From a virus: a stretch of DNA of 36,691 nt. This document shows positions 1 through 36,691 of this stretch, in pieces. The translations under genes and the position numbers were made by a program. A model generated the notes under the pieces. The model was not told the origin of the DNA. It made no database searches and worked only from the letters and a program-made list of their open reading frames with translations. Within the stretch, counting starts at the first letter, position 1, and every line of letters starts with the position of its first letter. The stretch is from positions 1-36,691 of IMG/VR virus record IMGVR_UViG_3300013125_000020; one strand, 5' to 3'.

Positions 1-971
1 CTATAATATACGATACTATTTTGTTTCTCAATATCGTTTTCTGGCACCTTTTTCCATCCTTTAGCGTTTCTCGAATAATAGTACAAAGTCTCACCGTTTT
101 TGCGTAACTCTTTTAAAAACCACTGAAAGGCTTCAGCTGAACTCATTATTCCACGATAAGCTTTCTTTGCAAACTTCTTATATGGGCAATCGTCCCAAGT
201 TTCTTCAACATCAACAATTGGAATATCATCTTTTGGAGTAAATTTGAGATCTCCTGCGTAAACATAAGGACCATCAGCACCAGCAACCAAGCAGTCATTG
301 ATTGTTGGTCCCAAAGAAACACGCTTGGTAAAATCATCTTCCCAAGGTGCAGGACCATTTGGTATTCTCGCACTAAAAGTAAACGTATCTTCTCCTAATT
401 TTTTCCAGCTAAGATGAAAGTACTTGAAAATTGATTCTGCTTGTTCGAATGTTATTCTATCTGGAATAATTGTTTGCTTTGCCTCTCCGATATAACTTTT
501 CCAGCCTTTTTGAAGCTCTGAAGCGGTCTTGTTCTCATATTTCTTGAGCAAATCATATGACTTTTGGTCTTTGAGAAGAGCAGTCAATCCAAAGTGCTTT
601 CTTGGTAGTTTTTCTAGTTGTTGTAATGTAAGCCAACGAGAATCCTCTGATTCCCAATTCAATTTTGGTTCAAACTCTTGGTCAACAATGCCCAAAAAGT
701 TCTGAAACGTAAAGTCATTGTCTTTAAACTTATACATTGGAGTCAATGACACTTTGCCTGTGTATCCTGTCTCTTCTCTTGCTTCTCTGGTAGCTGCTTG
801 TTCAAATGATTCTTTGCCGTCGACCTTGCCAGATAGAACGCCCCAAGTATTAGGTTCATTTACTTCATCAGAACGAAGCATTACCAAAAATCTACCAGAT
901 TGAGCGCTTACGCATAAGACTCCAGCAGCTTTGTTGCCCCAATATTCTCTTTCAGCTTCATATAACTTCAT
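1..971 (-). CDS. Nudix hydrolase fused to an unrecognised domain (3' end outside window)
   Basis: My translation from ATG 971 stays open to the window edge (323 codons). Residues 48-70 form a complete Nudix box, G-x5-E-x7-R-E-A-R-E-E-T-G-Y, the Mg-binding helix of enzymes that hydrolyse nucleoside diphosphates linked to another group; the substrate cannot be read from sequence. From about residue 170 a second domain begins (FKYFHLSWKKLG, then RVSLGPTIND and AGADGPYVYAGDLKF). It is clearly paralogous to the protein at 1453-2277. The start overlaps the stop of the upstream gene by 4 bases (ATGA), so the genes are translationally coupled in a late-type operon. Phage Nudix enzymes are known; this C-terminal partner is unusual. 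An ADP-ribosyltransferase-like fold for it is only a guess. Confidence 0.88.
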   Translation of the reverse strand, partial: MKLYEAEREYWGNKAAGVLCVSAQSGRFLVMLRSDEVNEPNTWGVLSGKVDGKESFEQAATREAREETGYTGKVSLTPMYKFKDNDFTFQNFLGIVDQEFEPKLNWESEDSRWLTLQQLEKLPRKHFGLTALLKDQKSYDLLKKYENKTASELQKGWKSYIGEAKQTIIPDRITFEQAESIFKYFHLSWKKLGEDTFTFSARIPNGPAPWEDDFTKRVSLGPTINDCLVAGADGPYVYAGDLKFTPKDDIPIVDVEETWDDCPYKKFAKKAYRGIMSSAEAFQWFLKELRKNGETLYYYSRNAKGWKKVPENDIEKQNSIVYY

Positions 972-1459
972 CCCTTAAACAATCCCTCTCTAGCTCTGAT
1001 GCATTTTGCTTCAATCTCTACTTTGTCGGCAAAAACTTGACCAAACAGTTCTCTTGGCTCATTTAATTCGACAATTTCGTAATATTGTTCTCCGTACAAA
1101 ACGTAATCGCCTGTTTGCACCTCAAGATCCTTTTCTTCTGTCAATCTTCGTTTGAAAAAGTGGACCTTCATGCTAGCATATCGATCAACTCCCATCTTTT
1201 CGGTATCCGTCTTGTAGCCTTCCCATTCAATAGCCACGTACACTTGAATTGGAGGTAAAAAGTTCTTCTTTATCGCTTCACCGTATACTGAATGATAGTT
1301 TGTCGTCATAATGTCGATTGGATAATACAAGATCGATTGTCCAATGATTCTTTCTTCTGTTTCAAGTGTAATATGAGCAACAAAATCACGTTCTTTCTTA
1401 CCAACGAACAAAGGAGGTGGAGCAGTTGTTAATGGTGTGAATTTATTGTCGCTTACCAT
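968..1459 (-). CDS. Conserved T4-like phage virion protein, possibly neck or tail completion
   Basis: A protein of 163 residues beginning MVSDNKFTPL, with FVGKKERDFVAH near the start and a Cys-Ile-Arg-Ala-Arg-Glu-Gly-Leu-Phe end. The overall pattern (YYPIDI, HSVYGEAIKK, LPPIQVYV, YVLYGEQYYEIVEL, FGQVF) is one I associate with a conserved structural protein of T4-like environmental phages, but I cannot assign a T4 gene number. The ATG at 1459 is preferred over an in-frame TTG at 1483 because it shortens the overlap with the upstream gene and has GGAG 9 bases upstream. It overlaps the upstream gene by 7 bases and the downstream Nudix gene by 4. A neck or completion role is inferred from position after the head genes. 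Confidence 0.75.
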   Translation of the reverse strand: MVSDNKFTPLTTAPPPLFVGKKERDFVAHITLETEERIIGQSILYYPIDIMTTNYHSVYGEAIKKNFLPPIQVYVAIEWEGYKTDTEKMGVDRYASMKVHFFKRRLTEEKDLEVQTGDYVLYGEQYYEIVELNEPRELFGQVFADKVEIEAKCIRAREGLFKG

Positions 1460-2277
1460 CCTCGTTTGCTCCAATCGCGCCAACTTTCATATAGCTTCTC
1501 TGTAGAACCAACGGTCGGCACTGCCAAGTTGGTAAATTTACCAGATTTATTGAGATACCCAAGCTTCATCAAAATTTCTGTGGCAGTTTCAGACAGGTGA
1601 ATTGTTCCTGAATCGCGCATGCCGACAAATACCATCTTCACATCGTCTGTAGACCACTTTTCATGCGTTTCATCTGCGTCTGGTACACAAGCATACCATA
1701 ATTTTTGCAAATCATCTGGAAGGTCACGAGGACCAAAATAGCCCATCAATCCAGTTTTCACTGGAAGTCTGAGAAGCGTCTTATCTTTCTTGTCGCTATA
1801 AACTTGAATGTAGCGATTTGCGTTGGCTGTATCAACTGCACCAGCATTTCCATGTACGGCTGCATCACCATTTCGCATAATCACTCGAATCGAATCGTCG
1901 TTGAATCTTTCTTTGTAAATGTCTTCAAGCCAAGTTCTCATATTGAAATCTTCAACGCCACCAACCGCAAATGGACATTTTCGCCAATATTTCATCAAAT
2001 CAATAGCTTTAATATCGTCGTCATTGAAAATCTTGAAGTCACCAGCATAAACGTATCTTCCATCAGCACCAGCCTGCATTGCATCGACAATTCTAGGAGC
2101 CAAAGATACTCTTTCGGTAAAATCATCCTCAATTCGATAGTTGTTATGAACATATGGTGTTCTTGGAACGCGAGGATTAAAAATAAACGTATCTCTTTTA
2201 CCCAACTTTGTGTCGGAAACGTGAAAATACTTGAAGACCGCTTCTATTTGAGCATAATTGATTGAAGGTGTATTCAT
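1453..2277 (-). CDS. Unrecognised protein, paralogue of the Nudix-linked domain
   Basis: A protein of 274 residues. Its first half aligns by eye with the C-terminal domain of the Nudix protein at 1-971: VFKYFHVSDTKLG, a Phe/Pro-rich strand, EDDFTERVSLAPRI, then AGADGRYVYAGDFK. The second half has no match that I recognise. The pattern Y-F-H-[VL]-S followed by R-V-S-L-[AG]-P-x-I and Y-V-Y-A-G-D loosely recalls the H...S-T strand order of small ADP-ribosyltransferase-like folds, but no catalytic glutamate can be pointed to with confidence. It lies 3 bases after the structural gene at 2281-3543 and overlaps the next gene, so it is co-expressed with virion proteins. Function is unknown. Confidence 0.72.
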   Translation of the reverse strand: MNTPSINYAQIEAVFKYFHVSDTKLGKRDTFIFNPRVPRTPYVHNNYRIEDDFTERVSLAPRIVDAMQAGADGRYVYAGDFKIFNDDDIKAIDLMKYWRKCPFAVGGVEDFNMRTWLEDIYKERFNDDSIRVIMRNGDAAVHGNAGAVDTANANRYIQVYSDKKDKTLLRLPVKTGLMGYFGPRDLPDDLQKLWYACVPDADETHEKWSTDDVKMVFVGMRDSGTIHLSETATEILMKLGYLNKSGKFTNLAVPTVGSTEKLYESWRDWSKRGW

Positions 2278-2280
2278 TAC

Positions 2281-3543
2281 TTATCCAACGTAAATGCCAA
2301 GAGGAATCTTATTCAATACGCTCATTGTCTTTTCTGCCGTATCTGCTTGCATCTCGGCTAATTTCTGATAGGTTAGTTCATCAAGGATTTTCTTTAGCTC
2401 TTCTCGCAGATCTTTTACCTCTTCTTTGCCCTCAGTCAACAATTCCGCGCCATTTAGGGTCAGTTCATTACCTGGAATTGGAATTGAACGAAGCTTTGAG
2501 CGAGTATATCCCATTCGCATCTTGCAGAGAGCCAGAGAGAACCTTCGAATCCAATGCTTACCAATTGCATTGATTGCTTCATAAGGAAGATTGTCAAATG
2601 GTAACGTTCCAAGGTTGTTAACACCATGCATTCCGTTTTCTCGTTCACCATCCTCGAATGATCCTTTTGGAATAATGAACTCAAACCACATTTTACTTGT
2701 TGCAAATGGTTCTCTTGGAATTGGAAAAATTCTAAGCTTGTTGTTTCTCAACTCATACGAATAATGAGCCAAACGAGTGTACAAAGCATCACTATAATGC
2801 ATCGCCTGAAGCTTATTTTGCCACACAGGAACCAACTGGAACGTTGAAGCACTTGCAAACTGACCATAGCTTGACAACGCTCCAACTGTATCAAGACCTC
2901 CCAAACCATAATAACCAAAATATCTCCAAGTTGCTCTCGGAGTCTTGTAAAATACACGTTTTACACGAATCAATGTGTTTGTTGCGCCGTCAGCAAACGA
3001 TCCACTCCAAGGACAATCAGCATTTAGACTTGCAGAATACAAGATTTGCTGTAAATCATAGTCTTGTTTATCAATTTCCACGTCAAAAGAGGCTGAATAG
3101 ACAGTCTGTGTGCCTCCCATTGATAATTCTGCCGAATATCCTTCAGCCGTTCTTCGCATATAGCCAAAATCAAAACGAGGATAGGTTAAATTTGCTCCTT
3201 CTGGACCGTCAACAACGGTTCCTTCGTGATCAAATGAGGCTGTTGGGCTTCCAAGAGCCTGCATAAGCACGTTTTTGCCTTGATGAAGGTTGAGAATATA
3301 AGAATATTCTGTAGTTGCACGTTCATAGCTCTCATAAACTTGCTTTTCAGTTAATTCTTGATCGAGAATTTCACCACCAAGCTCATTGTAGACATATGAA
3401 ACCTGTGCAGCAGCACCACTTAGGAATTCTGTAGAAGAAGCGTATACACCTAGAGACAGTGCATCAACAACATTCTCAATTGTGCCTGTAGCTGGCAGGA
3501 TATATTGATTATAGCTCGATTGTGGAAGATAAGAAGGTGGCAT
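2281..3543 (-). CDS. Virion structural protein, candidate neck or head-completion protein
   Basis: A protein of 420 residues rich in Tyr, Ser and Ala. The C-terminal third carries a distinctive block (NAIGKHWIRRFSLAL, IPIPGNELTLNGAELL, a charged coiled-coil-like helix EEVKDLREELKKILDEL, then IPLGIYVG at the end). I associate this arrangement with a structural protein conserved in large T4-like phages. In T4 the neck genes follow the head genes, so a neck role is plausible but not shown. The ATG at 3543 has GGAG about 11 bases upstream; that sequence lies in one arm of a 10-bp inverted repeat (3552-3595), which could mask the ribosome site. It is the first gene of the run 3543-1, after the accessory cassette. 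Confidence 0.72.
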   Translation of the reverse strand: MPPSYLPQSSYNQYILPATGTIENVVDALSLGVYASSTEFLSGAAAQVSYVYNELGGEILDQELTEKQVYESYERATTEYSYILNLHQGKNVLMQALGSPTASFDHEGTVVDGPEGANLTYPRFDFGYMRRTAEGYSAELSMGGTQTVYSASFDVEIDKQDYDLQQILYSASLNADCPWSGSFADGATNTLIRVKRVFYKTPRATWRYFGYYGLGGLDTVGALSSYGQFASASTFQLVPVWQNKLQAMHYSDALYTRLAHYSYELRNNKLRIFPIPREPFATSKMWFEFIIPKGSFEDGERENGMHGVNNLGTLPFDNLPYEAINAIGKHWIRRFSLALCKMRMGYTRSKLRSIPIPGNELTLNGAELLTEGKEEVKDLREELKKILDELTYQKLAEMQADTAEKTMSVLNKIPLGIYVG

Positions 3544-3551
3544 ATTTGGGA

Positions 3552-3595
3552 TTTCTCCAACAGTACTGTTCAGTCATAAATAGGCGTTGGAGAAA
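3552..3595 (-). promoter_or_regulatory. Hairpin that could sequester the ribosome binding site of the 420-aa virion gene
   Basis: A perfect 10-bp inverted repeat: TTTCTCCAAC at 3552-3561 and GTTGGAGAAA at 3586-3595, with a 24-base loop. In the minus-strand transcript the promoter-proximal arm reads TTTCTCCAAC and the distal arm GTTGGAGAAA. The distal arm contains GGAG, the only Shine-Dalgarno-like element upstream of ATG 3543. No U-tract follows, so a terminator is unlikely. Translational control or RNA processing fits better. Confidence 0.5.
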
Positions 3596-3612
3596 GGAGA
3601 GGCAACTAGTAG

Positions 3613-3903
3613 CTAGTAATTGTAATAATCTAGCTTTCCGCTTGACATCGCATAATTTACGATTATCGTTACGCCAGAATTGAGATCTATACAGGGAGCA
3701 CTGTAGTTAGTACCAAATTTCTTAACTTCGTCGACCACTTGAACCAACAAATATCGATCTTTTAATACTTTTCTATGTGGCTCAAACGTGGTACTATCAA
3801 AAATCGTAGGACCAAGCTCTTGAAGTCGATATAACTCGCCAGTCTTAACCGTTTTGAACGATTCTTTATCAAGAATCGGCAAACTATCAAAATCGGAATT
3901 CAT
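3613..3903 (-). CDS. Small protein of the four-gene cassette (fourth)
   Basis: A protein of 96 residues beginning MNSDFDSLPILDKESF. It has the segment VKTGELYRLQELG, which resembles [LV]-x-[VS]-G-[DE]-L-x-[RV] segments in the three genes upstream and suggests a small SH3-like beta barrel. The rest is beta-rich (RYLLVQVVDEV, VTIIVNYAM). ATG 3903 overlaps the preceding stop in ATGA. The gene stops with TAG, followed by a 69-base spacer holding the hairpin before the next gene. No catalytic motif, signal peptide or membrane segment is visible. Function is unknown; small phage SH3-like proteins often bind other proteins. Confidence 0.6.
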   Translation of the reverse strand: MNSDFDSLPILDKESFKTVKTGELYRLQELGPTIFDSTTFEPHRKVLKDRYLLVQVVDEVKKFGTNYSAPCIDLNSGVTIIVNYAMSSGKLDYYNY

Positions 3904-4118
3904 GACAAGATCTTTCTAATTCGTCCACGCCGAATGTCATTATTTAACTCTCTAATAGAGAAACAATCAACATAATACTTTTCCATACTAAGAAAGTAAT
4001 TGTGTGCAACACAACCATCAGCCGAAGGCATAAACCCTAAGTACAACCACAATAATCCTCGACTCTGTACGCCAAACTTATAAATACTTCCAACTTCTAA
4101 GTCTCTGTATGATTTCAT
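3900..4118 (-). CDS. Small protein of the four-gene cassette (third)
   Basis: A protein of 72 residues if started at ATG 4118, which overlaps the preceding stop as ATGA like its neighbours. A longer frame to 4178 exists but would run 64 bases into the upstream gene. It begins MKSYRDLEVGSIYKFG, again giving the [LV]-x-V-G-x-[IL]-Y motif near the N-terminus, followed by hydrophobic strands (GLLWLYLGFM) and a basic tail (RRGRIRKIL). A small beta-barrel fold is inferred. Function is unknown. Confidence 0.58.
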   Translation of the reverse strand: MKSYRDLEVGSIYKFGVQSRGLLWLYLGFMPSADGCVAHNYFLSMEKYYVDCFSIRELNNDIRRGRIRKILS

Positions 4119-4441
4119 AGCTTTTCTGTATATCCAGTACAGCCTGGACCAACATTGAACGTATAAATTCGATTCCAATCCATCACATAAGCATCAACAG
4201 TATAAGTTACCCATCGTTTGCCAGGATACATCATTGTAAGACCGTCAAGTGTACGGTGCTCTTGAACATCTTGCTTAACGTTGGTTACTTTTGGATTTTC
4301 GAGAAGCAGCAAAAGAAGCGTATCAGAATAAGGCACTCTCACATCTGAATTCCAATTAGTCGTTTCCCATCGACACAAATCACCAGACTTTAACTGTTCT
4401 GCCGTCATTTCATTCAAAACTGGAAGTGGACTGCTGTTCAT
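4115..4441 (-). CDS. Small protein of the four-gene cassette (second)
   Basis: A protein of 108 residues beginning MNSSPLPVLNEMTAEQLKSG. It shares the N-terminal pattern MNS-x-x-x-x-LP-[VI]-L with the fourth gene (MNSDFDSLPIL), which supports duplication within the cassette. The segment LKSGDLCRW matches the common L-x-[VST]-G-[DES] turn. The later part is beta-rich (KRWVTYTVDAYVMDW). The start overlaps the upstream stop by 4 bases. Probably an SH3-like small protein; partner and role unknown. Confidence 0.6.
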   Translation of the reverse strand: MNSSPLPVLNEMTAEQLKSGDLCRWETTNWNSDVRVPYSDTLLLLLLENPKVTNVKQDVQEHRTLDGLTMMYPGKRWVTYTVDAYVMDWNRIYTFNVGPGCTGYTEKL

Positions 4442-4761
4442 GCTACAAACCTAACACTTGCCATATCTGTTTCTGTAAATGGCTGTTCAAACCAACCTTC
4501 AGTTTGTCTTTCGATATCCCAAAGAGACAACGAAAGCATATAGGGACCACGCCACATAATCTGAGTGATAATTCCGACAATCTCTGGTAATATATGATCA
4601 TCTGAAGCCCAGGCTGGTCCTTTCAAAACATATCGACGATTTAGCCAACCACGATGATCTCTGTATAAGAATATTACTCCAGCTTTTGTTACACAAACTA
4701 GATCGCCAACCTTGAGTTTGGTCCCAAAACGATTCTTTTTTTTGGTGTTCTTTGTCTTCAC
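4438..4761 (-). CDS. Small basic SH3-like protein, first gene of the cassette
   Basis: A protein of 107 residues with a very basic N-terminus (KTKNTKKKNRFGTK) followed by LKVGDLVCVTKAGVIFLYRD, typical of a small SH3-like barrel. The only plausible start is GTG 4761: an in-frame stop lies 4 codons upstream and the next Met is too far in. There is no good Shine-Dalgarno sequence. Instead a sigma70-like promoter (4768-4796) would put the transcript start about at the GTG, so a leaderless mRNA is possible. The basic tail could bind nucleic acid, but that is inference. Confidence 0.6.
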   Translation of the reverse strand: MKTKNTKKKNRFGTKLKVGDLVCVTKAGVIFLYRDHRGWLNRRYVLKGPAWASDDHILPEIVGIITQIMWRGPYMLSLSLWDIERQTEGWFEQPFTETDMASVRFVA

Positions 4762-4767
4762 GTAAAC

Positions 4768-4796
4768 AGTTTACACTTACCAAGATCGATTGTCAA
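4768..4796 (-). promoter_or_regulatory. Sigma70-like promoter with a palindrome over the -10 element
   Basis: On the minus strand: TTGACA (4796-4791), a 17-base spacer, then TAAACT (4773-4768). The -35 hexamer is a consensus match and overlaps the stop codon of the transglycosylase gene. A perfect 13-bp palindrome GTAAACTGTTTAC (4774-4762) covers the -10 element and reaches to within one base of the GTG start at 4761. This is operator-like geometry. The predicted transcript start is at or near that GTG. Confidence 0.6.
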
Positions 4797-5317
4797 GACA
4801 AATCGGAAGCCCTCAACGTTCGAAGAAACCTAGAAATAGATGCATATACTTGCTGTTGATAATCGAGTCCGTGATTCTTCTTTCTGCAAAGTTTGCTCTT
4901 TAAATTCGATCCGCAATTGAAATGGGCTGTATAGTTCACCTTGTCGCTTCTGCGCCATTCGACCAATCGAGCAATTCCTTCTTTAAGGTTCTCTTCAGAG
5001 TCATATAGGTTTGGCGTTCGATCTTTGTTTTGCTTGTGAGTAGCATATGTATTGCCCTTCTTTGGCCATCGAACCTGCATTAGTCCAAGATCGCGATCCA
5101 TTCCAGTTGCCAATCTCTTAATCTTCGATTCTTTCCAGACAATCGCAGCAACAACGACTGGATATGGAAACTGTTGTTCGATTGATTCTCTTGCAATTTG
5201 ATAACTGATTGTGATCATCTCGGAAAACGTTGGACACATCGATTGCTTGATTGCATATTGACTTTGAGTACACGAGAAAAATAGAAACAAAAATACCTTA
5301 ACAAAACTCGGTACCAT
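4793..5317 (-). CDS. Lytic transglycosylase-like peptidoglycan-degrading enzyme with N-terminal signal
   Basis: A protein of 174 residues. The hydrophobic N-terminus (VKVFLFLFFSC, residues 6-16) looks like a signal peptide or anchor; the Cys at 16 gives only an imperfect lipobox. The catalytic region shows VVAAIVWKESKI with Glu 63 in the usual place, followed by the GLMQV motif (residues 78-82), the hallmark of soluble lytic transglycosylases of the GH23/SLT type. These cleave the glycan strand of peptidoglycan with formation of anhydro-muramic acid. A late FNCG segment matches the usual Asn-Cys/Ala-Gly turn. It has its own strong promoter and a good AAGGAGG site 7 bases before the ATG. It could act in lysis, or in cell-wall modification soon after infection. 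Confidence 0.85.
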   Translation of the reverse strand: MVPSFVKVFLFLFFSCTQSQYAIKQSMCPTFSEMITISYQIARESIEQQFPYPVVVAAIVWKESKIKRLATGMDRDLGLMQVRWPKKGNTYATHKQNKDRTPNLYDSEENLKEGIARLVEWRRSDKVNYTAHFNCGSNLKSKLCRKKNHGLDYQQQVYASISRFLRTLRASDLS

Positions 5318-5345
5318 AAAAGAACCTCCTTATAAAACAATATGT

Positions 5346-5374
5346 AGTATACCGGACTCTCAAGAGCAAGTCAA
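5346..5374 (-). promoter_or_regulatory. Strong sigma70-like promoter for the transglycosylase gene
   Basis: On the minus strand: TTGACT (5374-5369), a 17-base spacer and TATACT (5351-5346). The leader to ATG 5317 is short and contains AAGGAGG (5331-5325). The match to the bacterial housekeeping promoter is very good, so this gene may be read by host RNA polymerase without phage factors. Confidence 0.72.
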
Positions 5375-5411
5375 GCCTATTTAATACGGCACTGTATAAG
5401 GAATTTTAAAA

Positions 5412-5455
5412 ATGAGCCAAGGATTTTACGTTAATTTAACCCAAGAGTAGAAGGA
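5412..5455 (+). other. Out-of-frame start segment of the plus-strand fibre gene
   Basis: ATG 5412 has a good AAGGA ribosome site 9 bases upstream and encodes MSQGFYVNLTQE, then TAG at 5448-5450. The long downstream frame is in the -1 phase and reads RVEGLEDQV from 5444. Joining CAA (5442-5444) to AGA by a one-base backward step gives MSQGFYVNLTQRVEGLEDQV, a natural-looking fibre N-terminus. The site TTAACCCAAGAG is not a classical slippery heptamer, so a true mutation or an assembly error is as likely as programmed frameshifting. Confidence 0.5.
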
Positions 5456-6334
5456 TTGGAAGATCAAGTACTTGCACTTGGAGACATTCCGGCTTTATCT
5501 GAATCAATGGCACAAGCGCTAGAAGACGTAGCTATACTTTCAGAATCGTTGGCAGAAGTTGATTTCGTTGCTGTGTCATCATCATTGGATGAACTATGGA
5601 CTGATTATAGTTTAACATCCGGTTCTCTTGATAATGTTTCTTCTTCTCTCGCAAATGATTATTATACAAAAACTGAGTCGGATATTAACTATTTTCCATT
5701 GACCGGTTCTCATGAATCCTTGCAAGGTCTTCTCGGTGGAACAACAAGTGAACATTATCATTTAACAGAAAATGAACATACAACATTCCAGAATATATCA
5801 AGTTCATATTTTATCCCTATGTGGGATGATCTTGTTATATCTGCGGTAGCTGTTAACCCGCCAGGATCAGTTGGTCCAGCAGTTATCAATACAACAAATT
5901 CTACGCTTGACTTTGAAAATGGCTCAACGCAAAGATGTGATTTTGTATGGCAATTGCCTCATGGTTATATGACTGGAAGTGCAGCAGAATTTCACATTCA
6001 CTACAAATGCTCAGACGCAAATACCGGAAATGTGACTTGGAATTATGCATATCGATGGATTGAGATAAACGGAGTTATTCCAGCTTTTACCATTGGTTCG
6101 ATATCGATGCCCATCCCCACGCCAGGAGCTTCAAATAAACATTATCTATTTGAGATTATAGGAACAGGTTCGCTGACTGGAGTCGGGATGGGGATATCGA
6201 GCATTATTCAAGTACAGCTATCAAGAGTCGGTGGGACTGATACATATAACGGAAATGTCCAAATGCTTTCAGCAGACATTCACTTCCAAAAAGATACGAA
6301 TGGTTCGTATCAAGAATTGGTTAAAAGACCATAA
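5456..6334 (+). CDS. Tail- or head-fibre-like structural protein, only gene on the plus strand
   Basis: An open frame of 292 residues if TTG 5456 is used, though the natural start is probably ATG 5412 in another frame. The N-terminal part is a repetitive low-complexity helix (ALEDVAILSESLAEVDF). Residues about 95-110 contain LLGGTTSEHYHLTENEHTTF, the L-x-G-G-x(4)-Y/H-H-L-T motif common in phage fibre and receptor-binding proteins. A C-terminal beta sandwich follows, with FHIHYKCSD and LSADIHFQKD. It is divergent from the transglycosylase gene and convergent with the homing endonuclease gene, which ends one base away. Orientation against all neighbours and association with mobile genes suggest it arrived as a module. 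Confidence 0.72.
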   Translation: MEDQVLALGDIPALSESMAQALEDVAILSESLAEVDFVAVSSSLDELWTDYSLTSGSLDNVSSSLANDYYTKTESDINYFPLTGSHESLQGLLGGTTSEHYHLTENEHTTFQNISSSYFIPMWDDLVISAVAVNPPGSVGPAVINTTNSTLDFENGSTQRCDFVWQLPHGYMTGSAAEFHIHYKCSDANTGNVTWNYAYRWIEINGVIPAFTIGSISMPIPTPGASNKHYLFEIIGTGSLTGVGMGISSIIQVQLSRVGGTDTYNGNVQMLSADIHFQKDTNGSYQELVKRP

Positions 6335-6335
6335 A

Positions 6336-7781
6336 TCAAAGCTTCAATCGATATCTTTTAGAACCACAACCGTAGATTTTACTGACATTTGCCTCAAGAG
6401 CAAGCACTTTTTCTGATTTCTCTTTTGTCGCTCTAAACGAAAACCTTGGATATCTTTCTGCTCCATCAGTATACCAATAATCTAGCACAGACTCTTGCAA
6501 TTCTTCAAAACCGTTACGAACATATACTGAGCCATCTCCAAACCGAAGATCTGCATAAGTGATTAAACTGGTAAAATCGTTTTCGACTGCGTATGCTTTA
6601 GCTTTTTCAAGTAATTTAGCAAAAGAACCATTAACAATGGTATCAAGCTTGTTTGAAAATCTGGAGATCTCTAAAGCATTTGGATACTTTGCTTTTTGTT
6701 GTGGTACTCGAAGACCAAGAGCAGCCACAACAGAATTATCATCATCGATAAGACCAAAAACAATTCTTGAATGAGTCCAGCCAGAAATATGCGTTAAATC
6801 AAAAAACTGCTTCGCTTCAGCAGTCGTCAATTGTCTGATTTCACAGTTACGAGCAGATACACGATTCGTTAGCACCCCCAGGCGATAAGCAATCATTGAT
6901 TTTAAAATTGGCTGTTTATCCCGCCACTCATCAGAAAAAATATGAAACAATCTGATTCCTTTGGCAGCACAGGCGACGGTTTTGTCTTTGTGATAGGATT
7001 TTGATTTACTTTCCTCTGTGTGCCAGTATAGACCATTATATTCGATAGCTAGCTTCTTTTCTGGTACATAGAGATCTAATTCAACTGGAGGTATAACTTG
7101 CTTAGAATTTTCAATCAATTCACAAGCGCAAACAGATCTTACGAAATCTTTTACTTCTTGCTCTTCTCTTGAATTTTTCTGAATCGGATAACATACTTTG
7201 CACTTTGATTGACGTTCAAACGCTTGCAAAGTCTTTTTATCGACAGTACCGCACTTTGTACACTGCAATTGCAAACATTGATGTTGTCTGGAAAGGTATT
7301 CAGAGTAGGGCGTCAGCAGCACAAATTCTTTCTTTTTCTCTTCATTCGGTAAACTACATCTGGTTAAAGTGCGCGCATAGTATTCTTCTTCAGTAAGAAG
7401 CTTTTGATTACGAAGCTTTTCGATTGTTTCTTCAGAATGATGTTTGCCAAAAAAATGATTGCCTTCACCTTTAAAAGATTCTGCTTGCTTACGCAATATT
7501 TCATTTGTTTCTTTAGTCTGACCTTTGTTCCATGACGGAAGCTTTCCAACTTCTTTACAGGATTTGGCTCTAGCTAAATTTGCGTGTTCTTTGCAATATG
7601 TTCGAAATTGAAATTGAACATAGCGCGTCGTCTTACCGCATTCAGGACAAACCGGACGCTTTCCGTCATAAAGATATTTCACAGTATACGCTTCGGTTGT
7701 CATTTTATGATCTGTCATAATGTGTCTGACCAGTTCCGGAACAGAATCAAGCACCTTGTTACATGCTTTACATTTTTCCAT
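6336..7781 (-). CDS. Homing endonuclease of the EDxHD (Vsr-like) type with zinc motifs and NUMOD3
   Basis: A protein of 481 residues from ATG 7781 (GGAG 7 bases upstream); a TTG two codons earlier is less likely. N-terminal Cys/His clusters (CKACNKV...HIMTDH and CPECGKT...CKEH) look like zinc fingers. A NUMOD3-like DNA-binding segment GNHFFGKHHSEETIEKL follows, then a further zinc ribbon (CTKCG...CKVCY). The nuclease core reads ELDLYVPEKKLAIEYNGLYW then His, with HIFSDEW downstream. This matches the Glu-Asp...His layout of the I-Bth0305I/EDxHD family related to the Vsr mismatch endonuclease. Such freestanding genes cut a phage site and spread by repair. It sits 3' of the capsid gene behind its own promoter. 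Confidence 0.82.
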   Translation of the reverse strand: MEKCKACNKVLDSVPELVRHIMTDHKMTTEAYTVKYLYDGKRPVCPECGKTTRYVQFQFRTYCKEHANLARAKSCKEVGKLPSWNKGQTKETNEILRKQAESFKGEGNHFFGKHHSEETIEKLRNQKLLTEEEYYARTLTRCSLPNEEKKKEFVLLTPYSEYLSRQHQCLQLQCTKCGTVDKKTLQAFERQSKCKVCYPIQKNSREEQEVKDFVRSVCACELIENSKQVIPPVELDLYVPEKKLAIEYNGLYWHTEESKSKSYHKDKTVACAAKGIRLFHIFSDEWRDKQPILKSMIAYRLGVLTNRVSARNCEIRQLTTAEAKQFFDLTHISGWTHSRIVFGLIDDDNSVVAALGLRVPQQKAKYPNALEISRFSNKLDTIVNGSFAKLLEKAKAYAVENDFTSLITYADLRFGDGSVYVRNGFEELQESVLDYWYTDGAERYPRFSFRATKEKSEKVLALEANVSKIYGCGSKRYRLKL

Positions 7782-7846
7782 TTTCAATCTCCTGTTTGTC
7801 GTACCAAGTCATTACCATATATCCATCTTCCGTGGATTGTAGCTAC

Positions 7847-7874
7847 AGTATAACATATATAGGAGGACTGTAAA
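7847..7874 (-). promoter_or_regulatory. Sigma70-like promoter for the EDxHD endonuclease gene
   Basis: On the minus strand: TTTACA (7874-7869), a 16-base spacer and TATACT (7852-7847). It lies between the stop of the GIY-YIG gene (7885) and ATG 7781. The leader contains the word GAAGATGGATA (7830-7820), also present upstream of the GIY-YIG gene. Confidence 0.5.
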
Positions 7875-7884
7875 ACAAAATCGA

Positions 7885-8790
7885 CTATTTTCGTCGAGGG
7901 CGTACTTGAATTGGGCGATAATCCGGATCGAAATACGTATCATTTCTAAGCAATTTATTTAGAGCAGCAATTTGAATACCATAGATTTTAGAAATTTCTG
8001 CCGTATTAGGTCTATTGTCTGGATTACCATATTTTTGACGAATCTCTTTAGCGACATCTATCGAAAGTTTTGGCTGGTTATCAACAACTTTAATTGGTGG
8101 AGAATACTCTTTGTCGTACCAAGTCTTATTTTCAAGCATGATAGAAATTCCTGGCCAATTGTATTTTTCTTTTAATTGCGTTGCTGTCATTTCTTCAGAA
8201 GAATATAGCTTTCTAGCCTCTCTCACTTCTTCCCAGGTATGTTTTGCCACTGCACTTTTTTCTCCAACTTGAAGTCCTCGCAATCTTGCCCTTTGCTCTT
8301 CAGTTCTTTTACGTCCTTTATTTGCCTCGCTTATCTTTCGTTTTGTTTCGTCAGTATGATGCTTGCCATAAAAATAATTACCAGAGCCGGAATTCGCCTC
8401 GCTAATTCGTCTTTTAGCGTCTTCTGGCATAACTCGACCCTTGTTGAGATTAGAAATCTGCTCTTTCGTTTCCGAAGAGTGATGAAAACCTAATGTATTT
8501 CCAGCTACTTTGCAAATATTGTATCCGCGCTCACCATCATAGCTGCAATATTGATCGATATATTTTTGCTCAAACAATAAAAGCCAAGATTCTTCAACAT
8601 ATTCAACGGTTTCAAAAACAAACGCTTTTTCTCCGTACTTATTCCAAGCATGTTGAAGGTGAACGTTATGATGATTTCCTTTTTGCAGATGACTCCAATG
8701 TTCTCGCTGTCGATTTTTTAAATTTACAGAACTTCCAATATAAACTTTTCCATTGATCAAATTTCGAATAATGTATACTCCACTTTCCAT
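7885..8790 (-). CDS. GIY-YIG homing endonuclease with NUMOD3 repeats
   Basis: A protein of 301 residues. The N-terminus has the family signature GVYIIRNLINGKVYIGSS, with the two Tyr-Ile strands and the Arg of LKNRQREH. A conserved Glu region (FEQKYIDQY) and ERGYNICKVAGNTLG follow, typical of phage Seg-type enzymes. Two NUMOD3 DNA-binding repeats follow (HHSSETKEQISNLNKGR and GKHHTDETKRKISEANKGR), then a basic helix-turn-helix-like tail. Freestanding enzymes of this kind nick or cut a site in related phage genomes and are copied in. It begins after the terminator that closes the capsid operon, with a strong ribosome site GGAGGG, and ends with TAG. Confidence 0.92.
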   Translation of the reverse strand: MESGVYIIRNLINGKVYIGSSVNLKNRQREHWSHLQKGNHHNVHLQHAWNKYGEKAFVFETVEYVEESWLLLFEQKYIDQYCSYDGERGYNICKVAGNTLGFHHSSETKEQISNLNKGRVMPEDAKRRISEANSGSGNYFYGKHHTDETKRKISEANKGRKRTEEQRARLRGLQVGEKSAVAKHTWEEVREARKLYSSEEMTATQLKEKYNWPGISIMLENKTWYDKEYSPPIKVVDNQPKLSIDVAKEIRQKYGNPDNRPNTAEISKIYGIQIAALNKLLRNDTYFDPDYRPIQVRPRRK

Positions 8791-8855
8791 TTAAATCCCT
8801 CCACTACAGTTTATCCATCTTCAAATATATATAGTGCGGGATTTACACAAAAAAC

Positions 8856-8879
8856 AAAAAAGCCGTCTTTCGACGGCTC
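8856..8879 (-). terminator. Rho-independent terminator after the major capsid gene
   Basis: The minus strand reads AGCCGTC (8878-8872), loop GAAA, GACGGCT (8867-8861), then a T-run TTTTTG. This is a 7-bp GC-rich stem with a GNRA-type tetraloop. It starts about 25 bases after the capsid stop codon, so it ends the head transcript and separates it from the homing endonuclease genes. Confidence 0.9.
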
Positions 8880-8903
8880 TTCTGCATCAATTAGATTGAT
8901 AGA

Positions 8904-10613
8904 TTACACAAGATCTCTGACCACGCATAATCCGTACATATCCGAACGTACCATTTTCTTTCCATATCGAGTCATAACCATTTTACGAGGTGTAAAATCT
9001 TCCACTCCGAAGATGGTTGGTGTAACTTGCAGAGGCACATAAGGTGCATACACATAACCACTCTCAAGGAACGAAGAACCCTTACGACCAATGAGAATCA
9101 AGTTACGAGGGAAGTAAGGGCTAACCCACACGTCCCACTTCTTGTTCAGACTACCGGTTGACATTACGGAAACAGTGCCCTTCTCGTCGTCATGAGTGAT
9201 GTTAGCTCGGAAGCCAGCAGTCATCTCAAGAACGTTGGCAATCTCGGGAGAGGTCACGAGGAAGTTTGCACCACCACGAAGAGTCTTACGGTGAATACGA
9301 GCAGAAACATCGTTGATTGTCTCAACTAGTGTCTCATACCACATGCTGACGTTACCAGTGAAGTCGCCAACACCAGTTACAGCACCAGTCTCACGATTCA
9401 CAAACTGACCAGGGATACGGCTCCAGTATAGTGTACCAGCGGTAGCACCAACTACTAGATCTTCTAGAATTTCGTTGTTGACTTCTAGCGCAACGTACTC
9501 AGAGAGAACGCCGGTTAGCTCAACTTCGATATCGGTGTTGTGATAAGCATCGATATCCTGACCCAATTCTGGTGTCCACTTAGCCTTGAGCTTCTTGGTC
9601 ACAGCACGAATGTCAATCGAGTTGACCTTGATGTCGATCTCAGGAAGAGTCTGATCAGTATCAGAGAATGTTGATTCGAATGGCCATTGTGAAGTTCCCT
9701 TCATTGCACCAAGCGCATCAGCAGTCGTAAACTGATCCTTGTAGGGATAAACGAAGCTGCCAGTATCAATAGAACCAGTACCAGTTACACGAGCAATCGT
9801 ATAAATCTGACGATTGGTACGATTGTAAATATCGGTTAGGCGTCGAACGCTAAACACGCCATTCGCTTCTGTACCAGACTCTAGATCACAAGCTACTAGG
9901 TTATCAAGGTTTACCTTGTTCCACGTGGCTTCTGATAGTTGCAGAACGATAGGAATGTACTTGCCAACATCATCCTGGGTTACGTCAACGTCAAAACGCA
10001 CAGCAGCCTTATCGGAATCAGTTAGGGCAGTACCTACTGTTGAACCGGTCCATAGGAATACGTACTCATTGTCACCTAGATTATCAGGATCGGTTGTTCT
10101 CTGATCGGTTAGTGACTGTGAACCTGTTGGGCTTGAATAACCGTTGGCGAAGTTATAGAAACCACGCTCGGCATTCTTGCCTGACAGATCAACACCGGTT
10201 GTGATATCACGGGCAGTCACACCACCACCGTAGACAGAAGTTGCAGCGGCAGCACCGGCATTCAGCTTCTCATGAGTGTGAGTGAAGTCCATGAAGAAAA
10301 TCAAACCGTTTGGTAGACTCATTGGCTGTACGGATACTAGATCTTGAGCAATAAGATTACCGAAAATACGACGAACGATTGGGAAGGCGACAGCCGCAAA
10401 GCCCTCAACTTCACCAGACTGCATTGTCGAAGCTTCACGAAGCAGTTCCTTGGCTTGGTTCTCAAGTAGACGTGACATATTCTCTCGCTCACGCTCTGAC
10501 TTTAGACCTTCCAAAAGACCAGTACGTTCCCACTTCTTTAGAAGTGCAGCACCTTCTTTACGGACAGAACGGTGAGTCACGCCTTCTGTTAGTTTCTGTA
10601 GAATTGAACTCAT
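8904..10613 (-). CDS. gp23: Major capsid protein, T4 gp23-like
   Basis: A protein of 569 residues, close to T4 gp23 (521). The diagnostic block is near residue 80: FPIVRRIFGNLIAQDLVSVQ followed by PMSLPNG, matching gp23 VRRAIPNLIAFDICGVQPM. The C-terminus (FRANITHDD, WDVWVSPYFPRN, GYVYAPYVPLQ, TPTIFGVEDFTPRK) is also typical of the family. The N-terminal ~60 residues are a helical, charged delta region. In T4-like phages the gp21 protease removes it; LLREAST around residues 57-63 contains a L-x-x-E-type site that could be the cut. AAGGAG precedes the ATG. The gene follows the scaffold gene and is followed by a strong terminator, as expected for the most highly expressed structural gene. Confidence 0.96.
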   Translation of the reverse strand: MSSILQKLTEGVTHRSVRKEGAALLKKWERTGLLEGLKSERERENMSRLLENQAKELLREASTMQSGEVEGFAAVAFPIVRRIFGNLIAQDLVSVQPMSLPNGLIFFMDFTHTHEKLNAGAAAATSVYGGGVTARDITTGVDLSGKNAERGFYNFANGYSSPTGSQSLTDQRTTDPDNLGDNEYVFLWTGSTVGTALTDSDKAAVRFDVDVTQDDVGKYIPIVLQLSEATWNKVNLDNLVACDLESGTEANGVFSVRRLTDIYNRTNRQIYTIARVTGTGSIDTGSFVYPYKDQFTTADALGAMKGTSQWPFESTFSDTDQTLPEIDIKVNSIDIRAVTKKLKAKWTPELGQDIDAYHNTDIEVELTGVLSEYVALEVNNEILEDLVVGATAGTLYWSRIPGQFVNRETGAVTGVGDFTGNVSMWYETLVETINDVSARIHRKTLRGGANFLVTSPEIANVLEMTAGFRANITHDDEKGTVSVMSTGSLNKKWDVWVSPYFPRNLILIGRKGSSFLESGYVYAPYVPLQVTPTIFGVEDFTPRKMVMTRYGKKMVRSDMYGLCVVRDLV

Positions 10614-10645
10614 TTTATCTTCTCCTTGCTATTTTCATTGATTAA

Positions 10646-12289
10646 TTAGTTCTTAATTCCGGCAATTTTCTTCCAACTCTCTCTAATTGATGAAGAAATC
10701 GGATTGCCTTCCTCTTCTCGATCATTTTGCCCCGAACTATTAAAGGTCTTTGTTCGATTTCGATTAGCTAAAACCTCATTGAGTGACGGTGCTTTTCCAG
10801 TCATGACGCTTCCTCGGGTGCTTCCGACAGACTCAACAAGACTCTTTGCTGTTTCAAAAATCGACTTTGCTTCTTCTGCACTATTCGCTTTCTTTAAAGA
10901 CTCTACAAGCTTATTGCGCTGTTGCTCATTCAAGGAGCCATCTCTTAAAATACGATTTGCATAGTGAAGCTTGCTATTGTTCGTAATGGTTTCCAATAGC
11001 TTTGTGCTAGTATTTTTCAGATCAGTTGCTAGCTTCTGATTTTCGTTGACTAAATCTTGATTCTTTTGCTCCAATGCATTCAAACGTACTGAAAGCTTCT
11101 TAACCTTCTTGTCAACTTCTTTTGAAACGGCTTCCATTAAAGCCGCTCTTTTCGTTTCTTCGTCTTTCTTATCTTTTAGATTCTTGGCAGCAGCCATACG
11201 ATCTTTTTCAAATCGCTTTTCTGGTTCTGGAACACCACCAAAATTTCCATTGATATTTCCGGAAGGCACTTCCTCAAAATCAAAGTCAATATCTTCTAAT
11301 AGATTCTCTTTATAGTCTTCGACAAGCTGTGTATTCGATGGTTTATCTGCACTTAGTTCATCTTCAACGGACTCGTCAAGATCGTCGTACTCATCGTCAC
11401 CCTCTTTGTGTCGATCATGTTCACGATCTGCCCAACCTTCATCATACTCTTCTTTGGCTCTACGACGTTCTTCTCTTTCATCAGAATCATCATATTCATT
11501 ATTGGTATTATAACGCTCAATTAAAGCACCTGCTTCACTAGCACCAGTATCATCTGTTTCGTTCATTAGTGCTTCTGCAAGTTGTTCTAATACTTCATCA
11601 TCAATGATAAGCTTTCGACCATTATGATCTTCTTTAGGAGCTTCTTCATCAGAATCAATTGCTTCCTTCAGCGGCTCTTCCATTGAATTCTCACTACCGC
11701 CCATATCTGGAAGGATCGATTCATGAGATTGTGTATCTTGACTTACATCTTGTACTTTATTTGGCTTCGAATTTGCCATTGCTTCTAGCTCGGAAAGATC
11801 GATCTCGATTTCTCCGTTTGTCTGAACGGCTCCACTAACAGATTCACCATCCATTGCTTGATCGGGCATATCAGGAAAGCTATCATCTTCTGCTGTTGCA
11901 TCTTGTTTTGCTTCTGCATCTCCAGAAGAATTCATAACATCAGCAGTCATTGGATCTTGCGAATCAGGATCATCCGAGTTTGCCGAAAGATCTGTTCCAA
12001 CGTCGGCTGTATCTGTCAGGGAACCAAGATTGTCTGGATTTGGCAAATCATTTGTTGGAGAACCATCACCATTGGGTCCAAAAAGATTCTTGTCGCTCTT
12101 CTTGTCGACATTTTCATCTTCTGTTTCATTAGCTTCATAAAGCTCATCTGAATTACCAGATAGCACTTCATCAACAGCTTGCTTAATATCTCCACTATAT
12201 TTTTCTAAAATAACCGATTCGACGCTCTTGATTGCAGCTTCTCTTAGAAGCTTGGCATCAGCAATTGCGCTCTTATACAAATCAGACAT
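10646..12289 (-). CDS. gp22: Prohead core scaffold protein, T4 gp22-like
   Basis: A protein of 547 residues, about twice the length of T4 gp22. The N-terminus is a helix (KSAIADAKLLREAAIKSVES), the middle about 250 residues are very acidic and low in complexity (Asp/Glu/Ser/Asn), and the region from about residue 370 is a Lys/Glu coiled coil (KKVKKLSVRLNALEQKNQDL). Position directly before the capsid gene and downstream of the protease fits the internal scaffold. In T4 the scaffold is degraded by gp21 during maturation. Sequence similarity to gp22 is weak; the call rests on composition, coiled coil and gene order. Confidence 0.85.
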   Translation of the reverse strand: MSDLYKSAIADAKLLREAAIKSVESVILEKYSGDIKQAVDEVLSGNSDELYEANETEDENVDKKSDKNLFGPNGDGSPTNDLPNPDNLGSLTDTADVGTDLSANSDDPDSQDPMTADVMNSSGDAEAKQDATAEDDSFPDMPDQAMDGESVSGAVQTNGEIEIDLSELEAMANSKPNKVQDVSQDTQSHESILPDMGGSENSMEEPLKEAIDSDEEAPKEDHNGRKLIIDDEVLEQLAEALMNETDDTGASEAGALIERYNTNNEYDDSDEREERRRAKEEYDEGWADREHDRHKEGDDEYDDLDESVEDELSADKPSNTQLVEDYKENLLEDIDFDFEEVPSGNINGNFGGVPEPEKRFEKDRMAAAKNLKDKKDEETKRAALMEAVSKEVDKKVKKLSVRLNALEQKNQDLVNENQKLATDLKNTSTKLLETITNNSKLHYANRILRDGSLNEQQRNKLVESLKKANSAEEAKSIFETAKSLVESVGSTRGSVMTGKAPSLNEVLANRNRTKTFNSSGQNDREEEGNPISSSIRESWKKIAGIKN

Positions 12290-12344
12290 TCAATATAACT
12301 CCTTGACTCAGAATCGCTAATAACTAGTGTGAATATTCAGCAAG

Positions 12345-12572
12345 TTACTTGCGAGCCTTATCTTCCTCTTGCTTCTGAAGCTTCTGCATTCTGAATACAT
12401 GCTTAATATGACAGTCATGTTGATGCTTAAGCTTTGAAGGCTTCACATAAAACATACGCTCTCTTACTTCATCTAAGATCTCGTTTTTCTTAACCAATCT
12501 CGTAAAGCGCTTGAGCATAGTCTCAATGGGTTCATCTGGTCGACGTTCTACATGCACATTAACTGGACGCAT
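12345..12572 (-). CDS. rpsU: Phage-encoded ribosomal protein bS21
   Basis: A protein of 75 residues. It matches the bS21 pattern along its length: VNVHVERRPDEPIETMLKRF, TRLVKKNEILDEVRERMFYV and KPSKLKHQHDCHIKH correspond to the bacterial V-x-V-x-E...E-x-x-x-x-x-L-R-R-F...G-x-x-x-E-x-[KR]-[KR]-R-x-[FY]-x-[EK]-P-[ST]-x-[KR] consensus, ending in a basic helix. bS21 sits on the small subunit near the anti-Shine-Dalgarno region and assists initiation. Phage copies are known and are thought to replace the host protein so that phage mRNAs are favoured. It lies between the DUF5661/GNAT gene and the scaffold gene, with AGGTGAT just before the ATG, so it appears to be a late-operon gene. Confidence 0.9.
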   Translation of the reverse strand: MRPVNVHVERRPDEPIETMLKRFTRLVKKNEILDEVRERMFYVKPSKLKHQHDCHIKHVFRMQKLQKQEEDKARK

Positions 12573-12579
12573 TTATCAC

Positions 12580-13830
12580 CTACCTAGAAAATTTGTTTAA
12601 CGCTACATTAACCGCTTCAAGAATCATTTCTGAAAGCTGATTATTCTTTTTCTTTAGATTTCGCACACACCGAATCACTTTATCGCCGTTTTGATATGTT
12701 CCGTCTGTTTCTTGACAGTCTGAACCAGTCTTTTTGTGCATTGCCAACGAAGCAATATTGTTGTGTCGTACATGCCCAAGAACTGTGTCATATCCACTCT
12801 TTCGAGCATAATCATCAACATAGTACATTGCTCGTTCACCAAGACCTTGCCTTCGATGAGCCTTATCGATTCCCATCTTATTGAAGAGAAGATGCTCTGG
12901 ATATTTGTCCATAATCATAAAACCACAGATATTGTCTCCATCAACCATCTTCATGACGACGTGTTTTTTTGTATCGATAAAAAATTTGTTCCACGTGTTT
13001 TGAGAATACGGAAACTCAAAAACTTCGTGATCAACTTTCATAAGCCCTGGAAGATCTTGTTTGGTCGCTTCTATAAAAGTGACGTGACTATTGTTCTCTT
13101 CGCTTAATTCAGATCTGCGATGAAAGTTCTTCTCGGGAATGAATACTTCGTAATTGTCCTTACTGAATATTCTATGCCCACTTCTCCTAGAAGGATCTGT
13201 CTTTGTTTTCTTTCCGTAATCCGTATAATTTTTCGCCGCATCAACATTTTTTAATGCATTGTACTTTGTTAGAATTTTCTCATATGTATCAGTACTGACT
13301 AATACCCAACCATTTTTTCTATCATAAATTTTTGCATCCTTTGGTAACGCAACAGTCAAATATGTCCACAACAAACCAGAATAATTAAATACTCCACAAT
13401 CGCCAGGATTAACAACCAAAAATCGTTCAACATAATTTTCCGGAAAAGCATAAAAACCATGCATTTCTGGCGGTTGATGACCGGTATTTTTCGAACTTCT
13501 ATAATAAGCATTTTTCTTGAAATTTTTTCCACCACAACGTACAAACTTTAACGTTTTAAAAGGAGAAAAATTTGGTTTATATTGAATGGAAATCTTTTCT
13601 AAATCTTGTGAAGCTTGACTAGATTCATCAAGTTCATCAGCCAATCCAGCAGCCTTTAACTTGCTATAGTACTTTGGATCTTCCGAAAGGTGATCGAGCG
13701 CAATTTCAGCAGCTTTTCTAGGGTCGGACGCATGCTCCATTTCGACCTTGATTCCCATCTTTAATTGAACAGGATCAACGTCCTTTTTGGAAAGCTTATC
13801 GCCTTTGCCACCTTTGAGAAAATTTGACAT
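12580..13830 (-). CDS. DUF5661, unknown middle domain and GNAT acetyltransferase in one protein
   Basis: A protein of 416 residues in three parts. Residues 16-66 match DUF5661 (DVDPVQLKMGIKVEMEH, then ALDHLSEDPKYYSKL). Residues 90-240 contain LKFVRCGG, HGFYAFPENYVERFLV, WTYLTV and YEVFIPEKN, a conserved phage domain I cannot name. Residues 250-391 are a GNAT fold: FIEATKQDLPGLMKVD, FMIMDKYPEHLLFNKMGIDK and the acetyl-CoA loop HRRQGLGER (325-333), then NNIASLAMHKKTG. The last 20 residues (NNQLSEMILEAVNVALNKF) resemble the amphipathic helix at the N-termini of many small proteins here. GNATs move acetyl groups to amines; the target is unknown. The gene may encode an effector packaged in the head, but this is speculation. 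Confidence 0.8.
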   Translation of the reverse strand: MSNFLKGGKGDKLSKKDVDPVQLKMGIKVEMEHASDPRKAAEIALDHLSEDPKYYSKLKAAGLADELDESSQASQDLEKISIQYKPNFSPFKTLKFVRCGGKNFKKNAYYRSSKNTGHQPPEMHGFYAFPENYVERFLVVNPGDCGVFNYSGLLWTYLTVALPKDAKIYDRKNGWVLVSTDTYEKILTKYNALKNVDAAKNYTDYGKKTKTDPSRRSGHRIFSKDNYEVFIPEKNFHRRSELSEENNSHVTFIEATKQDLPGLMKVDHEVFEFPYSQNTWNKFFIDTKKHVVMKMVDGDNICGFMIMDKYPEHLLFNKMGIDKAHRRQGLGERAMYYVDDYARKSGYDTVLGHVRHNNIASLAMHKKTGSDCQETDGTYQNGDKVIRCVRNLKKKNNQLSEMILEAVNVALNKFSR

Positions 13831-13833
13831 ATT

Positions 13834-14103
13834 TTAATAGTGCTTTTCTACTTCATCCAGCAAATATTTCATTGTCGGTACACCAATAATCGAAAGAATA
13901 ACCTGTCCCTCTTTCCAGAAAAGAGTACAGGGAGCCTCATCTAAAATACCATGCTTTTCTCTGAAGAGGGCAACATTATCAAGAGGGACTTCACACACAT
14001 GCACAAAGCGATACTCTTCTTGCACAATTTTCATTTTATTTTGCAACACAACATTCTCTTTTTCATCGCTTCCTGTCGCATACTCAACAATCAAGTTCTG
14101 CAT
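13834..14103 (-). CDS. Thioredoxin-fold-like small protein without CxxC
   Basis: A protein of 89 residues with the pattern of a thioredoxin fold: a first strand NLIVEYATG, a helix with KENVVLQNKMKIV, a second strand YRFVHVCEV, a helix (NVALFREKHGI), then a strand after Ala-Pro (EAPCTLFWKEGQVILSIIG) where the cis-proline sits, and a final helix. The active-site CxxC is absent (ATGSDEKEN instead), so a redox role is unlikely and a binding or structural role is more probable. It sits 3 bases before the GNAT gene and after the decoration-like gene, inside the head operon. Confidence 0.6.
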   Translation of the reverse strand: MQNLIVEYATGSDEKENVVLQNKMKIVQEEYRFVHVCEVPLDNVALFREKHGILDEAPCTLFWKEGQVILSIIGVPTMKYLLDEVEKHY

Positions 14104-14106
14104 TTA

Positions 14107-14475
14107 TTAACCGACTCCTACTGTTCCTGACCAGTTATCATTGAGCATCTCTGCTTCAATGTTTGCCATACCAGCGATTACAGTAGCCTCTGCATCACCT
14201 CCGAGATAAAGCCTTACAATTCGCCAATCTCCCGTAAAGCTTTCAGAAGTAGCTAAACTGAAATAGTTTCCATTGCTCATTCCGTTCTCGGAAAAACCTA
14301 CATCAAGAGAACCAGAATCACAACGCACACAAACAAATCTGGTTACTTTTGGAAAATCAATTTCTGTAATCGATCCACTTGTACATGCAATCGAACTAGA
14401 GGCAAAAGGAATTCCAGAAACCTGATAACTTCCTACGTTTCCTAAGCCGTTCTTTGGTTGATAAATATCACTCAT
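14107..14475 (-). CDS. Small virion protein, possible capsid decoration or head fibre
   Basis: A protein of 122 residues starting MSDIYQPKNGLGNVGSYQVS. The block GNVGSYQVSG-x-P, the strand ITEIDFPKVTRFVCVR and a later L-x-V-G-F-S-x-N-G segment form a pattern I associate with a small structural protein widespread in environmental T4-like phages. It is all beta, rich in Gly and Ser, without a signal peptide. Start and stop are coupled to the upstream gene as TAATG. A capsid-surface role is inferred from size, composition and position among head genes. Confidence 0.65.
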   Translation of the reverse strand: MSDIYQPKNGLGNVGSYQVSGIPFASSSIACTSGSITEIDFPKVTRFVCVRCDSGSLDVGFSENGMSNGNYFSLATSESFTGDWRIVRLYLGGDAEATVIAGMANIEAEMLNDNWSGTVGVG

Positions 14476-15005
14476 TATACTCTCTCCATTACTTGCTTCC
14501 AGTTTTTTCTGCCACCGGCAATCTCTGTAATTAGACCTAAATTGACTCCTTCGTCATTTGGATCTACATCAGCCAATGGACCCTTTGCGGCAGCAACGCC
14601 AGGATTATTACCAGCAGCTAGTTCTTGCATTGGATCGCCGCCAATTGCTTCTGTTCCTTCGAATATGTCTGCACCAATTCTACTTCGAAGAGATTCAGCG
14701 ATTCTTCTTCTGGAAGCTGCAATCTCTTCTTGCTTGGCAATCAAAGCGTCATCATCTACTTCACTATTTTCCGAAGGATCGTCTTCTCCAAGAGAATGAC
14801 TTTCATATGCTTCCGCAAACTTGTTCTTTCCAGAAGAAGGCTTTGCTCTCTGTTCTCTGACAACTTGACGAGGGGCAACATCATTGACAGTCAAACTCAT
14901 TGACTCTCGAATAATCGTTGAAATTACACCTTCTTCAAGAATGCATTCTTTTAACGCTTCCTTGATTAATGGCTTCAAAAGTGCCTTTAATTTATTGCGA
15001 TCCAT
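14475..15005 (-). CDS. Head-region protein with amphipathic N-terminal helix
   Basis: A protein of 176 residues starting at ATG 15005, which has GAGGAAG just upstream; a longer frame to 15044 would overlap the upstream gene and lacks such a site. The N-terminus MDRNKLKALLKPLIKEALKE is an amphipathic helix with LIKE-A, one of the recurrent tag-like sequences. The middle is acidic and low in complexity; a charged helix (AKQEEIAASRRRIAESLRSR) follows. Ala/Gly-rich segments and a conserved-looking C-terminus (GLITEIAGGRKNWKQVMERV) end it. Probably an internal or core component of the prohead; no enzymatic motif. Confidence 0.65.
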   Translation of the reverse strand: MDRNKLKALLKPLIKEALKECILEEGVISTIIRESMSLTVNDVAPRQVVREQRAKPSSGKNKFAEAYESHSLGEDDPSENSEVDDDALIAKQEEIAASRRRIAESLRSRIGADIFEGTEAIGGDPMQELAAGNNPGVAAAKGPLADVDPNDEGVNLGLITEIAGGRKNWKQVMERV

Positions 15006-15021
15006 TTCTTCCTCGTTTCTC

Positions 15022-15573
15022 TTAGATTGAATTTTCTCGAACATATCGCTGATAGGCTTTAGTCACCAATATGTCCAAGCCGTCTTCGCCATCAGATGTA
15101 AAAGCAATATCCTGATCAGATAAAACTTGTGCCGCTACAATTCGCATCTTTCGACTAATCATTCCCAATTCACCCGGAGGCGACTGTCTAAAACTGTGAC
15201 AAGCGGCTCTAAATCCAGGGTCTTTCAGCAGCTTATCTGCCGGATCTTTCTTTCCAAATCCCAAAAATCCTTCCTCCAATGCAAACTCTTTTGGTCCATG
15301 ATGCTTTGCAAAGTCTTGTACTTGTCGAATTGCTTCTTGAACATGCGAGCGAACAATCTGCTCAATCTTGTCAGATAATGATTCATGCTCATATTCACCT
15401 GGATAATCAGAATGCTGAGAAACATATGTATCGATCAAAGTATCAGTCAATGTTTCAATGCACTGTTCAATTTGTGGATTCGGAACTGTCTCATCTTCAT
15501 TTACAAAAGGCAGATCAAGATCGGCAATCTCTTTAAGGATGATTTTCTTTAATACTGCTTCAGTTAATTTCAT
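15022..15573 (-). CDS. Small protein with tag-like N-terminus MKLTEAVLKK
   Basis: A protein of 183 residues. The first 19 residues (MKLTEAVLKKIILKEIADL) are a clear member of the repeated amphipathic N-terminal motif. The remainder is helical and acidic, with LTDTLIDTYVSQHSDYPGEY, a His/Lys region and a C-terminal segment with SDGEDGLDILVTKAYQ. No family recognised. ATG 15573 overlaps the previous stop in ATGA. Together with 15570-15878 it follows the protease gene directly, a position where T4 has core and scaffold genes. A role as an internal head protein is plausible but unproven. Confidence 0.65.
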   Translation of the reverse strand: MKLTEAVLKKIILKEIADLDLPFVNEDETVPNPQIEQCIETLTDTLIDTYVSQHSDYPGEYEHESLSDKIEQIVRSHVQEAIRQVQDFAKHHGPKEFALEEGFLGFGKKDPADKLLKDPGFRAACHSFRQSPPGELGMISRKMRIVAAQVLSDQDIAFTSDGEDGLDILVTKAYQRYVRENSI

Positions 15574-15878
15574 GATGCTGGCACCACGTCATATAGTTTT
15601 TGATTTTTAAAATCGATCTTGTTTTGCACGAAGAACTTTTGCAAAGCCTGTCGTTCGTTCGACGCATTCACTTTGGCTACCTTTTTTCCATAAGATACGA
15701 TTTGCCAAGACGAAACATCATTTGCACTAGCATCTTGCTGATTTTTAAGCCAATCTACTTCTCTATTAACAGAATGCCCGTTGCCAGAGCTAGCATAAGT
15801 GTCAGATGGAAAATCTCTCCAAGTTTCCTTGATGATCTCTCTAATAATTTGCTTTAATTGAGATTCAGTTAATTTCAT
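15570..15878 (-). CDS. Small protein with tag-like N-terminus MKLTESQLKQ
   Basis: A protein of 102 residues. MKLTESQLKQIIREIIKE is the most typical copy of the recurrent motif; IIRE fits a [LI]-x-x-E prohead protease site. The rest is a short linker (Ser/Gly/Asn) and a compact alpha/beta piece, SWQIVSYGKKVAKVNASN then ERQALQKFFVQNKIDF, which could be a small independent fold. Both ends use ATGA overlaps, with the protease gene upstream and 15022-15573 downstream. Function unknown; possibly cargo delivered into the head. Confidence 0.65.
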   Translation of the reverse strand: MKLTESQLKQIIREIIKETWRDFPSDTYASSGNGHSVNREVDWLKNQQDASANDVSSWQIVSYGKKVAKVNASNERQALQKFFVQNKIDFKNQKLYDVVPAS

Positions 15879-17608
15879 TTATTGTTTACTCCGTTCAAAA
15901 TTTTGATCATCATTCGATTAATTCGATCTGCTTTTGTATATACGTCGCTAAAACGAACTTTTGATTCATGCAACATTGTCGGCTTCATGAAAGCTCCGGT
16001 AGTTGATGGTTCCGATACAATATCAAAACAAACAAGCTCAAAATCATCTTCAACCATCAAACCTTCACTGGTTTCTGTTAGCGTTCCAAGACCTCTGGAA
16101 GAGATTCCAACCTGAACGCCATCACGCACTAATGCTTCCAGAATTTTACCGGAAGGCGTGGAAAGCACTTTAAGCGTCCCCATAACGTCCTTTCCGTTCC
16201 ACCAAGTTCTTGTGATCATATGAGAAGCATTTTTTAATTCGACTAATTCTGAGGTCGGGTGATCACAATTATGGGTAATAAATATTCTACCATTTTTACG
16301 AGCAATCCAAGTTTTGTTCTCAACCGTTACACAGTATACATTATCGTCATATTCCACTTCGTTAATATTCAAAAATTTCTTATAAAAATAAGAACGATTT
16401 GTAACACTTTCAGACGAAATGTACAATTTTCTACAATTCTTGGTTTCAATCAACCTACCCTCAATCATCCGATCTTTTTGTGTTCTCTCGGACATTACAG
16501 AACCACTACCCAATTTCAGAAAGATTTCAGACACATCATTTGCTAATCGATAAGAAGTTGTGTGCAACTCCCTCATCAATTCGCCTTTTTTGTTGTGTCG
16601 ATTTCTGCCATCGCCCTTAAGCATCCATTCGAGCAAAATTTCAAGTCTACGAACGTCCCATTCTTTAACTTCCTCTGGAATGTATTTCTCCCACGATTTC
16701 CCCAATGGTCTTACATAATCGAATACGTCTTTGTTTACAACAGAAAAAGAAGTCTTATTGGAAATTTTATTTGTAGTCTCATAAATTCTCTCGCTAGCGA
16801 ATAATGCATTAAATAATTTTCGAATTTCATTTTTGGTGTCTTCTTTTGTTTGAACTACAAAAACTCTCCAACCTTCTGCCCAATTTTTCTTGTCATAAGA
16901 AGTAAAACCCTCTGCTAAATAAATACCAAGAAAAGCTGCCCAAAGATCAGCATCATACGTATGAGAACCAATTGTAACAGTGTCAGCTTGCTTTCCATTC
17001 CACTTCATGCCGCCACGTCTAAAATATGAATGTTGAAGTCCCGAATCTGTCTCGAAATTCTCAGCAAACTCTCCAGCAGTGATTTCAAACGACTTATCGT
17101 ATCGATCCCACAAAATCATTTTATGCTCTGGAGTGAGCAACATATCAATCTTGTTCTTGTTATGAATATGAATCATTTTTCCTTGATGCAGTCGTTCAGT
17201 CTTGATTAAGACTGGCTGAAGTTGCATTTCTTCCGTGTCGACATTAAATGTATAAATTTCTTCATTTTCTTTAACGTCAACAATCGATTTCCAGCCATCC
17301 TTCGTCAAGCACTCTGTTTCCCCATCAACACACTCACCTAACGCTCGATGTTCATTGATCATTTTCTGATAAACGTCCATCTCTCGCTTAAGTGTTTCAT
17401 ATGGATATACTCGACCATTACCATTCTTGGCATCTGCTCTTTGCATAATGCCAGTAAGATAAACAGCTTTATTGTTTTTGATATCAAGCTTCTCGGCTTC
17501 AGTTAGTAAATCTTGGCAAACGCCGCCAGGACAAAGACCAAACCACTCTGTCAGAAGAAACTTGCCAGCTACTTGATCTGTTATCTGGCTTTTAATGTTT
17601 TCCATCAA
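15875..17608 (-). CDS. gp21: Prohead maturation protease (T4 gp21-like) interrupted by an intein
   Basis: A precursor of 577 residues. The exteins (1-92 and 448-577) form a gp21-like protease of about 222 residues, the expected length (T4 gp21: 212). Catalytic landmarks are CDHP (His 450), GISSRGLG (Ser 503/504) and FDIVSEPS (Asp 529), consistent with the His-Ser-Asp arrangement of the T4/HK97 prohead protease group. NGNGRVYPYETLKREM is also typical. The enzyme acts inside the prohead, cutting scaffold, capsid N-terminus and internal proteins at hydrophobic-x-x-Glu sites. The intein sits two residues before the catalytic His, so the protease should be inactive until splicing. Both ends overlap neighbours. 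Confidence 0.93.
   Translation of the reverse strand: MMENIKSQITDQVAGKFLLTEWFGLCPGGVCQDLLTEAEKLDIKNNKAVYLTGIMQRADAKNGNGRVYPYETLKREMDVYQKMINEHRALGECVDGETECLTKDGWKSIVDVKENEEIYTFNVDTEEMQLQPVLIKTERLHQGKMIHIHNKNKIDMLLTPEHKMILWDRYDKSFEITAGEFAENFETDSGLQHSYFRRGGMKWNGKQADTVTIGSHTYDADLWAAFLGIYLAEGFTSYDKKNWAEGWRVFVVQTKEDTKNEIRKLFNALFASERIYETTNKISNKTSFSVVNKDVFDYVRPLGKSWEKYIPEEVKEWDVRRLEILLEWMLKGDGRNRHNKKGELMRELHTTSYRLANDVSEIFLKLGSGSVMSERTQKDRMIEGRLIETKNCRKLYISSESVTNRSYFYKKFLNINEVEYDDNVYCVTVENKTWIARKNGRIFITHNCDHPTSELVELKNASHMITRTWWNGKDVMGTLKVLSTPSGKILEALVRDGVQVGISSRGLGTLTETSEGLMVEDDFELVCFDIVSEPSTTGAFMKPTMLHESKVRFSDVYTKADRINRMMIKILNGVNNK
16268..17332 (-). mobile_element. Intein with LAGLIDADG homing endonuclease in the prohead protease
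   Basis: Precursor residues 93-447 (355 residues). It starts with Cys in GE/CVDGETECLT and ends ITHN/C, the standard block A and block G. Block B is DMLLTPEHK; block F is VYCVTVENKTWIA. The central part has two LAGLIDADG-type motifs, LGIYLAEGF (about 227-235) and EWMLKGDG (about 326-333), so it is a full homing intein. It is in frame with intact splice residues. Confidence 0.95.
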
Positions 17609-17813
17609 TTGTATATCCTAACTTTCGCAAACGTTGATTTATCCGCTCAATCTCTTGCACTTCAGATCGCACCCTAGCTCTCAAAGCCTGCATATATTCT
17701 GATAATTCAAGCGCGTTCATTGCCTGCCAAGAGTCTTTTTGATCGCTATCTTTCTTGACATCCTCAACTGCTTCGCGAATCATCTTCTTAAGAATTAATT
17801 CTGCCAGCTTCAT
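17592..17813 (-). CDS. Small protein with tag-like N-terminus MKLAELILKK
   Basis: A protein of 73 residues. The N-terminus MKLAELILKKMIREAVEDV fits the recurrent motif, with MIRE-A as a possible protease site. The rest is a single charged coiled coil (LSEYMQALRARVRSEVQEIE) ending KLGYTIDGKH. It overlaps the protease start by 17 bases, and T4 has small core proteins (gp67, gp68) just before gene 21, so a prohead-core role fits its position and helical nature. Direct sequence similarity to these is not evident. Confidence 0.65.
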   Translation of the reverse strand: MKLAELILKKMIREAVEDVKKDSDQKDSWQAMNALELSEYMQALRARVRSEVQEIERINQRLRKLGYTIDGKH

Positions 17814-17825
17814 ATAAGAACTCCA

Positions 17826-18533
17826 CTAAACTACAGTTCGTTCAAATCCCAAAGAAATACTGTTGTTCGTATAAATTCTCTTATTTTCAGCTGTCGGAAT
17901 ATTCGCCAAGAGCGTAGATAACGTAAACGTTTCCCAATTTGGACTTGTTATATAGACTTTTGAAAATTGTTCAGACGAGCCAGTGCAATCAAGATCCTTT
18001 GCAACTTCAATACATCTACCATCCGACAAATAAACCGGAATAGTAGAAAAGGTAAACGAATCATTATTAAATATGAACGTATCGTCAGCGTTTCTAATGT
18101 AAACATCAGTAGCCATTAAAGCTAAACTACTAGTATATACCGGAATTGACGCTGAAGAACCAGTCTCATACACAAACATAAAACTATAGTCTTCGTTAAA
18201 ATCTGATACGAAGCCCCAATTTCCATCTTTTAAAATTGCTAGCTCAAATGCAGAACCAGAAGAAATGGCATCTATATTATGATACGTATATAATGAAATC
18301 AAATTCTCTAATAACAAGTTTACATCGCCTGCGCTTCCAGTGATTCCATTTAAATCTTCAATTGTCACAAATGGATTTTCTGCATCAGGACTATTGGCAG
18401 CATTCAAAGCCGCCTTTTGATCGGCTGTTTCCTCTTCCGTTTCCAATACAACAACGCGCTCTTGCAAAGACGGAACGGGATTGAATACTTGCTCTGGCTC
18501 TAAAATTGCTCTTTTTTGCTGTTCGTTAATCAT
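17826..18533 (-). CDS. Unrecognised, probably structural protein
   Basis: A protein of 235 residues. The N-terminal part is helical with ALNAANSPDAENPFVTIEDL, a linker motif of the type A-N-x-P-x-x-x-N-P-F-x-T-x-x-D-L that I associate with phage fibre and structural proteins. The remainder is beta-rich (FVYETGSSASIPVYTSSLAL, FIFNNDSFTFSTIPVYLSDG). No signal peptide or enzyme motif. The stop is TAG and the next gene begins in the same frame 12 bases later. Presumably an exposed head or fibre component; confidence in function is low. Confidence 0.6.
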   Translation of the reverse strand: MINEQQKRAILEPEQVFNPVPSLQERVVVLETEEETADQKAALNAANSPDAENPFVTIEDLNGITGSAGDVNLLLENLISLYTYHNIDAISSGSAFELAILKDGNWGFVSDFNEDYSFMFVYETGSSASIPVYTSSLALMATDVYIRNADDTFIFNNDSFTFSTIPVYLSDGRCIEVAKDLDCTGSSEQFSKVYITSPNWETFTLSTLLANIPTAENKRIYTNNSISLGFERTVV

Positions 18534-18547
18534 CTATCGTTATCTCC

Positions 18548-19099
18548 TTAAATCCCGTACATATAACGCCCCATTGACGTATATGCATTGATGGAACCCT
18601 TTCGTTCCTTTTGTGGCACCTCACCCAATTCCGTACTATTCTCTGCATCAGGCTCAAGCAATTGTTCTTCTTGAGCATCTTCTAATGATTGCCCCCAAGA
18701 TAGATAGGGTTTTTCTTCCTCAATCCACTTGGCAATCATGAACAAGACCATCTTTGCAGGATCATAATCTTTTGATGATTCTGGATATGTTGCTTCCATT
18801 GAACTATAGATATTTCCCGCATGAATCGAATCTGGAAGAATAACACCCTTCGCTGTCAAGAATTTGAACAAGCGATTCTGTGTGTCGTAAACATGATCTC
18901 CGAATTCTTCTTTGGCGAACGTCAAAACCTTCTTTTGTGATGGCATCAACATGATATAAACGTCTGTATGATCATTTACCATAATATTGCCATCCATTGT
19001 CTTTCGAGCATTGAGCTTAATCGTCAATGGTGCAACTTCAGGTTTTTGTTCTTCGGCATTGTTGTTATTGCCGACTCTTATTTGAATGGTTGCTGGCAT
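18548..19099 (-). CDS. Conserved T4-like head-region protein of unknown function
   Basis: A protein of 183 residues starting MPATIQIRVGNNNN. It has PLTIKLNARKTMDGNIMVND, then DVYIMLMPSQKKVLTFAKEE, GNIYSSMEA and MVLFMIAKWIEEEKPYLSWG, and an acidic C-terminal tail. I associate this pattern with a conserved gene beside the portal and protease genes of large T4-like phages, but it has no assigned function. The start ATG overlaps the stop of the 25-codon gene upstream as TAATG. A prohead core or assembly role is inferred from position. Confidence 0.65.
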   Translation of the reverse strand: MPATIQIRVGNNNNAEEQKPEVAPLTIKLNARKTMDGNIMVNDHTDVYIMLMPSQKKVLTFAKEEFGDHVYDTQNRLFKFLTAKGVILPDSIHAGNIYSSMEATYPESSKDYDPAKMVLFMIAKWIEEEKPYLSWGQSLEDAQEEQLLEPDAENSTELGEVPQKERKGSINAYTSMGRYMYGI

Positions 19100-19176
19100 T
19101 AGTGTTCCAAATCCTTCGTTAATTCCAAGAGAACCTTCACAATATAATTTCTTAGCTTTGTGTCGGAAATTGCCAA
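19099..19176 (-). CDS. 25-residue peptide gene consisting mostly of the tag-like helix
   Basis: Exactly fills the gap between two head genes. TTG 19176 follows the upstream stop codon directly, with AAGGAG 9 bases before it. The peptide is 25 residues, MAISDTKLRNYIVKVLLELT and five more, and ends in TAATG, coupling it to the next gene. The sequence M-x-I-S-D-x-K-L-R-x-Y-I-x-K-V-L-L-E strongly resembles the N-terminal helix of the other tag-bearing proteins. It could be a real micro-protein of the prohead core, a relic of a larger cargo gene, or a chance frame. Precise fit, ribosome site and coupling favour a real gene. Confidence 0.5.
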   Translation of the reverse strand: MAISDTKLRNYIVKVLLELTKDLEH

Positions 19177-20007
19177 TTACGCTAACTCCTTAACCAACTC
19201 CTGAATTTGCATTACAGTTGTCAACATCTCTTCATCAATTGGTTTCTTGGCAAACGATTCAACAAGCTTTGTTACTTTGTTTGCATTCTCAAGCATTGCT
19301 GAGTCTTTCTCTTCATTGAACGCAGCAGTCAAAGCGTTCTTCAATCTTCCTAGTTCTTCATTAAGATAAGCCTTGAATCCAACTCCATTATCAGTGAACG
19401 AAAAGATCAGCTTGTTCAATAGTTGCTTTTGTTCTGAGAGCAGCTTTGGAGCATAGGTGTCTTCAAATTTCTTTGAGAACGTCTTGTATGTCAACGAATC
19501 AACTGGCTCAAGAATCGATTCTTCCAAAACTCTCTCGCTTTGTGTCATCGTCTTAATTACGGCTTCTTCCAGCACAATCCTTGATTTTACTGTCATGACT
19601 GGCGCTCTACCAAAAATCTGAGCAATCGTTGCTAAGTTCTTGTAGTTTGGAACAAAATTGTCCATGATTCTACTGTTCTTTTTTGTCTCAAGATCATGAA
19701 TATCAGCAAGCAATTTCGATTGTTCTGCATAAAGCATGCCAGGATTCAATAAGCCTCGTACACGCTTGGCTTCAGCAAGAAACTTCTCGGCAATCCTACG
19801 AGATACACCAGTCTCTTTTGATAGTAGACGATATAGATAAAGCTCTTGTCCAAGCAAAGTCTTCTTATTGAATGACTCTTGAATGATCTTTAGCAGATCT
19901 TTTCTATAGCTCTCGTCCTTGTTCATCGCTGCCTTAGTATATTCACGAACAAGAACCTCAAATAGAAAGGCTGTATTTCGTTTCTTATTGTGCTGTTTCG
20001 TTCTCAT
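19177..20007 (-). CDS. Head-region protein downstream of the portal gene, function unknown
   Basis: A protein of 276 residues from ATG 20007, which overlaps the portal end by 23 bases; an upstream start at 20160 would overlap by 176 bases and is unlikely. The N-terminus is basic (MRTKQHNKKRNTAFLFEVLV), followed by an all-helical, charged protein (YRKDLLKIIQESFNKKTLLG, VSRRIAEKFLAEAKRVRGLL) with several EE-rich helices near residues 150-180. There is no known enzymatic motif. T4 carries core proteins in this place; a helical internal or core protein is plausible. It continues directly into the 25-codon gene. Confidence 0.65.
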   Translation of the reverse strand: MRTKQHNKKRNTAFLFEVLVREYTKAAMNKDESYRKDLLKIIQESFNKKTLLGQELYLYRLLSKETGVSRRIAEKFLAEAKRVRGLLNPGMLYAEQSKLLADIHDLETKKNSRIMDNFVPNYKNLATIAQIFGRAPVMTVKSRIVLEEAVIKTMTQSERVLEESILEPVDSLTYKTFSKKFEDTYAPKLLSEQKQLLNKLIFSFTDNGVGFKAYLNEELGRLKNALTAAFNEEKDSAMLENANKVTKLVESFAKKPIDEEMLTTVMQIQELVKELA

Positions 20008-21913
20008 TCTTCTTTGTTCTCTTTTCAAATGCTTCGACCAATCTTCTTGTTTGAACACTAGTTCGCAAAAGATCCGTTTCTTCTCGTTCATAACTAGTGT
20101 CTTGCTTCTCAGCGATTCCACGAGAAAGACTCTTGAGTTCTGGATAACCCTTCCAAACATTACGAGTTGTGTTCTTGGTGCTGGAAGAGCCCCATTGAGC
20201 GTTCATGTTTCTTGCTCTTGCTCCAATTGAACGCTTATCAACAACTTCTGGTCGATACATCTTGCCATTTGATCTTGGAGTGGTTGTTTCTTCTCTCTTG
20301 GCTGGTGCAGCAAGAAGCATTGAATCTTCATCTGTTCCACCTCCAGCTTCACCTTCTCCCGCATCTCCCATTACATCATCGGTTAGTTCGTCAATATCTG
20401 CATCTCCTTCACCACCCATATCACCAAAGAGATCTCCACCAGATCCGCCACCCATTCCACCTTCTTCGCCTTCTGAAATAGCTGCAATGGCTGCATCTTG
20501 TACAGCATCATAGTAACGTTCTCTTTGATTACGTTCAAACTCTTCTTCAGACAATGCAAAAATATTCTTGGCAACATAACGTCGAGAGAACATATTTTCT
20601 GTAGCTGAAGCACCAACATCAAACTTGGTCTTCATATATTCAAGTTCTTGTAGCTCTGCAATTCTGGAAGGGTTGTTGAAGCTTAGTTTGAAGTCGATAA
20701 GATCTTTGTCTCTGAATCCCAAAACGTAAAGATGAGCAATTGCAATCAGATAAAGCTCCGAAAGGAAATTCTTCTGAAGTCTCAATACTGTTTGAGCAAA
20801 TCTTACATCTTTTGTTGCCAGGGTGGTCTTATCTTCATCGCCACCTTCACCTCTGAACAAATACGATTGAGGAACTTGAAGAGCAGCAAACAGTTTGTCT
20901 TTCAGATATTTTACATCATCAATTCCGCCATTATAGGACGAACCGTTTAGTTCATCAATTCTCGTCTTGGAATCACCGTGAATAGGAACATAGAAATCAT
21001 TTTCAACTGCATAGTGAGCATTGTAACGGAGATCGAATCGACCAGAAGTTTGATCTAGTACCTGATTCTTCTTCATTACATTTTGAACGTTCAATACGTA
21101 CTGTTCTACGTCTTCTGGAGCAATATGTCCAACATCAAGATAAATGACTCTTCGACCGGAAGAACGAACAATACGATATGAAAGCATGTAATCTTCTAAC
21201 AAATTTAATTGTCTCCAGATACGCCGTGCGGGTTCTAATATTGACGTACCGTACGGTGCCATCTTATCATTACCAAGCAGTCTGAAGTGTGCCATTTGCC
21301 AAGATTCAAACGTTAGACCACCAGAGTTCCATTGATATTGCACATAGTTAGGATTGGTTGGATCTTCGCCCTCAAGGCGTTCGATTTCATGCGCTGGCAA
21401 AGCTATAGCATTTCGGATACCAGTCTTTTCATCGATATCGAGATACAGGAAAAAATCACCATATTTAATTGTACTTCGCACCCAACCGGAACCATTTAAT
21501 TCGATATTTAGAATATCATAAAATAACGTATGTAATGCGCTTTTGATTTGAGCATTTGAACATTGAATACGTAACATTTCATTCATATCCGTACTAAATG
21601 TAATGCTGTCCATATACAAATTCAATGCTGAAGCAATAATTGGCTCATACTCCATTTGATCATAATCAATATATCTGCTCGTTCTGTTTTGATTGCTTAG
21701 TTGTGCTAACTGAATACTCTCAAATGGGTTGTACTCTGCTCTCTTGAAACTCTTTCCTGAAGCACTCTTGAACTTGTATTTATCAAGTTGCTTTCGCTTT
21801 AGATCATGATAAGTCTGAGCTTTGAGATTGATAATTGGACCACTGAACAGTCTCGTTAATCTCTTGAATAGCTCATTCTCATTATTATACGGATTGCGAG
21901 TATTTGTAGCCAT
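19985..21913 (-). CDS. gp20: Portal protein, T4 gp20-like
   Basis: A protein of 642 residues (T4 gp20: 524). Diagnostic segments are EYEPIIASALNLYMDS, GTSILEPARRIWRQLNLLED, YRIVRSSGRRVIYLDVG, the YLKDKLFAALQVPQSYLF region and RFAQTVLRLQKNFLSELYLI, which give the portal core. The extra length is a Gly/Asp/Glu-rich, probably disordered segment from about residue 480 to 540 and a basic tail. The portal forms the dodecameric ring at one vertex through which DNA is packaged by the terminase and to which the neck attaches. It lies two bases after the 264-residue gene and overlaps the downstream gene. Confidence 0.96.
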   Translation of the reverse strand: MATNTRNPYNNENELFKRLTRLFSGPIINLKAQTYHDLKRKQLDKYKFKSASGKSFKRAEYNPFESIQLAQLSNQNRTSRYIDYDQMEYEPIIASALNLYMDSITFSTDMNEMLRIQCSNAQIKSALHTLFYDILNIELNGSGWVRSTIKYGDFFLYLDIDEKTGIRNAIALPAHEIERLEGEDPTNPNYVQYQWNSGGLTFESWQMAHFRLLGNDKMAPYGTSILEPARRIWRQLNLLEDYMLSYRIVRSSGRRVIYLDVGHIAPEDVEQYVLNVQNVMKKNQVLDQTSGRFDLRYNAHYAVENDFYVPIHGDSKTRIDELNGSSYNGGIDDVKYLKDKLFAALQVPQSYLFRGEGGDEDKTTLATKDVRFAQTVLRLQKNFLSELYLIAIAHLYVLGFRDKDLIDFKLSFNNPSRIAELQELEYMKTKFDVGASATENMFSRRYVAKNIFALSEEEFERNQRERYYDAVQDAAIAAISEGEEGGMGGGSGGDLFGDMGGEGDADIDELTDDVMGDAGEGEAGGGTDEDSMLLAAPAKREETTTPRSNGKMYRPEVVDKRSIGARARNMNAQWGSSSTKNTTRNVWKGYPELKSLSRGIAEKQDTSYEREETDLLRTSVQTRRLVEAFEKRTKKNENETAQ

Positions 21914-21915
21914 CT

Positions 21916-22710
21916 TTATATCTCTTTCTTATCAACGTTTTGATTATGATACTTAATGACAGCATTAATCATATCAAGTAATTTTGGATTTTCTCTGATT
22001 GGATCATCAGAATCGCAAAGATCTACGTGCTGTGCGGTAAGAATCATAGGCTTTGCATGTTCATCATGTTTATCGCATTTATATGGAGAGAAGTGACTCA
22101 ACTGTTCTTTGCAAACATCTGTAACATTTTGATAACTGGACTTACCGCACATACACAAAATTGCTTTACTTTCTCTCGTAAGAAGTATATACATTCTCAT
22201 TCCAAAGCCCGTTATATACTCCCATGCCGCGCAAGCATGCCATTTATCCCTGTCTTCATAACCAGCAACGCACCAATGCGCGTCTTTACCAAGTATTCTA
22301 GCAGAACCGGGACTTGCAATATGAAATACTCGATTACCTTTATCATCAACGTATATCTTCTTGTGCTTTGCCTTCAATTGTGGATTTTTGCGATGCGCTA
22401 TAGCAAGGCGCTCTAATTTATCTCCCAGTGAATATTCCATTTTTTTTGAATATTGAAGCTTGTAAATATCAAACTCATCCCCCTCGCGTTTCGCATTCTT
22501 TTTAATCAAGGCATGAAAAATTCTAACAAACCGTATAACTTCTCGTAAACTTTCCTCGGACTTATCAGTTCTGGCTTGCCATTCTTTCAAAATCCAAACA
22601 AGATATTTGTTATTGCCTGACGGATCATTTTTCGAGATATAATCAATCATATCTGCCAATTGCGGATACTTTTGCTTCAGATCTCGTATTTTGCTTTCCG
22701 ATAAATGCAT
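21916..22710 (-). CDS. Unknown conserved phage protein between terminase and portal
   Basis: A protein of 264 residues. It begins MHLSESKIRDLKQKYPQL and has NNKYLVWILKEWQ near residue 33, a motif I associate with a widespread phage family. The core contains SARILGKDAHWCVAGYEDRD and MRMYILLTRESKAILC, matching a G-T-x-W-C-x-A type motif of phage proteins of unknown function. Cys and His are frequent (CMCGKSSYQ, CKEQLSH, YKCDKHDEH), so metal binding is possible. In T4 the sheath and tube genes lie between genes 17 and 20, so this placement differs. Function unknown. Confidence 0.65.
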   Translation of the reverse strand: MHLSESKIRDLKQKYPQLADMIDYISKNDPSGNNKYLVWILKEWQARTDKSEESLREVIRFVRIFHALIKKNAKREGDEFDIYKLQYSKKMEYSLGDKLERLAIAHRKNPQLKAKHKKIYVDDKGNRVFHIASPGSARILGKDAHWCVAGYEDRDKWHACAAWEYITGFGMRMYILLTRESKAILCMCGKSSYQNVTDVCKEQLSHFSPYKCDKHDEHAKPMILTAQHVDLCDSDDPIRENPKLLDMINAVIKYHNQNVDKKEI

Positions 22711-22720
22711 TCAGCCTCTC

Positions 22721-24784
22721 CTATCCAACAAAAACTGGAAACATCATGCCGCCTGGAATAACTTCATCTTTTGATATATCAAGTTGTCCTCTGGCTTCTT
22801 TTCTCTTCTGCATTATCTCTTTCGAGTCATGACCAGAACCATACCCAATTTGTCCTTCAATTCTCGTATCCATCGTTGCTGTAGATACATAGATAGAAGT
22901 CAATAGAGCTTTCGCATATGCCAATTCTTTTACATTTTGTGTTAATGCTGTCTCGCGTACCCAACAAGCAATTGCCAGAGCCATTACAAGATCGTCGTTA
23001 TATCCTTTTGCTGCTTCTGCTTTGCCAGTCTCTTTGTAGATGAAGGTCTTCATTTCGTTCAATAAACGTACAGAACGAATTGTTATCTGCCTGTTTCGAA
23101 CAAACTCTTCCAGCTTACCAAGAATGTGTGTTCTATTGCCCAAACCGTTTGGAGCAGTATTGAAGCCACAATGAGCCTTATCGTTTCTTGAGGCTCTGAT
23201 TGGATCAACGTGATCGTGAGTGCCTTTTAATTCATAATACAGATTCTTGTATTGAATTGCATCTTTAAGCCTGTTCGCCACCATCCAACCCAAGTTATTA
23301 TTCTCAACAACGATCATGCAGCCACCATACATTCTGCCAGTATTTGCTAACAGATCTGCAAAGAGATCTGGAGTTAATTTCCCTTGATATTCTCCGATCA
23401 CTTCCATCGTATCCAATCGGAGAATATGAAAAACAGAATAGTCTTCTCCGTCACCTCTGGCAACGTCAGCGGAAATCAAATAATTTGCAACAGGATCGTA
23501 ATGTTGCCAGATCCACAAGTTTCTGTCAAAAGCAATTCGTTCAACAGGATCGCGTACTTGCGAATCTTCCATTCTCTTGATATCTTCACCATCAATGAGC
23601 GTGGCACCAGAAGATAAAAATCCGCATGAATACTCTTGAGATACCTCGCGTTTTGACATATTGCGAGTTTCTTTTTCAAACCACTCATCATCACGATCAG
23701 GATGCAATCGCCAATGTAACTTGGTTGCACAAAAATCGTTTCTTCCAGCCTCACCGTCAACGTAATACTTGTAGAACCAACCTTGAGCACCATTGGGAGA
23801 ACTAAGAGCAATGCATCGACCACCCAATGTGATTGTAGGACCAATCGAAGTCCATATATCAGACATACCTTCGATGTGTGCGCAATTCGAACTTACAATT
23901 CCATTTGCATAAAATTCATGATCTTTTTCGACTTCAAGCAGATCATAAAGCTCGATGTCCTCTTCAAAATATTTAATCTCTAATATTTCTACTTGTTCAG
24001 ATAGAAGTTGACCAACTTGCAATTTATTAGCTGCCATAAAGCGACCATCATAAATTTTAAGTTTATGCTCATAAGAGCAAACTAACTCGCCTCTAGTGGT
24101 ATTGATACGATAAAAACACTTTTTAGAGACTTTCTTGACACCAGAAAAAATACTCCAACCAGAAGGCGTTAAGACTTCCCACTCTGTTATACTTTTGATC
24201 GTATACAAATCGTATAGCTCTTGAATTTCGATTTCTCTGATCTCGCCAGTCTTTTTGCTTCGAACAGTTACTTTTGTACTTCCGGCAACACACTCGTCAA
24301 CTACCAACAACGACAGAGCTTCAGAACGACCAGCATCTTCAGATTTGGCAGAAGCAACAAATCGAGAACCATTTGTTAGTTCCAAAGATTGCTTATTGTC
24401 AACAGAAATCTGTGCCGTATTATCAACTAACCAACCTGGAAGATTTGAAAAGATTGTCTTGACTTTTCTTACAAGGTTGACAGCAACAGACAATTTGGTT
24501 GCTATACCAAGAATGTTTCGGTTCTTCTGAAACAACATAAACCAAGCCACATAAGCAGATGTTAATGTTGACAGACCCATCTGTCTTGATTTCAGAACGA
24601 TGTTGAATCTATGATCTTCAAACTTTTTTAAAGTCTCTTCCTGAAACGGGTAGAGAAGAAATGGCACTAGACCCTTGGTTGGGTGAACGATCTTTACGTA
24701 ATTTTTAAGAAAATAGCTTGGATCGTTACCGCAACGAATTATCTCTTTCTGAATCTCTGCTTTTGTTGGAACATACTTTGGCAT
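22721..24784 (-). CDS. terL: Terminase large subunit (T4 gp17-like) interrupted by a mini-intein
   Basis: A precursor of 687 residues; exteins 1-164 and 301-687 give a terminase of 551. ATPase motifs: a variant Walker A, KSRQMGLST (residues 65-73), where the usual Gly-Lys is Gly-Leu and Lys 65 sits at the start of the loop as in some other terminases; Walker B LLVVDE (159-164) with the catalytic Glu. The C-terminal RNase H-like nuclease has Asp 440 (ISADVARGDGEDYS), Glu 494 (IVVENNNLG) and Asp 597/598 (YNDDLVMALAIA). It translocates DNA into the prohead through the portal and cuts the concatemer. The intein follows the catalytic Glu, so ATPase activity requires splicing. Stop codon TAG. Confidence 0.96.
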   Translation of the reverse strand: MPKYVPTKAEIQKEIIRCGNDPSYFLKNYVKIVHPTKGLVPFLLYPFQEETLKKFEDHRFNIVLKSRQMGLSTLTSAYVAWFMLFQKNRNILGIATKLSVAVNLVRKVKTIFSNLPGWLVDNTAQISVDNKQSLELTNGSRFVASAKSEDAGRSEALSLLVVDECVAGSTKVTVRSKKTGEIREIEIQELYDLYTIKSITEWEVLTPSGWSIFSGVKKVSKKCFYRINTTRGELVCSYEHKLKIYDGRFMAANKLQVGQLLSEQVEILEIKYFEEDIELYDLLEVEKDHEFYANGIVSSNCAHIEGMSDIWTSIGPTITLGGRCIALSSPNGAQGWFYKYYVDGEAGRNDFCATKLHWRLHPDRDDEWFEKETRNMSKREVSQEYSCGFLSSGATLIDGEDIKRMEDSQVRDPVERIAFDRNLWIWQHYDPVANYLISADVARGDGEDYSVFHILRLDTMEVIGEYQGKLTPDLFADLLANTGRMYGGCMIVVENNNLGWMVANRLKDAIQYKNLYYELKGTHDHVDPIRASRNDKAHCGFNTAPNGLGNRTHILGKLEEFVRNRQITIRSVRLLNEMKTFIYKETGKAEAAKGYNDDLVMALAIACWVRETALTQNVKELAYAKALLTSIYVSTATMDTRIEGQIGYGSGHDSKEIMQKRKEARGQLDISKDEVIPGGMMFPVFVG
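23885..24292 (-). mobile_element. Mini-intein in the terminase Walker B region
   Basis: Precursor residues 165-300 (136 residues). Block A is CVAGSTKVTVRSKKTG, block B is GELVCSYEHKLKI, block F is LYDLLEVEKDHEFYANG, and the end is SSN/C. It has no endonuclease domain, so it is at the minimal size for a splicing domain. The junction is DE/C...N/CAH: the Cys after the intein is the terminase residue of the usual DECAH motif. It should splice but no longer home by itself. Confidence 0.95.
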
Positions 24785-24787
24785 TCA

Positions 24788-25336
24788 TTAATCTTTACGA
24801 GTTACGTTCTTTGGCTTCTCGACGCCTGGAAATTCTTCCTTACCAAACGCTAGAAAACTCTTCATTGCCTTCTTAAGCTTGTCATTCGAGGACTCTTCGG
24901 CACTTACTGAATCTGCTTCTGTTCCCTTAAGATTGAAAACCTGAGTAGCCGTTAGAATGGTTCTGATTCTGGAAATGTTCTGCACTTGAATATCAGGATC
25001 ACCATCTCTAGAAATTGTCAGAGCCTTATTGGCAATCTTCTTGTACTCTTTCTTGATATAGGAAAGAATGTCAGATAGGGTCTGCTTTACTTCTCCTTCA
25101 AATCCTGGCTCGTGTACTTCCTGAATCAACACTTCTGCTTGATAGGTCAGAATCATCTTATCTCCAGAAAATTTTACCTTGAATCCATCAACCAATCTTG
25201 GATCGTGAATTGTCATTTCTTCTTCGCGTCTAAGACCAACCTTGATTGGCTTGCCTTCTGCATCAGTAGCGCCATAGTGAGCGTTAGCCTGTGCAACCTG
25301 TGCAATAGTTTGTACTACGTCAAGAATATCAGCCAT
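24788..25336 (-). CDS. Conserved protein upstream of the terminase gene, function unknown
   Basis: A protein of 182 residues. It has KVGLRREEEMTIHDPRLVDG, then FKVKFSGDKMILTYQAEVLI and a long helix-strand region (VKQTLSDILSYIKKEYKKIA, LTISRDGDPDIQVQNISRIR). I associate this family with large T4-like environmental phages, where it is found near packaging genes. No catalytic motif. The start overlaps the preceding stop as TAATG and the end lies 3 bases from the terminase start, so it is in one translational unit with the terminase. T4 gene 16, the small terminase, lies in this position, but I see no clear similarity. Confidence 0.65.
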   Translation of the reverse strand: MADILDVVQTIAQVAQANAHYGATDAEGKPIKVGLRREEEMTIHDPRLVDGFKVKFSGDKMILTYQAEVLIQEVHEPGFEGEVKQTLSDILSYIKKEYKKIANKALTISRDGDPDIQVQNISRIRTILTATQVFNLKGTEADSVSAEESSNDKLKKAMKSFLAFGKEEFPGVEKPKNVTRKD

Positions 25337-25644
25337 TATAGTGTATCTCCACCTTGTTTATCGCTCCATTTTCTACCGGTCATTCGCTCGTATTGACGCT
25401 TCGCTCTCTCTTCTGGAGGTAACGTACTTAGTGGACTCTTGCTTTGTCTTGGAGTAGGTACAGGATCGATCTCTTCTTTCTGAAGATTCTTCATCTTATC
25501 CTTGCAACCACATGGCTTTGCAACATTTCCAACGGGACTTTGCTTTGCCAGCTTCTTTGCTTTAAAGGCTTCTTCAGCTTCTCTCAGAGCCTTTGCTGTT
25601 GCAGCCTCAATCAATTTTCGACGATCAATGTTGATAGTTGTCAT
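25336..25644 (-). CDS. Small basic protein with Cys motif
   Basis: A protein of 102 residues. The N-terminus (INIDRRKLIEAATAKALREA) is an amphipathic helix and a weak match to the tag-like motif. A central KPCGCKDKM gives a short Cys pair, and the C-terminus is basic and Pro-rich (RQSKSPLSTLPPEERAKRQY). No family recognised. Coupled to neighbours by ATGA upstream and TAATG downstream. Confidence 0.55.
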   Translation of the reverse strand: MTTINIDRRKLIEAATAKALREAEEAFKAKKLAKQSPVGNVAKPCGCKDKMKNLQKEEIDPVPTPRQSKSPLSTLPPEERAKRQYERMTGRKWSDKQGGDTL

Positions 25645-26006
25645 CTTACCACTCCTTTTTTAATCGAGCAAATATAACAGCATCCATACAGTTTGAAGTA
25701 AACTTCATCTCTTGCGTGTTGACTTCTCTTCTCACAAATTGGACACTTTTTTCCAAAAAGCATTGACGAATCTGTCTTTTTAAATAGCTTTTCATCAATT
25801 AAAACGTCTTGTTCTAGTTCTTTACGAACAACAACGTTCTGCGCTTCCTTTATTGCCATCTCTCTTGCTTGTTGAATATATTGTTTTTCTTTCTCAATAT
25901 TCCAATTTGCTTTTGGATGATCGATGGCATCGTTGCCGTATTTCTTGGCAACTTCCTTCTCTACTCTAGCAGCATAATCATAATCGATTTTCTTCTCGGT
26001 GTTCAT
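25641..26006 (-). CDS. Small zinc-ribbon protein
   Basis: A protein of 121 residues. The N-terminal two thirds are a charged helix (DYDYAARVEKEVAKKYGND), and the C-terminus holds a zinc ribbon, CPICEKRSQ then CCYICSIKKG, with two C-x-x-C pairs 20 residues apart. Similar small proteins occur near packaging genes of environmental T4-like phages. Zinc binding is inferred from the Cys spacing. It may bind nucleic acid or another packaging protein. The 3' end overlaps the next gene by 4 bases. Confidence 0.65.
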   Translation of the reverse strand: MNTEKKIDYDYAARVEKEVAKKYGNDAIDHPKANWNIEKEKQYIQQAREMAIKEAQNVVVRKELEQDVLIDEKLFKKTDSSMLFGKKCPICEKRSQHARDEVYFKLYGCCYICSIKKGVVR

Positions 26007-26011
26007 TTATC

Positions 26012-26170
26012 CTACTGCTTTTTTGAAACTTTCGAGTCTAGCAATGCTTGTGCGCCAAGATAAGTCATGGCAACATAACTCCATAAATCCGGAGTAATTT
26101 TACCAAAATATAGCAGTGCCGTTGCAGCCACCAATACCAATAATTTTCTTGACATAAACTTCATGAACAT
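26012..26170 (-). CDS. Small membrane protein of 52 residues
   Basis: Starts at ATG 26170 directly after the upstream stop codon, with GGGAGG 5 bases before it; a second ATG at 26164 would give 50 residues. The peptide begins MFMKFMSRKLLVLVAATALL and continues to YFGKITPDLW and a second hydrophobic stretch (SYVAMTYLGAQALL), ending SKVSKKQ with TAG. One or two membrane segments with a positive N-terminus fit an inner-membrane protein, such as a spanin- or holin-like or regulatory peptide; none can be assigned. Confidence 0.65.
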   Translation of the reverse strand: MFMKFMSRKLLVLVAATALLYFGKITPDLWSYVAMTYLGAQALLDSKVSKKQ

Positions 26171-26473
26171 TTATTCCTCCCACCTTGGAGCTTGTTGAAC
26201 TTTCTTAATTGGCTGTCGAGCTACCCATTGTTTAAGCCCTACAGCATAGCCCTCTTCATAAGCCTTTTTCGCAGTACCACCCTTTAATCCACGAGAAACC
26301 GAATCATTCATTTCCTTGCCAACTGAACCATCAAGAATACCAGCCGAATAATACCTATCATATCCGTATAATTCTCCAGCTTCTTCATTAAGATGATCGT
26401 CGACGATTTCTTTCAAAGCCTCCTTGATTAGTACTGTTAGCTGTTCTTGCTTAAGATGGATCTTATCGTTCAT
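26171..26473 (-). CDS. Small protein with tag-like N-terminus
   Basis: A protein of 100 residues starting MNDKIHLKQEQLTVLIKEAL, which fits the recurrent motif; LIKE-A is a possible prohead protease site. The rest has ELYGYDRYYSAGILDGSVGK and GTAKKAYEEGYAVGLKQWVA, which could be a short helical hairpin. AAGGAA precedes the ATG. It follows the Mre11-Rad50 gene by about 55 bases without a gene. Function unknown, possibly an internal head protein. Confidence 0.62.
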   Translation of the reverse strand: MNDKIHLKQEQLTVLIKEALKEIVDDHLNEEAGELYGYDRYYSAGILDGSVGKEMNDSVSRGLKGGTAKKAYEEGYAVGLKQWVARQPIKKVQQAPRWEE

Positions 26474-26528
26474 TTGAAAGTTCCTTAATCGAATTCTATT
26501 GTAATTAGAGGGCTAGAATGTGAGCGAC

Positions 26529-29500
26529 TCAGATCCGAACGGAGGCGTAGCCATCAACCTTATCAATCGTGATGATCAAATCGGCTACATCTTTGAGACT
26601 ATCAAGGTGAGAAATGAGAATCACCAACCTAAATTGAAGCTTCAACAAGTCGAAAACACGAATAAACCCTTCCATTCGTTCTTCATCAAGTCCGGTAGCA
26701 GGCTCGTCCAAAATAAAGGTTGAAAATTTTGGTAAATTGCCAATCTTCGTTAAAGCCAATCGAATTGCCATTGCAGCAATTGTTTTCTCTGCTCCAGAAC
26801 CCATCTCAATTGGACGAGACTCATGCTTTGGATGCTTAATGAAAATGTCCAACCGATCATCATTATTTTCGAAAAACACTTCAAAATCAACAATATTTGC
26901 TAGAACCTTCGCAACTTCATTATTTAAAACTGGAAGCATACTCTTGATAATGTCGTAACTGATACCGTTAGAATGCATACAACGCATGAACAAATCATAA
27001 GACGCAAATTCATTTCTTAATGTTTCTCGCTCTTCGATCTTTTCGGTTACAGAGTTGATTTCACCTTCAAGTTTACCATGTGTCTTATAGGCTTCAAGAC
27101 GTTGTGTTGTTAGCCTACTGAGTTCTTTAGCATATTTGATTGACAACTTTTCCGCTTCAGATAATTGCTCAAGCAGACTCTTGGCGCTATCAATCAGCTT
27201 TTGATCTGCCTTGCTCTTTGCAATTCTCTGCTGCAACTCAGAAACGTATCCTATAAGCACAGAAAGGGCGTTTTCATCCTTTTCAATTAGAGTCTGGTTA
27301 GTTAGTACCTCCTGCTCAAACTCTGTCTTCTGAGAGGCTAATTCGGCATATTTGTATAGTAGATCCTCAATTTTTGTTGGCTGCAATGCTTCCTTGTCTG
27401 CTGTCAATTTTTCAAGCTGTTCTGACTGCAACTTTAGATTATTACAAACGTACTCGTTCTCTGTCTTTGCCTTGAACGCATCTCGAATAAACTTGCACGC
27501 AGGAAACTGTTCTCCACAAGGAACCTCAAGAAGCAATTGAGTCTTCTTATCATTTGTCAACTTGTTTCTATTAAGTTCTGCAACTTTTTCTTCAATCTTC
27601 CTGGCTTCAGAAGATAGTTGCTCGATTAAATCTTGTTGCTTTCGACAACCTTCAATATCAAACGTATCAAGCAAATGATTCAACTTCGCGATAAGCTTGT
27701 TAAGCTCTTCATTGCGATCCAGCAAAGAATCTCTTTCCGAAGTCAATGCATCTTGTTGAATTAGCTTCTTAGCTAGTTCTTCTTCTGTCTCAGTAATTTC
27801 CTTGATATCCTTTGGAATCAAAGCCAACTGCTGCTTAAATGAATCAATCTGATTCTGGTTGTCCGCAATAGTCTTGTTGATTTCTGTCAGCTTGTTCTCG
27901 ACTCTTTGAGCTTCTTTTTCATTGAGGTGCAGCTTTGTTCTGGCATGTGAAAGTGTCGTATCATAATCGATTCCTTCAACGCGCTTCAAGGCTCCCTTGA
28001 TGGTCGAAGAATCTTCTTTGGCTAACTTGAACTTCTTGTCAAAGCTGTCAAGATCCAAAAAGCGAGCAAGAATTTCCTTGCGCTTCGTTGAACCCTCAAA
28101 GATATACTGCAAACCTCCATGCTGAGAAGATAACGAAGTCAAAAGAAAATCTTCAACCGTTCCAAAAATTGTACGAATGTTCCTATCTGTATCGCTTCTG
28201 GTATCTCCATTTCTTGAAATTTCTATTCCATCAGCTTGCATTTCCCAAAAATCAACGTCCGTCTTAGCTTCGATTGTTTCAACTCCATGAAGCCGCTTAA
28301 CGTACTTTTCTACTCGTCTTTCAATACGATAAGAGATTCCATTTGCTTCAAGCCATAGACGAACAACGGCATCATTCTTGTGTTGATTGACTACGTTGAC
28401 ATTCTTTCTTTCGTTCTTTGAAGTAGTATTGAATAATCCGAACAATAGGGCATCAATGGTAGAAGTTTTTCCTACAAAACTTTTTCCTAGTAAAGCTGCA
28501 ACTCCGCTTAATTGCTCATAATTCATATAGTTGCCAGAACCGTAATTGAACAAATTATCCCATTCAATCTTTTTGACAGACCACTGAACATTACGAGCGA
28601 CTTCTTCATCGTTCTTAATTGCAGCATTATATTGATTATTTAACTTCAAAATCGAAGTCATGGTTTCATCATCAGGCTTAAAATCTTTCAGATAATCTCG
28701 AATCATTCGTTCTTGTACTTCATCATAACGAAGATTTTCACCGCGAACAACAGAAGATACAGCAACACTCTCTTGTAACTTTGTCTCGTCAATCTTGTTA
28801 ACAAAGGAAATATCTTCTGGCAAATACTTCGATTTGACAACATCGAGAGACTTTCGCATCTTGTCTAGACTGATATAAGAATGAGCAACCACACGCACAT
28901 GTGAACCAACTGGAATCTCTAGATTTGCAGGAACATTACCTGCCAGATCCAAATTGACAGTAATGAATGGCTTTGGATTGCGAAGAGGTCTAAATTCTAC
29001 GCTGATATCATTCTTGTTTTTAATGAGCCAAATACTATAGCCTTTCTCTACGCCTTCCCCATGATTCTGCTGAATCAAACTACCGACATATCCTCGGGTG
29101 TTCGAAAAGAATTGACGACGATGAATGTCTCCAAAAATTGCTGCATCAAACGAATCAAAATAACTCAGATCAATTCCAGAACTACGATCAACCGTATAGC
29201 CAACGTCTGTTGAAGCGTCGATGATCGCTCCATGAAAAACTGCTACATTGATCTTGCTTGGATCTGTTGGCTGCATCCAACCATCTACATCAAACAACGA
29301 CATTGCATTTAAGACTATATTGTCATTGATGTTGTATTCTCCAGACTGCTTCATATAGTGAATATTTGAATTATCAAGAGCTTCGATGATTGGAGTAATA
29401 GCATCAAGTCTAGAAGCATTGCGAAGCGTCATGCCACGAAAGGAAGCATCATGATTACCAGCTAGGATATACAATGGCGCAATAGAAGCCAACTCTTTGA

Positions 29501-29690
29501 ACAGCTTGGCGGCAATAGAGAAGTATTCTGGCGACAGCACAACCTTTGAGTGAGCAATGTCGCCAGCGCATACAATTACGTCAGGCTTTTGTTCTCGAAG
29601 ATCCTTATAAAACTCCTGAAATACGGCAAGATATTCTTCATGATACTTGAGAGTCTTTACGTGGAGATCTGAAAAAGCTGCTATCTTCAT
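26529..29690 (-). CDS. Mre11-Rad50 fusion (gp47-gp46 in one chain)
   Basis: A protein of 1053 residues. Residues 1-240 are a Mre11/SbcD phosphoesterase: FSDLH (Asp 8, His 10), AGDIA (Asp 44), AGNHD (Asn 79, His 80), FHGAI (His 153) and FGDIH (Asp 188, His 190). Residues about 370-1053 are Rad50/SbcC: Walker A GKSFVGKT (402-409), coiled coils, a zinc-hook-like VPCGEQFPACKF, signature EMGSGAEKTIAA, Walker B TFILDEPATGLDEE and ISHLDS. In T4, gp46 and gp47 are separate and together resect DNA ends for recombination-dependent replication and degrade host DNA. A single-chain version would fix a 1:1 ratio. No stop or frameshift separates the halves. Confidence 0.93.
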   Translation of the reverse strand: MKIAAFSDLHVKTLKYHEEYLAVFQEFYKDLREQKPDVIVCAGDIAHSKVVLSPEYFSIAAKLFKELASIAPLYILAGNHDASFRGMTLRNASRLDAITPIIEALDNSNIHYMKQSGEYNINDNIVLNAMSLFDVDGWMQPTDPSKINVAVFHGAIIDASTDVGYTVDRSSGIDLSYFDSFDAAIFGDIHRRQFFSNTRGYVGSLIQQNHGEGVEKGYSIWLIKNKNDISVEFRPLRNPKPFITVNLDLAGNVPANLEIPVGSHVRVVAHSYISLDKMRKSLDVVKSKYLPEDISFVNKIDETKLQESVAVSSVVRGENLRYDEVQERMIRDYLKDFKPDDETMTSILKLNNQYNAAIKNDEEVARNVQWSVKKIEWDNLFNYGSGNYMNYEQLSGVAALLGKSFVGKTSTIDALLFGLFNTTSKNERKNVNVVNQHKNDAVVRLWLEANGISYRIERRVEKYVKRLHGVETIEAKTDVDFWEMQADGIEISRNGDTRSDTDRNIRTIFGTVEDFLLTSLSSQHGGLQYIFEGSTKRKEILARFLDLDSFDKKFKLAKEDSSTIKGALKRVEGIDYDTTLSHARTKLHLNEKEAQRVENKLTEINKTIADNQNQIDSFKQQLALIPKDIKEITETEEELAKKLIQQDALTSERDSLLDRNEELNKLIAKLNHLLDTFDIEGCRKQQDLIEQLSSEARKIEEKVAELNRNKLTNDKKTQLLLEVPCGEQFPACKFIRDAFKAKTENEYVCNNLKLQSEQLEKLTADKEALQPTKIEDLLYKYAELASQKTEFEQEVLTNQTLIEKDENALSVLIGYVSELQQRIAKSKADQKLIDSAKSLLEQLSEAEKLSIKYAKELSRLTTQRLEAYKTHGKLEGEINSVTEKIEERETLRNEFASYDLFMRCMHSNGISYDIIKSMLPVLNNEVAKVLANIVDFEVFFENNDDRLDIFIKHPKHESRPIEMGSGAEKTIAAMAIRLALTKIGNLPKFSTFILDEPATGLDEERMEGFIRVFDLLKLQFRLVILISHLDSLKDVADLIITIDKVDGYASVRI

Positions 29691-29695
29691 TGTTA

Positions 29696-29914
29696 TTACT
29701 TAATCCTCTCAATTAGATACAAAAGATAGTTGTCGTTTGACATTGGCTTTGCTTCTCGCTTACATTCCAGAAATTCTTCCTTGGTCATCTCTCCAATATC
29801 CTTTTTGTTCTCAATTTGCATTTTATAAATTTCGATTCCGTATTTCAACATTTCAGAAATGAGCCTATTTGCCTTTTTCTCAGCATCAGGATCAAGACCC
29901 ACTATAACTCTAGT
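29696..29914 (-). pseudogene. C-terminal part of the primase, separated by an in-frame TAG
   Basis: Continues in the same frame after the amber codon at 29915-29917: T-R-V-I, then VGLDPDAEKKANRLISEMLK. GLDPDAE carries the D-x-D metal-binding residues of a TOPRIM domain, which the upstream part lacks. A GTG at 29902 could start a 68-residue peptide, but no convincing ribosome site is seen. It is best read as the rest of the primase, produced only if the amber codon is read through or if the codon is a sequence error. Confidence 0.75.
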
Positions 29915-30676
29915 CTATGACATCGCAACACGCTGGAATAGGGCGTTGTGTTCGTCTAGAGAGCTTCCCAAGAGGGCAATCGAATTAGTGCCAGCCACGA
30001 ATTGATCGAAGACGCCTTCGACCAAAACAATCTCTTTTTTCCAGTCAACATAAAGCTCATTAAAAATCATGTTCTTTGGAACTTTTGGATTCCAATACTT
30101 GTAATTGCTGTCGACATAGGTTCTTCCGACAAAGTAGTTTAGCTCTCCCTGACAATCAAAAGAAGGTACAATAATTCGTTGCTTGTAATCACCCTTGGCA
30201 CAGTACCCAATTTTCCATTGAAAAATATCTCTGGTTGTTAACCCTCTCGATTTGAGATACTTCAGGGCGGCTTTATCACTTGATGTATATGTGTTCTTAA
30301 CTAAACTAACGAAATCTGTTGGCAACTCGATTGGTTCGATTATTTCTTCTTCGATATGCTCCGAGAACATATCTTCATTGACAGAACCGAGATCGTAATC
30401 GACTTGTCCAGTCAATTCTTTCCAAACAGTTCTTTGAGTTTGATTACCAAGTTGCTTGACAAGACGATTGAGATTTCCTCTCCAGTCGCAGTGCCAACAT
30501 TTAAATTTTGATTTTTGAAGATTGATGCTAAGTTTTCGTTTATCGTGCTGACACTTAGGACAAGCGAAAAGCCTCTCGACTCCAGTAAGATAGAAATCGC
30601 CTAAAATGTCAGTCAGTATCTTTAGCTTTTCTGCTTGATTTTGCACTCTTAGAACCCATCCAACAGGCTTTGGCAA
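29915..30676 (-). CDS. DNA primase, gp61/DnaG-like, ending at an in-frame amber codon
   Basis: An open frame of 253 codons. An N-terminal zinc-binding domain has CPKC (39-42) and CWHC (60-63), the primase template-reading ribbon. The catalytic part shows IGYCAKGDYKQRIIVPSFDC and the TOPRIM Glu in IVLVEGVFD (Glu 220). The TOPRIM D-x-D follows only after the TAG, so the product up to the stop should not polymerise RNA primers. The full protein would be 326 residues, near T4 gp61 (342). No ATG occurs early; TTG 30676 or GTG 30646 are candidate starts, both overlapping the resolvase gene. Primases make RNA primers for lagging-strand synthesis with the gp41-type helicase, which is not in this window. 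Confidence 0.82.
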   Translation of the reverse strand: MPKPVGWVLRVQNQAEKLKILTDILGDFYLTGVERLFACPKCQHDKRKLSINLQKSKFKCWHCDWRGNLNRLVKQLGNQTQRTVWKELTGQVDYDLGSVNEDMFSEHIEEEIIEPIELPTDFVSLVKNTYTSSDKAALKYLKSRGLTTRDIFQWKIGYCAKGDYKQRIIVPSFDCQGELNYFVGRTYVDSNYKYWNPKVPKNMIFNELYVDWKKEIVLVEGVFDQFVAGTNSIALLGSSLDEHNALFQRVAMS

Positions 30677-31163
30677 CTACCCAGGCATCTGCTCTGTCAG
30701 CACACGATGGTACGTAGTTTCCACTTGGAGTCCAAGATACACTAAAACCGGGTTCCTGTCTAGCAAAATCAACAATCTGCTTTTTGGTGTCTTGAGATTT
30801 GTCAAGCACGATTCCGACTCTTTTTCTGGCAGTGGTAGCTGAAATATATTCTGGCTCTACCTTGAAGATATCATAGCAAAAATAGCTGACAAGCGTGTTA
30901 AATCCTGCCAACAGAAACAGTGTTGTCACAGAAGATTTCCCACTTGTGAACATAAACAGAGACTTTTCGATATAGACTTTTTCGATTGGATAGATTGTAG
31001 CAATATCAGTTAAGTGCTTGCGTACACAATCTGCTTTTTCGTTTAATGTTTTGTATTTGTTTTTATTGCGAAGATCGATGGCTTCTGAGAGAACTAATTT
31101 GCCATCATCGTCAAGAACAGATATACCGCATATGCTAGTTGAAAGATCAGCACCTAAAAGCAT
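30609..31163 (-). CDS. RuvC-like Holliday-junction resolvase
   Basis: A protein of 184 residues with an RNase H-like fold of the RuvC type: GADLSTSICGISVLD (Asp 6), VYIEKSLFMF (Glu 66) and the C-terminal CADRADAWVVAKA (Asp 156, Asp 159), the four acidic residues expected. The strand order fits phage RuvC relatives. Such enzymes cut branched DNA during recombination and before packaging; T4 uses the unrelated gp49 for this. The gene overlaps the start of the primase and lies 35 bases after a small gene. Confidence 0.85.
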   Translation of the reverse strand: MLLGADLSTSICGISVLDDDGKLVLSEAIDLRNKNKYKTLNEKADCVRKHLTDIATIYPIEKVYIEKSLFMFTSGKSSVTTLFLLAGFNTLVSYFCYDIFKVEPEYISATTARKRVGIVLDKSQDTKKQIVDFARQEPGFSVSWTPSGNYVPSCADRADAWVVAKACWMGSKSAKSSRKAKDTD

Positions 31164-31203
31164 TTGTTTTTACTCTTTTAAGATAAAACTATTTCTTCTA
31201 ATT

Positions 31204-31422
31204 TCATGAATTAATCTCTCTTGACATAGAATCTGTGCCACCAGCTGTGGCTTTTAATCTATTGATTGTATCTGGACTTGACAGCTTCGTTAAAACACTT
31301 GTTAGTTGGCTAGCAGTTACGCCATTATCCATTGCAATCCTAAGAGCATTAAGAGTTGACTTTGTAAATCCAGACAGCACTTGTCTTTGCTCTGCTTCTA
31401 TTAAAACTCGTTTATTTGCCAT
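31204..31422 (-). CDS. Small protein of unknown function
   Basis: A protein of 72 residues from ATG 31422, which overlaps the upstream stop by 11 bases; a longer frame to 31494 is unlikely. It begins MANKRVLIEAEQRQVLSGFT and continues helical (STLNALRIAMDNGVTASQLT), ending in a disordered tail. No domain recognised and no tag-like N-terminus. Its place just before the resolvase gene gives no firm clue. Confidence 0.5.
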   Translation of the reverse strand: MANKRVLIEAEQRQVLSGFTKSTLNALRIAMDNGVTASQLTSVLTKLSSPDTINRLKATAGGTDSMSREINS

Positions 31423-31615
31423 CGCAATCACACTTCTTTTCTTTCTTGGGCTTTGTTTCAGCATCCTTGCGATAATTCTTCTGTTTCTGAGCATACAATT
31501 GACTTACATCTTGAACAATGCCAACGGTTGTCTGAGCAGCCTCTTTCTTATCATCCAAAATCTCTTGAAGAGTCTTCCAAATGATTCTTTTTAATTCTTC
31601 ACGAGTAATTTGCAT
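31412..31615 (-). CDS. Small protein with tag-like N-terminus MQITREELKR
   Basis: A protein of 67 residues. MQITREELKRIIWKTLQEIL is a good match to the recurrent amphipathic motif, without an obvious I-x-x-E site at the usual place (IIWKT). The remainder is charged and ends with KKEKKCDCDGK. One of a run of two neighbouring tag-type genes. Function unknown. Confidence 0.58.
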   Translation of the reverse strand: MQITREELKRIIWKTLQEILDDKKEAAQTTVGIVQDVSQLYAQKQKNYRKDAETKPKKEKKCDCDGK

Positions 31616-31617
31616 TG

Positions 31618-31794
31618 CTATTTGCCCTTTTTCTTTTCATCCCTTACCATTGCACCGGCAATCTTTTTAGCACTCTCTTCTGACTTTCCGCTTCTCTTGA
31701 TAGCGTTCACTTTATCTTGAAAGGTGGCTTCTGAAAGAACCTCGCTCAAAGCTTCTTGAATCATTTTCTTAAGTTGTTCTTTGGCTAAATTCAT
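31618..31794 (-). CDS. Small protein with tag-like N-terminus MNLAKEQLKK
   Basis: A protein of 58 residues from ATG 31794 (AAGGA about 10 bases upstream); a frame 8 codons longer would overlap the preceding gene. MNLAKEQLKKMIQEALSEVL is a typical tag-like helix with MIQE-A. After it comes FQDKVNAIKRSGKSEESAKK with IAGAMVR, a small helical unit that I associate with phage structural and internal proteins. It stops with TAG, two bases before the next ATG. Possibly a DNA-binding internal head peptide because of its strong positive charge. Confidence 0.6.
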   Translation of the reverse strand: MNLAKEQLKKMIQEALSEVLSEATFQDKVNAIKRSGKSEESAKKIAGAMVRDEKKKGK

Positions 31795-31807
31795 TGTATT
31801 TGCTTCC

Positions 31808-32917
31808 TTATCCGTCAATCGAAATCTTTATCGTGTACTCTCGCTCTTGAAGTTTGCGTAATGGCTCTGCTAAACTGGCAATTGCAATTACGTTCTTGTC
31901 TTCATCGAGAACGGCAACTTTCGAAATATATGTTTGCTTTCGAAAATCTTTGTGTACATCGTTGTACTCTGAATAAATAGAGTTGGTTAAGCCTACCTTC
32001 TCATCTTCATAAAAACCATGAGAACTGCTAGCAAAATTCAAATATCTTGTCATATCATTTCGATCAACAAACGATGGATTATTGGAATGGTTCAACGATC
32101 CTTTTGGTGCATGAGCATACATCAAAATCACTGGCGTCTGTACTGTTCCATTAAACTCCAAAGTATATGATGGAAAACTTTCATCTGTATTGTCTGCGCC
32201 CCAATAACACCACCTAGGCTTGCCATCTGTGTTCCAAGTCGGATATGTTCCGGAATAAGTCAATCCATCGATGCTGTCATCAATGATCCAAGAACCAGTC
32301 AATAGGATAATGCCTTCATCATATAGTACAACTCCAGCTACTAATCCAGATCCGGTTGCACCAAACGTCTGAATTAATTCGCCATTTTGATTTGAATCTT
32401 CTAGAGTACCAAACAGCACTTCAGTTTCAAGAAAACTTAACTTGACAGATCCTTTTTGTATTTTGCTTCCGTAAAATGCCTCTGGAATGCTGATCATCAG
32501 CATCTCTTGAGCGCTCTTGTCACCATAGGACGAGCTAAAAGCAAAATGAGGACTTAGAAGAGTGTTGTACTTTAGTGTTGACTTGATGGCTGACAAATAT
32601 TGTTCGTAGCTTGAAGTATCGAAACCTGTCCAATATTTGTATAAAGAAATCGAAGCAGTTGTCATTCCAGAATTTAATTGAATCTGTTCTCCGTATGATG
32701 CTGTCGGAAAACTATCAGCATTCGAAGAATCTTTATATACAAACTGTCCACTTGAAGCAGACAGCCCATAGGTCAAATAACCATCGGCATTTCTTTCAGA
32801 AGGCTCCCAAGAACATTGTTTTGTTCCATCTGACAAGATTATCATCTCTGAACGAGGATGCGCCTCGTTTGTTGAATGAATAATATCATCTTGATCGAAC
32901 TGAAAAAGATATGACAA
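31808..32917 (-). CDS. Virion structural protein, paralogue of 33382-34395
   Basis: A protein of 369 residues from TTG 32917, with GGGAG about 8 bases upstream. It is beta-rich with many Ser and Tyr. Segments IQKGSVKLSF, LYDEGIILLTGSW and SNNPSF match segments of the 337-residue gene upstream (IKKGSVNLYY, VFYQAGAILLSGSSW, SSNPTY). The two C-termini align: KVAVLDEDKNVIAIASLAEP versus GVGLFSAKGELLATAKLSEP. No known fold can be named; tail or baseplate placement is inferred from the cluster. Confidence 0.7.
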   Translation of the reverse strand: MSYLFQFDQDDIIHSTNEAHPRSEMIILSDGTKQCSWEPSERNADGYLTYGLSASSGQFVYKDSSNADSFPTASYGEQIQLNSGMTTASISLYKYWTGFDTSSYEQYLSAIKSTLKYNTLLSPHFAFSSSYGDKSAQEMLMISIPEAFYGSKIQKGSVKLSFLETEVLFGTLEDSNQNGELIQTFGATGSGLVAGVVLYDEGIILLTGSWIIDDSIDGLTYSGTYPTWNTDGKPRWCYWGADNTDESFPSYTLEFNGTVQTPVILMYAHAPKGSLNHSNNPSFVDRNDMTRYLNFASSSHGFYEDEKVGLTNSIYSEYNDVHKDFRKQTYISKVAVLDEDKNVIAIASLAEPLRKLQEREYTIKISIDG

Positions 32918-32919
32918 AA

Positions 32920-33351
32920 TTAATCTCCCGTTCTATGTCCACCGGGCTCTGAATAAGAATTGCCATAAATCATTTCATTCTCATCACGATAGGAAGGTAC
33001 ATATTCTCTGGCTTTTGGTTTCTGAATTGTTGAAGCAATCTGTTTAACGTCAATCGACTTATTCAGTAAACCATCGCTCTTATCTCTCTTCGCTATTCTG
33101 GTATGAAAACTGACAAAAGCTGGAGCTAAGTCTAGATCTCTTGCAATCTTGTCAACAGAATCAGAAGTATTATCTGCCATAGCCATACGGATAATGCGTT
33201 CAAAAGCATCGATCATATCTGTGAATACCGATTCATCTTCAACGAATCTTTGAAGTTGCAACTTGATATGACGAATAATTTCTGGTTGCTTTTCTTGGGC
33301 TTGCTTAATGTGATCTTCGAAAGCCTCGTTTATCATCTTTTTAAGATTCAT
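32920..33351 (-). CDS. Small protein with tag-like N-terminus MNLKKMINEA
   Basis: A protein of 143 residues. The first 14 residues, MNLKKMINEAFEDH, are a short version of the recurrent motif with MINE-A. Residues 15-95 are helical and charged, with DSVDKIARDLDLAPAFVSFH that could form a helix-turn-helix. The C-terminal 40 residues are Tyr/Glu-rich and disordered. It lies between two paralogous structural genes. Function unknown. Confidence 0.55.
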   Translation of the reverse strand: MNLKKMINEAFEDHIKQAQEKQPEIIRHIKLQLQRFVEDESVFTDMIDAFERIIRMAMADNTSDSVDKIARDLDLAPAFVSFHTRIAKRDKSDGLLNKSIDVKQIASTIQKPKAREYVPSYRDENEMIYGNSYSEPGGHRTGD

Positions 33352-33381
33352 AAATCGTTGATTTCCTTAAATTTCCTTAAA

Positions 33382-34395
33382 TTACCAATCGAGCCTGATT
33401 TTAATGTTTAACTCTGTACTGCTTGTTTTCTTCAATGGTTCCGATAACTTAGCTGTGGCTAACAGTTCTCCTTTAGCAGAGAAAAGACCAACTCCCGTTA
33501 AATACGAAACTGCTGGATCGCTAGCCACGTCTTTTGTGACAATCTGGCTACTAGAAAGATACGTGGGATTACTAGAATAGTTAAACTCGTTATTATTTGC
33601 CCGGCAGAAATACATCTGACTAAAAAGCTCTGTAGTGTTTGTTAGTTGAAGATTACAAATTCGGTGTCTGAAACCGTCACAAATCTCTTCGATACTGCCG
33701 GAAGTAAAGAGATCTGCAAACGTGTCAGCCGAACCGTTAGCCTCTTCTATAGCCCAACTAGAGCCCGACAACAATATCGCACCAGCCTGATAAAATACCA
33801 TTCCACAATTATCCTCGGGCGATATTGTGACATATATTGAAGAATATTCACCAACCGGTGAATCAATATAAATACTACCGGCTTCATAACCGTGACAAAT
33901 TTCTCCCGAATCACAGGACGTAGAATAAGAGGTATCGTCAAAATAATACAGATTCACTGAGCCCTTCTTAATTTCATCCTTGTAAACTAATCGAGAAAGA
34001 TCGATAAGGAAGACTTCCTTCATTTCTGCACCAGTCTCGGGATTTTTCAATGGTTTTACCTTTCCATCATCGTCAAATCCCATCAACATCTGACACATTT
34101 GATTGTACATGTTAATTTTCTTGTCTGCATCAACAACACCAGTCGTATTGTAAATTGAGCTTGATGCAAAGCCAAACGACAAATCAAACAAATGATTCGC
34201 TGAGGAACTCAAATAAGGATAATCATATACCGATTCAAAAATACCATGAGAATACTTCTTAATATTCTCTTCATCTGGAAAGCCAGCATAGTCAGTACCA
34301 TTGAACAAAGTTCCCGTCATTGGAATTCCTTCATACAAAGGCGTTCTTACGGTCGCCTTATCGCTAGCTAATAATTGCTTAAACATAGAAGCCAT
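33382..34395 (-). CDS. Virion structural protein, paralogue of 31808-32917
   Basis: A protein of 337 residues. It shares the C-terminal architecture and strand motifs with the gene 465 bases downstream (GSVNLYYFDD, AGAILLSGSSW, NYSSNPTYLSS and a final KLSEPLKKTSSTELNIKIRL). It is beta-rich, with several Tyr/Ser repeats and no enzyme motif. The pair probably arose by duplication and is likely to form tail, baseplate or fibre-attachment components. No T4 counterpart assigned. Confidence 0.7.
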   Translation of the reverse strand: MASMFKQLLASDKATVRTPLYEGIPMTGTLFNGTDYAGFPDEENIKKYSHGIFESVYDYPYLSSSANHLFDLSFGFASSSIYNTTGVVDADKKINMYNQMCQMLMGFDDDGKVKPLKNPETGAEMKEVFLIDLSRLVYKDEIKKGSVNLYYFDDTSYSTSCDSGEICHGYEAGSIYIDSPVGEYSSIYVTISPEDNCGMVFYQAGAILLSGSSWAIEEANGSADTFADLFTSGSIEEICDGFRHRICNLQLTNTTELFSQMYFCRANNNEFNYSSNPTYLSSSQIVTKDVASDPAVSYLTGVGLFSAKGELLATAKLSEPLKKTSSTELNIKIRLDW

Positions 34396-34414
34396 TATAT
34401 TCTCTCCTTATTTC

Positions 34415-35326
34415 TTATACTTGCTTAATGTAAGTAAGTGGAACAACAACGCTTCCACCTGTAGTTGCACCAGATACGCGAACATTTGTTTCAATGATAT
34501 AATAATTGCTGTCATTAATCGTAATTGTCTTACCATATCGAGTAAAATAATAATCGCTCTCTTGAAGATTAACTGAAGACTTGATTCTGAATTGCAGAGA
34601 ATTTCCACGAGGACCGGCGATCACCTGACCATTCGATACTGTTGTGTCCTTGTTGGGGAACACGTAATCTGGATCATTGCTTGACAAATAATAACTTGCC
34701 ATATCGTCATCGTCAATATAAGATGATACTGCCGTTGGATTTTCCGTATTGCTGATCTTCAATACTGCTCCAAAGCGATTATCCATCTCGACAATATAAG
34801 CTGTCTCTGTCAAATCCGCATCTAGTGGATTGACTGGAGATATCGCTGTCGTGTCGAGTCCTTGATCAACTTGTACACCACCTTGGCCAAAATTCTTCGA
34901 TCCGTCCATAATCAAAGCTGTCAAATTCAAAGCACCTAGATCATCGCGTACAGCCGTAAACGTGTCTGTATCAACTGCAACAACATAAACGTCTTTGCTG
35001 TCAATCGTTGTCGGGTGCCTTGTATCATTAATCTTCATAACTGGCAGATATAGCAAATTTGTTCTAGGGATCGTCATGAGCCTCGACTTGCCAGAAGAAG
35101 CATTGTTCGTAAACGCCTCAAAGATTGGCGTTCTCATGATCTCCAAGTCGTAATAAGCACTTCCAGATGGATGAGAACTATCATACAGACCGTAATCAAT
35201 TTCATCATCAAACAAAGCAAACTGAGTGATTCGGAAAGAACCATCTCCTTTTGCCAGCAACTTTCGACCAGCATCCGTCAATACGGCATCGAGAATAATG
35301 TCACCTGAATTATCTAAAAATCCCAT
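34415..35326 (-). CDS. Virion structural protein with conserved MGFLDNSGDI start
   Basis: A protein of 303 residues. The N-terminal block MGFLDNSGDIILDAVLTDAG then RKLLAKGDGSF, with FALFDDEIDYGLYD, is characteristic of a structural protein conserved in environmental T4-like phages. The rest is beta-rich with Asp/Thr-rich loops (DVYVVAVDTDTFTAV), ending VPLTYIKQV. It lies 2 bases after the partial gene at 35329 and 19 bases before the next, so it is co-translated with other tail proteins. Exact role unknown. Confidence 0.75.
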   Translation of the reverse strand: MGFLDNSGDIILDAVLTDAGRKLLAKGDGSFRITQFALFDDEIDYGLYDSSHPSGSAYYDLEIMRTPIFEAFTNNASSGKSRLMTIPRTNLLYLPVMKINDTRHPTTIDSKDVYVVAVDTDTFTAVRDDLGALNLTALIMDGSKNFGQGGVQVDQGLDTTAISPVNPLDADLTETAYIVEMDNRFGAVLKISNTENPTAVSSYIDDDDMASYYLSSNDPDYVFPNKDTTVSNGQVIAGPRGNSLQFRIKSSVNLQESDYYFTRYGKTITINDSNYYIIETNVRVSGATTGGSVVVPLTYIKQV

Positions 35327-35328
35327 AA

Positions 35329-36690
35329 CTATTGTACTCCATTGTTCAATGTTTTCCCAATAACTAGTTTATCGTCCAAAGTAAACTTACAATACACATC
35401 GAGCTTCCTGCCGGTATTTTTCGAAGTAATTCGAACCCTAATTGGCTTGTTCCAAATCGAAAAATCATCAATTCCCGTTCCGGTATATTTTCCAGAGTCT
35501 TCTTGCTTCAATACAGTCTGCAAGAAAGCTGGACTAATTGAAAGAGTCCTCTTAAAGCTCTTGTCTTTCTTGCTCTTTCGCTTCTCTGCAAACTCAAACA
35601 AATCATTCATCATATAGACCGTACCACCGTCATTAACTACCTTAATTTTGAAAATATTTGATGGCATCGAAATATTATTATGATTATCGATACTTCGAAT
35701 GCAATAATAATAAGTTATATTTGGCTCTATATTATCTTCAAAGATTGCTGAATTGTTCTCTGTTTCATAAAACAGTCCACTTTGAAAGTCTGTCCATTTT
35801 ACCGGCTCTTTGTCCAATCGAAACACTTGAAAACGAATTGGTCTATCGTCGGTTCCGAACTGAACCTTCTTGTCTTTCGACTTCTGAGAAGCAATAACCG
35901 TTCTCCAATACGCAGCATCAGTATTCAGAATGGTTACTGGTTCTAAACGTACTTGATCAAAAGAGCTATTTACAAAAATTTTGACACGATTATCGATACC
36001 GATTTGCGGCAAAAACCTTACCGTTGGACCAACCGAAGGCTTGTCGAGTACTTGTGCGACATCAGCATAAATTGAAACTTCAACAATCTGTACAATAGTT
36101 TCGCAATTGTACGGCACAACCATATCATCTTTACCATAGCCGGGCTTTGGAGCACCATAATTGTATTTTTCTCCGATAACCAACTGAAGAGCGATAATAT
36201 CATAACGATACGGAATTCCATATTTGACTTGGCTGTCGATGTATCGCAATACTTCTTGCTTCGAAGTATTCATGAAATAAAAGCTCTGTAACGTTTCTCC
36301 AGTCACATTGTTCTTCTTGTCAATACGATAAGCAACTGTTTCTGTATATGGCTTCTTGCTGTTCTCAAGCATCTGTTGATATGTTCTGGAATTTTCTAAA
36401 ACTAGCTGCTGATACTTCTCAGAGAACACAAGCCAGTTAATAGCTCGTTCTAACGAATCTTTCTTAGATAATGATTCCGCGTAACGTTTGAGATATTCAC
36501 CATAATACACTAGCTCGTTAGTGGGAATAGTGATCTTTGGAATCTCTTGATCTTGATCATAGGCGTCATACCAAGCTTTCAGATCGAATACTCTTGTATC
36601 TTGAAATGCAGCGTTCTTTGGATCGCTTGTATCGTAAACATAATACTGATCTTTTTTCCAATACGTATCCGAAATCAACTGAGCTAACAA
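35329..36690 (-). CDS. Large virion structural protein with fibronectin-like segment (5' end outside window)
   Basis: Open to the right edge; the start codon lies outside, so the 453 residues seen are a C-terminal part. It has a long helical region near the start (YLKRYAESLSKKDSLERAIN), then beta-rich repeats. Residues about 320-360 (EDNIEPNITYYYCIRSIDNH, then ISMPSNIFKIKVV) resemble a fibronectin type III module, as found in phage tail proteins and baseplate arms. It precedes the MGFLDNSGD gene. Identity with any T4 tail protein is not evident. Confidence 0.7.
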   Translation of the reverse strand: MLAQLISDTYWKKDQYYVYDTSDPKNAAFQDTRVFDLKAWYDAYDQDQEIPKITIPTNELVYYGEYLKRYAESLSKKDSLERAINWLVFSEKYQQLVLENSRTYQQMLENSKKPYTETVAYRIDKKNNVTGETLQSFYFMNTSKQEVLRYIDSQVKYGIPYRYDIIALQLVIGEKYNYGAPKPGYGKDDMVVPYNCETIVQIVEVSIYADVAQVLDKPSVGPTVRFLPQIGIDNRVKIFVNSSFDQVRLEPVTILNTDAAYWRTVIASQKSKDKKVQFGTDDRPIRFQVFRLDKEPVKWTDFQSGLFYETENNSAIFEDNIEPNITYYYCIRSIDNHNNISMPSNIFKIKVVNDGGTVYMMNDLFEFAEKRKSKKDKSFKRTLSISPAFLQTVLKQEDSGKYTGTGIDDFSIWNKPIRVRITSKNTGRKLDVYCKFTLDDKLVIGKTLNNGVQ

Positions 36691-36691
36691 C

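Follow-up and report, generated by a model that had tools for sequence, protein, structure and literature searches.

A cassette of four small coupled genes behind a predicted sigma70-type promoter in the capsid-neck gap of a T4-related phage

Intergenic sites such as the gap between the capsid and neck genes are known homes of free-standing homing endonucleases (PMC2988022; PMC10448857), and segD of T4 lies at a place equivalent to that of the insert presented in this study (PMC2988022). The DNA analysed here, referred to as the window, spans the whole of an IMG/VR virus record (36,691 bases), which is probably a fragment of the genome. It carries T4-type structural genes, i.e., those for a gp23-like capsid protein, a gp20 portal, an S77 prohead protease, and a terminase. 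The closest cultured phages in a comparison of the capsid protein include Rhodothermus phage RM378, Flavobacterium phage immuto, and Microcystis phage Mel-JY01, and the virus is therefore placed in the Far-T4 neighbourhood (PMC4360716); on sequence grounds it is Far-T4-like, i.e., a distant relative of T4. The cassette of four tiny genes in its capsid-neck gap is a real accessory locus in a hotspot of a known kind, and an early-type promoter in such a late region is unusual.

The capsid-neck junction and its insert

The insert extends from the capsid terminator (8885-8854) to a late-type element near 3585 and, besides the cassette, comprises two homing-endonuclease genes, a lysin gene, and a fibre-like ORF. 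Its endonuclease ORFs lie between conserved genes, which is the arrangement of a free-standing homing-endonuclease locus, and the insert may be described as an insertion locus of the T4 seg type, whose endonucleases would be predicted to cleave and convert the empty allele. The features outside the cassette are as follows, from the capsid side to the neck side.

8904 to 10613, minus strand: major capsid protein, gp23-like, flanking gene (PHROG 138, E = 5e-66)
8854 to 8885, minus strand: intrinsic terminator that follows the major capsid gene and forms the left edge of the insert; the same element is present in relatives
7885 to 8790, minus strand: GIY-YIG homing endonuclease with NUMOD3 (PF01541, E = 1.3e-9; NUMOD3, E = 5e-17), behind a late-like CTATATA
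6336 to 7787, minus strand: homing-endonuclease-type gene (NUMOD3; PADLOC HEase), with sigma70-like TTTACA-16-TATACT upstream
5456 to 6334, plus strand: ORF that is fibre-like by sequence, without a Pfam match, on the opposite strand of the same insert
4793 to 5317, minus strand: SLT-type lytic transglycosylase (lysin; PF01464, E = 5e-6), with a probable lipoprotein signal and the SD sequence AAGGAGGT
3559 to 3585, minus strand: late-promoter-like GCCTATTTATGA with palindrome AACAGTACTGTT, ahead of the neck gene and at the right edge of the insert
2281 to 3543, minus strand: conserved neck/adaptor gene, flanking gene (PHROG 211; 80 relatives)

The palindrome at the right edge is a perfect 12-bp repeat (3559-3570) located directly downstream of the late-type element, with TCTCCAAC and GTTGGAGA as its flanks. 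At 5411-5456 on the plus strand, the fibre-like ORF seems to start in another frame (ATG AGC CAA GGA TTT TAC...), which stops just short of the long ORF and is identical in the record L002; this seems to reflect a frameshift or an alternative start. L002 differs from the window by one mismatch in 6,122 bp and is the same virus, and therefore it does not provide independent conservation. Elsewhere in the window, the prohead protease gene (Peptidase_S77; 15875-17608) is split by an intein that contains a LAGLIDADG domain, and one protein encoded inside the head gene cluster (12580-13830) combines a DUF5661 domain with a GNAT acetyltransferase domain. Many small proteins share an N-terminal pattern resembling MK[LI]T..xLK.II[RK]E, both in the window (15022-15573, 15570-15878, 17592-17813, 26171-26473, and 32920-33351) and in relatives (L209:8919-9197, L193:4428-4685, L137:6830-7183, and L144:8883-9317). 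This N-terminus looks like a candidate prohead-targeting tag or propeptide, and we take its IxxE to resemble the cleavage rule of T4 gp21.

In 69 of the 75 relatives found via the neck gene, the capsid-neck gap is 27-133 bp long, with about 90 bp being typical. A typical gap consists of the terminator followed by a conserved CTA[TC]TTA, mostly about 32-41 nt and at most 46 nt ahead of the neck ATG, which is read as a predicted late promoter. Inserts occupy 32 of 70 junctions in the relatives found via the capsid gene and 35 of 124 distinct junctions in the pooled set, in which the other 89 have no insert over 200 bp and count as empty sites. Homing endonucleases are located in the gap in L040, L171, L176, L184, L185, and L197 (a remnant); fibre-, lectin- or decoration-like inserts in L006, L035, L134, and L173; and an SLT lysin in L152 (Pfam-confirmed), with look-alikes in L137, L145, L167, and L168. 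The third gene of the L040 insert (L040:7276-7959), beside two homing endonucleases, has a metalloprotease-like HELIH motif. Most inserts are virion-like, and a tiny-gene cassette comparable to that of the window was found in one relative only, L176. At the syntenic place, relatives lack the cassette itself, which answers a check proposed in an earlier note on this DNA. That note had seen the cassette as an accessory locus amid late structural genes, a description that agrees with the absence from relatives, the homing-endonuclease hotspot, and the parallels in L176 and L091 described below; an accessory locus that lies in a late region and has a sigma70-type promoter of its own is thus well supported.

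The four genes and their products

The cassette comprises four ORFs of 107, 108, 72, and 96 aa, which run from 4761 to 3613 on the minus strand.

4768 to 4796, minus strand: predicted sigma70-type promoter TTGACA-17-TAAACT (10/12); its -35 and the stop codon of the lysin gene upstream overlap
4762 to 4774, no strand assigned: perfect 13-bp palindrome GTAAACTGTTTAC over the -10, containing AACTGTTTA; frequency at chance
4438 to 4761, minus strand: g1, 107 aa, GTG start at the predicted +1, basic N-terminus, LKVGD
4115 to 4441, minus strand: g2, 108 aa, MNS..LP, LKSGD
3900 to 4118, minus strand: g3, 72 aa, LEVGS, weakest coding signal
3613 to 3903, minus strand: g4, 96 aa, MNS....LP, VKTGE

As had been noticed from the sequence, neighbouring genes overlap by ATGA (at 4441, 4118, and 3903), and the four products share a [LV]x[VST]G[DES] motif, in each case within residues 1-23. 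The motif is found in 4 of 4 cassette genes versus 0 of 34 other window genes, with a joint p of 5.7e-8 for its sharing (residue shuffling; post hoc). The MNS-x(4)-LP pattern ascribed to two products is present in g4, whereas g2 reads MNS-x(2)-LP; the N-termini of g2 and g4 align (BLAST E = 0.005), and the two are probable paralogues. The g1 product has a net charge of +6 and an N-terminus rich in lysine, and two of the g2-g4 products are acidic. Codon usage supports in-frame coding for g1, g2, and g4 and, weakly, for g3.

No family was found for g1-g4 in PADLOC (E 1), PHROGs and NCBIfam (E 10), or Pfam (E 1), and none of them matched known defence or anti-defence families. A single NCBIfam match of g4 to galactokinase (E = 0.11) is meaningless. 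Apart from the same virus, L002, no homologues of g1-g4 were found in phages (tblastn) or IMG/VR; bacterial genomes, which were searched with g1 only, contained no g1 homologue, and profile A1 matched nothing in the records of 18 relatives. A sequence search of the PDB returned nothing of note. A match of g3 in L084 was dropped because it is antisense to a polymerase-like ORF. The g4 model, built from a two-sequence input (pLDDT 65, pTM 0.52), is mostly beta and aligns with the N-terminal KOW/SH3-like domain of EF-P and eIF5A, although equally with unrelated kinase lobes; for EF-P, 51-56 residues align at 2.1-2.8 Å with Z of 5.1-5.9, i.e., below 8 and tied with kinase N-lobes. There is no sequence similarity between g4 and EF-P or eIF5A, and Foldseek returned no E-value below 0.09 for the model. 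The model suggests, as a lead of low confidence, that g4 is a KOW/SH3-like barrel.

Overlapping tiny KxGD genes are also present in L091 (the record of L027, IMGVR_UViG_3300028045_000008), behind the 17-bp-spaced sigma70-type promoter TTTACT-17-TATAAT; several near-identical TTKACT-17-TATAAT sites occur in this record. The window cassette shares with this array the N-terminal KxGD motif, the tiny size, and the tandem coupled genes, whereas the L091 array has about 16 genes, encodes shorter proteins, and is located outside the capsid-neck gap. About 14-17 tiny overlapping KxGD genes are observed at L091:6988-10731 (+) and also at 1356-1577, 2159-2371, and 3047-3328, and their products match no Pfam or PHROG family. 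The L091 profile ranks g1 best of 236 window ORFs (E = 0.097, below significance), and hhalign of the array against g1-g4 gives a probability of 13%, also below significance; a shared ancestry is therefore only suggested.

L176 (IMGVR_UViG_3300014208_000027) is a divergent relative, and its parallel arrangement is independent of the window virus. The same capsid-neck gap contains a nuclease and then seven tiny genes, which are preceded by TTGACA-17-TATACT (11/12) with the -35 over the upstream stop codon as in the window; in the late loci of relatives, sites of the 11/12 class have a density of only 0.014 per kb on the corresponding strand. One of the tiny proteins contains KVQSGDL, and there are paralogue pairs among the seven. 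Their products differ from those of the window, two being Tad2-like look-alikes and two zinc-ribbon-like. The former (L176:9693-9929 and 10326-10550) are paralogous and have a Tad2-like (PF11195) pattern, which was matched at E = 0.19, far below the family cut-off, in the first and recognized by eye in the second; zinc-ribbon-like pairs adjoin them. By its resemblance to Tad2-like anti-Thoeris proteins, the pair may serve as the sole, indirect functional hint for this type of cassette.

Predicted promoter, probable read-through, and palindrome

The promoter boxes reported upstream of g1 in the earlier note are present, with TTGACA at 4796-4791, a 17-nt spacer, and TAAACT at 4773-4768 on the minus strand; the boxes resemble TTGACA/TATAAT, the spacing is within 16-18, and a start is close by. 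The GTG at 4761 is 7 nt past the -10, and g1 therefore starts at the predicted +1; this GTG is the sole canonical start of g1 ahead of codon 47. It is also correct that the start lacks a ribosome site, as the longest SD match is AAG, versus at least 4 nt in 25 of the 38 window genes. A leaderless g1 mRNA is plausible, and the spacing fits it exactly.

A late core precedes seven window genes at -30 to -44, among them those for the lysin and the GIY-YIG endonuclease; a scan of the starts of window genes found none before the cassette. The -10 regions of the cassette, the lysin gene, and L176 each overlap a late-like string of ACT and T/A-rich sequence, and late or dual use is therefore possible from sequence. 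As the cassette -10 (TAAACT) is not a perfect match and the promoter overlaps AACTGTTTA, a string that differs from the late core at one position, the promoter could be a degenerate late element. A late promoter at AACTGTTTAC is less likely, as this string has one core mismatch and the RNA would begin inside g1. The cassette had been called self-contained, which goes too far: the -35 overlaps the lysin TGA, the 31-nt gap contains no terminator, and transcription of the lysin gene probably reads through into g1.

The cassette may even be expressed late only, by read-through from the late-type promoter of the lysin gene, with the sigma70 match and the GTG at +1 being coincidental, an account that we regard as unlikely. 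It is consistent with the short terminator-free gap and with the late-like core CTACATA at -30 of the lysin gene, which overlaps the lysin promoter TTGACT-17-TATACT. Promoter-like sites in the cassette's half of the window are, moreover, no commoner than in shuffles (44 versus 43.6). As a measure of the chance level of the promoter, the minus strand has 8 sites of at least 10/12 in 36.7 kb. On the other hand, the TTGACA is exact, the spacing is 17, and the promoter adjoins g1; minus-strand sites of at least 10/12 are located within 80 bp upstream of 3 of 38 starts only, each of which (7787, 5317, and 4761) belongs to an insert gene, and near none of 34 other genes. The L176 promoter parallel and the lack of an SD for translation of g1 off a long transcript also argue against late-only expression.

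It is improbable that the products are small late proteins that decorate the head or are packaged in it, as for most inserts at this junction. Many of the inserts in relatives are indeed fibre-, lectin- or decoration-like (the four named above), but the cassette proteins lack the head-targeting-like N-terminus (MKLTE..LK.IIRE) seen on several window proteins, and the cassette has neither a late core nor a family link.

Leaderless mRNAs of repressors are known, and in the PRM-cI message of lambda, as predicted for g1, the start codon is at the transcript start. By this precedent, the g1 product could be a basic protein that represses its own leaderless promoter through the palindrome, in an autoregulated switch like that of cI at PRM; we consider this very improbable. 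The 13-bp palindrome described over the -10 is perfect (6+1+6) and covers that box, and the charge and lysine-rich N-terminus of g1 are in line with the idea. However, perfect 6+1+6 repeats are as frequent in the window (12) as in shuffles (12.65), and the chance of overlap with one given promoter is about one to a few percent, so that the position of the palindrome is weak evidence. No second site with up to 2 mismatches to the palindrome was found at another position, no HTH or DNA-binding family was matched by g1 in Pfam or NCBIfam, and the g1 motif recurs in all of the g2-g4 products, of which two are acidic; the g1 model is unusable (pLDDT 43). The palindromic operator bound by the g1 product, as proposed earlier, is thus not borne out. 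Unlike lambda PRM-cI, g1 has GTG in place of ATG, no repressor domain was found in it, and the operator is unsupported.

That the ORFs are chance or non-coding sequence, for which the weak coding score of g3 and the lack of detected homologues might speak, is hardly credible, given that in each of the four genes codon scores are positive in frame 0 and negative in the remaining sense frames, that the motif is in 4 of 4 products, and that there are three ATGA junctions.

Proposed role and comparison with the T4 segD locus

The reading that we prefer, and hold with about even confidence as a whole, is that of an early-expressed accessory cassette of diverged KxGD paralogues, located in a homing-endonuclease hotspot and directed against the host. 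The cassette would have entered the capsid-neck hotspot of a Far-T4-like phage beside two homing endonucleases and a lysin, and g1-g4 would be diverged tandem paralogues encoding small KxGD proteins, which may be KOW/SH3-like barrels. Host RNA polymerase with sigma70 would use TTGACA-17-TAAACT early in infection; the g1 message would start at the GTG, possibly leaderless, and ATGA translational coupling would carry translation to g2-g4, with extra expression probably arising from late lysin-gene read-through. The products would most likely be small binding or inhibitor proteins acting on the host and, by analogy, could plausibly take part in takeover or anti-defence. A literature search for early anti-defence hotspots among structural genes found nothing.

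A wider proposal, which we make tentatively and with more doubt than belief, is that Far-T4 phages keep tandem families of KxGD mini-barrel genes, which diverge fast and have host-type promoters, as an evolvable arsenal for anti-defence or takeover, and that homing endonucleases carry copies into late-gene hotspots, resulting in early accessory cassettes inside the capsid operon. If true, the Far-T4 capsid-neck gap would be a predictable source of new accessory, possibly counter-defence, genes; homing endonucleases would be linked to the movement of early host-takeover cassettes into late operons; and an undescribed tandem mini-protein group would be named in abundant, mostly uncultured phages.

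The segD locus of T4 (genes 23-24, with rnlB, 24.2, 24.3, and hoc nearby) resembles the window in that a GIY-YIG endonuclease directly follows the capsid gene, lies in an intergenic gap of the structural region, and has small accessory genes close by. The two differ in that segD is antisense, whereas the window has two co-oriented endonucleases, and in that the window gap also contains a lysin and the four-gene KxGD cassette, which has a predicted promoter of its own.
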